64,000 bases of DNA from Lachnospiraceae bacterium (lineage in GTDB: Bacteria; Bacillota; Clostridia; Lachnospirales; Lachnospiraceae), in contig JAUNON010000004.1 of NCBI GenBank assembly GCA_030537145.1, forward strand, positions 6,513 to 70,512, given 5' to 3'. A program made the translations under genes and the position numbers. Positions within the stretch are counted from its first letter, which is position 1, and the number at the start of each line of letters is the position of its first letter. This document shows positions 1 through 64,000 of the stretch, piece by piece. The notes below the pieces were generated by a model. The model saw only the letters and a list, made by a program, of their open reading frames with translations, ran no database searches and was not told the origin of the DNA.

Positions 1-11
1 TCGCTTCGCTC

Positions 12-74
12 GCCAGAGTGCCAGAAACAGCTCCGACCGTGCCAGCACGGTGTCGCTGTTTCTAACACCCTGGC
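12..74. repeat. 63-bp nested near-palindrome
   Basis: This stretch reads almost the same on both strands. The inner arms ACCGTGC (36-42) and GCACGGT (45-51) are perfect, the middle arms AGAAACAGC (23-31) and GCTGTTTCT (55-63) are perfect, and the outer arms from GCCAG inward pair with a few mismatches. It lies 3' of the carboxypeptidase gene and could be a terminator or a mobile palindromic unit. There is no clear T-run. The sequence left of it is cut by the window edge. Confidence 0.6.
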
Positions 75-137
75 TCTGCCCTTTTCGAACATGATACCAT
101 ATTCTGCTTGGGAAGGAAAGGACGGAATCTCGACTTC

Positions 138-1334
138 TTAGATACGATACAGTTCCCAAACTTTCCGAAAGCAGTCGAAGAATGCCGCTTTTTCTACTGT
201 TTCTCCGGCCAGGATCCGGCAGCTTCCCAGCTCCTTTTCTCCCAGATAGTAGGTCTGTACGCCTATGACATTTCCCTTTTCTATCGGAGCCTTCAAATCC
301 GGTGTCCATTGGATCTGATTTGTGATTTGGGAAAAGTCCTCTGAGGATGTACTTAAATAGGTAAATGCCGATTCATATTCTGCCGCTACGGTTTCGGCCT
401 TTCCTCCTGCCACCGGTACCGGAGCCAATGGCGCTTCATGGGAATCCTGATATAAGCTGCACACGCCGAATCCGTAATTCAGCAACTCTGAAGCGTTGCG
501 GAATCTGGTCTTGGAATCCGGTGCAGTCAGCACCACACTGATCAGACGGATGCCGCCGCGTACCGCCGTGGAGGACAGACAGTATTTCGCCGCACTGGTA
601 CTGCCTGTCTTAAGCCCATCGCATCCCTCATAGCTTCGCAGCAGCTTGTTAGTATTGGTCAGGGTAAAGGGGGAGCTCCCCTGTCTCGTCACATGCGTAA
701 TATCCTCCATCCAGATACTGGAATAGCGGCTGATCTGAGGATGATTCACCAGCAATTCCCGGGACATCAGCGCCACATCCCTGGCCGTTGTATAATGCTC
801 AGCGGAATCGGTCAGCCCGCAGCAGTCCACAAAGTGGGTATTTTCCATGCCCAGCTCTGCTGCCCGCTGGTTCATTTTCTCGACAAATGCCTGCTCGCTT
901 CCTCCGATATGCTCTGCCAAAGCCACTGCCGCATCATTTCCCGAAGCGATCACGACGCATTTCAGCATGGTTTCCACGCTCTGCTTCTCCCCCTCCTCCA
1001 AAAAGACCTGGGAGCCGCCCATGGACTTGGCATGGGCGCTTGTAACCACCTCTTCCTCCAGGGAAATCTTTCCGGAATCCAGCGCCTCCATGACCAGCAG
1101 CATGGTCATGACCTTTGTAACGCTGGCCGGGTGCACCGGGGTATCAGCGTCTTTTTCATAAAGTACCTGGCCTGTAGAAGCTTCCATCAGCAGCGCATGG
1201 GGGGTCTCAATTTCCAGAGGCGCAGCCTCCTCCGCGGCCGCCCGCCCGCTTCCGGCAGCCGCCAATGCCAGCGCCGTTGTCCAAAACAAAATTTTGTTTC
1301 TTAGTTTTCGAAAGCCCTCTGTTATTTTCAGCAT
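138..1334 (-). CDS. D-alanyl-D-alanine carboxypeptidase (penicillin-binding protein, S11 family)
   Basis: A serine peptidase that trims the terminal D-Ala from peptidoglycan stem peptides outside the membrane. The three penicillin-binding motifs are present in order: SVTK at 71-74 with the acylated Ser71, SGN at 131-133 and KTG at 242-244. An N-terminal signal segment (about 14-34) ends in a cleavable Ala-rich stretch. The roughly 120 residues after the catalytic domain fit the DacF/DacB C-terminal beta domain, and 398 residues is a normal length. The ATG directly follows the T-run of the upstream hairpin, with no ribosome-binding site before it, so this start is uncertain. Expression probably depends on read-through from cls or on a promoter inside the hairpin loop. 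Confidence 0.93.
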   Translation of the reverse strand: MLKITEGFRKLRNKILFWTTALALAAAGSGRAAAEEAAPLEIETPHALLMEASTGQVLYEKDADTPVHPASVTKVMTMLLVMEALDSGKISLEEEVVTSAHAKSMGGSQVFLEEGEKQSVETMLKCVVIASGNDAAVALAEHIGGSEQAFVEKMNQRAAELGMENTHFVDCCGLTDSAEHYTTARDVALMSRELLVNHPQISRYSSIWMEDITHVTRQGSSPFTLTNTNKLLRSYEGCDGLKTGSTSAAKYCLSSTAVRGGIRLISVVLTAPDSKTRFRNASELLNYGFGVCSLYQDSHEAPLAPVPVAGGKAETVAAEYESAFTYLSTSSEDFSQITNQIQWTPDLKAPIEKGNVIGVQTYYLGEKELGSCRILAGETVEKAAFFDCFRKVWELYRI

Positions 1335-1384
1335 AAAAAACCGCCGAACATTCTCTTTATCTCATATATAATAGAATGTCCGGC
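1335..1384 (-). terminator. Rho-independent terminator after cls, abutting the dac start codon
   Basis: On the minus strand a 12-bp stem (GCCGGACATTCT with AGAATGTTCGGC, one G-U pair) is followed by six T residues. The T-run touches the ATG of the carboxypeptidase gene. The loop contains TATTAT, which could act as a -10 box, but no good -35 was found at normal spacing. Confidence 0.8.
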
Positions 1385-1447
1385 AGATTATGCCTGTCTT
1401 TCACGAAATTCCTTTCGAAAACCCTTTCGGATCTCCAGGGCTCCCGG

Positions 1448-2992
1448 CTACAGCAGCGGAGCCATCAGACGCAAAAGACTCTGGAGCAGCCGAATCATCG
1501 GCCCCCTGCTCTGGCAGTATTCCTTTGTGATTTCCCTGGAATGCTGCAGCGTGTCCATCACATCCTCCTTTACCTGCATCACCGCTCTTGTGCGGTACAT
1601 CCATACACCGCATTCAAAATGCAGATACAGGCTGCGGTAATCCATATTGATCGTACCCACCGTGGCCACCTCATCGTCGCACACAAAGGACTTGGCATGA
1701 AGGAACCCCGGCTCATATTCGAAAATCCGCACTCCCGCATCGATAAGCTGCTCATAATAAGACTGAGTCAGCGCAAAAATGATCTTCTTATCCGGTATCC
1801 CCGGCGTTACAATCCGCACATCCACACCGTTCTTAGCCGCCAGGCACAGGCAGGTCATCATTTCATTATCAATGATCAGATAGGGAGTAAAAATGTAGAC
1901 ATATTTTTTTGCCTGGTTAATGATATTCAGATACGTATTTTCTCCTACCGTTTCGTTATCCAGGGGCGTATCGCTGTAGGGCTGCACAAACCCGTCATTT
2001 TCAAAGCTTCCCTGGTAATGGCTGTGCGAATGGAAGGGCGGAATGTCCTCCAGCTCCGCCGTACTCCGTGTAAGCACGCTCCACATCTGAAGAAACATGA
2101 CTGTGAAGCTCCAGACAGCCTCCCCCTTCAGCATCACACCGGTATCCTTCCAATGGCCGAAGCGCACCTTACGGTTGATGTATTCGTCGGCCAGATTGAT
2201 GCCTCCGGTAAAACCGGTATGCCCGTCAATCACCATAATCTTCCGGTGATCCCGGTTATTCAGCACTGCCGAAACAATGGGGCGGAAGGGATTAAACACC
2301 TCGCATTTGATGCCTCTGGCACGGATTTCCTGATAAAACTTAGCAGGAAGAGTATTCACGCATCCCACATCATCGTATACCAGCCGCACATCCAGGCCCT
2401 CTTTCGCCTTAAGCTCCAAAATATCCAGAATGCTCTGCCACATTTCTCCCGCATCAATAATAAAATATTCCAGAAAAATAAAATACTTTGCCTTTTTCAG
2501 TTCCTCAATCATTCTCTGGTACAGCAGTTCCCCCACCGGAAAATACTCGGTCCGGGTGTTTTGGTACATAGGAAATCCTGCGCAGTCTCTCAGATAGACG
2601 GACTGCTTGTTAATCTGAGGATCCAGCCGCCCCAGCTCCTCGCGGCTTGCGCTGTCCTCCGAAAGCAGATGCGCACTGGCCTGGCCGGCCCGTTCAAAGC
2701 TGGCTTCTACCTCCTTTGCCAGCCTGGACTTTCCGAAAAGCAGATACAAAGAGCCGCCTACCAACGGCACTGCAAGAATGAGGATCGTCCATGCCAGCTT
2801 ATAAGCCGGATTGATCCTCTTATTCACGATCCATAATACTGCAACTACGCATACCACCTGAAGCAGGATAGACACTCCCCGGTATCTGCTCCCCAGCAGC
2901 CAGATAAATGCCACAAACCACAGTATCTGTACAATGATAGAAACAGCGACAAAAAAAAGTCTGCTAAAAAGTCTTTTTAGAACCTTGTGCAT
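1448..2992 (-). CDS. cls: Cardiolipin synthase (phospholipase D superfamily)
   Basis: Makes cardiolipin from phosphatidylglycerol at the cytoplasmic membrane. Two N-terminal membrane segments (about 8-34 and 39-56, with further hydrophobic residues to 88) precede two phospholipase D HKD motifs. The first is in HRKIMVIDG with GFTGG following; the second is in LHAKSFVCDD followed by GTINMD. The length of 514 residues is typical of Firmicutes Cls. A strong ribosome-binding site (AGGAGG) lies just upstream of the ATG. A repeat hairpin (3028-3079) sits just upstream of that, and a terminator closes the gene. Confidence 0.95.
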   Translation of the reverse strand: MHKVLKRLFSRLFFVAVSIIVQILWFVAFIWLLGSRYRGVSILLQVVCVVAVLWIVNKRINPAYKLAWTILILAVPLVGGSLYLLFGKSRLAKEVEASFERAGQASAHLLSEDSASREELGRLDPQINKQSVYLRDCAGFPMYQNTRTEYFPVGELLYQRMIEELKKAKYFIFLEYFIIDAGEMWQSILDILELKAKEGLDVRLVYDDVGCVNTLPAKFYQEIRARGIKCEVFNPFRPIVSAVLNNRDHRKIMVIDGHTGFTGGINLADEYINRKVRFGHWKDTGVMLKGEAVWSFTVMFLQMWSVLTRSTAELEDIPPFHSHSHYQGSFENDGFVQPYSDTPLDNETVGENTYLNIINQAKKYVYIFTPYLIIDNEMMTCLCLAAKNGVDVRIVTPGIPDKKIIFALTQSYYEQLIDAGVRIFEYEPGFLHAKSFVCDDEVATVGTINMDYRSLYLHFECGVWMYRTRAVMQVKEDVMDTLQHSREITKEYCQSRGPMIRLLQSLLRLMAPLL

Positions 2993-3027
2993 ATTACCTC
3001 CTGCAAAAAGAACAACTGCGTGTTACC

Positions 3028-3079
3028 GCACGAAGTGCTTTTTATAATATAGGGAAGTAAAAGCTTTCCTATATTATAA
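3028..3079. repeat. Dispersed hairpin repeat, distal module
   Basis: GCACGAAGTGC is followed by an inverted repeat, ATAATATAGGGAAG and CTTTCCTATATTAT. The same module occurs at 7614-7664 and inside the larger composite repeats at 24609-24775 and 40950-41118. It is placed between the rpsU terminator and cls. Confidence 0.85.
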
Positions 3080-3108
3080 GAAATCCCTGGCCGCAATCTG
3101 ACCAGGGA
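3077..3108 (-). terminator. Likely rpsU terminator
   Basis: On the minus strand TCCCTGG and CCAGGGA form a 7-bp stem with an 11-nt loop, followed by TTTCTTA. It lies 13 bases after the rpsU stop codon and runs into the adjacent repeat. Confidence 0.6.
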
Positions 3109-3121
3109 CTTTGACTGCACA

Positions 3122-3298
3122 CTAATTGAATTTACGTTTACGAGCAGCTTCGGATTTCTTTTTACGTCTCACGCTGGGCTTTTCGTAATGCTCTCTCTTA
3201 CGAATCTCCTGCTGAATACCTGCTTTTGCGCAATTTCTTTTGAAACGGCGTAAAGCGCTATCCAAAGTCTCATTCTCTTTTACGATCACATTTGACAT
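3122..3298 (-). CDS. rpsU: 30S ribosomal protein S21
   Basis: Small basic ribosomal protein of 58 residues, a component of the 30S subunit near the mRNA exit. The chosen start gives [19 protein letters not shown], the conserved S21 N-terminus, and the protein ends in a Lys/Arg-rich tail. A longer in-frame extension upstream (to 3340) has no family support and was not used. An AGGTG sequence 8 bases before the ATG serves as the binding site. It has its own promoter and terminator, so it looks monocistronic. Confidence 0.95.
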
Positions 3299-3376
3299 TG
3301 TCTCACACCTAACCTCCCTCCAGCTGCAAATTGTGCACAATACAACTGTCTGGGTATTTTCACTGCACTGAAGATT

Positions 3377-3404
3377 ATTATATCATATTTTTCTGATACG
3401 TCAA
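3377..3404 (-). promoter_or_regulatory. SigA-type promoter of rpsU
   Basis: Minus-strand -35 TTGACG (3399-3404) and -10 TATAAT (3377-3382) with 16-bp spacing, upstream of rpsU. Confidence 0.75.
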
Positions 3405-3526
3405 CCTTTTTCCAGAACTTTCTTCCGGTCATTTTTCACAAAATTTTCCAGAAAAGCTTTGCGGGCGTACAGCGGTACGAATACCCAAACGGCTGTCTGT
3501 TTCCTGATTTTTCATTTTCCGGCGGT

Positions 3527-6166
3527 TTATTTTGCCTGGCCTTCCAAAATCTCCGCTGCTTTTTTCAGCGCAGCTTCCACACCTGCCGGGTTCTTTCCTC
3601 CGGCCTGAGCCATATTCGGACGTCCGCCTCCGCCTCCGCCCACCAGAGCAGCAATACCCTTGATCAGATTGCCCGCATGGGCGCCGGCCTTCATAGCTCC
3701 CTCGGTTGCCGTAGCCATCAGATTCACCTTGCCCTCGCAGACAGAAGCCAGAACGACAACACCCTCGCCCAGCTTTTCCTTAAGCTGGTCGCCCAGCTCC
3801 CGCAGGCCGTTCATATCCACGCCTTCCATCCTGGAAGCAAGCAGCTTCACGCCTTTGATTTCCTGTACCTGGTCCATCACATCTCCCAGAGCATCCTTGG
3901 CCAGTTTGCTCTTCAGAGACTCACATTCACTCTGAACGGCTTTCAGCTCTGCCTGCAGCGCTGCAATTTTATCCAACACGCTGGGAACATTGGTCTTTAA
4001 CTGGGCTGCCGCCTGGTTCAATTCCTCTTCCAGATTCTTATAATATGCCAGCACGCCGTCCCCGGTCAGGGCCTCAATACGGCGCACCCCGGCTGCCACG
4101 CCGGCTTCGCTCAAAATCTTGAAATTCTTAATCTCGGCAGTATTCTTTACATGAGTACCGCCGCACAGCTCTTTGGAAAAGTCACCCATAGAAACCACGC
4201 GCACATGTTCTCCGTACTTCTCATCAAACAGAGCCATTGCACCCGTCTTTTTTGCTTCGTCCAGGCTCATCACATCAGTGCGCACCTCCAGAGCCGCACT
4301 GATCTCCTGGTTCACCATATCCTCCACCTGCTGCAGCTCTTTCTTCGTCATTGCCTGGAAATGAGCAAAGTCAAAACGAAGTCTGTCCGGTGTCACCAGA
4401 GAGCCCTTCTGCTCTACATGGCTGCCCAGCACAGTTTTCAGCGCCTTCTGAAGCAGATGGGTCGCACTGTGATTCTTTTCTGTATTTCTTCTTCCGGAGG
4501 TATCCACCGTCAGAGTGACCGTATCGCCCACCTTGAGCATACCGGAAACCATCCGGCCCACATGGCCCACCTTGCCTCCTCTTAAGTGAATGGTATCCTC
4601 CACTGCGAACTCGCCGCCGGCGCAGGAAATGATTCCCTTGTCGCCCTCCTGTCCGCCCATGGTGGCATAAAACGGGGTTCTTTCCACCAGGATCGTACCC
4701 TTTTCCCCGTCGGAGAGCGCCTCGGTCAGTTCAGTTTCTGTCGTCAGGACAGTAATCTTTGACTCCTCGCTCAGAGTCGTATAGCCATCAAATTCTGTGG
4801 TAATGCTTACCGGGATCTCATCGTATACCGTAGCATCGGCTCCCATGTAATTTGTAACCGCACGGGCCTTTCTTGCTTTGGTACGCTGTTCCTCCATGCA
4901 GCTACGGAAACCTTCCTCATCGATCTGATAGCCCTTTTCTTCCAGGATCTCCTTTGTCAGATCCAGCGGGAAGCCGTAGGTGTCATACAGGGTGAATGCA
5001 TTTTCACCGGTCAGTACCTTTTCACCGGACTTTTCCATCTCGGCCTCCATACCGGAGAGGATGCTTAAGCCCTGGTCAATGGTCTTTTCAAACTTGTCCT
5101 CTTCCTGTGCCAGTACCTTGAAGATGAAATCCTTTTTCTCCTCCAGCTCCGGATATCCGTCTTTGGAGCCTTCGATCACGGTAGCGCTCAGACGGGAAAG
5201 GAATCCTCCCTCAATCCCCAGAAGTCTGCCATGACGGGCAGCACGGCGGATCAGACGGCGCAGCACGTAGCCTCTGCCCTCATTGGTAGGCATAATACCG
5301 TCGGAAATCATAAAGGTAGCGGAACGGATATGGTCTACGATCAGACGGATGGAAATATCCTTCTTTTCGTCCTCCTTGTATACCGCATGGGCAAACTCAC
5401 AGACCTTATCCCGCAGCGCCTGCATCGTGTCCACATCAAAGATAGAGTCCACATCCTGCACCACCACGGCCAAACGTTCCAGACCCATGCCGGTATCGAT
5501 ATTCTTATTCTTCAGAGTCGTATTATTTCCCTCTCCGTCATTCTCAAACTGGGTAAATACGTTGTTCCATACCTCGATGTAACGGTCACAATCGCAGCCT
5601 ACGGTACAGCCCGGCTTGCCGCAGCCGTACTTTTCTCCCCTGTCATAGTAAATCTCGGAACAGGGGCCGCAGGGACCTGCGCCGTGCTCCCAGAAGTTGT
5701 CCTCCTTCCCGAAACGGAAAATCCGTTCCTTGGGAATGCCCACTTCCTTGTTCCAGATATCAAAAGCCTCATCATCATCCAGATATACGGAAGGATAGAG
5801 CCGGTCCGGATCCAGTCCCACCACCTGGGTCAGAAATTCCCAGGACCAGTTAATCGCTTCGTGCTTGAAATAATCGCCAAAGGAAAAGTTGCCCAGCATC
5901 TCAAAGAAGGTGCCGTGGCGTGCAGTCTTTCCCACATTTTCAATATCTCCGGTACGGATACATTTCTGGCAGGTGGCCACACGGCGGCAGGGCGGGATCT
6001 CCGCTCCTGTGAAATAAGGCTTCAGCGGCGCCATACCTGCATTGATCAGCAGCAGGCTCTTGTCATTATGAGGAACAAGAGAGAAGCTTTTCATCACCAG
6101 ATGCCCCTTGCTCTTAAAAAAGTCAAGATACATCTGTCTTAATTGGTTTACTCCATATTTTTCCAC
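3527..6166 (-). CDS. alaS: Alanyl-tRNA synthetase
   Basis: Charges tRNA-Ala and edits mischarged Ser/Gly. At 879 residues it is a full-length class II enzyme. The aminoacylation core with ARHGTFFEMLGNFSFGDY (about 82-99) is followed by the editing domain with zinc ligands HSATH (566-570) and CGGTH (668-672). The C-terminal C-Ala domain ends with a glycine-rich GGGGGGRPNMAQAGG segment. An additional Cys-rich insertion (CGKPGCTVGCDC, about 182-193) lies in the catalytic domain. The start codon is GTG, preceded by a GGAGGAG site. It has its own promoter 140 bases upstream; no T-box was seen in that short leader. Confidence 0.98.
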   Translation of the reverse strand: MEKYGVNQLRQMYLDFFKSKGHLVMKSFSLVPHNDKSLLLINAGMAPLKPYFTGAEIPPCRRVATCQKCIRTGDIENVGKTARHGTFFEMLGNFSFGDYFKHEAINWSWEFLTQVVGLDPDRLYPSVYLDDDEAFDIWNKEVGIPKERIFRFGKEDNFWEHGAGPCGPCSEIYYDRGEKYGCGKPGCTVGCDCDRYIEVWNNVFTQFENDGEGNNTTLKNKNIDTGMGLERLAVVVQDVDSIFDVDTMQALRDKVCEFAHAVYKEDEKKDISIRLIVDHIRSATFMISDGIMPTNEGRGYVLRRLIRRAARHGRLLGIEGGFLSRLSATVIEGSKDGYPELEEKKDFIFKVLAQEEDKFEKTIDQGLSILSGMEAEMEKSGEKVLTGENAFTLYDTYGFPLDLTKEILEEKGYQIDEEGFRSCMEEQRTKARKARAVTNYMGADATVYDEIPVSITTEFDGYTTLSEESKITVLTTETELTEALSDGEKGTILVERTPFYATMGGQEGDKGIISCAGGEFAVEDTIHLRGGKVGHVGRMVSGMLKVGDTVTLTVDTSGRRNTEKNHSATHLLQKALKTVLGSHVEQKGSLVTPDRLRFDFAHFQAMTKKELQQVEDMVNQEISAALEVRTDVMSLDEAKKTGAMALFDEKYGEHVRVVSMGDFSKELCGGTHVKNTAEIKNFKILSEAGVAAGVRRIEALTGDGVLAYYKNLEEELNQAAAQLKTNVPSVLDKIAALQAELKAVQSECESLKSKLAKDALGDVMDQVQEIKGVKLLASRMEGVDMNGLRELGDQLKEKLGEGVVVLASVCEGKVNLMATATEGAMKAGAHAGNLIKGIAALVGGGGGGRPNMAQAGGKNPAGVEAALKKAAEILEGQAK

Positions 6167-6305
6167 GATTTTCTCCTCCAGTTTGCCTGTACCTGCGGTA
6201 CAACTGTATTTCTTTTTCTCATTCTTTCGCCGGGTTCCTTCTGTATTTCTTACCGACAGCAGAGAAACCCTCCTGCCGCTTCATCTCCCCGACGGACTAA
6301 ATTTT

Positions 6306-6334
6306 ATGATAGCACATTTCGCTCTGACAGGCAA
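6306..6334 (-). promoter_or_regulatory. SigA-type promoter of alaS
   Basis: Minus-strand -35 TTGCCT (6329-6334) and -10 TATCAT (6306-6311) with 17-bp spacing. It gives an untranslated leader of about 130 bases before the alaS GTG, and it starts just downstream of tyrS. Confidence 0.7.
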
Positions 6335-6353
6335 ACAATTTTATCCAGATTTC

Positions 6354-7577
6354 TTACTTTAAACACACCTTTTTAAATTTCTTTTTGCCCCGGCGCAGCA
6401 CTACTCCGTCACCGAAAAGCTGTTCTTTGGTCAGCAGATATTTGATATCTCCGATCCGCTCTCCGTCTACGGAAACACCGCCCTGCTCAATGGCTCTTCT
6501 GCCCTCGCTTCTGGTGGCTACCAGCTCCGCCTTTACCAGCGCACCGATCAGATCAATGCCGCCGTCTGTCAGATCCTCCTCTGTCAGCTCTGCCGTGGGC
6601 ATCTGGGCCGCATTTCCCGTGCCGAACAGCGCCCGGGCGCCCTCCTGAGCCTTTTTCGCCTCTTCCTCACCGTGTACCAGCGTAGTCAGCTCATAAGCCA
6701 GAATCTCCTTTGCCTGGTTTAGCTGACTGCCCTCCCAGCGGGACATCTCCTCAATCTGCTCTAGGGGCAGGAAGGTCAGCATCCGCAGGCATTTCATCAC
6801 ATCCGCATCCGCCACGTTTCTCCAGTACTGGTAGAAATCAAAGGGTGAGGTCTTGTTGGGATCCAGCCATACGGCTCCCGACTGAGTCTTACCCATCTTC
6901 TTGCCCTCTGAATTCAGCAAAAGCGTGATGGTCATGGCATAAGCATCCTTGCCCAGCTTTCTGCGGATCAGCTCCGTACCGCCCAGCATGTTGCTCCACT
7001 GGTCATCTCCTCCGAACTGCATATTGCAGCCGTATTTCTGGTACAGCATGTAAAAATCATAGCTCTGCATGATCATGTAGTTGAACTCCAGAAAGCTTAA
7101 GCCCCGCTCCATACGCTGTTTGTAGCACTCTGCAGTCAGCATACGGTTTACCGAAAAATGGGCTCCCACCTCCCGCAGCACTTCCACATAATTCAGATCC
7201 AGCAGCCAGTCCGCATTGTTCACCATCAGGGCTTTTCCATCGGAAAAGTCAATGAAACGGCTCATCTGCTTTTTGAAGCATTCACAATTGTGCTGAATCG
7301 TTTCCTTTGTCATCATCTGACGCATATCGGATCTTCCGGAAGGGTCGCCGATCATGGCGGTGCCGCCTCCGATCAGGGCAATGGGCTTATTGCCTGCCAT
7401 CTGGAGACGTTTCATCAGGCACAGCGCCATAAAATGTCCCACATGGAGACTGTCTGCGGTAGGATCAAAGCCAATATAAAACGTGGCCTTTCCGTTATTT
7501 ACCAGCTCCTTGATTTCCTGTTCGTCCGTCACCTGGGCCAGTAAGCCTCTGGCCTGCAGCTCTTCATAAACTGTCAT
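6354..7577 (-). CDS. tyrS: Tyrosyl-tRNA synthetase
   Basis: Charges tRNA-Tyr. A class I synthetase of 407 residues. The HIGH-like motif is LHVGHFMAL (about 45-53), the tyrosine-binding region contains [14 protein letters not shown], and the KMSKS-like loop is [11 protein letters not shown]-terminal S4 RNA-binding domain begins near residue 340 ([17 protein letters not shown]). The ATG follows an AGGAGG ribosome-binding site. Expression is controlled by the upstream T-box leader. A dispersed repeat hairpin has inserted between the T-box terminator and this binding site. Confidence 0.98.
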
Positions 7578-7613
7578 TTTGGGAATCCTCCTATCTATAC
7601 AATAATTATGTTT

Positions 7614-7664
7614 GCACGAAGTGCTTTTTATGATATAGGAAAGCGAGGGCTTTCCTATATCATA
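7614..7664. repeat. Dispersed hairpin repeat inside the tyrS leader
   Basis: GCACGAAGTGC followed by a perfect 15-bp stem: TATGATATAGGAAAG (7629-7643), a 6-base loop, and CTTTCCTATATCATA (7650-7664). It is the same family as 3028-3079 and the distal third of the composite repeats. It lies between the T-box terminator and the tyrS ribosome-binding site, so it is part of every tyrS mRNA. Confidence 0.88.
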
Positions 7665-7939
7665 AAAAATCCCCCGTCCTTATAAGGACGGGGGTATCCC
7701 GTGTTACCACCTTATTTTACAGAAAGCTCACACTTCCTGCCTCACTGAGTACCTGCATACTCTGACCTCATAACGGTTGTCCAGCCGTCGCAGCCTACTG
7801 GAATATCCTTCTATGATACGGTTCCATTCGTTCGGTGCGAAACTCCGGGATGTATTCAAAACCATGATCCGGTGCGCCTCTCATCCTCCGGCTGCTTTCT
7901 GTCCCTTTCTCTGGTCTCTACTTGTTCCCTTCATCGTTT
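7665..7939 (-). promoter_or_regulatory. T-box riboswitch leader, tyrosine specifier
   Basis: Minus-strand leader that senses uncharged tRNA-Tyr. The conserved T-box sequence AAGGTGGTAACACGGG lies at 7698-7713. It is followed by a strong terminator stem, CCCCCGTCCT and AGGACGGGGG (7671-7694), and a T-run. Stem I lies in the distal part, and the likely specifier codon is UAC (Tyr) in GAATACATCC (TAC at 7852-7854). When uncharged tRNA-Tyr binds, the antiterminator forms and tyrS is transcribed. The tyrosine assignment agrees with the gene downstream. The 5' end is taken from the promoter. Confidence 0.95.
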
Positions 7940-7945
7940 TGTTTC

Positions 7946-7974
7946 AGTATAGTAAGTTCGTTTTCTTTTGTCAA
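7946..7974 (-). promoter_or_regulatory. Promoter of the tyrS T-box transcript
   Basis: Near-consensus minus-strand promoter: -35 TTGACA (7969-7974), 17-bp spacer, -10 TATACT (7946-7951). It sits just beyond the rnhA stop codon. Confidence 0.9.
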
Positions 7975-7983
7975 GCGCTGAAT

Positions 7984-8475
7984 TTAGAAATCATCCTCAA
8001 TCAAATCCACGCCGTCCGCCGCTGCCGTAGCCAGTTGATCGCAGCGCTCATTCTGAGGGTGCCCGTTATGTCCCTTCACCCAGATGAAGGTGACCTGATG
8101 GGGCGCTTTGGCTGCCAGAAGCCGTTTCCACAGCTCCACATTCTTCACCGGCTCATTTTTTCCCCGCTTCCAGCCCTTTTTCAGCCAGCTATCCACCCAA
8201 TGCTGATTAAACGCATCCGTAAGATATTTTGAATCGGAATAAAGCTCCACCTGACAGGGACATTTCAGCGCTTCCAGGCCTGCAATCGCCGCCATCAGCT
8301 CCATTCGGTTATTTGTGGTTTTTACATAGCCCTGGCTGTATTCTCTGGTATGCATCTGCCCCTTCGGGTCCACATATTCCAATATGGTGCCGTAACCTCC
8401 CGGCCCCTCCGGATTTCCTCTGGCTGCGCCGTCCGTATAGATTTTAACCAGCATATCCTTCTCCCTTCCGTCCAT
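7984..8475 (-). CDS. rnhA: Ribonuclease HI
   Basis: Degrades the RNA strand of RNA-DNA hybrids. The acidic active site is visible: Asp in [19 protein letters not shown] (about residue 15), Glu in NRMELMAAI, Asp in ELYSDSKYL, and a late Asp near residue 145 in [17 protein letters not shown] supplies the catalytic-loop histidine. An alternative start at residue 9 ([10 protein letters not shown]) would give the usual N-terminus. It is the last gene of a three-gene operon, 9 bases after the MutS-like gene. Confidence 0.95.
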
Positions 8476-8484
8476 CCGGGTCCT

Positions 8485-10254
8485 TCATTCCTTCGCCCAT
8501 TCTCCGTCCTTCAAAAACTGCTCTGCCGCTGTCTCCGCCCGGGCGATCACCTTCTCATCATATCCCATAATCTGAAGCAGCTTTATGGCATTCCGGCTGG
8601 TAGCCCGCCCGGAATACAGCTTGTAATCAAACCGGATGTCTCCATCCAGCACTTCTTCCTGGAAATGATAATTCTCATAATAATCCTCCAGAATATGCGT
8701 CAGCTCAATATCGTGTGTGGCTGCAAAACAGAGCACCTGCTTTCCTGTCATATATTTCAAAATCTGGGAGGATGCCGCAATACGCTCCACCGTATTCGTC
8801 CCCCTCAATACTTCATCCACAAAGCACAGCACCGGCGGCTTTTTGCCGGCAAACCCTTCTTCCGCCTTGTCCGGTCGGTCTGTCCCGGTAATTTCATCCG
8901 AATCGGAGGAAGCAATCTGATCCAGAATGCGCTTCAGCGATTTAATTTCCACAATGTAGTAGCTCTCCTGCCCCTCCAGATTATCCTGCAGCGCCATGGA
9001 AGAGAACACCCGGAAGCTGCTGCCTGTCCATTGATCCGCCATACAGGTATGCACCGTCTGAGCCAGTACGGCATTCACTGCCACCGTTTTCAGAAAAGTA
9101 GATTTTCCGGAAGCATTGGAACCGGTCAGCAGCACGCCCCGTCCGGCTTTTATACTGTTTTTCACCGGCTCCTGTATCAACGGATGATACAGGTTCTCCG
9201 CTTCCAGAGCAGGTCTCGCCGCCCCGTCAAAATCCAGCGCCGGAACACAGAAGTCCTGCATACACTGCCGGAAGGATGCAATGGCAATGGCGCTCTCGAT
9301 CTTACCCATCTCCTCGATCAGAGTCTCAAACTCTTTGATATGAAGCTTCATCTCTTTTACGATCGTGGAAAATTGGATCAGGTCAATGTGAAAGCAATTG
9401 TTCAGATACATAATCAGGCCCACCAGCAGATCTCCGTCTGTCCTCGACCCGTTTATCAGAAAAAAGGTGTTACGCTTCAGCTTTCCAAAGACTTTCCCGG
9501 CCTCCCGTATTTTTTCCTGATAGGCGCTGATTTCCGGCAGCTTTATTTTTCCCATTTCCTCCGCCGTTTTCAGCGTGCGCAGAAGAAATCTGCAGGATAT
9601 GATATACTGTTCCACCGGACGTTTTTTACGGTAATAATCCCACATTGTCAGACACATGGCGCCGATTACCAGCAAAATACCAATCTGCGGCGAAAGGAAA
9701 ACCGTGCAGATGGAAGCCAGAAAAATGCCTGCCATAAAATAATGATGCAGATTGCTCACCGGATTCACATCCGCCAGATTATAGACCGCATCGAAAATAG
9801 AAGAACGGCCCGCCTTGCCCGTCTGATAAAAGAACATCTGCAGCTGCTCCCGCTCCTTTGGATGCTCCGTAAAATATTGAATCAGGCGCTCCCGCTCCGC
9901 CAGCTCCTCTCCGTAAAAGGAGGGCGTCCGCAGCAGGTAATACAGATATCCCTCCCCCATAAAGGAACCGGTATGATTCAGGAGCATAAATATCCGGTCC
10001 ATATCCAGATCATTCCAGGTAATATCATCGATCTGAAATCGCTTCGTTTCCTTATTGCCGTAATATCCCTCCACCGCATTCCAGTCCAGATAATCATACT
10101 GTCTGGCCGGCCAGGCCCCCCAATCCTCCCGGATCATCCTGAGTCTGCGCCGCCTGGTTTTTCTGTTGTTATAGATGATATAAACGGCATAGGCCAGAAT
10201 CATAACTGCAATTATGCCGCCTATGCCCAGAATCGTTTTCCATTCTCCGCTCAT
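8485..10254 (-). CDS. Membrane-anchored MutS-family ATPase
   Basis: A MutS C-terminal ATPase attached to membrane segments. The N-terminus has one clear transmembrane helix (8-28) followed by an Arg-rich stretch. Two more hydrophobic segments lie at about 172-188 and 191-207. The MutS core helices follow, then Walker A GSNASGKST (378-386), Walker B LCFVDEVLRGTNTVER, and the His-containing switch FAATHDIELTH. It has no N-terminal mismatch-recognition domain and no Smr domain, so it is neither MutS1 nor MutS2. Function is unknown. Its start overlaps the stop of the upstream gene by 4 bases, suggesting translational coupling. Confidence 0.88.
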   Translation of the reverse strand: MSGEWKTILGIGGIIAVMILAYAVYIIYNNRKTRRRRLRMIREDWGAWPARQYDYLDWNAVEGYYGNKETKRFQIDDITWNDLDMDRIFMLLNHTGSFMGEGYLYYLLRTPSFYGEELAERERLIQYFTEHPKEREQLQMFFYQTGKAGRSSIFDAVYNLADVNPVSNLHHYFMAGIFLASICTVFLSPQIGILLVIGAMCLTMWDYYRKKRPVEQYIISCRFLLRTLKTAEEMGKIKLPEISAYQEKIREAGKVFGKLKRNTFFLINGSRTDGDLLVGLIMYLNNCFHIDLIQFSTIVKEMKLHIKEFETLIEEMGKIESAIAIASFRQCMQDFCVPALDFDGAARPALEAENLYHPLIQEPVKNSIKAGRGVLLTGSNASGKSTFLKTVAVNAVLAQTVHTCMADQWTGSSFRVFSSMALQDNLEGQESYYIVEIKSLKRILDQIASSDSDEITGTDRPDKAEEGFAGKKPPVLCFVDEVLRGTNTVERIAASSQILKYMTGKQVLCFAATHDIELTHILEDYYENYHFQEEVLDGDIRFDYKLYSGRATSRNAIKLLQIMGYDEKVIARAETAAEQFLKDGEWAKE

Positions 10255-10700
10255 AATATCTCCCTGATCCTTTCCACAACCGTCCGGGCCAGCTTATGAT
10301 CCTTCCCGCTGGCAGTAACTCCTACCACCACATGGTCCTTCCGGGCGATTCCTGGAAAATAGAAATCACATTTATTCTTGTCGCTGCACACATTCACCCG
10401 TATTCCCAGACACTTACAGGCGCTGTAAATATCATTATTGGTCTTTGTATCATTGGTGGCGGCAATCACCACCGCTGCATCATAGATATCCTCCCGCTCA
10501 TACTTCTTCCGCAGAATAGATAAACGCCCCGCCTTTTCCAGATCCAGCAATTCTTTGTTTACCTCCGGCGCAATCACCGTCAGATGATCGGTAAATTCAA
10601 TCAGGGTACGGATCCGCCGCTTGGCAATGGTGCCAGCCCCCACTACAATTACTTTTTGATCGGATAAATCCACAAACATGGGAAAATAAGGTTTGCTCAT
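10251..10700 (-). CDS. Precorrin-2 dehydrogenase / siroheme-synthase N-domain protein
   Basis: Resembles the NAD-binding domain of CysG/Met8, which oxidises precorrin-2 to sirohydrochlorin. A Rossmann motif VVGAGTIAKRR lies near residues 19-29, and the family's NVCSDKNKCDFYFPGIARKD segment is present at about 112-131. At 149 residues it lacks the helical C-terminal part of CysG/Met8 that carries chelatase residues. No haem or cobalamin genes lie nearby. It is the first gene of the operon with the MutS homologue and RNase HI, which is an odd grouping. Substrate is inferred from family only. Confidence 0.85.
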   Translation of the reverse strand: MSKPYFPMFVDLSDQKVIVVGAGTIAKRRIRTLIEFTDHLTVIAPEVNKELLDLEKAGRLSILRKKYEREDIYDAAVVIAATNDTKTNNDIYSACKCLGIRVNVCSDKNKCDFYFPGIARKDHVVVGVTASGKDHKLARTVVERIREIL

Positions 10701-10755
10701 ACTGTCCTTCCTGCCTTTGTTACTCCGGCGGCCCCCCGCCTGATTTTATTTTCTT

Positions 10756-10783
10756 ATTATATCACATCTTCCCGCCAGATCAA
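10756..10783 (-). promoter_or_regulatory. Promoter of the precorrin-2 dehydrogenase / MutS / rnhA operon
   Basis: Minus-strand -35 TTGATC (10778-10783), 16-bp spacer, -10 TATAAT (10756-10761). Confidence 0.65.
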
Positions 10784-10832
10784 ACCATTCTATCCTTCAA
10801 AATCCAAAAGCACAGTAAATTAAAAATTTCTC

Positions 10833-10876
10833 TTGACATTTTCCCTGTTCTAGTGTACTATCCAACTAGTTCACTA
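10833..10876 (+). promoter_or_regulatory. Promoter and probable GntR operator
   Basis: A -35 TTGACA (10833-10838) and -10 TACTAT (10856-10861) are spaced by 17 bp. An inverted repeat, TAGTGTAC (10851-10858) and GTTCACTA (10869-10876), overlaps the -10 box. A further CTAGTGTA follows just downstream. This is the expected position for an autorepressor of the YtrA type, so the downstream GntR protein probably binds here. Confidence 0.75.
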
Positions 10877-10911
10877 GTGTATTGTAAATTAATCAGGAGA
10901 GGAGGGTCCAC

Positions 10912-11277
10912 TTGGATTTTCGTTCAAATATACCATTATATCTGCAGGTAATGGACGATATTAAGAAAAAGATTATCACAGGAGATCTGGCGCTGGGTGC
11001 CCGGCTTCCCTCCACCCGGGAGCTGGCGGTCCAATACCAGATCAATCCCAATACGGCTGTCCGGGTTTACAATGAGCTGGAGTCGCAGGGAATTACCTTT
11101 ACCCGCCGGGGCATCGGCACCTTTGTTACGGAGGATCCGTCCTGGAAAAACAGGCTTCGCCGGGAAATGGCTGAGACGCTGATTGGTGACCTGGTCGGAC
11201 AGTTAAAGGAGGCCGGATTTACGAAGCAGGAGCTTCTGGATACCATCTCCCGCTTCTACGACCAGCCATCGGCCTGA
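10912..11277 (+). CDS. GntR-family (YtrA type) transcriptional regulator
   Basis: Short GntR regulator of 121 residues. The winged-helix domain (about 8-75) contains LPSTRELAVQYQINPNTAVR and GIGTFV. There is only a short C-terminal dimerisation tail and no ligand domain, which defines the YtrA subfamily. Start codon is TTG, chosen because it follows a strong GGAGAGGAGGG site and gives the conserved MDFRSNIPLYLQ start. It leads an operon with an ABC exporter, as YtrA regulators usually do, and probably represses its own promoter. Confidence 0.93.
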   Translation: MDFRSNIPLYLQVMDDIKKKIITGDLALGARLPSTRELAVQYQINPNTAVRVYNELESQGITFTRRGIGTFVTEDPSWKNRLRREMAETLIGDLVGQLKEAGFTKQELLDTISRFYDQPSA

Positions 11278-11360
11278 CACAGCCCTTCTTCAGCCCAAAA
11301 TTGCATATATTGCAGAAAGCATATCAGGAAACATTCCTGAATCAAGAGGAGGATGCACTT

Positions 11361-12050
11361 ATGTTAGAATGCAAAGACTTAGTAAAAACTTATCGAAACA
11401 AAGCGGCAGTCAATCATCTGTCTCTTCAGGTGGAACCGGGCCGCATTTATGCCCTGCTGGGACCAAACGGCAGCGGAAAGACCACCTTTATGAAAATGGC
11501 TGCCGGACTGGTAAAGCCCAACAGCGGAGAGCTTTTGTTCGAAGGGAAGCCCATTGGTGTTTATTCCAAAGCGCATACGGCATACATGCCTACCGAGGCT
11601 TACTTCTACCCCTATATGACCGGAGCAGATGCCGGAAAGTATTACCAGGATTTCTTTGATGACTTTGACCCGGATCAGTACGCCCGGCTGCTGGAAACCA
11701 TGAATCTGGACCCGAAGCAAAAAATTTCCAAAATGTCCTCCGGTATGATGGCAAAATTAAAGATTGCCCTGAATCTTTCCCGGAATGCAAAGCTGATTAT
11801 GCTGGATGAACCGTTAAACGGCATTGACATCATTGCGCGGGATAAGATCATCGATACCATTATCTCTGCCTTTTCCCCGGAAAAAGCCATCATCCTTTCC
11901 AGCCATCTGGTGGATGAGCTGGAAAAGATCATTGACCATGCGATCTTCATCAAGGACGGGGCGATGGTGCTGGCCGGAGATGCGGAAATGCTTCGTATGG
12001 AACGCGGAAAATCCATTGTTGAATTGTACAAAGAAATTTACGCTGAATAG
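11361..12050 (+). CDS. ABC transporter ATP-binding protein
   Basis: ATPase subunit of the exporter in the GntR operon. Walker A GPNGSGKTT lies near residues 34-42, the signature region is KMSSGMMAKLKIA, Walker B is KLIMLDEPLNGID, and the switch histidine is in LSSHLVDEL. The start at 11361 was chosen because ATG follows GAGGAGG at good spacing and gives the usual MLECKDLVKTY start. An in-frame upstream ATG at 11301 has no binding site. The gene is 11 bases from the permease. Confidence 0.93.
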   Translation: MLECKDLVKTYRNKAAVNHLSLQVEPGRIYALLGPNGSGKTTFMKMAAGLVKPNSGELLFEGKPIGVYSKAHTAYMPTEAYFYPYMTGADAGKYYQDFFDDFDPDQYARLLETMNLDPKQKISKMSSGMMAKLKIALNLSRNAKLIMLDEPLNGIDIIARDKIIDTIISAFSPEKAIILSSHLVDELEKIIDHAIFIKDGAMVLAGDAEMLRMERGKSIVELYKEIYAE

Positions 12051-12061
12051 GAGGTTCTATT

Positions 12062-12826
12062 ATGTTCAATCTGATGAAATATGAGTTCCGAAAAAATCGG
12101 AACATTCTTCTGGTCATGGGCGGAGGACTGCTGCTGCTCCAGCTTTTTTATCTTTACAGTATCATCATAAAGAATGATGAAAAGGCTGCCGTGGGTATGG
12201 TACTGCTTACCATCTTCGCCTGGGTCTGCTTCTTTTCCGTGTTTATCCTGGCAGTAATCAACTATTCCAGAGAGCTGAATTCGAAAAGCAGCTATCTGAT
12301 TTTTATGACGCCCAATTCCAGCTACACCATTATTTTTTCCAAAATGCTTTCTATCCTGATCATCGGAAGCGCCATGGCTGTCATTTTTGGCCTGCTGGGC
12401 TTTCTGGACCTGCAGTTGTTAAGCGCCACCTTTCCTGAAGTCGGCACCCTCAGCTCCCTGCTGAATGAAATGCTGGATGCCCTGGGAATTCCCTTGAACA
12501 CGCTGCTGCCCAGCGCCCTCTCCGCCCTGATCACCTTCATTATCTACTTTTTTGCCTCGGTGGCGATCGTTTATCTGTCCGTCACCTTAAGCGCAACCTT
12601 CCTGCAGAACAGCAAGCTGAAAAGCTACCTCAGCGTGGGACTGTTTTTCCTGATCAGCTTCCTGCAGGGCAAAATCATAGATCTGCTTCCTGTCCTCTAT
12701 GATCCGCCCCATAACATTCTGGAAAGCATCCTTGGTATTCTCCCAGGCACGCTCTTCAGCCTGGCGCTTCTGATCGTCTGCATCTATAGCTGCGGCAAGC
12801 TGCTGGAAAAGAGGGTTTCCCTGTAA
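12062..12826 (+). CDS. ABC transporter permease (ABC-2-like)
   Basis: Membrane subunit partnering the upstream ATPase. 254 residues with about six hydrophobic segments (about 13-33, 44-66, 92-114, 155-180, 190-204, 226-246). It starts MFNLMKYEFRKNRN, the short basic lead typical of this permease type. An AGGAGG ribosome-binding site lies in the 11-base gap. Substrate cannot be read from sequence; related YtrA-controlled exporters often respond to cell-envelope stress. Confidence 0.85.
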   Translation: MFNLMKYEFRKNRNILLVMGGGLLLLQLFYLYSIIIKNDEKAAVGMVLLTIFAWVCFFSVFILAVINYSRELNSKSSYLIFMTPNSSYTIIFSKMLSILIIGSAMAVIFGLLGFLDLQLLSATFPEVGTLSSLLNEMLDALGIPLNTLLPSALSALITFIIYFFASVAIVYLSVTLSATFLQNSKLKSYLSVGLFFLISFLQGKIIDLLPVLYDPPHNILESILGILPGTLFSLALLIVCIYSCGKLLEKRVSL

Positions 12827-12900
12827 GACCGGGGCGGAAATGCCGATGCAGCACTGGTCATAAACGGTATTCGGGATTTGGGATTTTTTTTAAATTAATA

Positions 12901-12929
12901 TCGACTTTCCTTTTTTCATATATTATAAT
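12901..12929 (+). promoter_or_regulatory. Promoter of the DAHP synthase gene
   Basis: A -35 TCGACT (12901-12906), 17-bp spacer and -10 TATAAT (12924-12929), 40 bases before the start codon. There is no room for a tryptophan leader or T-box. Confidence 0.7.
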
Positions 12930-12968
12930 GTCATAGGTAAGCTGCAAATACAAAGGAGTACTGGTACT

Positions 12969-14006
12969 ATGGCAATTCATTTTGAAAAAAAACTGCCGAT
13001 TCCGGCAGAGATTAAAAAACAATATCCTCTTTCCGATCATGTAAAGGAAGTGAAAGCGGAAAGAGACAAAGAAATCCGCAAGGTGTTCACCGGTGAATCC
13101 GATAAATTTCTGGTAATCATCGGCCCCTGCTCCGCAGATAATGAGGATTCTGTCTGCGACTATATCGGCCGCCTTGCAAAAATACAGGATAAAGTAGGCG
13201 ACCGTCTGATTATCGTTCCCCGCATTTATACCAACAAGCCCCGCACCACCGGTCAGGGCTATAAGGGGATGGTCCATCAGCCGGATCCGGAGAAAAAACC
13301 GGACCTGCTGGCCGGACTGATTGCGATCCGCAAGCTGCACATCCGTTCCATCGATGAAACGGGACTTACCGCAGCCGATGAGATGCTTTACCCGGAAAAC
13401 TGGCGTTATCTGGATGACATCCTTTCCTACGTGGCTATCGGCGCCCGCTCTGTGGAGGATCAGCAGCACCGCATGACCGTCAGCGGCATGGATGTGCCGG
13501 CAGGTATGAAAAATCCCACCAGCGGCGATCTTTCCGTCATGTTTAACTCTGTGCAGGCCGCTCAGAGCAAACATAATTTCATCTACCGGGGCTGGGATGT
13601 GAATACAGACGGCAATGATCTGGCCCATGTGATTTTGCGGGGCGCCGTGAATAAACACGGAACCTGTATCCCCAACTATCATTACGAGGATCTGGTGCGC
13701 CTTCTGGAGATGTACGCAAAACGGGGACTGAAAAATCCCGCCGCAGTCGTGGATGCCAATCACTCCAATTCCAACAAAAAGCACCGGGAGCAGATCCGGA
13801 TCTGCCATGAGGTTTTGCGCAGCCGTAATTATAACCCGGAAATAAAGGAAATGGTCAAAGGGCTGATGATCGAAAGCTATCTTGTGGAGGGAAGCCAGAA
13901 GATCGGAGACGGCCACTGCCACGTATACGGCCAGTCCATTACCGACCCCTGCCTGGGCTGGGAGGATTCGGAACAGTTAATTTATGATATTTACAAAATG
14001 TGTTAA
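12969..14006 (+). CDS. 3-deoxy-7-phosphoheptulonate synthase (class I DAHP synthase)
   Basis: First enzyme of the shikimate pathway, condensing phosphoenolpyruvate with erythrose 4-phosphate. 345 residues, matching the AroF/AroG/AroH length. Conserved parts include the IIGPCSADN strand (about 52-60), PRIYTNKPRTTGQGYKGM (about 79-96), the MKNPTSGD motif and the late DANHSNSNKKH metal/phosphate region. The N-terminal extension fits the feedback-regulated class I enzymes. The ATG follows AAAGGAG. The HicB-like gene begins 57 bases downstream on the same strand. Confidence 0.95.
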   Translation: MAIHFEKKLPIPAEIKKQYPLSDHVKEVKAERDKEIRKVFTGESDKFLVIIGPCSADNEDSVCDYIGRLAKIQDKVGDRLIIVPRIYTNKPRTTGQGYKGMVHQPDPEKKPDLLAGLIAIRKLHIRSIDETGLTAADEMLYPENWRYLDDILSYVAIGARSVEDQQHRMTVSGMDVPAGMKNPTSGDLSVMFNSVQAAQSKHNFIYRGWDVNTDGNDLAHVILRGAVNKHGTCIPNYHYEDLVRLLEMYAKRGLKNPAAVVDANHSNSNKKHREQIRICHEVLRSRNYNPEIKEMVKGLMIESYLVEGSQKIGDGHCHVYGQSITDPCLGWEDSEQLIYDIYKMC

Positions 14007-14062
14007 AGCTGCGCAGCAGAGAAGAACTCGAAGCTGCTGCAGGGATTTTTAAGGAGACTTCC

Positions 14063-14338
14063 ATGAAATTTATCTATCCCGCAGTATTTCATCCAACAGA
14101 ATCCGGCGGCTATACCGGATATTTTCCGGACCTGGAGGGCTGCACCGCCGCAGGGGATACCCTGGAAGAGGCGGTAAGCGCCGCCCATGATGCCGCTGAG
14201 ACCTGGATTTCCATCGAGCTGGAGGAGGAGCTTCCTCTCCCTCCCATTACAGACGCAAAAGATATCCCCCTCAAAGAGGGGGATGTGATCCGCAATATTT
14301 GTATTACCATGCGGTTTTATGACGGCTGGGATGAATAA
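14063..14338 (+). CDS. HicB-family antitoxin-like protein, no HicA partner
   Basis: 91 residues, starting MKFIYPAVFHPTESGGYTGYFPDLEGC and followed by TLEEAVSAAHDAAETWI, the classic HicB partial RNase-H fold. HicB normally neutralises an adjacent HicA mRNA interferase. No HicA-like reading frame is present on either side: DAHP synthase lies upstream and the convergent peptidase downstream. There is no obvious DNA-binding tail. The start follows AAGGAG at good spacing. It may be a stand-alone regulator or a remnant of a toxin-antitoxin pair. Confidence 0.85.
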   Translation: MKFIYPAVFHPTESGGYTGYFPDLEGCTAAGDTLEEAVSAAHDAAETWISIELEEELPLPPITDAKDIPLKEGDVIRNICITMRFYDGWDE

Positions 14339-14356
14339 TCATCCCGGCCGTATTTT
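14322..14356 (+). terminator. Terminator overlapping the HicB stop codon
   Basis: ACGGC and GGGATGA pair with TCATCCC and GGCCGT around the stop codon, followed by TATTTTCTGT. It separates the plus-strand block from the convergent M3 peptidase. Confidence 0.7.
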
Positions 14357-14392
14357 CTGTCATTCCCTGCGCTGCTATCGCAAAATCGAATA

Positions 14393-16066
14393 CTACAGCT
14401 TTTTCTCCAGCTCTGCTACAATCTCTCCGATGCAGCCCGTCTCAAAGGGAACCCGCAGTCCGGCTGCTTCCATCAGCTCCGGATAGAACCTGCTGCCGGA
14501 AAGCCTGCACAGCTTCAGGTAGCTGTCCCATGCTGCCGGATAATCCCGATCCATTTTAATCTTATACTGGAACGCACAAAGCTGTGCGATCACATAATCA
14601 ATATAATAGAAGGGTATCTCAAAAATATGGAGCTGCTTCTGCCAGAAGCCTCCGTTTTCCAGAAAAGCGCATCCTGTCGGATCCATATGAGGCCGGTATT
14701 CCTGCTCCAGCTCCTTCCATGCCTCCCGCCGCTGCTGCGGAGTCATTTCCGGATTTCCGTATACAATGTGCTGAAATTCATCCACCATACAGCCGTAGGG
14801 CACAAAGGCGACCGCATCCTCCAGATGCATGCTCCGGTAATCACCGCCCCGTTCTCCAAAAAACAGGTTCATCCAGGGCTCAGTAAAAAATTCCATGGAC
14901 ATGGAATGAATCTCCGCAGTCTCCATGGACAGATAGCTGTAATGATCCATAACCGGATCCTCCGCCGCCACATAATACTGGAACGCATGGCCGCATTCAT
15001 GGGTAATCACATCCAGATCGCCGCTGGTGCCGTTGAAATTCGCATAGATAAAGGGAACCTTGTAATCCGGCAGCTCTTCCATGTAGCCGCCGGCCTTTTT
15101 ATTTTTTCTTCCCAGCACATCAAACAGCTCCATTTTCCGCATCATCCGGAAAAAGCCGGCCGTCTCCTTCGAAAGCTCCGTATACATCTGCTCTCCCGCT
15201 GCCAGAATCTCTTCCGGAGTTCCGGCAGGAGCCGGATTTCCCTCCGGAAAATAAACGCCTTCATCATAATAATACAGATGCTCCACGCCCAGCCGTTTCC
15301 TGCGTCTTTCATGCATCCGCTCTGCAAAGGGCACATACACTTTTTTCACCTGCTGCCGCAGCTCCTCCACCTGCTCACGCCCGTAGGAGTTCCGGTTCCG
15401 CAGATAATAGCCCATCTCAATGTAATTTTCATAGCCCAGCAGCTTCGCCTGACGGGTACGGTTCGCCACCAGCCGGTCATAGATTTCATCCAGCTCTTCT
15501 CCGTGCTCCGTAAAAAACGAAGCGTATTTTCCCCAGGCCGCCTGACGTACCTGACGGTCGGCGCTTCTCATATATTTCCCCAGAAGAGAAAGATTCAGGA
15601 TCTCCCCCTCCCATTCAATCGCCGCAGATGCGATCAATTTGGAATAGCGGGCAACCAGCTTATTTTCCTCCTGAATCAAAGGAATCAGCTTTTCATCAAA
15701 AGCCTTCGCCGCCAGCTCCATAGATGCAAACGGCACCTGCCCGATTTCCTTTTCCAGATATTCCCGAAAAGGCGCTTTGCAGACTGCCTTCTGATATTCC
15801 GTCTGCACTGCCTGAAATCTGGGCATCTCCCGGTCATAATATTCATTTTCCTTTTCGTAAAATAAATCTGTCATATCGCCGTCTCTTCGGATCGATGCAA
15901 TCAGACGCAGCGTCCGCACATGCCCCAAGAGCCGATTGAATTCCTGATGGATCTGAAGCTGCTCCCGGCCGCTTTGGGCCTCCATAGCCCGTTCAGCCAG
16001 CCGCCGCCCTTCCTGCACCGCCTCATCCAGATCAGCTCTGGAATACGGCATCTCTGAAAATTTCAT
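14393..16066 (-). CDS. M3-family oligoendopeptidase
   Basis: Cytoplasmic zinc metallopeptidase for oligopeptides. HECGH (about 356-360) is the zinc site, followed by a downstream Glu helix near TAEIHSMSMEFF. 557 residues fits the family. It is distinct from the PepF at 25 kb. The ATG at 16066 was preferred over a GTG at 16075 because the AGGAG site lies 9 to 10 bases before it. It is 41 bases downstream of the GH42 gene on the same strand and probably co-transcribed. The 3' end overlaps a CAAAATCGAA repeat fragment. Confidence 0.93.
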   Translation of the reverse strand: MKFSEMPYSRADLDEAVQEGRRLAERAMEAQSGREQLQIHQEFNRLLGHVRTLRLIASIRRDGDMTDLFYEKENEYYDREMPRFQAVQTEYQKAVCKAPFREYLEKEIGQVPFASMELAAKAFDEKLIPLIQEENKLVARYSKLIASAAIEWEGEILNLSLLGKYMRSADRQVRQAAWGKYASFFTEHGEELDEIYDRLVANRTRQAKLLGYENYIEMGYYLRNRNSYGREQVEELRQQVKKVYVPFAERMHERRRKRLGVEHLYYYDEGVYFPEGNPAPAGTPEEILAAGEQMYTELSKETAGFFRMMRKMELFDVLGRKNKKAGGYMEELPDYKVPFIYANFNGTSGDLDVITHECGHAFQYYVAAEDPVMDHYSYLSMETAEIHSMSMEFFTEPWMNLFFGERGGDYRSMHLEDAVAFVPYGCMVDEFQHIVYGNPEMTPQQRREAWKELEQEYRPHMDPTGCAFLENGGFWQKQLHIFEIPFYYIDYVIAQLCAFQYKIKMDRDYPAAWDSYLKLCRLSGSRFYPELMEAAGLRVPFETGCIGEIVAELEKKL

Positions 16067-16107
16067 TTGCTGCACACTCCTGTCTTTTTTACTGTTCCAT
16101 GAAATCT

Positions 16108-18132
16108 CTATTTCTTCTGTTTCACAATCACCATGTCATATCCGGATATTTCCTTGCCGGGATCCCCGTAAAAGGGCTCCGTCTCCCCTTCCGGCAGAGG
16201 TAATTTCAGCGGCTCCGTGCCGAAGTTCTGATAAATAATATACCTCACATCCTCCGTCTCCCGGACAGTCACCTCCAGATTTTTGGGAATCCTGCCGGAA
16301 ACCGGCCCGGATATGCCATACCGTTCCGCCAAAAGCCGGATGAAGTCCTGATAGAATTCCGTTTCTCCGTCTGCCGCCACATACCAGGCATACCCTTTTC
16401 CATATGCATTTACGGTCAGGGCCGGATATCCCTGATAAAAATCACTGCCGTAGGTCATCACCGCCTTTGCGCCCCGCAGCTCCAGCAGATCGCACAGATT
16501 CCTGCAGCGGTAAGTACGGGCCAGTCCCAGCTCATTGTCCGTCTCCGGAACCATCGAATTTTCTTCCCAATCATACAGCCCATCGATCTCCGTGCTGCGC
16601 ACCCCCAGCACATCCATCAGGCCATGCGGTGTTCCGCCCAGGTAACAAAGATCCGTTTCATCTGCGATGCCGGACCAGTAGGTATTGATCAGAATACCAC
16701 CTTTTTCCACAAAGGAACGCACCTTTTCGGCAAAGCCTTCTTTAAACATATAGCACATGGGCAGCGCCAGCACCCGATACTTTTCAATATCACAATCCAT
16801 ATCTACCAGATCCACGTTCAGCCCCAGCCTGCGGAAGCCTCCGTAAATTTTCTGCTGTACCTCGAAAAGATGCAGTCCCTGGTTTCTGGGCCCCTGGCTG
16901 TCCTCCATGGCCCACTGGCTTTCCCAGTCATACAGGATGGCCGCACAGCTTTCTACCCGGCTGCCGGCCAGCGGACCAATTTCCTTCAGCGCCTGTCCCA
17001 CCCGGCATACCTCCCGGAATACTCTGGTATCATTTCCGCCGTAGTGGTCAATCATTGCTCCGTGAAACTTCTCGGAAGAGCCCCGGCTCTGCCGAATCTG
17101 GAAATACATCGCACCCTCTCCTCCATGGGCGATCGCCTGCATAGACTGCAGGAATAGGACGCCCGGACGCTTCAGCTTGCTGACGCTCTGCCAGTTGGTA
17201 GAGGAAGGGCAGGATTCCATCTGGAAAAAGGGCTTCCCCTTCAGAGAACGCATCAGATCGTGACACATTCCGTTATCATATCCTGTCTCTATCACCGGTT
17301 CCTTGTGCCAGGTCGGATACGTATCCCAGGAAACGATATCCAGTTCCTTTGCCAGCTTAAAGTAATCCAGTCCGCCGAAATAATGCATCAGATTGGCCGT
17401 CACCGGCAGCCCGCTTCCCCCGGCCCGGACCGCCTCCACCTCATTTCGGATAAAATCCGCCGTCTGCCGGGTAACAAAACGCTTCCAGTCCAGATTTAAT
17501 GCATGGAGCGCACTCTCGCCGCGGGAGGAGGGGCTTTCAATCTGCTCAAAGCTTTGGTACGTATGGCTCCAGAAAACCGTATACCACCGCCGGTTCAGCT
17601 CTTCGATGGTTCCGTATTTCTCCTTCAGCCAGCCCTGAAATGCCTTCTGACACAACGGGCAGTGGCATTCCCCGCTGTACTCATTGGAAATATGCCACAG
17701 GATTACACCCGGATGGTTTCCGAGACGCTCTGCCAGCTTTTTGTTGATGATTGCCGTCTTTTCCCGGTATACCGGTGAGGTATAGCAATGATTATGGCGT
17801 CCTCCGAAAAGATTTCTGTGACGATCCTCCTCCACCCGAAGCACCTCCGGATACTTTTCGGCCATCCATTTCGGTCTTGCTCCCGACGGTGTCGCCAGAA
17901 TCGTGGAGATTCCCCCGGCGTACAGCCGGTCCACAATTTCCTCCAGCCAGTCCAGATGAAAAACACCCTCCTCCGGCTCCAGCTTGGCCCAGGAAAAGAT
18001 TCCAAGGCTCACTGTATTGCAGCCGGCTTCCTGCATCATCTGCACATCCTTTTCCAAAATATCAGGTCTGTCCAGCCATTGCTCCGGATTATAGTCGCCT
18101 CCGTGAAGCAGTCTTACAGTCCTAAAATCCAT
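16108..18132 (-). CDS. Beta-galactosidase, glycoside hydrolase family 42
   Basis: Cleaves terminal beta-galactosides in the cytoplasm. 674 residues, the normal GH42 length. The acid/base is Glu151 in HISNEYSGEC, and the nucleophile is Glu306 in FFQMESCPSSTNW. A cysteine cluster (Cys156, Cys158, Cys161, with Cys116) matches the GH42 zinc site. No signal peptide. Together with the LacI regulator and the binding protein/permease genes upstream it resembles the Bacillus ganSPQA arrangement, so imported galacto-oligosaccharides are the likely substrate. GGAGGAAAG precedes the ATG. Confidence 0.95.
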   Translation of the reverse strand: MDFRTVRLLHGGDYNPEQWLDRPDILEKDVQMMQEAGCNTVSLGIFSWAKLEPEEGVFHLDWLEEIVDRLYAGGISTILATPSGARPKWMAEKYPEVLRVEEDRHRNLFGGRHNHCYTSPVYREKTAIINKKLAERLGNHPGVILWHISNEYSGECHCPLCQKAFQGWLKEKYGTIEELNRRWYTVFWSHTYQSFEQIESPSSRGESALHALNLDWKRFVTRQTADFIRNEVEAVRAGGSGLPVTANLMHYFGGLDYFKLAKELDIVSWDTYPTWHKEPVIETGYDNGMCHDLMRSLKGKPFFQMESCPSSTNWQSVSKLKRPGVLFLQSMQAIAHGGEGAMYFQIRQSRGSSEKFHGAMIDHYGGNDTRVFREVCRVGQALKEIGPLAGSRVESCAAILYDWESQWAMEDSQGPRNQGLHLFEVQQKIYGGFRRLGLNVDLVDMDCDIEKYRVLALPMCYMFKEGFAEKVRSFVEKGGILINTYWSGIADETDLCYLGGTPHGLMDVLGVRSTEIDGLYDWEENSMVPETDNELGLARTYRCRNLCDLLELRGAKAVMTYGSDFYQGYPALTVNAYGKGYAWYVAADGETEFYQDFIRLLAERYGISGPVSGRIPKNLEVTVRETEDVRYIIYQNFGTEPLKLPLPEGETEPFYGDPGKEISGYDMVIVKQKK

Positions 18133-18173
18133 CTTATTCTTTCCTCCTGCGCTTTCTTTTATTCTAAACTTTC

Positions 18174-18344
18174 GTAACAGTTCAGCCTTCAGCTAAACTG
18201 TTACAGAAACCAGCCCATTTAAAGTTCGCCTTCGGCAAAGGGGCTGGTTTCTTTTCAACCGTCACTTGTTCTTACGGGCTTTGCAGCCAGTGCAAAGCCC
18301 TGGGCTGAACTGTTACAAATTTTCGTGCCTGCTTTGCAGGCACG
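18174..18344. repeat. Structured intergenic element with four nested hairpins
   Basis: A perfect 14-bp inverted repeat, GTAACAGTTCAGCC (18174-18187) and GGCTGAACTGTTAC (18303-18316), encloses two further hairpins: GAAACCAGCCC (18206-18216) with GGGCTGGTTTC (18241-18251), and GGGCTTTGC (18276-18284) with GCAAAGCCC (18292-18300). A last hairpin, CGTGCCTGC and GCAGGCACG (18324-18344), follows. It fills the TraX-GH42 gap, so it lies in the operon mRNA. Either a palindromic mobile unit or a processing/attenuation structure. Confidence 0.75.
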
Positions 18345-18352
18345 ACCAAAAA

Positions 18353-18390
18353 TATAAGTCCGCGGATTGCCTCGCACTTTGCGCTTCCGC
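18353..18390. repeat. Fragment of the TIR repeat element
   Basis: Starts TATAAGTCC and continues with a close match to the minus strand of the element ends at 25100-25147 and 59970-60006 (GGATTGC, CGCACTTTG, GCTTCCGC). It ends against the TraX stop codon. Only one end of the element is present. Confidence 0.75.
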
Positions 18391-19173
18391 TCAGGCCATT
18401 CCATATTTTACGATCAGCCCCAGCACCAGAAGATGCAGCGGGTAAAACACATAATACACGTATTTGGGCAGCCGGTCCTTTCGCTGTCCGTTATAACAAT
18501 AAATTCCGTAAAATGCCAGCGGGCCGGTCACATAAAGGAGACTGATCACCACGCCAAGCAGTGTCTTTATTCCGTTTTTTCCATAAAATACATAAAATAC
18601 CGCCACCAGCAGAATCAGGCAGAGGCCATAGGCCGCCCGGAAAAGCGCCGCCCAGATAATTGCCGCCAGTACGATCAAAAGCTGCAGCACAGACGCCATC
18701 ATTCCGCCCCTTTCCTGAGCCATTTTCAGAAAATAAAGCATCAGCAGACAGATGCTCATGGACACCAGCGCATTCTGACTGGAAAAATCCATCCATTTCT
18801 GCTGCATGGCCAAATCGTAGGGTATTTCACTCAGCAGCGCAAAAAGCACCATAGTAAGCAGATATCTGGAATAGCTTGATGTATTCCGAAACCCCTCCAC
18901 CAGTAAAAAAGCAAAGATCGGAACGGAAAGTCCCCCCAAAAGCTCCAGTCCTGAGCTTATGCCCGCCAGCGTCATCAGATGAGAATCCTCCGCAAGCGCC
19001 TGAGAGAGCCCCTCCTGCGTATACTGTCCCAGATGAATCATTCCCTGCCCTACGATTACGATGCCGACCGACTGAAGAAACATGGTAATACATGCAAACA
19101 GCTTCAGTCCATCTGCAGTAATATCCGGTGTTTTCCAGACAACCCCTCTTCTTCCCATTGTTGTATTACTCAT
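18391..19173 (-). CDS. TraX-family membrane protein
   Basis: Integral membrane protein of 260 residues with about eight hydrophobic segments, from TADGLKLFACITMFLQS at about 19-35 to the end. The C-terminal KYVYYVFYPLHLLVLGL is the hallmark of the TraX/acyltransferase-like family, named for F-pilin N-acetylation. No conjugation genes are near, so a pilin role is unlikely; envelope acetylation is a guess. It lies 111 bases after the MalG-type permease gene in the sugar locus. A GC-rich stem (GAGCCGGCA with TGCCGGTTC) lies in that gap. Confidence 0.85.
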   Translation of the reverse strand: MSNTTMGRRGVVWKTPDITADGLKLFACITMFLQSVGIVIVGQGMIHLGQYTQEGLSQALAEDSHLMTLAGISSGLELLGGLSVPIFAFLLVEGFRNTSSYSRYLLTMVLFALLSEIPYDLAMQQKWMDFSSQNALVSMSICLLMLYFLKMAQERGGMMASVLQLLIVLAAIIWAALFRAAYGLCLILLVAVFYVFYGKNGIKTLLGVVISLLYVTGPLAFYGIYCYNGQRKDRLPKYVYYVFYPLHLLVLGLIVKYGMA

Positions 19174-19284
19174 AGCATCTCTCCCATCCTGTTTTTTTCC
19201 TTTTTTATCTCTGTTATAACAGCGGAACCGGCAGTGGTTCGTTTCCTCCCCTCTTGCCGGCTCCTGTTTCTTCTCTTTTGTTTA

Positions 19285-20139
19285 TCAGCCCTTCACGGCA
19301 CCGCCCGTAATGCCTTCCACATAGAATTTCTGCATAATGAAAAACAGTACAGAAATCGGAATGGAAACCAGTACGCCGCCGGCGCAGAACTGCGTGAAAT
19401 AACTGTTGATCAGGCTCTTATCCAGCATCTTGTACAGTCCGATGGCCACCGTATATTTCGTAGAGATACCTGCATTCAGAATCATCTTCGCATAAACGAA
19501 ATCCATCCACGGAACCAGGAAGCTGCTGATTACCGTGTACACAATGATGGGACGGCTCATAGGAAGAATTACCTGCCAGAAAATACGGGCTTCGCTGCAG
19601 CCGTCGATCCGGGCCGCCTCGCAAAGCGCCCTGGGAACCGTATCAAAAAATCCCTTGGCAATCAGATACCCCAGACCGGAGGATGCGGAATACACCATAA
19701 TCAGACCGATATAGCTGTTGGTCAGGTTAAATGATTTCAGGATAAAATAAACTGCGATCATTGCCAGCATACCCGGAAACAGGTTCAGGATAACCGCAAT
19801 GTTCATCAGCGGCTTACGCATAGGAAACCGCATTACAGAAGTGGCGTAAGCCACCATCAGTACAAACATGGTGGAAATCACACAGGTAAAGCAGGCGATG
19901 ATAAAGGTATTCATAAACCATTGCGGAAACTGTGCCACCGTATCCGGATGAAACAGCTTCCCGTAATTAACAATACTCCATTCCTGCGGGAAAAAGGTAC
20001 TGGTATTCATTCCCGAATAGGCGCTGAAGGAAGTACAAACCAGCCAGATGATCGGGATCAGCCAGAAAAATGCCAGGAATGCGATCAATAAATTGTGCAG
20101 TACGATGGATGATGTTCTGCTGCTCTTCATTTTCTTCAT
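19285..20139 (-). CDS. Carbohydrate ABC transporter permease (MalG/GanQ type)
   Basis: Inner-membrane permease of 284 residues with six hydrophobic segments. The EAA loop, which docks the ATPase, is in VPRALCEAARIDGCSEARIFWQVILPMSRP (about 183-212). Starts one base inside the stop of the MalF-type gene, so translation is coupled. No ATPase gene is in this locus; such transporters commonly share a general MsmX-like ATPase encoded elsewhere. Confidence 0.95.
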   Translation of the reverse strand: MKKMKSSRTSSIVLHNLLIAFLAFFWLIPIIWLVCTSFSAYSGMNTSTFFPQEWSIVNYGKLFHPDTVAQFPQWFMNTFIIACFTCVISTMFVLMVAYATSVMRFPMRKPLMNIAVILNLFPGMLAMIAVYFILKSFNLTNSYIGLIMVYSASSGLGYLIAKGFFDTVPRALCEAARIDGCSEARIFWQVILPMSRPIIVYTVISSFLVPWMDFVYAKMILNAGISTKYTVAIGLYKMLDKSLINSYFTQFCAGGVLVSIPISVLFFIMQKFYVEGITGGAVKG

Positions 20140-21599
20140 TATTGATATGTTCCCTCCCTGTCTCCTTTAATCATGCGGTTAAATGCGATCAGCGTAAATA
20201 CCGCACAAATGATAAACACAATGATACCGATTGCCGATGCCATCTTATAGTTATAATACTCCTGGGTCAGACGGAACAGCCAGGTAACCAGCAGATCCAC
20301 TTCCTTAGCCTGGGAGTTTGCCATGGCCTGATTGGTGGTTACATAAACATCCTGGGTCAGCAGGTAAATTACATTGAAGTTGTTAATATTTTTAACGAAA
20401 TCCGTAACCAGAGCAGGCCCTGTCACAAACAGCAGGTAGGGCATGGTAATGCTCTTAAATACCTGAAACGGGCTGGCCCCGTCCACTCTGGCACTCTCCA
20501 ACTGATCCGACGGCAGATTCATCAGTACACCGGTGGCAATCAGCATCTGGTAGGGAACGCCGATCCAGATATTGATCAGGATAATCATCACATGTGCCCA
20601 GCCCGGTGCGGACAAAAACGGGATATAGCTGGTGGACACCAGGCCGATGTCCCGCAAAAAGCCGGTAAGTCCGATATTCGCACAGATGGTATTTACAATT
20701 CCGCCGTTGGAGAAAAAGTTCCGTACCAGCAGCAATGATACAAACTGCGGTACTGCAATCGTAATAATAAACAGTGTTCTCCACAGCTTCGGCAGCCTGG
20801 TCTTTCTGCTGTTCAGCAGCAGAGACAGCAGGATACCTCCGATATAGGTAGTAAAGGTGGCAAAAAATGCCCACACAAGCGTCCAGCCCAAAATCCGTAC
20901 AAAAGCATATCCGAAGGTACTGGTCAGTCCTCCGCCTCCGAACAGACTGATGAAGTTGGTCCATCCGGTCCAGGTAAACAAACTGGTGGGCGGCATATGA
21001 TTCTGGTCATAGTTGGTAAATGCTACGAAAATCAAAAGCAAAATCGGGATCATCGTAAAAATCACAACACCCAGAACCGGAAGCGTCAGCAGAGTAATGT
21101 GAAATTTCTCTTCAATCAGAGAATGCAGATCCTCCCGGAACGTATTGATATGACCGCCTTCCTCTTCTTTTTTCTGAAGATGGTAAGCATGAATCACATT
21201 TTTTACCCAAACCACAAAGGCCGCAAACCATACCACAAAGCTGAACAGAGAAAACAACAGAATCTGGAATGAATTATCGTAATCATTCCATTCATTTTTC
21301 ATGGTCTGCATGTTAAAAACCTGCTCCGGTTCTACGGTTCCCAGCGAACCGAATTTCGGAACATACTGCATTGCAAAAAATACGGTAAACAGGATGATGC
21401 CAGCTTCCAGCAGCGTCATCAGCAAAGCCTTGATATATTGCTTGCGCTTGGCATAACCGGCGCCCATCCAAACCAGCGAAAGCCTGGTAAAGGCATCCCC
21501 TTTGACAACAGCGGTTCCGAAATCAGAAAAGAAACCGCCGATCGCACGGAAGAAGCCGCCGACTGCAGCAGCCGCTCCGCCCTTATTTTCATTTGCCAT
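20139..21599 (-). CDS. Carbohydrate ABC transporter permease (MalF/GanP type)
   Basis: 486 residues. A long N-terminal part with a Gly/Ala-rich start and two hydrophobic segments (about 58-76 and 107-131) precedes the core permease. The EAA loop is in LPSDQLESARVDGASPFQVFKSITMP. The extra N-terminal helices are typical of MalF/MdxF/GanP. It follows a strong terminator after the binding-protein gene, so it is probably made in lower amounts than that protein. Confidence 0.94.
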   Translation of the reverse strand: MANENKGGAAAAVGGFFRAIGGFFSDFGTAVVKGDAFTRLSLVWMGAGYAKRKQYIKALLMTLLEAGIILFTVFFAMQYVPKFGSLGTVEPEQVFNMQTMKNEWNDYDNSFQILLFSLFSFVVWFAAFVVWVKNVIHAYHLQKKEEEGGHINTFREDLHSLIEEKFHITLLTLPVLGVVIFTMIPILLLIFVAFTNYDQNHMPPTSLFTWTGWTNFISLFGGGGLTSTFGYAFVRILGWTLVWAFFATFTTYIGGILLSLLLNSRKTRLPKLWRTLFIITIAVPQFVSLLLVRNFFSNGGIVNTICANIGLTGFLRDIGLVSTSYIPFLSAPGWAHVMIILINIWIGVPYQMLIATGVLMNLPSDQLESARVDGASPFQVFKSITMPYLLFVTGPALVTDFVKNINNFNVIYLLTQDVYVTTNQAMANSQAKEVDLLVTWLFRLTQEYYNYKMASAIGIIVFIICAVFTLIAFNRMIKGDREGTYQ

Positions 21600-21632
21600 A
21601 ATCTCCTCCCTTGTTCAAGTAACAGTTCAAAT

Positions 21633-21690
21633 TTTAAAACATGCCTTCGGCATCTCAACTTCCCTGCCCCTCAAAGGTGTTCCTATGAGA
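21633..21690. repeat. Partial copy of the composite repeat (proximal module)
   Basis: ATGCCTTCGGCATCTCAAC followed by CCCTGCCCCTCAA is shared with 24609-24775 and 40950-41118. The right-hand half of the hairpin and the two later modules are missing. Confidence 0.75.
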
Positions 21691-21692
21691 GA

Positions 21693-21731
21693 AAAATACA
21701 GGGGACCGACGCAAAATAATCCGGCCCCCTG
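21693..21731 (-). terminator. Internal terminator after the solute-binding protein gene
   Basis: On the minus strand CAGGGGGCCG and CGGTCCCCTG form a 10-bp stem followed by TATTTTT. It lies between the binding protein and the permeases and would give more binding protein than permease. Confidence 0.82.
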
Positions 21732-21840
21732 CGAGAAAATCTCTATATAACTTTTCTGAACCATGCCGGTTTCAGCGCCTTTTTATTCCGCAGACAAAGA
21801 TTTTTTCTGCTGTTTTGCACGGCTCATCTCCGCTCTTGTA

Positions 21841-23100
21841 TTACTCAATCGGAGCGGTCACACCCTCTACCAGGGTATCCAGAGCTTCCTGAATGCCGGC
21901 TTCATCGTCTACGGACAGCTTGCCCTGTGCGATCAGTTCACCCATAGTAGCTGCCGGATCCCAATATTTTCCGCCTACAAGCTGAACTACACCGTAAGGA
22001 GACTGTTCTGCCAGTGCTGCAATTGCTGTATTTGCCTTCACGGAATCAGATTCTACTACAGTCAGATTGGTAGGTCCGATCTCACGCTGATCGAAACGTG
22101 CCTGCTGAGAAGCTTCGTTGGTCAGGTAATCAGCCAGCATCACTGCCCAGCCGAAGTTATCCGCATATGCGTTTACGCCTACAAATTTATATCCTGCCAC
22201 AGAACCCTGCTGAACCTGTTCTTCCCCCAGCGTATAGGTAGGAAGCTTGGTAGCCGCATAACCATCACCGTATACCTCCTGAGCTGTAACCGCATCCCAG
22301 GTACCGGAAACTACCGCACACAGAGCGCCGGAAGCAAGCTGATTGGAAATATCGCCGTCTGCAACTGCCATAAATGCCGGATTTCCTGCAATGTTCAGCA
22401 TACTCTGCACTACCTGTACGCCGGTATATCCGTCAGCGCTGGTCCCGTTCCAGTCAATGGCAGTCGTTCCATCCTCATTCAGTCCGGTGGTAAAGCCTGC
22501 GCCGTAGAAGAAGGATGCGTTATACCAGCCGGATGCAAGGGTCATACCCACCTGCTTTCCGGCTGCTTCTGCTGCAGCCAGCAGGCTGTCCCAGCTTGCC
22601 ACATCCTCCTCAGAAAGAACAGAAGAGTCATAATACAGGAAGAAACCGTTATCACCTGCCATGGGGAATGCGTACAGGCTTCCGTCTACGCTGGCAGCCT
22701 CTACGGAGCCGGCGTCATTCGCTGCCTTCACATCGTCCAGCGTTTTGCCTGCCACACCCTGAAGCGCTTCACCATAATCGTCCAGCTTAGCCAGTGCGCC
22801 TGCCTTTACCAGGTCATAAATCTGATCGCTGGCAAATGCATAAACGTCTGCTGCCGCTTCAATATCGGTCAGTACGGTATCCTTTGCAGTAGACTCAGAC
22901 TCAACCCCGATCTGGATATCAAAGCTCTGATCCGGATAAGCCTCCTTAAATCCCTCTACCAGCTCAGCCAGCAAAGCCTGGTCCTCTTCCGCTCCCCACA
23001 GTGTCAGACTGATGGTCTCTTCCGCACTTGCTGCGCCGGTCATAGACAGGGCCATAGCTGCTGCCAGAACGGATGCCGCTACTTTCTTGCTCATTTTCAT
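21841..23100 (-). CDS. Carbohydrate ABC transporter solute-binding protein (MalE/GanS type)
   Basis: Extracellular sugar-binding protein of 419 residues. Signal peptide MKMSKKVAASVLAAAMALSM ends near GAASA-EETIS. There is no lipobox cysteine, which is unusual for a Gram-positive binding protein. The mature part starts with SLTLWGAEEDQALLAELVEGFK, the family-1 fold, and includes NDAGSVEAASVDGSLYAFP, the region of the sugar cleft. The ATG follows AGGAGG. First gene after a strong promoter with an operator right behind it. Confidence 0.94.
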   Translation of the reverse strand: MKMSKKVAASVLAAAMALSMTGAASAEETISLTLWGAEEDQALLAELVEGFKEAYPDQSFDIQIGVESESTAKDTVLTDIEAAADVYAFASDQIYDLVKAGALAKLDDYGEALQGVAGKTLDDVKAANDAGSVEAASVDGSLYAFPMAGDNGFFLYYDSSVLSEEDVASWDSLLAAAEAAGKQVGMTLASGWYNASFFYGAGFTTGLNEDGTTAIDWNGTSADGYTGVQVVQSMLNIAGNPAFMAVADGDISNQLASGALCAVVSGTWDAVTAQEVYGDGYAATKLPTYTLGEEQVQQGSVAGYKFVGVNAYADNFGWAVMLADYLTNEASQQARFDQREIGPTNLTVVESDSVKANTAIAALAEQSPYGVVQLVGGKYWDPAATMGELIAQGKLSVDDEAGIQEALDTLVEGVTAPIE

Positions 23101-23148
23101 ATACTTTTACCTCCTGATTATGAAATATTTAAGTCATGTTTCCAGCGG

Positions 23149-23164
23149 TTTGCGCAACCGCTTG
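23149..23164 (-). promoter_or_regulatory. LacI-family operator downstream of the binding-protein promoter
   Basis: Minus strand CAAGCGGTTGCGCAAA. It shares the CGGTTGCG core with sites at 23268-23285 and 24316-24334. It begins about 11 bases after the -10 box, a position that blocks transcription when bound. Confidence 0.75.
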
Positions 23165-23175
23165 TTCATATTCTA

Positions 23176-23204
23176 AGTATAAACGGATTTGTTTCTGCTG
23201 TCAA
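23176..23204 (-). promoter_or_regulatory. Strong SigA promoter of the sugar-transport operon
   Basis: Minus-strand -35 TTGACA (23199-23204), 17-bp spacer, -10 TATACT (23176-23181), directly upstream of the operator and the solute-binding protein gene. Confidence 0.9.
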
Positions 23205-23267
23205 TTAGCTAATAGTATATAAATTCGCAAATATTTTTTAAACACATTGCACAAATCTATTCTCTTG

Positions 23268-23285
23268 TTGCGCAACCGTTTGCTC
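23268..23285 (-). promoter_or_regulatory. LacI-family operator between the regulator and the transport operon
   Basis: Minus strand GAGCAAACGGTTGCGCAA, the best match to the shared motif. It is 64 bp upstream of the -35 box and 10 bases past the regulator stop codon. With the 23149 site it could form a repression loop. Confidence 0.75.
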
Positions 23286-23294
23286 ATTATCATA

Positions 23295-24302
23295 TTACTT
23301 TGTCGTCTCCCGAAGAATCACCTGATAATTTAGCTGAGGGACTTCCTCCTCCGTCTCCTCTCCCAAAAGCCGCAGCAGCTTCCGGCAGGCATTCCTTCCC
23401 AGCATTACCGTATCAAACCGCACGCTTGTGATCGGAGGGTCATTGTATTCCATCTGGCCGCTGTCGTAAAAGCTGGCCAGCCTGCATTCCTCCGGCAAAC
23501 GGACCTGCTTCTCCCGCAGACAGCCCAGCGCCAGATTACTGATAAAGTCATCCATACACACAATTCCGTCCGCCTGCGCGGCCAGCGACGCTTCTACCGC
23601 TTCCATGGCCTGCAGGTGATTATCCACATTCCGGAAAATCAGAGAAGCATCCACCGGCACCCCCATCTTTTCATGAGCCTGCACGAAGCCCTGAAAACGG
23701 CTTTCGTTCACACTGATGTCATCCTTTCCTCCCATCAGAGCCAACCTGCGTATCCCCTTCATCAGCATGATTTCCGTCAGTTCACGGCTGGCCTCTTCAT
23801 TGGGATTATCCACATAAACAGTCCCGGGCTCCGTGCCGGGTCCCACCACCAGATAGGGCATCTCATTTTTTCTCAGATAGTCCTGAATAAACGAATGCTC
23901 CGTGGCACGGCTTAGGATCACTCCGTCCACCTTCCGGTTACAAACCAGCCGGCTTACCTGAGACAGCTCCTCGCCCTCCACCATGGAAATGATAATGTCG
24001 TAATTCCATCTGGAAGCCTCCTGGCAGATGCCTTTCATACAATCCTTAAAAAAGGAATATTCCGTAGCCGCATAATCCATGGGCAAAAGCAGGCCAAGGT
24101 TATACGTTTTTTTCTGAGCCAGCCCCTTTGCCACCGCATTCGGGCGGTAGTCATGCTCCTCAATAAAACGCTGTACTCTTTCCCTGGTCTTGGTGCCGAT
24201 ACGCCCTTTCCCCGAGATGGCTCTGGAAACTGTGCTTTTACTTACTCCCAGCTCCCTGGCCACATCATCGATCGTATAGTATTTTTTCTCCTGTTCCTCC
24301 AT
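23295..24302 (-). CDS. LacI-family transcriptional regulator of the sugar locus
   Basis: 335 residues. An N-terminal helix-turn-helix, TIDDVARELGVSKSTVSRAISGKG (about 9-32), is followed by the hinge HDYRPNAVAKGL and a periplasmic-binding-like sugar domain. The start at 24302 was chosen because GGAGAAGG lies just before it and it gives the standard LacI start; an in-frame extension to 24374 has no support. The three CGGTTGCG sites near it suggest it represses both itself and the transport operon. By context it matches GanR. Confidence 0.93.
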   Translation of the reverse strand: MEEQEKKYYTIDDVARELGVSKSTVSRAISGKGRIGTKTRERVQRFIEEHDYRPNAVAKGLAQKKTYNLGLLLPMDYAATEYSFFKDCMKGICQEASRWNYDIIISMVEGEELSQVSRLVCNRKVDGVILSRATEHSFIQDYLRKNEMPYLVVGPGTEPGTVYVDNPNEEASRELTEIMLMKGIRRLALMGGKDDISVNESRFQGFVQAHEKMGVPVDASLIFRNVDNHLQAMEAVEASLAAQADGIVCMDDFISNLALGCLREKQVRLPEECRLASFYDSGQMEYNDPPITSVRFDTVMLGRNACRKLLRLLGEETEEEVPQLNYQVILRETTK

Positions 24303-24315
24303 AAGACCTTCTCCA

Positions 24316-24334
24316 TTTACGCAACCGTTTCCCC
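24316..24334 (-). promoter_or_regulatory. LacI-family operator upstream of the regulator gene
   Basis: Minus strand GGGGAAACGGTTGCGTAAA, sharing AAACGGTTGCG with the site at 23268-23285. It lies 14 bases before the regulator start codon and suggests autorepression. Confidence 0.7.
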
Positions 24335-24389
24335 ATTCCATTTTTAGAATAACAAATCCCCGTACCACTGGCAAGCACTAATTTCGAAC

Positions 24390-24456
24390 CGCATCACTGC
24401 ACGAAATACTTTTTACGATGGAGCTGTTTCAAAATCGAATTTGCAGCAGCCCCATC
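24390..24456. repeat. Repeat fragment and 40-bp palindrome
   Basis: GCATCACTGCACGAAATACTT is a degraded end of the composite repeat. It runs into a 40-bp imperfect palindrome (24417-24456) with outer arms GATGG/CCATC and inner GCTGTTTCAAA/TTTGCAGCAGC, a member of the CAAAATCGAA terminator family. Confidence 0.65.
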
Positions 24457-24461
24457 ACGCA

Positions 24462-24492
24462 AAAAAAGAAAGCATCCTCTGCTTTCTTTTTT
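24462..24492 (-). terminator. Terminator of the tRNA-Gly transcript
   Basis: AAAAAAGAAAGCA and TGCTTTCTTTTTT form a 13-bp stem with a 5-base loop. It lies four bases after the 3' end of the tRNA on the minus strand. Confidence 0.88.
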
Positions 24493-24495
24493 CAG

Positions 24496-24567
24496 AGCGC
24501 GAGACGGGATTCGAACCCGCGACCCTCGCCTTGGCAAGGCGATACTCCACCACTGAGCCACTCGCGC
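24496..24567 (-). tRNA. tRNA-Gly (anticodon GCC), copy 1
   Basis: 72-nt cloverleaf. The acceptor stem GCGCGAG pairs with CTCGCGC, the anticodon loop TTGCCAA sits between TCGCC and GGCGA, and the T-arm contains GGTTCGAATCC. Discriminator U; CCA is not encoded. Identical in sequence to the copy at 24788-24859. Confidence 0.97.
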
Positions 24568-24608
24568 ATACTTTATTCTCTTTTTCTTTTCTCCGCTCTC
24601 CTGCCTGT

Positions 24609-24775
24609 AAAAAAAGCCTTCGGCATCTCAACTCCCTCTGTCCCTCGATCCTGAGGATAGAAGGCATTTTGGGCACCGGATGCAGATTACGCAGCAATAA
24701 AACACCTTATGCATCCGTGCGCATCACCGCACGAAGCGCTTCTTATGATATAGGAAAGTGAAAACTCTATATCAC
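24609..24775. repeat. Composite three-hairpin repeat, copy A
   Basis: Modules in order: AAAAAAAGCCTT with AAGGCATTTT (24609-24672), containing an inner hairpin; GGATGCA with TGCATCC about 30 bases apart; then GCACGAAGCGC and the hairpin TATGATATAGGAAAG with a shortened right arm. About 80% like copy B at 40950-41118 by eye. It occupies almost all of the space between the two tRNA-Gly genes. Confidence 0.85.
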
Positions 24776-24787
24776 AGGAGACCAGAA

Positions 24788-24859
24788 AGCGCGAGACGGG
24801 ATTCGAACCCGCGACCCTCGCCTTGGCAAGGCGATACTCCACCACTGAGCCACTCGCGC
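24788..24859 (-). tRNA. tRNA-Gly (anticodon GCC), copy 2
   Basis: Same 72-nt sequence as copy 1, with GCGCGAG acceptor stem, GCC anticodon and no encoded CCA. It lies upstream of copy 1 on the minus strand, separated by the composite repeat. The short spacing suggests one transcript, unless the repeat terminates it. Confidence 0.97.
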
Positions 24860-24939
24860 ATATCACTGTCCGCTCTTGCGAACAGTTAATACTATACTAT
24901 AGAGTTTTAAATTTGTCAACTACTTTTTACAATTTATTG

Positions 24940-25147
24940 TATAAGTCCAGGCTCAAAGCAGAGACGGATGGACTGCTGGCAGGCCATTCCGGCTCTGCTT
25001 TTGAGACGACAACAGATATGAGGAAGCAGGGCGGTTCGCCCGAATTCCGAATAGCTGTAGGATTGCAGAAGCAGGGCGGTTCGCCCGAATTCCGAATAGC
25101 TGTAGGATTGCGGAAGCACAAAGTGCGGAGCAATCCGTGGACTTATA
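24940..25147. repeat. TIR repeat element, 208-bp copy
   Basis: Bounded by 10-bp terminal inverted repeats TATAAGTCCA (24940-24949) and TGGACTTATA (25138-25147). It contains a 45-bp unit, beginning GAAGCAGGGCGGTTCG and ending GTAGGATTGC, repeated twice in tandem. Long relative at 59844-60006 has only one unit (163 bp). A direct repeat of AGTCCAGGCTCAAAGC lies at the left end and again just outside the right end, where it forms the last codons of pepF. No coding capacity of its own. Confidence 0.88.
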
Positions 25148-25166
25148 TTATTGTGGTAGTCCAGGC

Positions 25167-26948
25167 TCAAAGCTTCTCCAGATATTCCCCGAACCGGTCC
25201 AGCGCATCCTGCACCGGTTTTGGACTGGTCATATCCACGCCGCACAGCTTCAAAAGCTGTATGGGACTCATGGAGCTGCCTCCCTGAAGAAATTTTTTAT
25301 AATTTTCCACCGCATGGGGCTCTCCATTCCAGATCTTTTCCGAAATAGCTATGGCCGCCGAAAATCCGGTGGCATACTGGTACACATAGAACGGACGGTA
25401 GAAATGAGGAATTCTGGCCCATTCCCAGGCGATCTCCTCATCCGATACCATTGCTTCGCCGAAATACCTTTGATTCAGATCCAGATAAATGGCGCAAAGC
25501 GTTTCTGCATTCAGCGTCCCACCTGCCTGTACCCGCTCATGCGTAATCTTCTCAAACTCTGCAAACATGGTCTGCCGGTACAACGTGCTTTTGAACTGCT
25601 CCAGGAAGTAATTGATCAGATAGGCCCTTTCCTGAGGCTCCCGGGTCTTTTGCAGGAGGCTGCGCATCAGAAGCGCCTCATTGCAGGTAGAAGCCACCTC
25701 CGCCACAAAGATGCGGTAATCCCCGTAAATATAGGGCTGGCTCTGCCGGGTATAGTAGCTGTGGATGGAGTGCCCCAGCTCATGGGCCAGCGTGAACACA
25801 TGGTTCAGACTGCCCTGGTAATTCAGCAGAACATACGGAAGGGTTCCATAGCTTCCGCCGGAGTAGGCGCCGCAGCGCTTCCCTTCATTTTCATACACAT
25901 CGATCCACCGCTGTTCCATTCCCTGCCGCAGAAGAGACTGATATTCCTCTCCCAAAGGCTGCAGACCCTCCAGGACGATCTGCTTTGCCTCCTCGAAGGT
26001 ATATTTTTTCGAAACGTTTTTCACCATCGGCACGTAGACATCATACATATGCAGCTCTTCCACGCCCAGCATCTTTTTCCGCAGGGCCACATACCGGTGC
26101 ATCCGGGGCAGATTGCGATGGACCGTCTCGATGAGCTGGTTATACACCTCCACCGGTATCTGGGATGCGTCCAGCGCCGCCTCCAGAGAACCGGTATAGT
26201 GACGCTCCCTGGCAAAAAACAGGCACTGGCGCACATTGGCATCATACAGGGCAGCCAGCGTATTGCCAAACTGTGCGTAGCCCCGGTAAAGCTTCACAAA
26301 AGCGTCCTTTCGTACCTGGCGGTCTGCGTTTTCCTCCAGCGGCACAAAGGTCTCCTGCGTCAGAGGAAGCTCCCTCCCCTGGGAATCTCTCACATTTTCA
26401 AAGGTCAGATCCGCATTCTGGAACATGGAGTATACCTGATAGGGCGCATTTCCCAGCTCATACGCCTGAGCCAGCATCCGCTCCTTCTCTTTCGGCAGCG
26501 TATGCTTTTTCTTCCGCCGCAGCTCTTCCAGATACACCCGGTAGACCTCCAGCTTCTCGTTTTCCTGCAGGCAGGCCTCCAGCTTCTGCTCATCCAGATC
26601 CAGAATCTCCGGCTCCAGCCAGGCGCATACGCCGTCCAGCCTGGTAGCCAGTGTCCGGGCCTTCCCCTCCATCTGCTGATAATGGCTGTTGCCTGTATTT
26701 TCATCCAGACGCATACTGGCATACGCATACAGCTTTCCCAGAAGCTGGCTAAGCCCGCAGTATTCTTCCAGAATCTCCAGCATCCTCTGACTGCCTGCGG
26801 CCAGCTTCCCCTGCTGCTTTTCAAACGCCTCCATCCGGATGACCAGCCGTTTCGCATCCTCCTCCCACGCTTCGTCCGCAGGATAGATCAGCTCCAGATT
26901 CCAGGTATCTTCTGTACGCTGCTCTTCTCTTTTCCGAATCCCTGCCAT
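25167..26948 (-). CDS. pepF: Oligoendopeptidase F
   Basis: Cytoplasmic zinc peptidase that cleaves short oligopeptides. M3B family with HELGH at 389-393 and a downstream zinc-ligand Glu in FVAEVASTCNEALL (about 415-428). 593 residues is the usual length. Overlapping structure with the M3 peptidase at 14-16 kb suggests two peptidases of different size preference. The stop codon lies in sequence related to the end of the TIR repeat (CTCAAAGC). It is 11 bases after the methyltransferase gene and last in a three-gene operon. Confidence 0.96.
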   Translation of the reverse strand: MAGIRKREEQRTEDTWNLELIYPADEAWEEDAKRLVIRMEAFEKQQGKLAAGSQRMLEILEEYCGLSQLLGKLYAYASMRLDENTGNSHYQQMEGKARTLATRLDGVCAWLEPEILDLDEQKLEACLQENEKLEVYRVYLEELRRKKKHTLPKEKERMLAQAYELGNAPYQVYSMFQNADLTFENVRDSQGRELPLTQETFVPLEENADRQVRKDAFVKLYRGYAQFGNTLAALYDANVRQCLFFARERHYTGSLEAALDASQIPVEVYNQLIETVHRNLPRMHRYVALRKKMLGVEELHMYDVYVPMVKNVSKKYTFEEAKQIVLEGLQPLGEEYQSLLRQGMEQRWIDVYENEGKRCGAYSGGSYGTLPYVLLNYQGSLNHVFTLAHELGHSIHSYYTRQSQPYIYGDYRIFVAEVASTCNEALLMRSLLQKTREPQERAYLINYFLEQFKSTLYRQTMFAEFEKITHERVQAGGTLNAETLCAIYLDLNQRYFGEAMVSDEEIAWEWARIPHFYRPFYVYQYATGFSAAIAISEKIWNGEPHAVENYKKFLQGGSSMSPIQLLKLCGVDMTSPKPVQDALDRFGEYLEKL

Positions 26949-26959
26949 AATCTGCCTCC

Positions 26960-28528
26960 TTACCTTCCAATCTTCCCAATCACATAAACCTTCGTCAGAT
27001 TTTTCTCGTTTAAAAGAAATTCTTCTTTCTTCTGAAAGCCGGAATGCCGGTTCAATTCCCGCACCGTCAGCTCCGGGTTCATCGTATACAGAATCAGGAT
27101 TCCATCCTCCTTCAGGAATTCATACGCCCGGTCAAAGAAACGGTGATACAGCGCCCCAAGCTCCATGCTGTCCGTGCTTCTTGGCATATCCGTAATAATT
27201 TCATCAAATAAATACGTATGCGTAAAGTCAAAAAAATCCCGGTTGATATAATGAACGGTGCTGCCGTCCCGCTCCGTATTCCTTCTGGCTTTTTCAATCG
27301 CTTCTCCAAAAATATCCAGCCCATACATATGCTCCGCATGTACCGCCCGGTTTCGCTCCAGCAGCATCGTCCCCACTCCGCAGAAGGGATCCAAAATCTG
27401 CGCCCCCTCCTTCATATAATTTTGGGTCAGCCGCACAGTCAGCGCTGCATTTACCGGCGATATGGAAGAGGCCACCGCCTCCTTTCGGTAGGCAAACCTA
27501 CGGTCCGGAAGGGTGTAAAGCTTCAGCATAGGCAGAAAGGAGCCGTCCTTTTTCTCTAAAAGCCGCAGCTCCACCTCATAATCCGCCGCAGTATTCCACA
27601 GCCGTCCGCCGGAAAGCCCGTCCAGACGCTCTGCGGCCTTCCGGATAAAATCCCCTTTCTTTTCGGCAGCCATGGGGCCCTTGATTTCCATGCGGTAATA
27701 AAAACAGCCTCCTGTTTTATGCAAATTCTCCAGGAAATCCGCTATGCCAAGCTTTGCCAGGCCTGCACCGATCTCCTCCGGCTTCCCGGACAGCGCTCTG
27801 CCTGACGGCAGAGGGAACAGCAGCTCCGTATAGGTGCGAATCCGCATCAGCTCCTTCAAATTCCCATTCCGGATCTTAACGCCCTGGCCCAGCTCCGTGA
27901 CCTGCCCTTCTGTAATCTGACTTTTTGTGGCTTCTCTCTGATTCCGGTTCGTCACCAAAATCACCTCCGGAGCCGGCTCATAGCCGATAAATGTATGCTT
28001 CCTGGGCTTTTCCTGCTTTAAAATCATATTTTGGAGCTGTACCAGCTCCTCCCGCACATGCTTCCTGTTTTCCTCCGACGGCACAGTCTGCTTCAGTTCC
28101 TCCCGTCTGCTTTTCAGCTTTTCCAGATAAGGGCCGTAGTCCAGCCGCTCCATTGCCTTCAAATAATCTGTCCGGACAAACAGGGTTTCTTCTTTTTGAT
28201 AAGCAGCAAAAAGAAACGGAAGCAAATCCTCCGTCTCCATGTCTCCCAAAATCAGCGCTGCATTCTTTCTCACCTTGGGATCGTCTGACTGCAGCAGCCG
28301 TGTCAGCACATGAAAATCTCCGCCCAGCAGGTAAGCAAATTTTCTCTGATTTTCCTCTGTTTTCAGTTCCCGCCGCAGGGAAATCAGATTGGCTCTGATC
28401 TCTCTTCCGGCGCAGATTTCACCATATAATTCTTTTATCATGCCCTCCGTGTGATTCCTTTCTTTTGGTAATTCCGGTATGACTGTCCCCATGACCTTTT
28501 CGGGGGGTGCCTTTCTTCCGCGCATCAC
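26960..28528 (-). CDS. HEAT-repeat / THUMP-like / RNA methyltransferase fusion
   Basis: 522 residues. The N-terminal part (about 60-135) has HEAT-like helix pairs such as LLQSDDPKVRKNAALILGDM. The middle (about 225-345) is a THUMP-like RNA-binding region. The C-terminal part is a Rossmann methyltransferase with the SAM motif DPFCGVGTM (380-388) and motif IV DMPR (447-450). RlmL/Trm11 relatives have N/DPPY at that site, so the target base or chemistry may differ. Which RNA it modifies is unknown. GTG start, or the ATG one codon later, follows GGAGG. Confidence 0.82.
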   Translation of the reverse strand: MMRGRKAPPEKVMGTVIPELPKERNHTEGMIKELYGEICAGREIRANLISLRRELKTEENQRKFAYLLGGDFHVLTRLLQSDDPKVRKNAALILGDMETEDLLPFLFAAYQKEETLFVRTDYLKAMERLDYGPYLEKLKSRREELKQTVPSEENRKHVREELVQLQNMILKQEKPRKHTFIGYEPAPEVILVTNRNQREATKSQITEGQVTELGQGVKIRNGNLKELMRIRTYTELLFPLPSGRALSGKPEEIGAGLAKLGIADFLENLHKTGGCFYYRMEIKGPMAAEKKGDFIRKAAERLDGLSGGRLWNTAADYEVELRLLEKKDGSFLPMLKLYTLPDRRFAYRKEAVASSISPVNAALTVRLTQNYMKEGAQILDPFCGVGTMLLERNRAVHAEHMYGLDIFGEAIEKARRNTERDGSTVHYINRDFFDFTHTYLFDEIITDMPRSTDSMELGALYHRFFDRAYEFLKEDGILILYTMNPELTVRELNRHSGFQKKEEFLLNEKNLTKVYVIGKIGR

Positions 28529-28534
28529 CTGCCA

Positions 28535-29320
28535 TTACTCCTCCGAATCAGCCTCCGCCATGCTCTCCAGATAAGCCTCCAGCACGTCCACCTCCGGATC
28601 TGTCTCCTTCGAAGCCGCAAGCGCTTCACACTCTGCCCGGAAAGCCATCACATCGTCCTTAAATTCCTCCCATTTATCCTCATGCTCCACATAATACAGC
28701 GGGCATTCCTTTCCTGTTACATCGTAGTGACGGATAATGTCCTCTCGTCCCAATCCGTATTTTTCCGTCAGATAAGCGGTCAGATGCACCAGAGATTGAT
28801 AGGTCTCCTCCGTAAACTTTCCGGTGGCATCCCTATGACAGTTTTCAATGGAAATCGAATCATGGTTCTCGCTGTTGCTGGCATAGGCGATCTCATCATC
28901 CGGTACGCATTGGATGATCTCCCCCTCCATGCCAATCACATAATTGGCGCTCATAGACACATTCTGCAGATCCTTCAGGCTCTCAAAATAGTCATGATTC
29001 TGCTGGGCCGTAGTCATAGGATTCCCCAGATAATGAATCACAATGTAATTGATTCCATCCGTTTTTGTTCCCGGCCGGGAATAATCATTAATCGTCAAAA
29101 GCTGTTTATCAATATCCGGGCGGGGAACAAAAAGCTGATCTCCTTCCGTTTCTTCTATGTAATCGATGGTCACATCCTGCTCCAGAAGTGCGTCCAGCTC
29201 TTCATCCTCTTTGGGCAGCAATATGATCATCAGCCCGATCAGTACGATCACCGCTTCCGCAAACGCAATCCACAAAAGAATACGACTGCTTTTTTGTTTT
29301 TTTCTCTGTTTTCTTCGCAT
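28535..29320 (-). CDS. Membrane-anchored N-acetylmuramoyl-L-alanine amidase
   Basis: Peptidoglycan amidase of the Amidase_2/PGRP fold. Zinc ligands are the His of YIVIHYLGN, the His of IIRHYDVTGKECP and the Cys of that same motif. A single N-terminal membrane helix (about 12-35) follows a Lys/Arg cluster, so the enzyme is probably held at the outer face of the membrane. No cell-wall binding repeats. First gene of an operon with the methyltransferase (6-base gap) and pepF. Confidence 0.9.
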   Translation of the reverse strand: MRRKQRKKQKSSRILLWIAFAEAVIVLIGLMIILLPKEDEELDALLEQDVTIDYIEETEGDQLFVPRPDIDKQLLTINDYSRPGTKTDGINYIVIHYLGNPMTTAQQNHDYFESLKDLQNVSMSANYVIGMEGEIIQCVPDDEIAYASNSENHDSISIENCHRDATGKFTEETYQSLVHLTAYLTEKYGLGREDIIRHYDVTGKECPLYYVEHEDKWEEFKDDVMAFRAECEALAASKETDPEVDVLEAYLESMAEADSEE

Positions 29321-29413
29321 TGTTCCGTCCCGGCTGCCCGTTCTGTCCGATACAGCCGTTTCCTTTATCCTTTTTCAAGTACAGCATGATAGTACCTGCG
29401 CTCATCAAATATT

Positions 29414-29442
29414 AGTATACAATATATCTTCTGATTTGGCAC
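29414..29442 (-). promoter_or_regulatory. Promoter of the amidase operon
   Basis: Minus-strand -10 TATACT (29414-29419) with a weak -35 GTGCCA (29437-29442), 17-bp spacing. Confidence 0.6.
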
Positions 29443-29455
29443 GCTTTTTTTGTAA

Positions 29456-29636
29456 GGGGCTGCCGCAAAATCGAAAAGCAACAGGATCTGTATCCAGGGT
29501 GTTTGTATCACCGAGACATCTGTCCCGCTCCGGCGCAGATCCCTGCAGCGGTCTCCGGACACGGTCCGTTTTTTCACTGCACGGCGAAGGGCGCCGTTCG
29601 CTCATCTCTTTCGATGGTTTTACGGCACCCTCCCTG
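29456..29636. repeat. Large inverted-repeat region downstream of guaB
   Basis: The 320-base gap between guaB and the amidase holds arms GGGCTGCCGCAAAATCG (left) and CGATGGTTTTACGGCACCC (right) about 150 bases apart, with smaller hairpins between (CGGCG/CGCCG; GGATCTG/CAGATCC). The outer arms belong to the CAAAATCGAA terminator family. This may be the guaB terminator with an insertion. No gene is seen here. Confidence 0.6.
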
Positions 29637-29642
29637 ATAAAT

Positions 29643-31109
<1,467 letters not shown>

Positions 31110-31148
31110 TCATCTACTGTAAATTTTATTAAGTGCTATTAAATCTAT

Positions 31149-31177
31149 ACTCTAACAAATTCAATTCGCCTTGTCAA
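31149..31177 (-). promoter_or_regulatory. Promoter of guaB
   Basis: Minus-strand -35 TTGACA (31172-31177), 17-bp spacer, -10 TAGAGT (31149-31154). It lies just past the stop of the upstream membrane-protein gene. Confidence 0.8.
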
Positions 31178-31186
31178 CCTTTGATT

Positions 31187-31690
31187 TTAATACTGGCAGA
31201 CCTTACGGGGCGCCAGCCTGCGGATCTCTCCTACTACGTTTTCATTCAGCTCCAGCTTCACCAGCTCCCGCTGCTTCTCCTGATTAAAAACCAGACTGTA
31301 AGAAGAAACCTGAGGATCCAGAGAGGTATAATCCCGGATCCGGATGTCCTTGTTATTTACGTAGCTGTCCAGCGCATGGGAATTGGACGGCGCCATGATC
31401 TCCAAATTCTCAATATCATAGCTGGCGCAGCGCTTCCGCTTCTGCTTTCCCATGATCTTGTCGATGTCAATCTCCCCGTTTACATACAGATATTCATACT
31501 CCAGATCAAACCGTGGAATCATAAGATACGTAATGATTCCCAGTACCACTGCCGCCAGCAGCAGGGGCCAGGCAATCACTACACCTACCGCGAAGCAGAC
31601 CGCTGTCCCTCCGATCAGGGCGGCTTTCTTCACCTTGTCCGAGGTGGGCGTAATGCGTTTCACCATAATTTCACTGTACATATCACTCAT
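31187..31690 (-). CDS. Small membrane protein, DUF6106-like
   Basis: 167 residues. Two adjacent membrane helices (about 22-57) are followed by a soluble part that begins MIPRFDLEYEYLYVNGEIDIDKIMGKQKRKR. Such a membrane-plus-PH-like layout is found in an uncharacterised clostridial family; my recall of the DUF number is tentative. No catalytic motif seen. It lies 74 bases after the next gene and upstream of the guaB promoter. Confidence 0.7.
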   Translation of the reverse strand: MSDMYSEIMVKRITPTSDKVKKAALIGGTAVCFAVGVVIAWPLLLAAVVLGIITYLMIPRFDLEYEYLYVNGEIDIDKIMGKQKRKRCASYDIENLEIMAPSNSHALDSYVNNKDIRIRDYTSLDPQVSSYSLVFNQEKQRELVKLELNENVVGEIRRLAPRKVCQY

Positions 31691-31764
31691 TTTTTCTACC
31701 TGCCTTTTCCTTTTCTTTTATTCTGATCTGCCCTCTGTGCAGATTTTCACTTGTGATACCGGCA

Positions 31765-32574
31765 TCACCCCTCCAGGCTCTCCGGTTCCTGCTGGAAAGC
31801 GGCTGTATCTCCCATCAGGTAATGCAGAAATTTCACGGACATATCCGTCCCCAGGCTTCCTACGGGAACCGCCAGATAAACGGCTTCCTCCGTCGGATAC
31901 AAGCCGCTCTCTGCCAGCTTCTCTGCCTCATCCACACGGATGCCGTAGATCCCCTCTTCTCCCTCCTCGGGACGCATGGGCGCATCCAGGTACTGCTCCC
32001 ATTCCTCCAGCTCCTCCGGGGAAAGCACCTCATCCATCTTCTGGAACGTTCCGTTCCCTGCATAATGCCGGTAAACGCTTTCCGGCATTATCATACTGTC
32101 CAGCGACCCTTCCGACATATATGCCATCACCTTAATGGTGGCCGCCGTGGTAGCGTTATCCATAGAATCGAAATTCACCGACAGGGAAAAATCAAGATCC
32201 AACTGCTGGTCTTTTTCCAGACCGCCCAGATAATCCTCAAAGCCCTGCCACAAGGTCTGAGAATCTCCGGCCAGATAATCGCAGTTGAGAAATACCGTCT
32301 GCATCACCGTATCAATTCTCATATTATGTATGATCGTGCTGATCACAGAGCCCAAAAACACGATCCCGATCAGAATCACAAAGACGATTTTATAGTAGTC
32401 CCAGACATAGCCGATCCGCTGCTTCCAGTTCATCTCCTTTAGCTTTTTCCGTTCCCGCTCCATCCGCACCTTCCGGCTTAAGCCATCCAGGCTATCTTCT
32501 TTTGGCATTACCGTCCTCTGCTCTGTTTCCTCTCCTTTGGTCTCCCGCTGGTCCTTCATTTCTTCTTTTCGCAC
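31765..32574 (-). CDS. Membrane-anchored protein of unknown function
   Basis: 269 residues. A charged N-terminus of about 60 residues leads into one membrane helix (about 62-85, VFVILIGIVFLGSVISTI). An outer domain of some 180 residues follows, rich in acidic residues. The domain has a binding-protein look (QTVFLNCDYLAGDSQTLWQGFEDYL and SLDSMIMPESVYRHYAG), but I did not recognise the family. Probably co-transcribed with the DUF6106-like gene. Confidence 0.7.
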   Translation of the reverse strand: MRKEEMKDQRETKGEETEQRTVMPKEDSLDGLSRKVRMERERKKLKEMNWKQRIGYVWDYYKIVFVILIGIVFLGSVISTIIHNMRIDTVMQTVFLNCDYLAGDSQTLWQGFEDYLGGLEKDQQLDLDFSLSVNFDSMDNATTAATIKVMAYMSEGSLDSMIMPESVYRHYAGNGTFQKMDEVLSPEELEEWEQYLDAPMRPEEGEEGIYGIRVDEAEKLAESGLYPTEEAVYLAVPVGSLGTDMSVKFLHYLMGDTAAFQQEPESLEG

Positions 32575-32640
32575 TTTATCCGCTGCCTTTCCATCCTTCT
32601 GCTTTCCTACGGTTCCCGCTTCTGGATATTAGTTTACCAC

Positions 32641-32677
32641 AAAAGGAGACAACCGTAAATCTTGATTGTCTCCTTTT
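32641..32677. terminator. Bidirectional terminator after groEL
   Basis: AAAAGGAGACAA (32641-32652) and TTGTCTCCTTTT (32666-32677) form a perfect 12-bp stem with A/T tails on both sides. It closes groESL on the minus strand. Confidence 0.88.
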
Positions 32678-32725
32678 CTTTGAATTTCATTACTTTTATT
32701 TATTTTTTATTTTTTCAGGTGATTC

Positions 32726-34354
<1,629 letters not shown>

Positions 34355-34469
34355 TCATCATTCCTCCTGTTTTTCTTATTAACACCTGATAGCTGCTCCG
34401 CAGCTTCACAGCTTTATGCAAAAATCCATCTCAAATCAGCCTCATTGACCGGCCCAGGTTCCCGGCTGA

Positions 34470-34754
34470 TTATTCTACGATTGCCAGAATGTCGCTCTGC
34501 TTTACGATGATGTATTCTTCATCCTCCAGCTTCACTTCGTTTCCCGCATATTTTGAATAAATCACCTTATCTCCGGCTTTCACCTGCATGGTAACTTCTT
34601 TTCCGTCAACCATTCCGCCCGGGCCGACTGCGATTACCTCAGCCTCCTGGGGCTTTTCCTGGGATTTTGTGGTCAGGATGATACCGGATTTTGTGGTTTC
34701 CTCTGCCTCAAACTGCTTTAATACAACTCTGTCGCCTAAAGGTACTAATTTCAT
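34470..34754 (-). CDS. groES: 10 kDa co-chaperonin GroES
   Basis: 94-residue lid of the GroEL chamber. MKLVPLGDRVVLKQ and GDKVIYSKYAGNEVKLEDEEYIIVKQSDILA are conserved; the mobile loop is in EAEETTKSGIIL (about 16-27). First gene of the operon, with AGGAGG before its ATG and CIRCE about 75 bases upstream. Confidence 0.98.
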   Translation of the reverse strand: MKLVPLGDRVVLKQFEAEETTKSGIILTTKSQEKPQEAEVIAVGPGGMVDGKEVTMQVKAGDKVIYSKYAGNEVKLEDEEYIIVKQSDILAIVE

Positions 34755-34827
34755 ATTCTATTCCTCCTTAACAATCTTTCTGCTGTACTGCCTGTTATCA
34801 TTGGCAATGTCTGTATCCTTTATTTTG

Positions 34828-34854
34828 CTAGCACTCACTTAAATCGAGTGCTAA
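34828..34854 (-). promoter_or_regulatory. CIRCE operator (HrcA site)
   Basis: Minus strand TTAGCACTC, nine bases, GAGTGCTAG. It differs from the consensus TTAGCACTC-N9-GAGTGCTAA by one base. It lies between the promoter and groES, so HrcA repression with release on heat stress is expected. Confidence 0.97.
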
Positions 34855-34865
34855 CCGATGGTTCT

Positions 34866-34894
34866 ATATTAGTTAAAATAGGAAAAATATGCAA
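34866..34894 (-). promoter_or_regulatory. SigA promoter of groESL
   Basis: Minus-strand -35 TTGCAT (34889-34894), 17-bp spacer, -10 TAATAT (34866-34871), followed 12 bases later by CIRCE. The rest of the 34755-35130 gap (34895-35049) is A/T-rich and shows no gene. Confidence 0.85.
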
Positions 34895-35049
34895 CCGTCT
34901 TTACAAACAGATATTTTTGATTTTTGATATTATTTCTTTTAAATACTCTCTTTTTCTCTTGTTTTCTTAAATTTTCTATTTTAATGTTATTTTTGTTCCC
35001 CCAAAACGTCTTCTGCGGCAAATATTCACTGTCGGATTCCCGTTTCACA

Positions 35050-35106
35050 CAAATAAGGGCTGCCGCAGTCTCAAAATCATTCCTGACCCTGATCCCGCAG
35101 CAGCCC
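35050..35106 (-). terminator. Terminator of codY
   Basis: GGGCTGCTGC and GCGGCAGCCC form a 10-bp stem around a 30-base loop, followed by TTATTTG. A GGCTGCCGC-family member. It closes the comM-dprA-topA-codY group. Confidence 0.78.
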
Positions 35107-35130
35107 GTTCTTTTTCTTTTTCTGAAAAAC

Positions 35131-35913
35131 CTACAGCATCTTTTCTTTTTTTATCTTTGCCAGTTCATCAAATACCACATCATTCAGGACCTTAATATAC
35201 GTGCCCTTCATACCGGAGGAGCGGGACTCGATCACCCCGGCGCTCTCGAATTTACGCAGCGCATTTACGATCACGGATCTGGTGATCCCCACCCGGTCTG
35301 CAATCTTGCTGGCCACCAGTACCCCTTCACTGCCGTTCAGCTCATCAAAAATATGAATAATCGCTTCCAGCTCAGAATAAGACAGGGTGCTGACCGCGGA
35401 TTTCACGATCTGAATCTTACGGTTTTCTTCCGCATTCTCCTCGTTTACAGAGCGCATCATTTCCAGGCCTACTACCGTAGTGCCATACTCACTCAGAATA
35501 ATATCATCAATCTCGTACTGGCCGCCGCATTTGTACATAAACACCGTACCAAGCCGTTCCCCGGCAATATCGATCGGATTTATGATTGCCTGATATTTTT
35601 TCACATTCTGTCCTTCAAACCCCAGCGTCTCCAGATTCACGTTTTCTTTCGTGGAAAGCACACTCAGGAAACGTTCATTCAGCAGCGGATCAATAAAGCC
35701 GCCCACCTTATCAACGATCAGCTCCGTAATTTCCTCCACACCTTCACATTCGCTGACACCCAATACCTTTCCCTTCCGGCTGATTACAAGAATATTGGAA
35801 TTCATTATCTCTGTCAGTACTTCACAGATATCATTAAATACAACTTTGCTGGAATTGTTGTTATGCAAAAGCTGATTAATTTTTCTGGTTTTATCTAATA
35901 ATTGTACACTCAT
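35131..35913 (-). CDS. codY: Global nutrient regulator CodY
   Basis: GTP- and branched-chain-amino-acid-sensing repressor. 260 residues. The start MSVQLLDKTRKINQLL was chosen because GGAGGCGGGT precedes it. An N-terminal GAF domain (about 1-160) binds isoleucine, leucine or valine. The C-terminal winged helix contains VLVASKIADRVGITRSVIVN (about 203-222), the DNA-recognition region. 69 bases downstream of topA. Confidence 0.98.
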   Translation of the reverse strand: MSVQLLDKTRKINQLLHNNNSSKVVFNDICEVLTEIMNSNILVISRKGKVLGVSECEGVEEITELIVDKVGGFIDPLLNERFLSVLSTKENVNLETLGFEGQNVKKYQAIINPIDIAGERLGTVFMYKCGGQYEIDDIILSEYGTTVVGLEMMRSVNEENAEENRKIQIVKSAVSTLSYSELEAIIHIFDELNGSEGVLVASKIADRVGITRSVIVNALRKFESAGVIESRSSGMKGTYIKVLNDVVFDELAKIKKEKML

Positions 35914-35982
35914 ACCCGCCTCCCGCACATTTTCAGGTCAATATCACGATAAATCTCATTTTAACACATAGTTTTCAGATTT

Positions 35983-38055
35983 TCAATTTCGTTTTTGATC
36001 TTTATTCGTAATATAACCGCAATTTTCATTGGCGCACAGTAATTTGCTCCCTTTTTCCAGCATATAGCTTCCGCATTCCGGGCATTTCTGGCTGGAAGGC
36101 TTCTGCCAGGACATAAAATCACACTCCGGATTCTCACAGCCAAAATATCTTCTGCCCTTCTTGGTCTTGCGGATGATAATCTCTTTTCCGCATTTGGGAC
36201 AGGCCACTCCCGCCTTTTCCAGATAAGGCTTTGTATTTCTGCACTCCGGGAATCCCGGACAAGCCAGAAATTTCCCATGGGGGCCGTACTTAATCACCAT
36301 ATTGCGGCCGCATTCCTCACAGATCACATCCGTCACCTCGTCTGCAATGGATACCTTATCCAGCGTTTTCTCAGCCTCCTGTACCGCCTCATCCAGATCC
36401 GGGTAGAAGTTTTTCACCACGGTTTTCCATTCCAGGCTGCCTTCGCCCACGGAATCCAGCAGTGATTCCATATTTGCGGTAAAGGTTACGTCCACGATCG
36501 TGGGAAAGGCCTTTTTCATCATTTGGTTTACCGCTTCCCCCAGCTCGGTCATATACAGATTTTTCTGCTCCTTCAGAATATACCGGCGGGCCAGCAAGGT
36601 CGTAATCGTAGGCGCATAGGTGCTGGGCCGTCCGATTCCCATCTCCTCCAGAGTCTTTACCAGAGATGCTTCCGTATAATGGGCCGGCGGCTGGGTAAAA
36701 TGCTGTTTGCTGTCAAATTCCCTCAGAGTCAGCTCCGACTGCTCATCCAGCCTTCCGGACAGCAGATTGCCTCCCTTCTGCTCCTCCTCTCCATCGGAAT
36801 AGACCGACAGAAAGCCGTCAAAAAGAAGCTTGGAGGCCGATACGGTAAAAATATACCCGTTTCCGTTGATCTTAACGGAAGTGGTCTCAAATCTGGCCGT
36901 TTCCATCCGGCTGGCGGCAAACCGCTTCCAGATAAGCTGGTACAAACGGAACTGATCCCGGCTCAGCGCTTCCTTGACCAGCGCCGGGCTGCGCCTGATA
37001 TCAGAGGGACGGATCGCCTCATGGGCATCCTGTATCTTCTGTCCCGTTTTTTTCTCTGTCACCGCAGAGGCCACGTAATGCTCCCCATAGTTCCTGGCAA
37101 TATAAGCTCTTGCCGCCTGATCTGCCTCTTCGGAAATACGGGTAGAATCGGTACGCAGATAGGTAATCAGACCTACGGTGCCCTCCCCCTTTATATCGAT
37201 GCCTTCATAAAGCTGCTGGGCCAAACGCATCGTTTTCTGAGTGGAGAAATTCAGAAGCTTGGCAGCCTCCTGCTGCAGGGTACTGGTGGTAAAGGGCAGC
37301 GGTGCCTTTTTCACCCGCTCTCCCTTTTTCACCTCCTGCACCCGGTAAGAGGCTCCTTCCAGCTCCGCCAGTATCCGGTTCATTTCCTCCTGAGAGGAAA
37401 TGGTCATCTTCTTGTCTTTCCCATAAAATCTTGCTGTGAGAGGCTTTTTCTCTCCCTCCAGAGTGAAATCTGCATCCAGCGTCCAGTATTCCTCCGGAAG
37501 AAATGCATTGATCTCGTCCTCCCGGTCTCCGATCATCCGCAGCGCCACCGACTGCACCCGTCCGGCGGAAAGGCCCCGTTTAATCTTTGCCCACAGCAGC
37601 GGGCTGATGCGGTATCCCACCATCCGGTCCAGCATCCTTCGTGTCTGCTGGGCGTCCACCATATCCATATCAATGCTTCTGGGATGCTTCAGAGCCTCCT
37701 TCACTGCCGTTTTCGTAATCTCGTTAAACGTGATCCGGAACATCTTCTTTTCATCCAGCTTCAGCGCCTGGGCCAGATGCCAGGAAATCGCTTCTCCCTC
37801 CCGGTCAGGGTCCGTTGCCAGATAAACTTTATCTGCTTTCTTCGCCGCCTTTCGCAGCGCCGCCAGAATATCTCCTTTTCCCCGTATGGTAATATATTTC
37901 GGCTCATAATCATTTTCCGGATCAAAGCCCATCTGACTTTTGGGCAGATCCCGCACATGGCCGTTGGAGGCCATCACCTCATAATTGGAGCCCAGAAATT
38001 TTTTGATTGTCTTTACCTTTGTCGGTGACTCCACAATCACCAGATACTTTGCCAT
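35983..38055 (-). CDS. topA: DNA topoisomerase I (type IA)
   Basis: Relaxes negative supercoils. 690 residues. The Toprim domain (1-150) starts KYLVIVESPTKVKTIKKFLG. The catalytic Tyr is Tyr299 in VGLITYLRTDSTRIS. The C-terminus (about 575-690) has three four-cysteine zinc modules, such as CEECGRNMVIKYGPHGKFLAC. GGGAGGGAATAAT precedes the ATG. 117 bases after dprA. Confidence 0.98.
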   Translation of the reverse strand: MAKYLVIVESPTKVKTIKKFLGSNYEVMASNGHVRDLPKSQMGFDPENDYEPKYITIRGKGDILAALRKAAKKADKVYLATDPDREGEAISWHLAQALKLDEKKMFRITFNEITKTAVKEALKHPRSIDMDMVDAQQTRRMLDRMVGYRISPLLWAKIKRGLSAGRVQSVALRMIGDREDEINAFLPEEYWTLDADFTLEGEKKPLTARFYGKDKKMTISSQEEMNRILAELEGASYRVQEVKKGERVKKAPLPFTTSTLQQEAAKLLNFSTQKTMRLAQQLYEGIDIKGEGTVGLITYLRTDSTRISEEADQAARAYIARNYGEHYVASAVTEKKTGQKIQDAHEAIRPSDIRRSPALVKEALSRDQFRLYQLIWKRFAASRMETARFETTSVKINGNGYIFTVSASKLLFDGFLSVYSDGEEEQKGGNLLSGRLDEQSELTLREFDSKQHFTQPPAHYTEASLVKTLEEMGIGRPSTYAPTITTLLARRYILKEQKNLYMTELGEAVNQMMKKAFPTIVDVTFTANMESLLDSVGEGSLEWKTVVKNFYPDLDEAVQEAEKTLDKVSIADEVTDVICEECGRNMVIKYGPHGKFLACPGFPECRNTKPYLEKAGVACPKCGKEIIIRKTKKGRRYFGCENPECDFMSWQKPSSQKCPECGSYMLEKGSKLLCANENCGYITNKDQKRN

Positions 38056-38172
38056 ATTATTCCCTCCCAGAGCATCCTTTCAGCAGCATCCTGCTCCCCT
38101 TTTCTCATCCTGCACAAATCCATTTAAAAAGTACAGGCCGGCAAAAGCTGCCGTAAATTTCACCCCGTGATC

Positions 38173-39339
38173 TTACCGTTCTGATTTTATATATTGATTT
38201 TTTGCAATCTCCGCCGCCAGCCCCTTCAACTGCAGCTTCAGCAAAATTTCCGTCAGCCTGCCGAAGGGAAGGGCCGTTTTCTTGGCAATCTCATTTAGCC
38301 CTTTTGGCAACAAATCTAGGTTACTATACACCAATTCTTCTTCCGGTGCAAGTGAAAGTTGCCTTTTTCGGAACTTTTCCCAGGTTGTCTGTTCCAGCTT
38401 CAGTTCCTCCATCAGACGTTCCGGTGTCAGAATCACCCCTGCGCCCTGGGCAATCAGGCGGTTGCAGCCCCGGCTCAGATCGTCCGTACTCCTCCCCGGA
38501 ACCGCATACACATCCTTTCCCTGCTCCAGCGCCAAGTCCGCCGTTATCAGGGAACCGCTTTTTTCTCTAGCTTCCACTACGATCACCGCATCCGCAAGGC
38601 CGCTGATGATCCGGTTCCGCAGCGGGAAATGAAACGGCAGCGGACGGCTCCCCGGAGGAAACTCCGAAAGAACGCCGCCCCTCTCCAGCAGCTCCTGGTA
38701 AAGCGGAAAATTTTCCTGAGGATAACACTGATCCACCCCGCAGCCCAAAACGCCGAAGCTGCTCCCTCCTGCCTCCGCTGCCGCCCGTTGGGCAGTGCCG
38801 TCGATTCCCAGCGCAAGACCGCTGATCACCTGCACACCGGCTCCGGCCAGCGCCCTGCTTAGCTCTCTTGCCATAATCCGCCCATAGGGGCTGCACTGCC
38901 TTGCGCCCACAATAGCTGCGCTAAAGGCTTCCTCTCCGGGCAGACGCCCTCGGTAAAACAGCCCGGCAGGGCAGTCTGGTATGTGACGCAGCCTGGATGG
39001 GAAGCCTTCTCTTTCCCGGCTGATAAATTTTATTCCCTTCTTTTCCGCACTATGCCAAATCTGCTCCGGTCCGCAGGATCTGCGAAACCGCAGCAATTCC
39101 TCCACCCATTTTGCTCCGGTCTTTTTCCAAATCCCAAACTCCTCCTCCGGAGCCTCCCAGACTCCTCTGGGTGATCCAAAATAAAAGACCAGTGCCTTTA
39201 GCACCTTCTGAGAAAGCTCCGGTATACTGCACAGCCAAAACCAATACCTTTCCATTGCCTCCAATTCCCGATCCTTCTGCGGACATCCCATGCCCGCTGC
39301 GATCCGTTCTTTCCCCGTCCTGTTTTCTGCCTCCGTCAT
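38173..39339 (-). CDS. dprA: DNA-processing protein DprA/Smf
   Basis: Binds incoming single-stranded DNA and loads RecA during natural transformation; also widespread in species not known to be competent. 388 residues. The Rossmann core has AIVGARQCSPYG (about 140), VISGLALGIDGTAQRAA (about 170) and FPLRNRIISGLADAVIVVEA. The C-terminal winged-helix tail is present (about 325-380). Starts behind AAGGAG, 16 bases after comM. Confidence 0.96.
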   Translation of the reverse strand: MTEAENRTGKERIAAGMGCPQKDRELEAMERYWFWLCSIPELSQKVLKALVFYFGSPRGVWEAPEEEFGIWKKTGAKWVEELLRFRRSCGPEQIWHSAEKKGIKFISREREGFPSRLRHIPDCPAGLFYRGRLPGEEAFSAAIVGARQCSPYGRIMARELSRALAGAGVQVISGLALGIDGTAQRAAAEAGGSSFGVLGCGVDQCYPQENFPLYQELLERGGVLSEFPPGSRPLPFHFPLRNRIISGLADAVIVVEAREKSGSLITADLALEQGKDVYAVPGRSTDDLSRGCNRLIAQGAGVILTPERLMEELKLEQTTWEKFRKRQLSLAPEEELVYSNLDLLPKGLNEIAKKTALPFGRLTEILLKLQLKGLAAEIAKNQYIKSER

Positions 39340-39354
39340 ATCCCTGCTCCTTCT

Positions 39355-40896
39355 CTATCTTTCTCCGCTCCAATATTTCTTATCCAGGACCCGGTAACAA
39401 ATAGCTTCGCTTAAATGTTCTCCGCCAATCTGCTCCGCTCCGTCCAGATCCGCTATGGTCCTGGCCACCTTCAGGATTCGGCAATAAGCCCGCGCAGTCA
39501 GCTCCAGCTTTTCGTAGGTCTCCCGCATCAGCCTCTGCTGCTCTCTCCCCAATGCACAGAAGGTTCTTACCGCCTCCATATCCAGATCCGCATTAAAATA
39601 AAAACGGGTATTCCGATACCGCTCACGCTGGATCGCCTGAGCCCGGCAGACTCTCTGCCGGATGGTGCTGGAATCCTCTCCCGTTCCATCCATGGTCAGC
39701 TCCTCATAGCGAACCGGCGGCGCTTCTACACAGATGTCGATCCGGTCCAGCAGCGGCTGACTGATATGCTCCAGATACCGCTTCACATCCCGGTAAGAGC
39801 AGGTACAGCGATTTCGGTCAGGAAAATAGCCGCACTTACAGGGGTTCATGGAAGCTACCAGCATAAAATCCGCCGGGAACAGATAATTCCCGGTATTTCT
39901 CGTAATACAGATTTTCCCCTCCTCCATGGGCTGGCGCAGGGTTTCCAGCGTAGCCTTCTGAAATTCCGGCAGCTCGTCCAGATACAAAACCCCCCGATGC
40001 GCCAGGCTGACCTCTCCCGGTTTCGGAACCGCCCCTCCTCCGGCCAGCGCCGCCGGAGTAACCGTATGATGAGGTGACCGGAAGGGCCTGGATGTCAGCA
40101 GTCCCATTTCCTCCGGCAGCGTGCCTGCAATACTGTGAATTTTAGAAATCTCCAAGGCTTCCTCCAGGGATGTTCCCGGCAGAATAGTAGGAATTCTTCT
40201 GGCCACCATAGTTTTTCCCGCACCCGGCGGTCCGATCATCAGCAAATTATGGAGCCCGGAAACTGCCACCTCTGCTGCTCTACGCAGTACCGCCTGCCCC
40301 TGTACCTGGGAAAAATCCACAGGCCGGGCCTCCTCCTGCCGGGAGCGGATTTCTTCTATATTAATAGCCGTCTGTTTCAGCGCTTTCCCCTCATTCAGGA
40401 AGCGCACCACCTGCCCGATATCCTCCGCACCCAAAACCCGTATCCCCTGTACCATCGAGCCCTCCTGCAGATTCTTCAAAGGAATTATACAGGTATGACA
40501 CCCAAACCGGGATGCAGAGGATACCATTTCCAAAATCCCCCGAATCCCGTTCAATTCTCCGTTCAGGCTCAATTCTCCGGCAAACAGAATGCCCTCCAGC
40601 GCCTCCCGGGGTACCATGCCAAATGCTGCCAGTACCGCCACCCCGATGGGCAGATCAAATCCGGAGCCTGCCTTTCTCACGTCCGCCGGAGACAGATTTA
40701 CGGTAACCCGTTTGACCGGAAGGCGAAATCCGGCATTGCGCAATGCCGTGCGCACCCGATCCTGCGCCTCCTTCACCTCGGATGCCAAATACCCCACCAT
40801 GGAAAAAACCGGCATGCCATCGCTGACATCCGCTTCCACAACGATTTTGCGGCTTTCGATTCCGCAAATCGCCGCCGATATAACCGAACTAAACAA
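39355..40896 (-). CDS. comM: ComM/YifB family Mg-chelatase-like AAA ATPase
   Basis: A branch-migration helicase relative that helps integrate transformed DNA. 513 residues. An N-terminal Lon-like S16 region (about 1-170) leads to the AAA core with Walker A GPPGAGKTM (about 218-226), Walker B LYLDELPEF (about 297) and a C-terminal Mg-chelatase tail. The start codon is TTG behind AGGAGA. A cysteine-rich SMNPCKCGYFPDRNRCTCSY loop is typical of YifB. Confidence 0.95.
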   Translation of the reverse strand: MFSSVISAAICGIESRKIVVEADVSDGMPVFSMVGYLASEVKEAQDRVRTALRNAGFRLPVKRVTVNLSPADVRKAGSGFDLPIGVAVLAAFGMVPREALEGILFAGELSLNGELNGIRGILEMVSSASRFGCHTCIIPLKNLQEGSMVQGIRVLGAEDIGQVVRFLNEGKALKQTAINIEEIRSRQEEARPVDFSQVQGQAVLRRAAEVAVSGLHNLLMIGPPGAGKTMVARRIPTILPGTSLEEALEISKIHSIAGTLPEEMGLLTSRPFRSPHHTVTPAALAGGGAVPKPGEVSLAHRGVLYLDELPEFQKATLETLRQPMEEGKICITRNTGNYLFPADFMLVASMNPCKCGYFPDRNRCTCSYRDVKRYLEHISQPLLDRIDICVEAPPVRYEELTMDGTGEDSSTIRQRVCRAQAIQRERYRNTRFYFNADLDMEAVRTFCALGREQQRLMRETYEKLELTARAYCRILKVARTIADLDGAEQIGGEHLSEAICYRVLDKKYWSGER

Positions 40897-40949
40897 TCAT
40901 TTCTCTCCTTTCTGCCGGTTTCCCTTTCCGGTTCCGGCCGCAGCCCTTT

Positions 40950-41118
40950 AAAAAATGCCTTCGGCATCTCAACTCCCCTGCCCCTCAATCTTGAGGGGAG
41001 AAGGCATTTTTTGCGCCGGATGCAGATTGCGCAGCAATCAATTCTTATGCATCCGTGCGCATCAATGCCTGCAGGGCTTTTTATGATATAGGGAAGGGAA
41101 AACTTTCCTAATATCATA
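40950..41118. repeat. Composite three-hairpin repeat, copy B
   Basis: Best-preserved copy. Module 1: AAAAAATGCCTT (40950-40961) and AAGGCATTTTTT (41001-41012), with inner CCCCTC (40981-40986) and GAGGGG (40993-40998). Module 2: GGATGCA (41018-41024) and TGCATCC (41048-41054). Module 3: a hairpin around ATGATATAGGGAAG and CTTTCCTAATATCAT (41083-41118). The whole 449-base gap between comM and the ribose-type transporter holds this repeat and a terminator; no gene is seen. Confidence 0.87.
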
Positions 41119-41261
41119 AAGATTTCTTTTCGATACTGAAACATGAGCGAAACGCTCTGATATGAAATGTGATATGATTTCACAAATTATGAAATAACAT
41201 ATTGCTATTTTACTATATTGAAATGGAAAATGCAAGCTTCATCCGGCAGATTTCCGAATTC

Positions 41262-41321
41262 AAAAAAAGAAGCTGCCGCAAAATCGAAATCCAGAAGGAT
41301 CTTTCAATTTTACGACAGCCC
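41262..41321 (-). terminator. Terminator of the ribose-type transporter operon
   Basis: GGGCTGTCGTAAAATTGAAA pairs with TTTCGATTTTGCGGCAGC, followed by a TTCTTTTTTTG run. A strong 19-bp stem, and the clearest member of the CAAAATCGAA terminator family. Confidence 0.9.
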
Positions 41322-41345
41322 GCAAAAATATTTTTCGATAAGGCT

Positions 41346-42317
41346 TTATCTTCCTGCCTTTTTATTACGGATCCAGTCTACATATACTGCCAGCAGAATT
41401 ACGAAGCCCTTTACGATGAACTGCCAGTTGGAGTCCACGCCCATCAGGTTCAGACCATTGTTCAGAACACCAATAATCAAAACGCCGATCAGGGTTCCGC
41501 CGATTCTTCCGGAACCGCCGCTCATGGAGGTTCCGCCTACGACTACGGCTGCGATGGCATCCATCTCAGCGCCGTCTCCTGCGGTGGGCTGGCCGGAGTA
41601 CAGACGGGAGGCCGTCACGATACCTGCCAGACCTGACATCAGTCCTGTATAGGCATAAATGATAAATTTCACTTTCTTTACATTAATACCGGAAAACTGC
41701 GCTGCCTGCGCATTGCCGCCTACCGCATACATATGACGGCCCAGCTTTGTACGGTTAATGATTAATGCCGCAATAATAAATACAATCAGCATCAGGATAA
41801 CCGGGGTAGGAACCGGTCCCACATATCCGGCGCCCGGGAATTTGAAAGCATCAGTCATACAGCGGATGGGAGCGCCGCCGGTCAGTACCAGGGCAATACC
41901 CTTCGTAATATTCATCGAAGCCAGGGTCACGATGAAGGGCGGAATATCCGTCATACTGATTACAAAACCGTTGAAAATGCCGACAAGTGCGCCAACCAAA
42001 AGAGCGGCCAGGAAGCCAACGATCTCCGGAAGTCCCAGATTTACCACACAGCCTGCCGCCACACAGCCGGACAGGGCAATTACGGAACCAACGGAAAGCT
42101 CAATACCGCCAAGAATAATAACCATCGTCATACCTGTGGCCAGGAAAAGGTTGGTTGAATTCTGACGCAGGATATTGAAAATATTCTTCTGGGTCAAAAA
42201 GGTGGTTCTGGTTCTCGGGAAGATCACCAGAAAGATGCACATTGCCAGCAGGGCAATGATAATACCAATATTATCTTTAAAATATTTGACAACTCCGTTT
42301 TTTACTCTGGATGCCAT
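41346..42317 (-). CDS. Ribose-type ABC transporter permease (RbsC-like)
   Basis: Membrane subunit of a monosaccharide importer. 323 residues with eight to ten hydrophobic segments. The conserved GGIELSVGSVIALSG (about 69-83) and AVVVGGTSMSGGSGRIGGTLIG (about 251-272) motifs identify the RbsC/XylH/MglC family. AGGAGG lies before the ATG. 23 bases after the ATPase gene. Confidence 0.95.
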   Translation of the reverse strand: MASRVKNGVVKYFKDNIGIIIALLAMCIFLVIFPRTRTTFLTQKNIFNILRQNSTNLFLATGMTMVIILGGIELSVGSVIALSGCVAAGCVVNLGLPEIVGFLAALLVGALVGIFNGFVISMTDIPPFIVTLASMNITKGIALVLTGGAPIRCMTDAFKFPGAGYVGPVPTPVILMLIVFIIAALIINRTKLGRHMYAVGGNAQAAQFSGINVKKVKFIIYAYTGLMSGLAGIVTASRLYSGQPTAGDGAEMDAIAAVVVGGTSMSGGSGRIGGTLIGVLIIGVLNNGLNLMGVDSNWQFIVKGFVILLAVYVDWIRNKKAGR

Positions 42318-42340
42318 AATGTTTCCTCCTTCAATTTCGC

Positions 42341-43822
42341 TTAATTCGCTGCAAGCTGCATGATTTTTTCCTGCGTCACGGTCTCATGATCCAGGCATCC
42401 CGTTACACGTCCTTCATTCATGACGTAAACACGGTCGCTCATATTGATGATCTCCGGCATTTCCGAAGAAATCATAATAATAGACATTCCGTTTTTCACC
42501 AGCTCGTTCATGATAGAATAGATCTCTGCCTTGGCGCCCACATCCACACCTCTTGTAGGCTCATCCAAAATCAGGATTTCCGGATCCGTAGCCAGCCAGC
42601 GGCCGATCATCACCTTCTGCTGGTTTCCGCCGGAAAGGTTTCCGATTACCTGATCCTGGCTGGGTGTTTTCGTTGCCATCAGATCGATATACTTCTGGGT
42701 AATCTCTTCTTCCTTTTTGCTGTTCACATGAAGCTTGCCGATAAACTGATTCAATACCTGTATCGTGGAATTGTATTTCACACTCTGCACTTTATAGAGG
42801 CCTTCTGTCTTACGGCTCTCCGGCACCAGTGCGATCCCGTATTTCAGCGCATCGATAGGAGATTTGATATGTACTTTTTTTCCTTTCACATAAACTTCTC
42901 CGGACATATGGGGCGCCAGGCCGAATATTGCCTTCATCGTCTCGCTCCGTCCGGCACCCACCAGGCCGGCAAAGCCGAGGATCTCGCCCTTGTGCAGTTC
43001 AAAGCTGGCGTCCTTTGCCATCTTTCCGTCTGAAATGTGTTCGCATTTCAGAATCACTTCGCCCGGCTCGAGGAAATCTCTTGTATAATAATTTGTCAGC
43101 TCACGTCCTACCATCAATGCGATCAGTTCATCCGTGTTGGTCTCCTTCACAACTCTGGTTCCAACCGTCTGGCCATCCCGCATTACGGTAACGCGGTCAC
43201 AGATTTCTTCCAACTCACTCATCTTATGAGAAATATAAATAATACCAACGCCCTTTTTCGTCAGCGTTCTTATCGTTTCAAATAAAAAGCCCACCTCTTT
43301 ATCGGATATGGAGGACGTGGGCTCATCCATAACCAGAATCTTTGAATTAAAGGAGATTGCTTTCACGATCTCTACCATCTGCTGCTGGGCGATGGTCAGC
43401 TTCTCTACCAGCATATCTGCCTTAATATTCATCTCATACGTATCAAGGAGCCGCTGGGCATCCTCAATCATTTTTCTGTGATTTACGTTCAGGCTGGTTC
43501 CCGGTTCCCGTCCCAGGAAAATATTCTCGGCAACCGTCATATACGGAACCAGTACCAGTTCCTGATGAACGATGGAAATACCGGCCGCCCGGGCTGCCAC
43601 AACGCCATCGATCTGCGCTTTCTGTCCTTCAATAAAAATTTCCCCTGCATCCGCATGGTAAATACCGCCCAGAACCTTGATCAGCGTAGATTTTCCGGCT
43701 CCGTTTTCACCAAGAAGCGCATGTACCTCTCCCGCTTTTAGCTGAAGGCTTACATTCTGCAGCGCCTTCACGCCGGGAAAAGATTTGTCGATTCCTTTCA
43801 TTTCAAGCAAGTACTCACTCAC
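42341..43822 (-). CDS. Ribose-type ABC transporter ATP-binding protein (RbsA/MglA-like)
   Basis: 493 residues with two fused ATPase domains, as in the monosaccharide uptake family. The first domain has GENGAGKST (about 38-46), KILVMDEPTSSI and ISHKMSEL. The second has a degenerate nucleotide site (GLVGAGRSE, about 290) and LSGGNQQKV (about 398). Starts with GTG behind AGGTGG. A terminator lies 30 bases upstream, between it and the binding-protein gene. Confidence 0.95.
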   Translation of the reverse strand: MSEYLLEMKGIDKSFPGVKALQNVSLQLKAGEVHALLGENGAGKSTLIKVLGGIYHADAGEIFIEGQKAQIDGVVAARAAGISIVHQELVLVPYMTVAENIFLGREPGTSLNVNHRKMIEDAQRLLDTYEMNIKADMLVEKLTIAQQQMVEIVKAISFNSKILVMDEPTSSISDKEVGFLFETIRTLTKKGVGIIYISHKMSELEEICDRVTVMRDGQTVGTRVVKETNTDELIALMVGRELTNYYTRDFLEPGEVILKCEHISDGKMAKDASFELHKGEILGFAGLVGAGRSETMKAIFGLAPHMSGEVYVKGKKVHIKSPIDALKYGIALVPESRKTEGLYKVQSVKYNSTIQVLNQFIGKLHVNSKKEEEITQKYIDLMATKTPSQDQVIGNLSGGNQQKVMIGRWLATDPEILILDEPTRGVDVGAKAEIYSIMNELVKNGMSIIMISSEMPEIINMSDRVYVMNEGRVTGCLDHETVTQEKIMQLAAN

Positions 43823-43851
43823 TAATCGCCACCACCTGTCTTAAGTCTGAT

Positions 43852-43924
43852 AAAAAGGGCTGTTGCAAAATCAAATGCGTAGGTTTCTGACATCTCTTCG
43901 CAAATTGAATTTTACAACAGCCCC
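43852..43924 (-). terminator. Internal terminator after the ribose-type binding-protein gene
   Basis: GGGGCTGTTGTAAAATTCAA pairs with TTGATTTTGCAACAGCCC, followed by TTTTTA. It lies 30 bases before the ATPase start codon, so the ATPase and permease depend on read-through. Confidence 0.87.
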
Positions 43925-43944
43925 TCCATATTGCTAATATCTGA

Positions 43945-44877
43945 TTACTGCCATCCGTCTGTGCCGTAGTCATCTACATTGTCGGCTGTTACAAGGAATG
44001 TCTCGATCGGAATATATGCTTCCACTTCTTCGCCATCCAGCCAAGCGTATGCAGTTTCAGCAATGGTCTTGCCGATGGTGATCGGAGACTGAGCGCCGGT
44101 TCCTTCCAGGATCGTATCCTTCAGCAGAGCCTTTACATCCGGAGAACCATCAACACCGTAAATCAGAGGAGTAACGCCTGCTGCGTCTGCTGCTGCGTAT
44201 GCACCCAGAGCGGTCGGGTCATTTCCGCCGAAAATAGCAACTACATCCGGATTAGCGGTCAGAAGGTCAGTAGCTTTTTCATTCGATACCTGCTGATTGC
44301 CCTGTGCATCCTGCTGTCCAACTACATTAAAGGTAACGCCGGACTCTTCGATCGCATCCAGGAAACCATTGGTTCTGTCTGTTACAGACTGCATCGTCGG
44401 GGAGTCAAGTACCAGGATATCTCCGCCCTCGGGAACCTTCTTTGCCAGATCCTCACCGCATACATAGCCTGCATTGTAGTTATCGGAACCAGCGTAGGAT
44501 ACCAGATAGCTCATATCGCCAACCTCTGTATCAAAGCCGAACATGGGGATCTCTGCTTCCTTCAGAGCATCCAGAGCCGGGATAATACCGTCAGCATCTA
44601 CCGGATTAACGAACATCAGGTCGATATTCTGAGAGATCAGATCCTCTACCTGGTCGATCTGAGTATTGGAATCATTACCCGGATCCACAGAGATCAGCTC
44701 ATCACCGTTTGCCTCTACTACTTCTCTGATAGCGCCCTCAAGTGCTACGAAGAACGGGTTCGTTCCATCCATACAGGTATAACCGATCTTCAGGCCTTCT
44801 GCGGATGCGCTCATGCCTGCCAGAGCTGTCATAGCTGCTGTCACTGCTGCCAATTTAACAAGTGTTTTTCTGTTCAT
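43945..44877 (-). CDS. Ribose-type sugar-binding protein
   Basis: Delivers the sugar to the RbsA/RbsC transporter. 310 residues. Signal peptide MNRKTLVKLAAVTAAMTALA is followed by SASA-EGL, with no lipobox cysteine. Periplasmic-binding-protein type 1 fold, with DPGNDSNTQIDQVEDLISQNIDLMFVNPVDADGI, GGNDPTALGA and YGVDGSPDVKALLKDT. The anchored protein at 48409-49353 is a clear paralogue. AGGAGG precedes the ATG. Confidence 0.95.
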   Translation of the reverse strand: MNRKTLVKLAAVTAAMTALAGMSASAEGLKIGYTCMDGTNPFFVALEGAIREVVEANGDELISVDPGNDSNTQIDQVEDLISQNIDLMFVNPVDADGIIPALDALKEAEIPMFGFDTEVGDMSYLVSYAGSDNYNAGYVCGEDLAKKVPEGGDILVLDSPTMQSVTDRTNGFLDAIEESGVTFNVVGQQDAQGNQQVSNEKATDLLTANPDVVAIFGGNDPTALGAYAAADAAGVTPLIYGVDGSPDVKALLKDTILEGTGAQSPITIGKTIAETAYAWLDGEEVEAYIPIETFLVTADNVDDYGTDGWQ

Positions 44878-44892
44878 TGTTCATCCTCCTTA

Positions 44893-44908
44893 TTGGAAAC
44901 GTTTTAAA
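44893..44908 (-). promoter_or_regulatory. Cre-like site (CcpA) in the leader
   Basis: Plus strand TTGGAAACGTTTTAAA, an imperfect match to the catabolite-responsive element WTGNAARCGNWWWCA, failing at the last CA. It lies between the promoter and the start codon, where CcpA binding would block transcription. Confidence 0.55.
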
Positions 44909-44916
44909 GTAGTTAT

Positions 44917-44945
44917 ATTATAACGAATTACCTGGCAATTATCAA
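44917..44945 (-). promoter_or_regulatory. Promoter of the ribose-type transporter operon
   Basis: Minus-strand -35 TTGATA (44940-44945), 17-bp spacer, -10 TATAAT (44917-44922), with 40 bases to the ATG of the binding protein. Confidence 0.88.
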
Positions 44946-45088
44946 CTGAATTTTGTAATTTTTTTCTAATGACATTTGTCATATACCATATGCTCATTGT
45001 CACAATGCACAATATACAGACATTACTCGTTTTTCCCTGAGACACCGCCTGCGCCGGAGCCACCCCGACCAGGCCTGCAGAAGCTCCG

Positions 45089-46405
45089 CTACTGCTTCAG
45101 ATAATCATTCACCGTCCTTTGGAGAATCTTCAGGCTGCTGTCAATGGACTTTCCGTTTTCCAGAATGGAACGGATCTCACTGTCCGCCAGAGACATGGCC
45201 TGCTCGTACTTTTTAAACTGCGGCTCAATATGGCCCTCTTCGATTACCCGGCCAAGAAGATTTCCGCTGATTACCGTATCTCCCTCTTCCATATCCTTCT
45301 GGACGATCCGCTCCATCTCCTCCGACTGCGTCACGTCCTTCAGCACGGAGGCGCCCTGGGAGTACCGGTAAATATCCGTCTGTATCGCTTCATCGTAGGT
45401 AAGCAGCTTCAAAAACTCCCACGCCAGCTTTTCATGCTTCGTGTTGGCACTGATACCCATCAGCAGCGCCCCCACCCGGGAGCTGTTTCCTCCCTGAGGG
45501 CCCGCCGGCATGGTAATGCAGTCCCACTGGAAATTGGCGTACCGCTTAATCTTATAGGGATAGGTTTTGTACGTCCGGTATTCCGCAAAGGTCAACGGCA
45601 TAAAAGCCACATTTCCGCCGTTAAAATCATCCTGTTCCACCTTCTGCCCCTGATTTAATTCATTTAACTGACAGACAAATTTCACAGCATCCGCCACCTC
45701 CGTATTGCTGAAGCTGGATTCCGTTCCCTTTTCTCCGAACAGCTCCACGCCATTGGAGTAGACTGCATCCGTCCAGTCATAATTGTATATGCCAAACTGA
45801 TCGATCAGCCCGTCCCCGTTCAGATCCCGTGTTACCCTGCTGCAGATGTGATACAATTCATCCCAGCTCCAGTCCTGATCCGGAATCTCAATATTTTCCT
45901 TCATCAAAAGCGTTTTATTTACAAACATCAGGGTCGGCACTGTCTCATAAGGCAGAGCGTACTGAGTATTCTCATACTGACCAATGGCCAGGGCGCTGGA
46001 AAAATATTTTCCGCTGTCAAAGTCCTGGTCCCGGGCCATCAGACTCTCCAGGTTTTTAATAATGCCCAGAGACGTAAACTGATTAAAATCCGTGCCCAGC
46101 ACCATAAACACATCCGGCACTTCCCCGCTTAAAATTTTTCTGGAAAACCATTCCGAATAATCCTCCTTGCGGACACCGCTGTAATAGTGAATTTTTACGC
46201 CGGGATGCTCCGCCTCAAAGCGCCGGATCGCCTCATCAATGATCACAAAGCTGTTGGCATTGGCCACCTCCCAGTTGCTGCCCGTAAACATACCGAATTC
46301 CAGCACAATTTCCCGGGGCCCGGCAGAGGAAACTGCCAGGACCAGAAGAAGCGCTGCCGCCGCAAGAATCGCCCCCGCCAGAAAGCCCTTATATCTCTTT
46401 TTCAT
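45089..46405 (-). CDS. Membrane-anchored extracellular solute-binding protein (family 1)
   Basis: 438 residues. The N-terminal hydrophobic segment (about 8-29) has no lipobox cysteine and no clear cleavage site, so it is probably a signal anchor. The body is a family-1 sugar-binding fold: FGMFTGSNWEVANANSFVIIDEAIRRFE, VPDVFMVLGTDFNQF, YALPYETVPTLMFVNKTLL. It starts 5 bases after the response-regulator gene, so it belongs to the two-component operon rather than to a transporter. It may act as a second sensor or bring sugar to the importer. Confidence 0.85.
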   Translation of the reverse strand: MKKRYKGFLAGAILAAAALLLVLAVSSAGPREIVLEFGMFTGSNWEVANANSFVIIDEAIRRFEAEHPGVKIHYYSGVRKEDYSEWFSRKILSGEVPDVFMVLGTDFNQFTSLGIIKNLESLMARDQDFDSGKYFSSALAIGQYENTQYALPYETVPTLMFVNKTLLMKENIEIPDQDWSWDELYHICSRVTRDLNGDGLIDQFGIYNYDWTDAVYSNGVELFGEKGTESSFSNTEVADAVKFVCQLNELNQGQKVEQDDFNGGNVAFMPLTFAEYRTYKTYPYKIKRYANFQWDCITMPAGPQGGNSSRVGALLMGISANTKHEKLAWEFLKLLTYDEAIQTDIYRYSQGASVLKDVTQSEEMERIVQKDMEEGDTVISGNLLGRVIEEGHIEPQFKKYEQAMSLADSEIRSILENGKSIDSSLKILQRTVNDYLKQ

Positions 46406-46410
46406 CCGTG

Positions 46411-47094
46411 TTATTTCTCCCCGTATTCTTCCTGTGCATACTGGGCCGCATTGGTCTGTATGGCCCAGATGGCAAGCTGGGTTCGGTCTCTGAGGTTCAG
46501 CTTATTCAAAATCCCGCTGAGATAATTCCGAACCGTCCCTTCTGACAGCTTTACCGCTTCTGCGATTTCCTTGTTGGCCGCCCCGGTGGCTACCTGGGCG
46601 ATGATCTTCCATTCCGTCCGGGAAAGCTGCTCCGCATCTTTATTTCCCACGGAAATCACATAATCCGCCTGCGCCATCTGCGAAAACAGCTTCAGCACCT
46701 TGGTTGCAATATCCGGGTTAATCATGGCCTTTCCGCTGTAAACAGTCCGGATGGCATTTTCCAGCTGGTCCATGGAAATTCCCTTCAGCAGATACCCGCT
46801 GGCTCCGTATTTCAAAGCGTTATACACATATTCATCATCGTCAAAGGTAGTCAGGATGATAATCTTGATATCCGGATACTGGTCCTTAATAATCTTGGTG
46901 CACTGCACCCCGTCCATTTTCGGCATACGCACATCCATCAGAATCACATCCGGCCTTTGCCTGCGTATGCTTGTAATTACCGCCTGGCCGTCTGCCACCG
47001 CATCCGTTACCGTAATTTCTTCTTTTGTGTTCAAAACGATCTGCAGGCTCTGACGGATCAACTCCTGATCATCTGCGATCAATACTTTAATCAT
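46411..47094 (-). CDS. Response regulator, NarL/LuxR type
   Basis: 227 residues. The receiver domain has the phosphorylated Asp54 in VILMDVRMPKMDG, the acidic pocket ADDQ at 7-10 and Lys in LKGISMDQ (about 107). The LuxR-type helix-turn-helix (about 160-215) includes GAANKEIAEAVKLSEGTVRNYLSGILNKL. Translation is coupled to the kinase by an 8-base overlap. Probably activates the ribose-type transport promoter, though no site was identified. Confidence 0.96.
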   Translation of the reverse strand: MIKVLIADDQELIRQSLQIVLNTKEEITVTDAVADGQAVITSIRRQRPDVILMDVRMPKMDGVQCTKIIKDQYPDIKIIILTTFDDDEYVYNALKYGASGYLLKGISMDQLENAIRTVYSGKAMINPDIATKVLKLFSQMAQADYVISVGNKDAEQLSRTEWKIIAQVATGAANKEIAEAVKLSEGTVRNYLSGILNKLNLRDRTQLAIWAIQTNAAQYAQEEYGEK

Positions 47095-48397
47095 AATTCT
47101 CCCCCCATCTTATCGGAATGCGCGCCGTTACCGTAAAGCCATTTCTTCCGTCAAAAGCAACGGTTCCCTGCAGCATTTCGATTCTTTCCTTTATATGCTT
47201 TGTTCCAAAGCCGCTTTTCATATCCTTGCAGCCCTTTCCGTTATCCCGAATCACAAGGCAGATTTCCCCCTCCTCTTTTTTCATGGAGATCCAGATTTTT
47301 TTTGCTTCTCCATGGCGGACCGCATTGGTAATGCTCTCCTGAATCACACGGTAGATCGCATTCTCCTCATCTTCATCAAACTTCAGACACTGCTCGTCCG
47401 TCTCAAAAAAAATCTGCACATCGGACATCTGACTCATATCTGTTATCATTTTCCGGACAGCCACCTCCAGGCTAAGCCGTTCCAGCGCATCCGGACGCAG
47501 CTCGTTTACCGAACGCCGGATATCCCGGATCCCCTCGCGGCTCACATCCGACAGCTTCCCTAGCTGCGCCTTGGTCAGCTCCGGATTGCTGTCAATCAGA
47601 GCCAGACAGGCATCGATGCCCATGGCAATTCCCGTAAGGGTATGCCCCAGGGTATCATGGATCTCTCTTGCCAATCGGTTTCTCTCCCGGGTCTGGGCCA
47701 TCCGCTCACTCATATCCGCATATTCCTGAAGCTGTTCATTCGCCTTTTGTATCTCGCGGTACAGCATATTGACCTCTTCAATCGTTCCCCGCTGTACGTT
47801 GATCACGTAAATACAATATACAATAAACAGGATAATGCTCAGTGAATTCATAATATTATAAGCGCTGAGCAGATACTGCTGCGTAGTACTCGAATAGTAA
47901 TGAACATAATCCGAAAAATTGTACAGAGGCATATTAATAGAAAGTACGCTGTAATCTGCCACAAGATAGCCGGATATTGCCATCACAACAAAAAGAAGCC
48001 GCAGCTTCCTGTCCTTGGAATAAGCGATGGTATAGGCGAATACCAGCAGCAAAAGGCCGTTGTAATTAAAATCCAGACAGTAAATAATAGCAATACACAG
48101 TCCAAAATCCAGCGCCAGACTGGCAATGTTCCACCAGCCGGGCAGCATCCTCCCCATCTGGCGGGTAATAAAAGAAACTGCCAGAAGAGCCATCAGCACC
48201 ATGCAGATAATCAGATTTTTCCTGGGATTTACCGGGATGGTCTCTACACTGTCCAGAAAGACCCTGGCATCGTAATGAGACCGGATCAGCTCTGAAGTAC
48301 TGTAGATCACGATGCTGATAAAAGCAACCGCCAGAAAATTGACTGCAAGCAGGGCTCCCTGGAAGGTTACAACATAACGTTCTTTTCCATTGTCCAT
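47087..48397 (-). CDS. Membrane sensor histidine kinase (HisKA_3, NarX-like)
   Basis: 436 residues with the start at 48397, chosen because AGGAGG lies 7 bases upstream; an ORF start seven codons earlier has no support. Six hydrophobic segments (about 11-33, 61-78, 88-108, 112-127, 134-148, 182-200) leave two short outer loops (34-60 and 149-180) and no large ligand domain. The phospho-accepting His247 is in LAREIHDTLGHTLTGIAMGI. The ATP lid is in VIRDNGKGCKDMKSGFGTKHI. Signal detection probably needs a partner, most likely the anchored binding protein next to it. Confidence 0.93.
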   Translation of the reverse strand: MDNGKERYVVTFQGALLAVNFLAVAFISIVIYSTSELIRSHYDARVFLDSVETIPVNPRKNLIICMVLMALLAVSFITRQMGRMLPGWWNIASLALDFGLCIAIIYCLDFNYNGLLLLVFAYTIAYSKDRKLRLLFVVMAISGYLVADYSVLSINMPLYNFSDYVHYYSSTTQQYLLSAYNIMNSLSIILFIVYCIYVINVQRGTIEEVNMLYREIQKANEQLQEYADMSERMAQTRERNRLAREIHDTLGHTLTGIAMGIDACLALIDSNPELTKAQLGKLSDVSREGIRDIRRSVNELRPDALERLSLEVAVRKMITDMSQMSDVQIFFETDEQCLKFDEDEENAIYRVIQESITNAVRHGEAKKIWISMKKEEGEICLVIRDNGKGCKDMKSGFGTKHIKERIEMLQGTVAFDGRNGFTVTARIPIRWGENYD

Positions 48398-48408
48398 CCT
48401 TCTTCCTC

Positions 48409-49353
48409 CTACTGCCACACTTCCACTTCGTAATGATCCAGATTCTCCACGTTAATCATATAGGGCTCGATACTGATATAGGGTTCAATCTCCTCTCCGT
48501 TCAGGTATTCATATGCCTTCTCCGCCGCAATCGTCCCGATCGTTCTAGGACTCTGCGCACTGGTACCCGTCACATACCCCAGCTCCAGCATGGCCTTAAA
48601 ATCCGGCGAACCGTCGATACCGTAAATCAAAATCCCTTCCTCCATATGCGCCTGCTGCAATGCGGCCAGCGCCCCCAGCGCCGTAGGATCATTTCCTCCC
48701 AGAACCACATTAAACGGAACCTCCAGCTTTAAAAATTCACTCACTCTATCTGCCGATACCTCAAACTCTCCATCGCAGACGCTCTGATAGACTACCATAT
48801 AATTGTCGTTTCCCTGTATGGTATCCAAAAAACCCTGAACCCGGTCGCAAATGGAGCTTTGAATCGGATTGTTCAGAATTACGATCCTGGCACTATCCAC
48901 CCGTTTCATCATATCCTGGGCGCAGAGCACTCCCGCCTTATAATTGTCTGTCTCAATAATCGCTGTCACATATTCCGTGTCCTTCACCACCGTATCAATA
49001 TCGATCACCGTAACACCGGCCTTTCTGCAGGCTTCCAGCGCCGGACGCACCGCCTCCAGATCCACCGGATTTAAAAACAGGATCTCAATTCCCTCATCAA
49101 TCATTTCCAGGATCTGGCTGTTTTGTTTTTCCTGATCCTGGCTTGGGTCTCTGGAGATCAAAATATCTCCGTTCCCTTCCACCACCTCTTCAATGGCTTC
49201 ATGAAGCACATCAAAAAAGGGGTTGTTCCGGGTCATATAAGTAGCGCCAAGGATTCTCGGCATATGTACTTCACTGGGATGCAGGTGCCGGACCAGACCT
49301 GCCAGCAGGAGAAAGGCGGTCACGATCCCCATTGGTATAAAATATTTTCTCAT
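48409..49353 (-). CDS. Membrane-anchored sugar-binding protein, sensor paralogue of the ribose-type binding protein
   Basis: 314 residues. The N-terminus (6-22) is a single hydrophobic helix without a lipobox cysteine or clear cleavage site. The rest is a type 1 periplasmic-binding fold. The transporter protein at 43945-44877 is closely similar: NPFFDVLHEAIEEVVEGNGD, FLNPVDLEA, VLGGNDPTALGALAA, YGIDGSPDFKAMLE, GTSAQSPRTIGT. First gene of the kinase operon, whose ribosome-binding site overlaps its stop codon. No transporter is needed for such a copy, so a sensory role is inferred. Confidence 0.9.
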   Translation of the reverse strand: MRKYFIPMGIVTAFLLLAGLVRHLHPSEVHMPRILGATYMTRNNPFFDVLHEAIEEVVEGNGDILISRDPSQDQEKQNSQILEMIDEGIEILFLNPVDLEAVRPALEACRKAGVTVIDIDTVVKDTEYVTAIIETDNYKAGVLCAQDMMKRVDSARIVILNNPIQSSICDRVQGFLDTIQGNDNYMVVYQSVCDGEFEVSADRVSEFLKLEVPFNVVLGGNDPTALGALAALQQAHMEEGILIYGIDGSPDFKAMLELGYVTGTSAQSPRTIGTIAAEKAYEYLNGEEIEPYISIEPYMINVENLDHYEVEVWQ

Positions 49354-49458
49354 ATCGTACCCTCAACTTTTTCTGTGAACGGAATGTCAGCGGATTACTC
49401 TTTGCTTCCTTCCTCCGCAATTCCAAGATTATTATACACCATAATCCTCTGCCTTCCA

Positions 49459-50043
49459 TCATAAAAAATCAATCTTTTCCACTTCCATGATGCTGCGGCT
49501 TCTGCCGCAGGCAGTCAGGGTAAAACGGTCTGTCTGCAGCTCCAGAAATTGGCATTCCTCCCTGCTTACCGCCTCCGGCCCGGTCACACACAGCTTACGC
49601 AGGTCCTGGCGCAGGCCGGTTCCCTTGTATTTCAGATAGCTTTCCTTCCTGCTCCAGATCCGGTTCAGCCAGGCCTGCCGCTCCAAAGGATCCTCCATCC
49701 TACCCAGCAGCTCCAATTCCCGGGGATGACACACCCGTTTTGCCAGGGAATCCTTCCAGGGAAAACGCCGTTCCACATCCACCCCCACCGGCTCCGGGCC
49801 GATGATGCAGGCCACACACACCGGGCAGTGGCTGATATTAAAGTGTATCTGGGGATAGTCCTTCAGATACGGCTTCCCAAGCTTTGTGCGCCCATATTCC
49901 GGCCGTTCCAGATGCAGCCCGGGATACTCCTGACAAGAATAATTTCTCCTCAGCATATCCTCCAATAAGAAATAAGCCAGGCTATGCTGGCTTATCTTTT
50001 CCGTTGACTTTTCACAATAGTATATTTTTAAATTATGGTTCAA
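49459..50043 (-). CDS. 4'-phosphopantetheinyl transferase (Sfp type)
   Basis: Transfers phosphopantetheine from CoA to carrier proteins. 194 residues. The Mg-binding Asp89/Glu91 are in VGVDVERRF, and the conserved WSRKESYLKYKG (about 130-141) completes the active site. Sfp-type rather than AcpS. No carrier protein or polyketide/peptide synthase gene lies in this window. TTG start, overlapping the last codons of sigK by 11 bases. Confidence 0.92.
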   Translation of the reverse strand: MNHNLKIYYCEKSTEKISQHSLAYFLLEDMLRRNYSCQEYPGLHLERPEYGRTKLGKPYLKDYPQIHFNISHCPVCVACIIGPEPVGVDVERRFPWKDSLAKRVCHPRELELLGRMEDPLERQAWLNRIWSRKESYLKYKGTGLRQDLRKLCVTGPEAVSREECQFLELQTDRFTLTACGRSRSIMEVEKIDFL

Positions 50044-50656
50044 AGCACTCCCTCAGCTTCCTTAATGCGTTTTTTTCTATCCGGGAGACATAAGACCGGC
50101 TGATCCCCAGCTTCTGTGCGATTTCCCGCTGGGTCATTTCCCTGCGTCCGCCCAGCCCATACCGCACTGCAATCACTTCCTGCTCCCTCTGGTCCAATAC
50201 CTTTTCCAGATTCTCATACAGGGTTCTGGAATTTTTCCGCAGCTCCAGCTCATCCAGGATATCTACCGGTTCACTTTCCAGAATATCCATCAGGCGGAGC
50301 TCCCGCCCCTCCTGATCCACGCCGATCTTTTCGTAGATGGACACCTCCCGGCTCTGCTTCTTCTTCACCCGCATCATCATCAGCAGTTCATTTTCAATGC
50401 ACCTGGCCGCATATGCAGCCAGACGATTATTCTTCTCACAATCGAAGGTAGACACTGCTTTAATCAATCCGATAATCCCAATGGAAATCAAATCGTCCTG
50501 ATCCGTATCGGCCCCCTGATATTTTCGTGCCACATGGGCTACCAGCCGCAGATTGCGCTCGATCAAAATATTTCTGGCTTCCACATCACCCTCTTTGTAC
50601 TTCTGAAGGTAATGCTTTTCCTCTTCCGGAGACAGCGGCTTTGGGAAAGTTTTCAA
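50033..50656 (-). CDS. sigK: Sporulation sigma factor SigK
   Basis: Late mother-cell sigma factor for coat and cortex genes. 207 residues. Region 2 contains LVAHVARKYQ and DLISIGIIGLIKAVSTFD (about 36-70), and region 4 has MTQREIAQKLGISRSYVSRIEKNALRKL. It begins at KTFPKPLSPEEE, so the roughly 20-residue pro-peptide of Bacillus pro-SigK is absent, as in C. difficile. The gene is whole, not split by a skin element. Starts with TTG behind GAGGTG. Confidence 0.93.
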   Translation of the reverse strand: MKTFPKPLSPEEEKHYLQKYKEGDVEARNILIERNLRLVAHVARKYQGADTDQDDLISIGIIGLIKAVSTFDCEKNNRLAAYAARCIENELLMMMRVKKKQSREVSIYEKIGVDQEGRELRLMDILESEPVDILDELELRKNSRTLYENLEKVLDQREQEVIAVRYGLGGRREMTQREIAQKLGISRSYVSRIEKNALRKLRECFEP

Positions 50657-50721
50657 AAAGCACCTCGAAGGGGTTTTATTTTATTCTATGACACCCGCCC
50701 TTCAATCGTGCCTGTTCGATT

Positions 50722-52509
50722 TTATTCTTCGTTTAAGACCTTCAGCGGATCATAATACTGCTGCTTATAATATGTAAACAATGCCCGATACTCCTCTGAG
50801 CTTCCCGTATGCATCCTCTGGGCAGTCTCGTGCTTATCCGTAAAGTAATCTCCGCTGATTCGCTGGATCACATAAATCGCAATACTGGAGCAGTGGTCTG
50901 AAATACGTTCCATACTCGTCAGTATCTCCAGGAAGGAAATACCCGCCTGCACACCGCAGGTTCCGTTTTGCAGACGGTCGATATGATGGTTCTTCAGCAT
51001 CTCCTTGATGCCATCGATTACCTCCTCCAGAGGCTCCACCCGGTAGGCCGCCGTAATGTCCTCATTCCGGAATGCGTTTACGGTAATATCCAGAATCCTG
51101 GTAGCCGCATCCGAAAGCATTTTCAGCTCCCGCAGCCCTTCCACGGTAAAGCTGATGTTCTGCTCCTTATTATACTGGCCCACCTCCGCAATATTGATAC
51201 AATGATCGCCGATTCGCTCAAAATCTCCCACACAATGGAGCATCTCACTGGACAGACGGTTCTCTGTCTTGCTGATACTCTGGGCATTTACCTTTACCAG
51301 ATAATCTCCCAATGCCGTTTCCGCTTTATCCAGGAACATTTCATTCTGCTCCAGCTTTTCAAACAGCTTTTCGTCATACCGCACGGAAAGCTCAATGGCC
51401 ATCTGCAGGTTTTCCTGCACGGTCTCGCCCATAGCCTGCACCACTTTTTTACACTGATCCAGCGCCAGTGCAGGTGTTTTCTCAAAGATAGGATCCAGCA
51501 AAGCCAGGGTAGTATCCATCCGGCTGGGCGCATCGTCCTTGATGATCCTTCCCGCCGCCCGGTCCAGCGCCTTTGTAAAGGGGAACATAATCAGGCTCAT
51601 CGCAATATTAAAGAAGCTGTGGAAGTTGGCGATGTCGCCTCTGCTCATCACCGAACCCCAGAACGGAAAGCCCGCCAGAGCCTGAAAACCGTAAATACCC
51701 ACCAAAAACAGGACGCCGGTAATACAGTTCATCAGAATATCCACACAGACGACCCGTTTCGCCTTTTTATTCGTGCCGATACTGGCCAGCACCACCGGAA
51801 CACACTTACCGATATTCTGACCGATAACAATGGGCGCCGCCATAGAAAAAGTCACCGTACCTGTAGAGGCCAGCGCCTGCAAAATACCTACGGATGCAGA
51901 GGAGCTTTGCAGAATCGTGGTGACAAGAATACCAAGCAAAACCGCCAGAAAGGGATTCCGGAACATCACAAACAGATTCATAAACTGCTCCGAATCCTTC
52001 AGAGGCTCCAGCGCTGCCTCCATGGTAGACATCCCCACAAACAGAATACCAAAGCCTACAAAAATCGATGCAATGCCTCTTGTTTTCTTTTTCTTGGAAC
52101 AAAGCAGCACAAAAGCCCCGATCATCACCAGCGCCGGGGCAAATGAGGAAGGCTTCAGCAAAGAAAGCAGGGATCCGCCCGTTCCGCCCACGTCTGCCAG
52201 GCGAAGGATCTGCGCCGTTACCGTAGTACCGATATTCGCTCCCATCATCACCGGAATCGCCTGTACCAGCTTCATAATCCCCGCATTCACAAAACCCACC
52301 AGCATGATCGTGGTAGCGCCGGAACTCTGGATCACCGCCGTCACGCCGGTTCCCAGCAGGAAGGCCTTCAGCTTGCTGTTTGTCAGCCGCTCCAACGTCC
52401 GCTCCAGACTGCCTCCGGCAATCTGCTGCAGCGATGAACTCAAAAGATTCATACCGTACAAAAACAGACCTATACCGCCCATCAGCGACAATATCATTTG
52501 CATATTCAT
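50722..52509 (-). CDS. Na/phosphate cotransporter family protein with PhoU-like C-terminus
   Basis: 595 residues. The N-terminal part (about 1-315) has eight or more membrane segments with two related QSSGATT/QSSSASV motifs, the mark of Na/Pi cotransporters. The C-terminal 230 residues are a helical PhoU-like domain with paired FERIGDHCINIAE and MERISDHCSSIAI motifs. The start at 52509 follows AGGAGG. Imports phosphate or related anions, though this rests on family only. Confidence 0.92.
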   Translation of the reverse strand: MNMQMILSLMGGIGLFLYGMNLLSSSLQQIAGGSLERTLERLTNSKLKAFLLGTGVTAVIQSSGATTIMLVGFVNAGIMKLVQAIPVMMGANIGTTVTAQILRLADVGGTGGSLLSLLKPSSFAPALVMIGAFVLLCSKKKKTRGIASIFVGFGILFVGMSTMEAALEPLKDSEQFMNLFVMFRNPFLAVLLGILVTTILQSSSASVGILQALASTGTVTFSMAAPIVIGQNIGKCVPVVLASIGTNKKAKRVVCVDILMNCITGVLFLVGIYGFQALAGFPFWGSVMSRGDIANFHSFFNIAMSLIMFPFTKALDRAAGRIIKDDAPSRMDTTLALLDPIFEKTPALALDQCKKVVQAMGETVQENLQMAIELSVRYDEKLFEKLEQNEMFLDKAETALGDYLVKVNAQSISKTENRLSSEMLHCVGDFERIGDHCINIAEVGQYNKEQNISFTVEGLRELKMLSDAATRILDITVNAFRNEDITAAYRVEPLEEVIDGIKEMLKNHHIDRLQNGTCGVQAGISFLEILTSMERISDHCSSIAIYVIQRISGDYFTDKHETAQRMHTGSSEEYRALFTYYKQQYYDPLKVLNEE

Positions 52510-52574
52510 ACTATCCTCCTGCAACCCCGTCACATAGTATATCCTTTTTACACGGATTTTACCCCGTCCTTCTT

Positions 52575-52603
52575 AATATAACATACATGCTGTAAAAAGT
52601 TAA
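52575..52603 (-). promoter_or_regulatory. Promoter of the Na/phosphate cotransporter gene
   Basis: Minus-strand -35 TTAACT (52598-52603), 17-bp spacer, -10 TATATT (52575-52580). Confidence 0.65.
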
Positions 52604-52616
52604 GGAGAAAATATAT

Positions 52617-53858
52617 CTATTCTTTTTTTCTCAGGATATCATACACCTTCGGGGCAGGGGAGCCCTGCGCCTCCGCTTTGAGTTTCACAAATAGCTTCTG
52701 CTTCGGATGCGGTGCGCTCTCCATCCGGTTTCCTTCCTCATCCCGGATCTCCTCCACCGTCACCTCCACATTCTGTCCGTCCGGCTTCATGATCTCAATC
52801 CGCTGGCCTGTCAGGAATTTATTCCTCTGCTCGATCCGGCAGAAGCCTTCCGGCGTAATCTCCTCCACGATTCCCAGGTAAGTATATTCCTTCACATACG
52901 TATTACTGTCATAAATCTGCGCTTCCTGATCCGGTTTTCCGTAAAAGAAGCCCGTTGTAAATTGACGGTAGGTGCAGTTGGAAATCTGATTCCTGTACCA
53001 GTCCATATTCTGCCGGTACAGCTTTGGATCCTTCTGATAATCATCGATCGCTTTCCGGTAGGTCCTTGCCACAGTGGCCACATAAAGCGCCGTTTTCATC
53101 CTGCCCTCGATCTTCAGGCTGTCGATCCCCGCCGCCAGCAGGTCCGGAATATGCTCAATCATGCAAAGATCCTTAGAATTAAAAATGTAGGTTCCCCGCT
53201 CATTTTCATATACGGGCATATACTCTCCCGGCCTGGTCTCCTCCACGATCGAATACTTCCACCGGCAGGGATGGGTACAGGCGCCCTGGTTGGCATCCCG
53301 TCCTGTCAGGAAATTGCTCAGCAGGCAGCGCCCGGAATAGGAAATGCACATGGCCCCATGAACAAAAGCCTCGATCTCCAGGTCCTCCGGAATATGCTCC
53401 CGGATTTTACGGATCTCCGCCAGGGAAAGCTCCCGGCCGCAGACCACCCGTTTTGCTCCCAGCTCATGCCAGAACCGGAAGGTTTCGTAATTTACGTTAT
53501 TGGCCTGGGTACTGATGTGACGCTCAATCTCCGGACATACCCGCTTCGCGATCTGAAAGATCCCCGGATCTGCAATGATCAGCCCATCCGGTCCAAGCTC
53601 TTTCAGCTCCTCAAAATAGGCCTCTGCCCCCTCCAGATCCTCATTATGAGCCAGTATATTGGCCGTCACATAAACCTTCACCCCGTGATCATGGGCAAAC
53701 GTAATGCCTTCCTTCATCTCTTCCATGGAAAAATTCTTTGCTTTGGCCCGAAGCCCAAAGGCCTGGCCGCCGATATATACCGCATCTGCACCAAAGATCA
53801 CGGCTGTTTTCAGCACCTCCAGGCAGCTTGCCGGTATCAATAATTCCGGATGTCTCAT
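52617..53858 (-). CDS. Peptidase U32-family protein, likely tRNA hydroxylation protein (TrhP-like)
   Basis: 413 residues. Named as a collagenase family, but its members in E. coli and B. subtilis (TrhP, YrrN/YrrO) are needed for 5-hydroxyuridine at the tRNA wobble base. It has the barrel start ELLIPASCLEVLKTAVIFGADAVYIGG and the cysteine-rich cluster in FVHGAMCISYSGRCLLSN with HPCRWKY (about 168-205), the likely iron-sulfur site. The C-terminal region has the RIEQRNKFLTGQRIEI domain. The adjacent methyltransferase fits the next step of that pathway. Confidence 0.9.
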   Translation of the reverse strand: MRHPELLIPASCLEVLKTAVIFGADAVYIGGQAFGLRAKAKNFSMEEMKEGITFAHDHGVKVYVTANILAHNEDLEGAEAYFEELKELGPDGLIIADPGIFQIAKRVCPEIERHISTQANNVNYETFRFWHELGAKRVVCGRELSLAEIRKIREHIPEDLEIEAFVHGAMCISYSGRCLLSNFLTGRDANQGACTHPCRWKYSIVEETRPGEYMPVYENERGTYIFNSKDLCMIEHIPDLLAAGIDSLKIEGRMKTALYVATVARTYRKAIDDYQKDPKLYRQNMDWYRNQISNCTYRQFTTGFFYGKPDQEAQIYDSNTYVKEYTYLGIVEEITPEGFCRIEQRNKFLTGQRIEIMKPDGQNVEVTVEEIRDEEGNRMESAPHPKQKLFVKLKAEAQGSPAPKVYDILRKKE

Positions 53859-53940
53859 GCTCTCTCAACCTTTCTTTTCCGTATCCCCTCCGGCAAAAAG
53901 CTTTGCACGCAGAAGGAATTTTCAGTCCCATGCCGCCGCA

Positions 53941-54582
53941 CTAGAGCTTTACGCTGACAGCGGCCCCGTCCCCAATCGGTACGATCGTGGTCAGCAGCCC
54001 CTCCGTATGCTTCAGCTCATACAGGTAATCCCGCATCCTTTTATAAATGGTACGGTTTCTCCGCTCCACTGCATAGTGGGATTCTATAATATCCCCGTCC
54101 TGCAGCACATTGTCTGACACCATAACGCCGCCTTTGGATAAAAGCCGCAGCGTCTCCGGCAGAAAATGTATATACTGCCCCTTTGCCGCATCCATAAAAA
54201 TAAAATCGTAGGGGCCCTGAAGCTGCCGCAAAATCGGGAGTGCGTCTCCCTCCAGAAGCCGGATCTTCCCTCCCTTGGGAGCCCGTGCAAAATTCTCCCT
54301 CGCCTGCGGAATCCGCTTCTCATACTTTTCGATCGTAGTGATCCTGCAGTCCTCCGGGGAATATTCCGCCATCAAAAGCGCAGAAAAGCCAACGGCTGTC
54401 CCAACCTCCAGAATGCTTCCAGGCTGCTTCAATTCCAAAAGCACCCGCAGAAAGCTTTTCATCTCCTGACGGATGATGGGAATCCCGGCAAGCCTTGCGT
54501 TTTGCTCCAATTCGTCCAAAAACGGCGTACAGCCCCGTTCCAGGGAATTGATATAAGTTACCATCCGCTCATCTACTATCAT
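53941..54582 (-). CDS. SAM-dependent O-methyltransferase, likely tRNA 5-hydroxyuridine methyltransferase (TrmR-like)
   Basis: 213 residues. A class I O-methyltransferase of the YrrM/TrmR type: ILEVGTAVGFSALLMAEYS is SAM motif I, FIFMDAAKGQY holds the metal-binding Asp, and VMVSDNVLQDGDI the second metal site. The start MIVDERMVTYINSLERG was preferred, as GGGAG lies before it. In B. subtilis TrmR methylates ho5U to mo5U, and the U32 gene 82 bases away makes ho5U. Tandem placement of the two steps supports the function. Confidence 0.88.
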   Translation of the reverse strand: MIVDERMVTYINSLERGCTPFLDELEQNARLAGIPIIRQEMKSFLRVLLELKQPGSILEVGTAVGFSALLMAEYSPEDCRITTIEKYEKRIPQARENFARAPKGGKIRLLEGDALPILRQLQGPYDFIFMDAAKGQYIHFLPETLRLLSKGGVMVSDNVLQDGDIIESHYAVERRNRTIYKRMRDYLYELKHTEGLLTTIVPIGDGAAVSVKL

Positions 54583-54599
54583 AGAAACTCCCATCCCGG

Positions 54600-54959
54600 C
54601 TAAACGATGATGGCATCCTTCAGCGCATCCAGTTGGATATCCGTCACATTCATCACTTCCATGCTGATCTTCTGCAGCATCCGGCAGAGACTCAGCTCAC
54701 AGGACAGATATTCCGCCGCCAGCCGGTCCTTTCTCATCTCCTGCCGTTCAAACGCCAGCCGGTTCATTTCGTCCAGCAAGTCAATGGAGCTGTTGGAATT
54801 CTGCAGCAAATACGCTTTTCTGCGGAAATCATCTACTTTTTTCCGCTCCTCCGGCTTTCCTTCCATATCTTCTTTAATTTTCTCAAAATTTTTGTATTCC
54901 TGACTGTTTCGGATCGCTTCCAAAAGCGCCCGAGTACATGCTTCTACCGTATGATCCAT
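54600..54959 (-). CDS. YlbF/YmcA-family protein
   Basis: 119 residues, helical, with AIRNSQEYKNFEKIKEDMEGKPEERKKVDDFRRKAYLLQN. Family members YlbF, YmcA and YaaT in B. subtilis form the Y-complex that helps RNase Y process mRNA and affects competence and sporulation. It starts a few bases after the RNase J terminator, behind AGGAGAAAG. Confidence 0.88.
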   Translation of the reverse strand: MDHTVEACTRALLEAIRNSQEYKNFEKIKEDMEGKPEERKKVDDFRRKAYLLQNSNSSIDLLDEMNRLAFERQEMRKDRLAAEYLSCELSLCRMLQKISMEVMNVTDIQLDALKDAIIV

Positions 54960-54970
54960 CGCTTTCTCCT

Positions 54971-55019
54971 AAAAAGGGAGCTGCCGCAACGCTTTCCAAT
55001 CACATTTTACGGCAGCCCC
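54971..55019 (-). terminator. Terminator of the RNase J gene
   Basis: GGGGCTGCCGTAAAATGTG pairs with the arm containing GCGTTGCGGCAGCTCCC, followed by TTTTT. The T-run ends one base before the AGGAG of ylbF, so ylbF needs read-through or a promoter inside the rnj gene. Confidence 0.86.
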
Positions 55020-55028
55020 AATCCTTAT

Positions 55029-56699
55029 TTACTCATCTACTTCCATAATAATCGGCAAAATCATGGGACTTCTCTTGGTACGCTTCCACAGGAAATCACT
55101 TAAGGAATCCCGAATGGAATTCTTGATCTTGCCCCAATCCGTCATTTTGTGCTCCAGACAGTTATCCAGCGCATTCTCCACCACAGTTCTGGCCTCGTCC
55201 ATCAGATCCTCCGACTCCCTCACATAAACGAAGCCTCTGGATACGATGTCCGGTCCCGCCAGCACCTGATTGCTGTATTTTCCCAGAGTCAGAACCACGA
55301 TCAGAATACCGTCCTCCGCCAGATGCTGACGGTCACGCAGCACGATATTTCCCACATCGCCCACGCCCAGGCCATCCACCAGAATCGCCCCGGTCTGCAC
55401 ATGGCCCGCCACACAGGCCTTTTCCTCCGAAAGCTCCAGCACATCGCCGCTCTTTAAAATAAAGATATGATCCTTCTCAATTCCCAGAGACCGTGCAAGC
55501 TGAGCCTGCGCTGTCAGGTGACGGTATTCCCCGTGCACCGGGATGGCGTATTTGGGTTTCACCAGAGAATAAATCAGCTTGATCTCTTCCTGACAGGCAT
55601 GTCCGGAAACATGGACATCCTGGAAGATCACGTCTGCGCCCTTCATGCACAGCTCATTGATCACATTGGAGACCGCCTTTTCATTCCCCGGAATGGGATT
55701 GGAACTGAAAATGACCGTATCCCCCGGCTTGATCATCACCTTTTTATGCATATTGGCAGCCATACGGGACAGCGCCGCCATAGACTCTCCCTGGCTTCCT
55801 GTCGTAATCAGCACCATCTTCTCATCCGGATAATTCTTCATTTGCTCCAGATCAATCAGTGTATTTTCCGGAATATTCAGATAGCCAAGCTCTGCGGCCG
55901 TAGAGATCACGTTTACCATGCTGCGGCCCTCGACCACCACCTTCCGGCCGAATTTATAGGCGGAATTAATGATCTGCTGCACCCGGTCCACATTCGATGC
56001 AAATGTGGCGATAATGATCCTGGTATTCGTATGCTCGGAAAAAATATTGTCAAAGGTACGGCCTACGGTACGTTCCGAAGCAGTAAAGCCCTTCCGCTCC
56101 GCATTCGTACTATCGCACATCAGCGCCAGAACCCCTTTCTTTCCGATCTCCGCAAAACGCTGCAGATCAATGGCATCCCCAAATACCGGAGTATAATCCA
56201 CCTTGAAATCGCCGGTATGCACCACGATGCCTGCCGGTGAATAAATCGCCAGGGCTACCGCATCCTGGATACTGTGGTTCGTCTTAATAAACTCGATCCG
56301 GAAGCTGCCCAGGTTGATGGACTGTCCCGGACGGACCACCTTTCTTTTTGTAGTCTTAGTCAGGTTATGCTCCTTTAATTTATGCTCAATCAATCCCATT
56401 GTCAGCTTCGTGGCATAAATGGGAATGTTAATCTCCCGCAGTACGTAGGGCAGCGCCCCGATATGGTCCTCATGACCGTGAGTAAATACAAAGCCCTTTA
56501 CCTTATCTATATGATCCTTCAGATAAGTGATATCCGGAATCACCAGGTCTATTCCCAGCATATCGTCCTCCGGGAATGCCAAACCGCAGTCCACAACAAT
56601 AATACTGTCCTCATATTCAAAGGCAGTAATATTCATCCCGATTTGCTCCAGACCGCCCAACGGGATGATTCTCAATTTTGAATTTTTTGAAACTTTCAA
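55029..56699 (-). CDS. rnj: Ribonuclease J
   Basis: Endo- and 5'-to-3' exoribonuclease of Gram-positives. 556 residues. The metallo-beta-lactamase zinc motif HGHEDHIG lies near residue 74-81, the next ligands are HTGDFKVDY (about 160) and CDSTNAE. The beta-CASP part has EGRSMVNV, GSQGE and HVSGHA with a late HGEYRHL. A TTG start follows GGAGGTG. Likely works with the YlbF-linked decay machinery downstream. Confidence 0.96.
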   Translation of the reverse strand: MKVSKNSKLRIIPLGGLEQIGMNITAFEYEDSIIVVDCGLAFPEDDMLGIDLVIPDITYLKDHIDKVKGFVFTHGHEDHIGALPYVLREINIPIYATKLTMGLIEHKLKEHNLTKTTKRKVVRPGQSINLGSFRIEFIKTNHSIQDAVALAIYSPAGIVVHTGDFKVDYTPVFGDAIDLQRFAEIGKKGVLALMCDSTNAERKGFTASERTVGRTFDNIFSEHTNTRIIIATFASNVDRVQQIINSAYKFGRKVVVEGRSMVNVISTAAELGYLNIPENTLIDLEQMKNYPDEKMVLITTGSQGESMAALSRMAANMHKKVMIKPGDTVIFSSNPIPGNEKAVSNVINELCMKGADVIFQDVHVSGHACQEEIKLIYSLVKPKYAIPVHGEYRHLTAQAQLARSLGIEKDHIFILKSGDVLELSEEKACVAGHVQTGAILVDGLGVGDVGNIVLRDRQHLAEDGILIVVLTLGKYSNQVLAGPDIVSRGFVYVRESEDLMDEARTVVENALDNCLEHKMTDWGKIKNSIRDSLSDFLWKRTKRSPMILPIIMEVDE

Positions 56700-56836
56700 T
56701 CTGCACCTCCAATTATAATTTCACGAATCCATCTGTCTAAATCTGTGTTATGAGGCGAAGTCGTTTTCGTATGCCTGCCTGCTCCGTCCGTGGCAGAACA
56801 TCCGTCTTTCCATGCGCAGTTCCGATCTTTGGCCTG

Positions 56837-57097
56837 CTACATTTTGATCTCCACATCCTCCAACATCTCTGCAAAAACCCGGCCCACTGCATCCAGCTCG
56901 CCGTCCTCCTCTACGATCTCGTAAAGGGCCTCGCTTTCCCCGTCCTTGGATAAATCCTTCAGTATCCAGGCTTCGCCGTCCTCCTCTTCTGTCTCTGTCA
57001 CCAAAAGGTAGGAAGTCCCGCCGATCCTGGTCTGCTCCAGCACATAAAATTCCGCTGCGCCCTCTTCTCCCGCCAGCGCAAATTTAATCTTTTCCAT
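56837..57097 (-). CDS. DUF1292 family protein (YrzB-like)
   Basis: 86 residues, acidic. It contains TSYLLVTETEEEDGEAWILKD and ALYEIVEEDGELDAVGRVFAEML, the DUF1292 pattern. Function unknown. In most Firmicutes it forms a conserved string with ireB and ruvX, as here. Confidence 0.9.
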   Translation of the reverse strand: MEKIKFALAGEEGAAEFYVLEQTRIGGTSYLLVTETEEEDGEAWILKDLSKDGESEALYEIVEEDGELDAVGRVFAEMLEDVEIKM

Positions 57098-57145
57098 TCT
57101 CTGTTCCTCAACAATCCGCCATTCTGTCTGATGCCCTGCAGCAGC

Positions 57146-57607
57146 TCAGCTCTCCGTATGTTTTTGAAAAGCAGCACGGTCCAGATATCCCTGCAGGATA
57201 TAGACTGCTGCAATCTGATCTACATAATCCTTCCGTTTTTCTCTTCGCACACCGGCCTCCATCAGGGTACGGTTTGCAGCTACCGTGGTAAGACGCTCGT
57301 CCCACATCTCCACCGGCAGTCCCGTTCTCTGCTTCAGCTTTTCTCCAAAGGCCAAAGATTTTTCAGCCCTGTCTCCCACAGAATTGTTCATGTTTTTCGG
57401 AAAGCCCAGAACGATCCTGGTAACATGATACTCTGCGATCAGTGCTTCAATCCGCGCCAGTGTCTGGCGAAGCTTATTCTCGGATGTTCTTCGTATGATC
57501 TCAATCCCCTGGGCAGTCAGTCCCAGTCCGTCGCTCACTGCCACTCCGACTGTCTTTGAGCCGTAATCCAGCCCCATAATGATTTCCTGTTTTACTTCTG
57601 CTGCCAT
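57146..57607 (-). CDS. ruvX: Holliday junction resolvase-like protein RuvX (YqgF)
   Basis: 153 residues, RNase H fold. [19 protein letters not shown] (from residue 11) carries the first catalytic Asp, [15 protein letters not shown] the central motif, and DERLTT with DQIAAVYIL the later acidic residues. It processes pre-16S rRNA ends in E. coli. A start at residue 11 is possible since AGGA lies before it. The first codons overlap ireB by 16 bases. Confidence 0.94.
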
Positions 57608-57861
57608 GACTTATTCCGAATGTACTCCTTCAGCAGTTCTTCCACCAGCTCATCCCGCTCTACCTTCATAATCATGCTTCTGGCATTTTTATGACTCGTA
57701 ATATAGGTAGGATCACCGGACATAATATATCCTACGATCTGACTCACCGGATTGTACCCTTTTTCCGCCATCGCACTGTAAACGATCTCCAGCACGCTCT
57801 TTACTCTGGTCTCCGGATCCGTGCTGACTTTAAAATATTGTGTATTGTTGATTTCAGCCAT
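57592..57861 (-). CDS. ireB: IreB family regulatory phosphoprotein
   Basis: 89 residues, starting [24 protein letters not shown]. The N-terminal Thr region matches the IreK/PASTA-kinase phosphorylation site in E. faecalis IreB, a regulator of beta-lactam tolerance. [25 protein letters not shown] is conserved. Located between mtaB and ruvX, 90 bases after mtaB. Confidence 0.93.
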
Positions 57862-57951
57862 CTTATCACGCCCTTACTTAAAACTTAGCAGCTCTCTTAT
57901 CCGCTTTCCCGAATTCCTATCCAATTCAGATTTTATTTTAATATAAATATG

Positions 57952-59340
57952 TCAATTAATCAATCCTTTTTCCAAATTCCTTTTGGGCGCAAAAAGCAGG
58001 TATCCTTCCTGCGCCTCCGCCTGCAGGGTACCGGATAAAATCTGATTTTCGCAGTTGCCGTCAGCCGGGATCACGGCACGGATATATTCTTTTGTATATC
58101 CCACATAGTATTCCCCGCTTTTCAGAGAAAGTTTCTCCTCGAAAAGGATCTCACAGTCCCTGCCGATCCATTCCTGCTCAAATGCAGCCTTATTTTTCCT
58201 GTTCAGTTCCAGAAGCACGTCACTGCGGGCCGCCTTCACGGCCTCAGTAACCTGCCCCGGCATTTCCGCCGCCCGGGTGCCCTTCCTTTTGGAATATTTG
58301 AAAATGTGCGTCTCATAAAGCTTCGCTTTCTCCAGGAAGGATACGGTCTGCGCAAATTCCTCCTCCGTCTCTCCCGGGAAGCCTACGATTACATCTGTGG
58401 TCAGGGCAGGCCGGTCAAAATAGTCCCGCAGAATGCCGCAACGCTTCAAATATTCCTCCGCCGTGTATCTGCGGTTCATCCGCTTCAGCACCGTATCGCA
58501 GCCGCTCTGCAGAGACAGATGAAAATGAGGGCAAAGCTTGGGCAGACGGCTCATAGCTGCAGCAAACTCCTCCGTTACAATTCCCGGCTCCAGCGACCCC
58601 AGCCGGATTCTGCTTATGCCTTCTATCTCATGAACCTGCCGGATCAGCTCCGTCAGACTGCTGTCCTGATCGGTTCCGTAGGAGCTTAAATGGATTCCGG
58701 TCAGCACCACCTCCCGAACGCCGTTTTCTGTCAACGCCCGAATCTCCCGGAGTACCTCCGAAAGCTCCCGGCTTCTGGCCCGCCCTCTGGCATAGGGAAT
58801 GATGCAGTAGCTGCAAAACTGGTTGCATCCGTCCTGCACCTTAATATAAGCTCTGGTGTGCGCCTCTGTCCGGGTAATAAAAAGCGATTCATATTCCTTC
58901 GTATGATTCACATCAATGATCTGCTCTGACGGACAGGACTCCTGCGGTCCGGCTCCTGCTGCCGCGCTTTGCCGTTCCTGCTCTGCCTCATATTCCTGCA
59001 GCACCGCTGCCAGGTCCTTCTTCCGATTATTCCCAAGAATGATATCTGCCTCCACCGCCAGGCCGGTTCGTTCCTTTGCCGTCTGCACATAGCAGCCCGC
59101 CGCCACCACAATCGCATTCGGATTCAGCTTCTTTGCCCTATGAAGCATCTGCCTGGATTTCCGGTCTGCAATATTTGTGACAGAGCAGGTATTGATGACG
59201 TATACATCCGCTCCGGGCTCAAAGGGCACAATCTCATAGCCTGCCTGCTCCAGAAGCTGCTGCATCGCTTCCGTCTCATATGCATTTACCTTGCACCCCA
59301 GATTATGAAGCGCCGCTTTTTTTCCGTTTTTTTTCATCAT
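57952..59340 (-). CDS. mtaB: tRNA methylthiotransferase MtaB
   Basis: Adds a methylthio group to t6A at tRNA position 37. 462 residues. The N-terminal MTTase domain has Cys16, Cys52 and Cys83 for the auxiliary cluster. The radical SAM motif CNQFCSYC lies at 172-179. A C-terminal TRAM domain follows (about 380-445). AAGGAGCGAAAGC precedes the ATG. A Gln/Ala-rich linker (about 115-138) separates the domains. Confidence 0.96.
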   Translation of the reverse strand: MMKKNGKKAALHNLGCKVNAYETEAMQQLLEQAGYEIVPFEPGADVYVINTCSVTNIADRKSRQMLHRAKKLNPNAIVVAAGCYVQTAKERTGLAVEADIILGNNRKKDLAAVLQEYEAEQERQSAAAGAGPQESCPSEQIIDVNHTKEYESLFITRTEAHTRAYIKVQDGCNQFCSYCIIPYARGRARSRELSEVLREIRALTENGVREVVLTGIHLSSYGTDQDSSLTELIRQVHEIEGISRIRLGSLEPGIVTEEFAAAMSRLPKLCPHFHLSLQSGCDTVLKRMNRRYTAEEYLKRCGILRDYFDRPALTTDVIVGFPGETEEEFAQTVSFLEKAKLYETHIFKYSKRKGTRAAEMPGQVTEAVKAARSDVLLELNRKNKAAFEQEWIGRDCEILFEEKLSLKSGEYYVGYTKEYIRAVIPADGNCENQILSGTLQAEAQEGYLLFAPKRNLEKGLIN

Positions 59341-59479
59341 TGCTTTCGCTCCTTCGCGTTCCCGTTCCCTGCGGCAATTCCAATGCCATTCCCGCCGCCG
59401 GGTATCTTTTCCCTTCGGCGCTTCAACATTTCGCCGATTTTTCTGCCCGCATCCCGCCCCAACTTATCCAGTTTTTATC

Positions 59480-59508
59480 TTGACTTTTATTATTATTAAC
59501 GTTAAGAT
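59480..59508 (+). promoter_or_regulatory. Promoter of the HPr-like gene
   Basis: -35 TTGACT (59480-59485), 17-bp spacer, -10 TAAGAT (59503-59508), 41 bases before the ATG. Confidence 0.78.
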
Positions 59509-59549
59509 ATGCGTATAAATCACTTTATATCTTATGGAGGAAATGGCGA

Positions 59550-59780
59550 ATGAAAACAGTTCAGATTTCATTAAATTCGATTGACAAGGTAAAATCTTTC
59601 GTCAATGATATTACAAAATTTAACTATGACTTCGATTTAGTATCCGGAAGATATGTCATTGATGCCAAATCAATTATGGGAATTTTCAGCCTGGATCTGT
59701 CCAAACCGATTGACCTGAGCATTCACGCAGAAGATGACATTGATGAGATCCTCGAAACCCTGAAGCCGTACCTGATTTAA
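59550..59780 (+). CDS. HPr-fold protein lacking the catalytic histidine (Crh-like)
   Basis: 76 residues. RYVIDAKSIMGIFSLDL (about 34-50) is the HPr signature around the regulatory serine, here Ser41. The region that in HPr carries the PTS-phosphorylated His15 is SIDKVKSF, with no histidine, so it cannot carry phosphate in sugar transport. It fits the idea of Crh, a B. subtilis HPr paralogue that has only the Ser46 site and co-activates CcpA. It is an isolated plus-strand gene with its own promoter and terminator. Confidence 0.82.
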   Translation: MKTVQISLNSIDKVKSFVNDITKFNYDFDLVSGRYVIDAKSIMGIFSLDLSKPIDLSIHAEDDIDEILETLKPYLI

Positions 59781-59811
59781 CTGCAGCCCCCCCTGAGGGG
59801 AAGTATATTCC

Positions 59812-59842
59812 GTCCCTGGGCCATCCGCCCAGGGATTTTTTT
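59812..59842 (+). terminator. Terminator of the HPr-like gene
   Basis: TCCCTGGG (59813-59820) and GCCCAGGGA (59827-59835) with a 6-base loop and seven T residues. The TIR repeat starts one base later. Confidence 0.9.
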
Positions 59843-59843
59843 G

Positions 59844-60006
59844 TATAAGTCCAGTCTCAAAGCAGAGACGGATGGGCTGCTGGCAGGCCATTCCGGCTAT
59901 GCTTTCGAGACGACAACAGGTATGAGGAAGCAGGGCGGTTAGCCCGAATTCCGAATAGCTGTAGGATTGCGGAAGCACAAAGTGCGGAGCAATCCGTGGA
60001 CTTATA
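59844..60006. repeat. TIR repeat element, 163-bp copy
   Basis: Terminal inverted repeats TATAAGTCCA (59844-59853) and TGGACTTATA (59997-60006). The inside closely matches the 208-bp copy at 24940-25147 but has a single 45-bp GAAGCAGGGCGG unit. Inserted just behind the HPr-like gene terminator. Confidence 0.88.
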
Positions 60007-60017
60007 TTATTCGTGGC

Positions 60018-60076
60018 AGTCCAGTCTCAAAGCAGAGACGGATGGACTGCTGGCAGACCATTCCGGCTATGCTTTT
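60018..60076. repeat. Truncated third TIR element copy
   Basis: Starts AGTCCAGTCTCAAAGC and matches the first 59 bases of the element (after the TATA end) to GGCTATGCTTTT, then stops. It lies 11 bases after the full copy and 5 bases before the thiI stop codon. Confidence 0.78.
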
Positions 60077-60081
60077 GCATT

Positions 60082-61260
60082 CTATTCTATATGAATCACT
60101 TCCGCAGTCTCAATCGCCGTCTGCACCAGCTCTTCGATCTTTTCTGACAACTTCAGCTCCGAGCGCCGGATGACGTTCAGATTCGGCTTTGTTACCGGAT
60201 GCTTTGCCACAAAGATGGTACAGCAGTCCTCAAAGGGCAGGATCGATGTTTCGTAGGTCCCGATTTTTTCTGAAATATCTACGATATCCTGCTTATCGAA
60301 GGCGATCAGCGGCCGGAATACCGGCATGGTGCACACCTCATTGGTGGCCGCCAGGCTCTGCATCGTCTGACTGGCTACCTGTCCGATGCTCTCTCCGGTC
60401 ACAAGGGACAGACATTTCTTCTCCCTGGCAAAATGCTCCGCCAGCCGCATCATATACCGGCGCATGATAATAGTCAGCTCCTCATGAGGGCACTTTTCAT
60501 AGATGTAAAGCTGAATATCTGTAAAATTCACCACATGCAGATCAATCGGGCCGGTATATCGGGCGATCTGTCTGGCCAGATCCACCACCTTCTGCTTGGC
60601 GCGCTCGCTGGTGTAGGGCGGTGCATGAAAATATGTGGCATCCAGGGTCACGCCGCGCTTGGAAATCATATAGCCGGCCACCGGACTGTCGATCCCGCCG
60701 GACAGCAACAGCATGGCCTTTCCGTTGGTTCCCACCGGCATTCCTCCCGGCCCCGGAATAATCTTGGAATAAATATAGATCTTTTCCCGGATTTCCACAT
60801 GAACCATGATCTCCGGCGTATGCACATCCACAGAGGACTCCGGAAACGCATCCAGAATCCTTCCCCCCAGATATGCATTGACCTCCATGGATTCTATGGG
60901 ATAATTCTTTCTGGCTCTTCTGGTATCGACCTTGAAGGTCTTTCCCTTCATATCATAAACGTCGGTAAGAAAAGCAATCACATCATTGCCTAATTCCTCC
61001 AACCCCTTATCTTCCGTTTTCATCACGGGGCAGATTCCCACAATACCGAATACCCGCTGCAATGCCTCAATGGTCTCGTCAAAATCAAAGAGCCCCTCCG
61101 CCTCTGCATAAATCCTTCCCTGTTCCCGGTATACATGAAAATCCCCGTCCGTCTTTTCCAGGGCACGGACGATCTGGCGCACCAACGCCTCCTCAAACAG
61201 ATGGCGGTTCTTCCCTTTTATGCCGATTTCCCCGTATTTGATTAGAAATGTCTTAAACAT
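60082..61260 (-). CDS. thiI: tRNA 4-thiouridine sulfurtransferase ThiI
   Basis: Makes 4-thiouridine at tRNA position 8 and can supply sulfur for thiamine. 392 residues. Layout: ferredoxin-like N-domain, THUMP (about 60-165), and the PP-loop ATPase with LLSGGIDSPVAGY (about 184-196). It lacks the C-terminal rhodanese domain of E. coli ThiI, as in B. subtilis. The cysteine desulfurase upstream is its likely sulfur donor. Confidence 0.96.
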   Translation of the reverse strand: MFKTFLIKYGEIGIKGKNRHLFEEALVRQIVRALEKTDGDFHVYREQGRIYAEAEGLFDFDETIEALQRVFGIVGICPVMKTEDKGLEELGNDVIAFLTDVYDMKGKTFKVDTRRARKNYPIESMEVNAYLGGRILDAFPESSVDVHTPEIMVHVEIREKIYIYSKIIPGPGGMPVGTNGKAMLLLSGGIDSPVAGYMISKRGVTLDATYFHAPPYTSERAKQKVVDLARQIARYTGPIDLHVVNFTDIQLYIYEKCPHEELTIIMRRYMMRLAEHFAREKKCLSLVTGESIGQVASQTMQSLAATNEVCTMPVFRPLIAFDKQDIVDISEKIGTYETSILPFEDCCTIFVAKHPVTKPNLNVIRRSELKLSEKIEELVQTAIETAEVIHIE

Positions 61261-61317
61261 AATTCCTCCGTTTTCTTATCCATAAATTCCGGACACATTC
61301 CGTTCGCATTCCCCGGC

Positions 61318-62478
61318 TCAATGCCGTGTATACCTTCTCAGCATCGGCAGCAGCTCCTGCAATGCGGCCAGACAATAATCAATCTCCTCAAACGTGGTCT
61401 GTTCACAGAAGCTGAACCGCAGCGTTGTCTCCAACAGCTCATGCTCCAGGTTGATCTCCTTTAGGACCGTGCTCACCGGAAGCTTCTTATTCGAAGAGCA
61501 GGCGGAGCCGGAGGAAACATAGATTTTCTTATCCTCCAATGCATGAAGCAGCACCTCGCTGCGCACGCCCCGAAAGCTGGCGCTGACAATATGGGGCGCC
61601 CCGGCTTCCCCAGCCTCATTGTTGACCTGCACATCCTCCAGTCCGGCCAGTCCGATCATCATTCTTTCCTTAACCGCATAGAGATGGGCAAGCTTTTCAT
61701 CAAAATTCCGGTAAGCCTCCTTTGCCGCCGCTCCCAGGCCTGCGATCCCCGGCACGTTATCCGTACCGGAACGCATTCCTCTCTGCTGGCCGCCTCCCAG
61801 AATCAGGGGATGCAGCTTTGTCTTTTCCTTCACATATAAAAATCCGCTTCCCTTAGGGCCGTGAATTTTGTGGCCGCTGACAGACAGCAGGTCGATCCCC
61901 AGCCTTTTGGGATAGATCCGGTACTTCCCGTAGGCCTGAATCGCATCCACATGAAACAGGATCCGGGGATCATATTCCTTTACTGTTTTTCCGATTTCTT
62001 CAATGGGCTCCAACGCCCCTATCTCATTATTTACATACATCACCGAAACCAGAATCGTATCCCTGCGCAGCGCATTCTTCAGATCCTCCAGACTGATATG
62101 CCCTTTCCGGTCTACCGGAAGATACGTCACCTCAAAGCCCTGCTCCTCCAGAAACATCAATGGCTGGATCACTGCTGCATGTTCAATGGAGCTGGTAATG
62201 ATATGCTTTCCGGTGCGCTGGTTGGCCTGCGCCGCACCCATCAGCGCCCAGTTATTAGATTCTGTTCCGCCGGAGGTAAAATAAATCTCCTTTTCACTGA
62301 CCTTCAGGGTGGCTGCGATGGTCTCTCTGGCCTCCCGCAGATACCGCTCAGCCTCCACGCCCTTCATATGTCTGGAAGAGGGATTGCCAAAATCCTCCAT
62401 CATCGTCTTAACCACAATTTCTTTCACGCTTTCCAGACACCGGGTCGTGGCCGAATTATCCAAATATGCTTCCATTCC
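61318..62478 (-). CDS. Cysteine desulfurase (NifS/IscS type)
   Basis: PLP enzyme releasing sulfur from cysteine. 386 residues with the start at 62478, behind AAGGAAATAGGA. PLP-binding Lys203 is in SVSGHKIHGPKG, the catalytic Cys326 in SSGSACSSNKK. An 18-base upstream in-frame ATG (62496) has no binding site. Next to thiI, so its dedicated role is probably tRNA thiolation (NifZ-type in B. subtilis). Confidence 0.95.
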   Translation of the reverse strand, partial: GMEAYLDNSATTRCLESVKEIVVKTMMEDFGNPSSRHMKGVEAERYLREARETIAATLKVSEKEIYFTSGGTESNNWALMGAAQANQRTGKHIITSSIEHAAVIQPLMFLEEQGFEVTYLPVDRKGHISLEDLKNALRRDTILVSVMYVNNEIGALEPIEEIGKTVKEYDPRILFHVDAIQAYGKYRIYPKRLGIDLLSVSGHKIHGPKGSGFLYVKEKTKLHPLILGGGQQRGMRSGTDNVPGIAGLGAAAKEAYRNFDEKLAHLYAVKERMMIGLAGLEDVQVNNEAGEAGAPHIVSASFRGVRSEVLLHALEDKKIYVSSGSACSSNKKLPVSTVLKEINLEHELLETTLRFSFCEQTTFEEIDYCLAALQELLPMLRRYTRH

Positions 62479-62526
62479 TATTTCCTTTCCATCCATGCGC
62501 CCTGCAAAGCATCCGGAACCGGATGC

Positions 62527-63270
62527 CTATTTCTCCTCCAGCCGGAACATCAGCGCCGACAGCACACACATCCCGGCTGTCTCTGTCCGAAGGATCCTCC
62601 GGCCCAGCGTAATCGCCTGTGCCCCCTGCCGCAGGGCCATCTCCACTTCCGCTTCCTCAAAGCCGCCCTCCGGCCCGATGAAAATACCCACTGACTGACC
62701 GGGCTGTATCCGGGCCAGAATCTCCCTGGTCCTGTCCATATCCTGGGCCAGCTCATAGGGAATCAGCTTCACATCCAGATCCCTTGCATACTCCAGCGCC
62801 TCCCCAAAGGACATGACCCGGCTTACGGCAGGAATGATCATCCGCTTAGACTGCTTTGCCGCACTCTCGGATATGGCATTCCAGCGTTTCCGCTTCGCCT
62901 CTTCCTTCCTGGCATCCAGCTTTACTACCGCCCGCTTTGTGGCTACGGGAATGATCTCATATGCGCCCAGCTCCACCGCCTTCTGAATAATCAGCTCCAT
63001 TTTATCGCTTTTGGGCAGTCCCTGAAACAGATAAAGCCTGGAAGGCAGCTCCACGCCGTTTTCCTCCACCCACAGGATCCTGGCCCTTACCGTCTCGTCC
63101 GAAAGCTCTGTCAATTCACACCGGTAATCCATCTTATCCAGCCCGGTACACAGACGCACCTGTTCTCCCGGCTTCATACGCAGCACATTTTTAATATGAT
63201 TCACATCCGGGCCTTCAATCACAATCTCCTTTTCCCCGATCTGATCCGGAGACACAAAAAAATGATACAT
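62527..63270 (-). CDS. rsmE: 16S rRNA (uracil(1498)-N(3))-methyltransferase
   Basis: Methylates U1498 of 16S rRNA. 247 residues, SPOUT fold: the PUA-like N-domain starts MYHFFVSPDQIG and the knot contains VGIFIGPEGGFEEAEVEMA and ITLGRRILRTETA. The start at 63270 follows AAAGGTTTG and overlaps the prmA stop, so the pair is coupled. Confidence 0.96.
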   Translation of the reverse strand: MYHFFVSPDQIGEKEIVIEGPDVNHIKNVLRMKPGEQVRLCTGLDKMDYRCELTELSDETVRARILWVEENGVELPSRLYLFQGLPKSDKMELIIQKAVELGAYEIIPVATKRAVVKLDARKEEAKRKRWNAISESAAKQSKRMIIPAVSRVMSFGEALEYARDLDVKLIPYELAQDMDRTREILARIQPGQSVGIFIGPEGGFEEAEVEMALRQGAQAITLGRRILRTETAGMCVLSALMFRLEEK

Positions 63271-63272
63271 GA

Positions 63273-64000
63273 TCAAACCTTTCTGGCCGTTACAGACACC
63301 CATTCTCCCTGATGCGTAACCTCCACGACCTCCAGACCGGCAGCCCTTACTGCTTTCACCACCGTCTCTTCCTTCTCGTCAATAATCCCGGAAGTAATAT
63401 AAATGCCGCCCTTTTTCATCTGGTGAACGATCACAGGGGTCAGAGGAACCAGCACATCCGCCAGGATATTGGCAGTCACAATGTCATACCTTTCATAGCC
63501 TGCCGCATCCTGCACCGCCTTGTCATCAATGATATTGCCGATCATCACGTCCATGGCGCCCTCCGGAATCTGATTGGCCTCCAGATTTTCTTTTGCGGCA
63601 GAGATCGCACAGGGGTCCAGATCCGTCCCCAGCGCATGCCTTGCTCCCAGCTTCAGGGCAACAATGGACAGAATGCCGCTTCCGGTGCCCACATCCAGCA
63701 GCTGTGTATCCTCTGTCACATATTTTTTCAACTGGCGCATACAAAGCTGGGTCGTCTCATGCATACCGGTGCCAAACGCCGTGCCCGGATCAATATGGAT
63801 CACCATCTTGTCCCTATCCTCCGGCTTCATCTCCTCCCAGGATGGAATGATCAGGATATCGTCCACATAAAACTGATGAAAATACTGCTTCCAGTTATTG
63901 ATCCAATCCTTATCCTCCGTCTGTGACTCCTCAATCGTACCTGCTCCAATATCCATAAACCGGCGCAGATCGTCCAGCTCTTCTCTTACCCGCTTCAGAA
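63273..64000 (-). CDS. prmA: Ribosomal protein L11 methyltransferase (5' end outside the window)
   Basis: Methylates ribosomal protein L11. The visible part of 242 codons holds the catalytic half: GTAFGTGMHETTQLCM, the SAM motif LLDVGTGSGILSIVALKLGA, and VTANILADVLVPL, the NxxxxxLxxL motif. The frame stays open through the window edge (about ...LKRVREELDDLRRFMDIGA), so the first 60-70 residues are missing. First in the prmA-rsmE-desulfurase-thiI series. Confidence 0.95.
   Translation of the reverse strand, partial: LKRVREELDDLRRFMDIGAGTIEESQTEDKDWINNWKQYFHQFYVDDILIIPSWEEMKPEDRDKMVIHIDPGTAFGTGMHETTQLCMRQLKKYVTEDTQLLDVGTGSGILSIVALKLGARHALGTDLDPCAISAAKENLEANQIPEGAMDVMIGNIIDDKAVQDAAGYERYDIVTANILADVLVPLTPVIVHQMKKGGIYITSGIIDEKEETVVKAVRAAGLEVVEVTHQGEWVSVTARKV

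Follow-up and report, generated by a model that had tools for sequence, protein, structure and literature searches.

HPr kinase (HPrK) of Bacilli phosphorylates a serine when ATP and fructose-1,6-bisphosphate are high and removes the phosphate when phosphate is high, and the textbook model built on these bacteria treats it as the Gram-positive carbon and energy sensor, read via HPr, Crh, and CcpA. Here, we ask what place in this scheme belongs to a small HPr-like protein of a Lachnospiraceae bacterium that keeps the regulatory serine and lacks the PTS histidine. A preliminary description, made from the 64,000 nucleotides of DNA analyzed here (the window), had labeled this protein Crh-like and had it working with CcpA, plausibly at a cre-like site in the same window.

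A single-cistron gene between mtaB and thiI

The gene (59550-59780, forward strand) starts with ATG and encodes 76 amino acids (MKTVQISLNSIDKVKSFVNDITKFNYDFDLVSGRYVIDAKSIMGIFSLDLSKPIDLSIHAEDDIDEILETLKPYLI). A ribosome-binding site, GGAGGA, lies 8 bases 5′ of the ATG (59536-59541, forward strand), upstream of it a consensus scan, and only that, marks a promoter-like TTGACT-17-TAAGAT (59480-59508, forward strand), and an intrinsic terminator follows 32 bases 3′ of the stop codon (59812-59836, forward strand). The gene is a single cistron, alone between mtaB (57952-59340) and thiI (60082-61260), both of which run on the opposite strand. Right after it, the intergenic DNA holds a near-identical pair of GTCCAGTCTCAAAGCAGAGACGGATGGNCTGCTGGCAG... 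sequences (59846-59900 and 60018-60075), about 170 bases apart.

An HPr fold without the histidine loop

The protein matches the HPr family PF00381 over residues 16-72 (25 bits against a curated cut-off of 23, E 2e-5), and among solved structures it comes closest to Crh and HPr chains in the PDB (E ~6e-4). Its AlphaFold model has the HPr fold, an open-faced beta sandwich (pLDDT 94.6), and the top structural matches to this model are all HPr or Crh (best Z 9.8, rmsd 2.3 over 75 residues). Within KSIMG (codons 40-44, 59667-59681, forward strand), Ser41 aligns with Ser46 of HPr, and its codon (59670-59672, forward strand) would specify the predicted HPrK phosphorylation site. At codons 9-16 (59574-59597, forward strand), where HPr has GIHARPA, alignments place a shortened NSIDKVKS, i.e., the His15 loop is deleted, which goes beyond mere substitution. 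Since GIHARPA is swapped for this shorter stretch, the protein, hereafter the short-loop protein, has no counterpart of His15, Arg17, or Pro18; its sole histidine is His59. It would stand outside the phosphate relay of the PTS. The two phosphosite claims of the preliminary description, a retained regulatory serine and a missing PTS histidine, were thus confirmed, the second extending to the whole loop. Compared to HPr (PtsH), the short-loop protein shares the fold, the Ser46 region, and a Pfam score above the cut-off; it differs in having neither the phospho-acceptor histidine nor the HARP loop, and in occurring in genomes that lack Enzyme I.

Relation to Crh

The short-loop protein also resembles Crh of Bacillus (PDB 1ZVV/1MO1): both proteins combine the HPr fold, the absence of the PTS histidine, and the KSIMG serine, and 1ZVV superimposes on the short-loop model over 75 residues (Z 9.1, rmsd 2.2). 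However, the His15 loop is deleted in the short-loop protein, not substituted, Arg17 is absent, and the gene stands between mtaB and thiI, outside the yvcJ-yvcK-whiA-crh gene order of Crh. A true Crh is found elsewhere in the same genome, on contig C109 downstream of whiA (L133, 6563-6823); its histidine loop reads KQDREP, and its serine lies within NAKSIMG. Among 28 whiA-adjacent HPr-family genes sampled, the serine was kept in all 28 and the histidine was gone from 25, mostly replaced by Glu.

A tree built from 158 sequences sets the short-loop family apart from HPr, Crh, and B. subtilis Crh by a branch of SH-aLRT 100; the short-loop side also takes in diverged paralogs and a PfkB-fused domain, and inner forks are weak because the alignment has only 84 columns. 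Crh orthology is ruled out by this tree together with synteny, i.e., the mtaB-thiI locus and the whiA-linked Crh elsewhere. The label "Crh-like" therefore describes the retained serine and lost histidine well enough, and fails as a statement of orthology. Beyond the gene studied here, the genome encodes three more histidine-less HPr-family proteins with KSIMG or KSLMG (L133 6563-6823, L134 3307-3567, and L100 3962-4204), namely the Crh linked to whiA, a protein encoded beside an HD-domain response regulator, and a diverged paralog from the short-loop family.

Conservation and spread across Clostridia

We next consider how widespread the short-loop protein is. It was found in 89 of 98 relatives, often with 80-99% identity to relatives within the window's family (Lachnospiraceae), and a class-wide sample of 393 genomes gave a strong match in 213 genomes from 52 families. 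Members include proteins of Acetivibrio straminisolvens, A. mesophilus (a close homologue), Pseudobacteroides cellulosolvens, Thermoclostridium caenicola, Anaerotruncus, and Ruminococcus flavefaciens, and the mtaB/IreB/RuvX neighborhood of the gene is seen again in other families of the class. Across 153 distinct sequences, D29, K40, S41, and L48 are fixed and most of DLxSGRYxVDAKSIMGIFSLDLSKPI is nearly invariant. Purifying selection is strong: summed over within-genus pairs, 1644 synonymous codon differences stand against 337 non-synonymous ones, and the pair closest to the window's gene has dN 0.008 and dS 0.53.

Given its presence in 89 of 98 relatives, this purifying selection, and its own promoter-like sequence, ribosome-binding site, and terminator, the reading frame stands well above chance. 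The invariance of K40-S41 in 153/153 sequences likewise indicates that the protein is not a recent decay product. Decay of HPr in one genome, which the preliminary description had named as the outcome that would undo its reading, is ruled out by distribution and selection, while its suggestion of a separate clostridial invention was borne out to the extent that the proteins form a family of their own, on their own tree branch and in 213 of 393 genomes. We read the short-loop protein as a member of an ancient, class-wide clostridial family.

Co-occurrence with HPr kinase

HPrK was present in 207 and absent in 6 of the 213 genomes with a strong short-loop match, vs. present in 104 and absent in 76 genomes without the short-loop protein (Fisher p ~1e-23, with genomes counted as independent and phylogeny ignored). 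The six exceptions are assemblies 90-95% complete, and five of the six families they belong to include other members with both genes. From this gene content, we infer that the short-loop protein is a substrate of HPrK.

The association is sharpest in 21 genomes from 8 families (19 from the class sample plus G063 and G097) in which the short-loop protein is the sole HPr-family protein beside HPrK, i.e., PF00381 is empty or gives only the weak match expected from the short-loop gene. Searches of these genomes, some of them metagenome-assembled, on which the absence calls partly rest, found no Enzyme I in 21/21, no MgsA in 19/21, and no LacI-type HTH domain in 8/21; in six of these eight (G187, G315, G343, G358, G403, and G457), the ccpA model likewise found nothing. 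HPrK has no known HPr-type partner there besides the short-loop protein, and, judged by gene content, none of its known outputs (PTS, CcpA, and MgsA) can be generally needed.

Possible Crh-type roles: CcpA and methylglyoxal synthase

These genomes bear directly on whether the short-loop protein has the role of a Crh, with HPrK phosphorylating Ser41 and the protein then binding CcpA and repressing or activating genes at cre sites. The serine motif is identical, the window's genome is rich in LacI-family regulators (12 HTH matches), and Crh-like/CcpA control has been assumed in work on T. saccharolyticum, for which a Crh match is reported (PMC3526391), and on C. cellulolyticum, in which CcpA-like proteins were suggested as partners of the "Crh-like" Ccel_0806 (PMC3656788). 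By its description, Ccel_0806, which may be either a short-loop protein or a whiA-linked Crh, is a Crh-like phosphocarrier homologue in a host said to have neither an HPr ortholog nor a cognate PTS EII (PMC3656788). Against such a role, the Arg17-bearing loop is deleted, the short-loop protein and HPrK are kept together in genomes without any LacI-type regulator, no protein of the window's genome passes the curated ccpA cut-off, and this genome already holds a true Crh. We therefore regard a Crh role as unlikely, and the earlier claim of partnership with CcpA is weakened by the lost loop and by the persistence of the HPrK/short-loop pair without LacI-family regulators.

The cre-like site itself exists: the palindrome TTAAAACGTTTCCA (44894-44907) lies 17 bp before the start of the sugar-binding protein gene (43945-44877, reverse strand) of the ribose-type ABC operon. 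However, cre matches in the window are near chance level, with one match to the strict pattern vs. 1.15 expected and, slightly above chance, 12 matches to the loose pattern vs. 6 expected, a count of 12 being reached in 4 of 100 shuffles with palindromic sites counted twice, and nothing ties the short-loop protein to this operon.

Besides binding CcpA, B. subtilis Crh inhibits MgsA when unphosphorylated (PMC9631020, PMC10714963), and the short-loop protein might control methylglyoxal synthase in the same way. This control is established in B. subtilis, and two MgsA-like proteins occur in the window's genome, but MgsA was absent from 19 of the 21 genomes that leave HPrK the short-loop protein as sole HPr-type partner. 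As a general target, MgsA is ruled out for such genomes, and we consider this role very improbable overall.

PTS HPr without Ser46

The HPr encoded next to Enzyme I in the window's genome (G000:C87:8394-8621, in L137 and L107) keeps His15, reads SADASRLMAIMG, and lacks Ser46. Across the window's family, HPrs encoded next to Enzyme I keep His15, but Ser46 is missing from 18 of 22, with Arg, Lys, or Ala in its place (the others are L036, L041, L042, L046, L048, L051, L061, L228, L233, L236, L241, L244, L247, L269, L271, L274, and L278), and nearly all sampled Ser46-less HPrs group in one clade (SH-aLRT 97). With Ser46 lost, HPrK should be unable to control these HPrs; given that Crh and the short-loop protein lack His15, the phosphosites for PTS and for HPrK would therefore sit largely on separate proteins. 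We found no paper describing this split in the open-access literature searched, which is no proof of novelty. For comparison, HPr of C. difficile is phosphorylated at Ser45 (PMC8730811). No short-loop family member was found reported in the phosphoproteomics literature, and a C. thermocellum paper (PMC12506098) holds no phosphorylation data on a protein of this type.

These HPrs also inform a further possibility, namely that the link to HPrK has been lost, Ser41 is kept for the fold or for helix capping, and the short-loop protein is a constitutive binding module. The Arg17 loop forms part of the surface that HPr presents in its known complexes, so that its absence could alter recognition of the short-loop protein by HPrK, and six genomes carry the protein without a detected HPrK. 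However, K40-S41 is absolutely conserved, the protein is nearly absent outside HPrK genomes, and PTS HPrs of the same genomes, sharing the same fold, accept Arg, Lys, or Ala at the serine position. Loss of the HPrK link thus seems quite unlikely.

A putative second output of HPr kinase

Overall, we consider it probable that the short-loop protein is an HPrK substrate that reports the carbon and energy state to a non-PTS target, which at least in the 21 genomes would also be distinct from CcpA. Since the protein is kept with HPrK where Enzyme I, other HPr or Crh, mostly MgsA, and sometimes LacI-type regulators are absent, it would need neither CcpA nor MgsA. If the behavior of HPrK carries over from Bacilli, the kinase would phosphorylate Ser41 at high ATP and fructose-1,6-bisphosphate and dephosphorylate it at high phosphate, and either the phosphorylated or the unphosphorylated form would bind the target via the face around Ser41, putatively the conserved D29-L-x-S-G-R-Y and DAKSIMGIFSLDLSKP. 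Sequence, predicted fold, degree of conservation, genome distribution with HPrK, and the split from Crh are observed, and phosphorylation by HPrK, the direction of the signal, and the identity of the target are what we infer in this scheme. In another phylum, the HprK of Xanthomonas (PMC6916182) offers a parallel to this scheme in that HPr kinase serves regulation rather than transport; there, the kinase acts on PtsH, whereas the short-loop protein has no histidine site and Enzyme I is absent from key genomes.

More tentatively, with the balance slightly against it, Clostridia as a whole may have a second HPrK output that depends on neither PTS nor CcpA, carried by an ancient histidine-less HPr family that is retained even after loss of every known HPr/Crh pathway, with the two phosphosites of HPr divided between proteins in the window's family. 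The short-loop partner outlives PTS, Crh, MgsA, and CcpA in dominant gut and cellulolytic clostridia, and its target would add a missing branch to the picture of their carbon control.

Pointers to the target

Among possible targets, a metabolic enzyme, for example a sugar kinase, seems likeliest: in two species of the window's genus (G000 and G004), a PfkB fructokinase bears a fused short-loop domain at its N-terminus. Both fusions (L101 of G000, contig C81, 2957-4186, reverse strand; L283, 1492-2700, forward strand) have a ribosome-binding site before the short-loop domain, which carries NAKSMLG and is a diverged relative seen in one genus. The fusion is a candidate HPrK-controlled sugar kinase; in the window's genome, it neighbors genes for mannitol dehydrogenase, a GntP permease, and a ROK regulator. 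A structure model of the PfkB fusion was discarded (pLDDT 41). A second pointer comes from family f36, where the short-loop gene directly follows a phosphoribulokinase/uridine-kinase-like gene, and both this neighbor and the PfkB fusion are weak hints to the target class. There, a same-strand row (L138 4840-7369, L139 4902-7274) comprises the phosphoribulokinase/uridine-kinase-like gene, the short-loop gene, IreB, RuvX, and a DUF1292-like gene.
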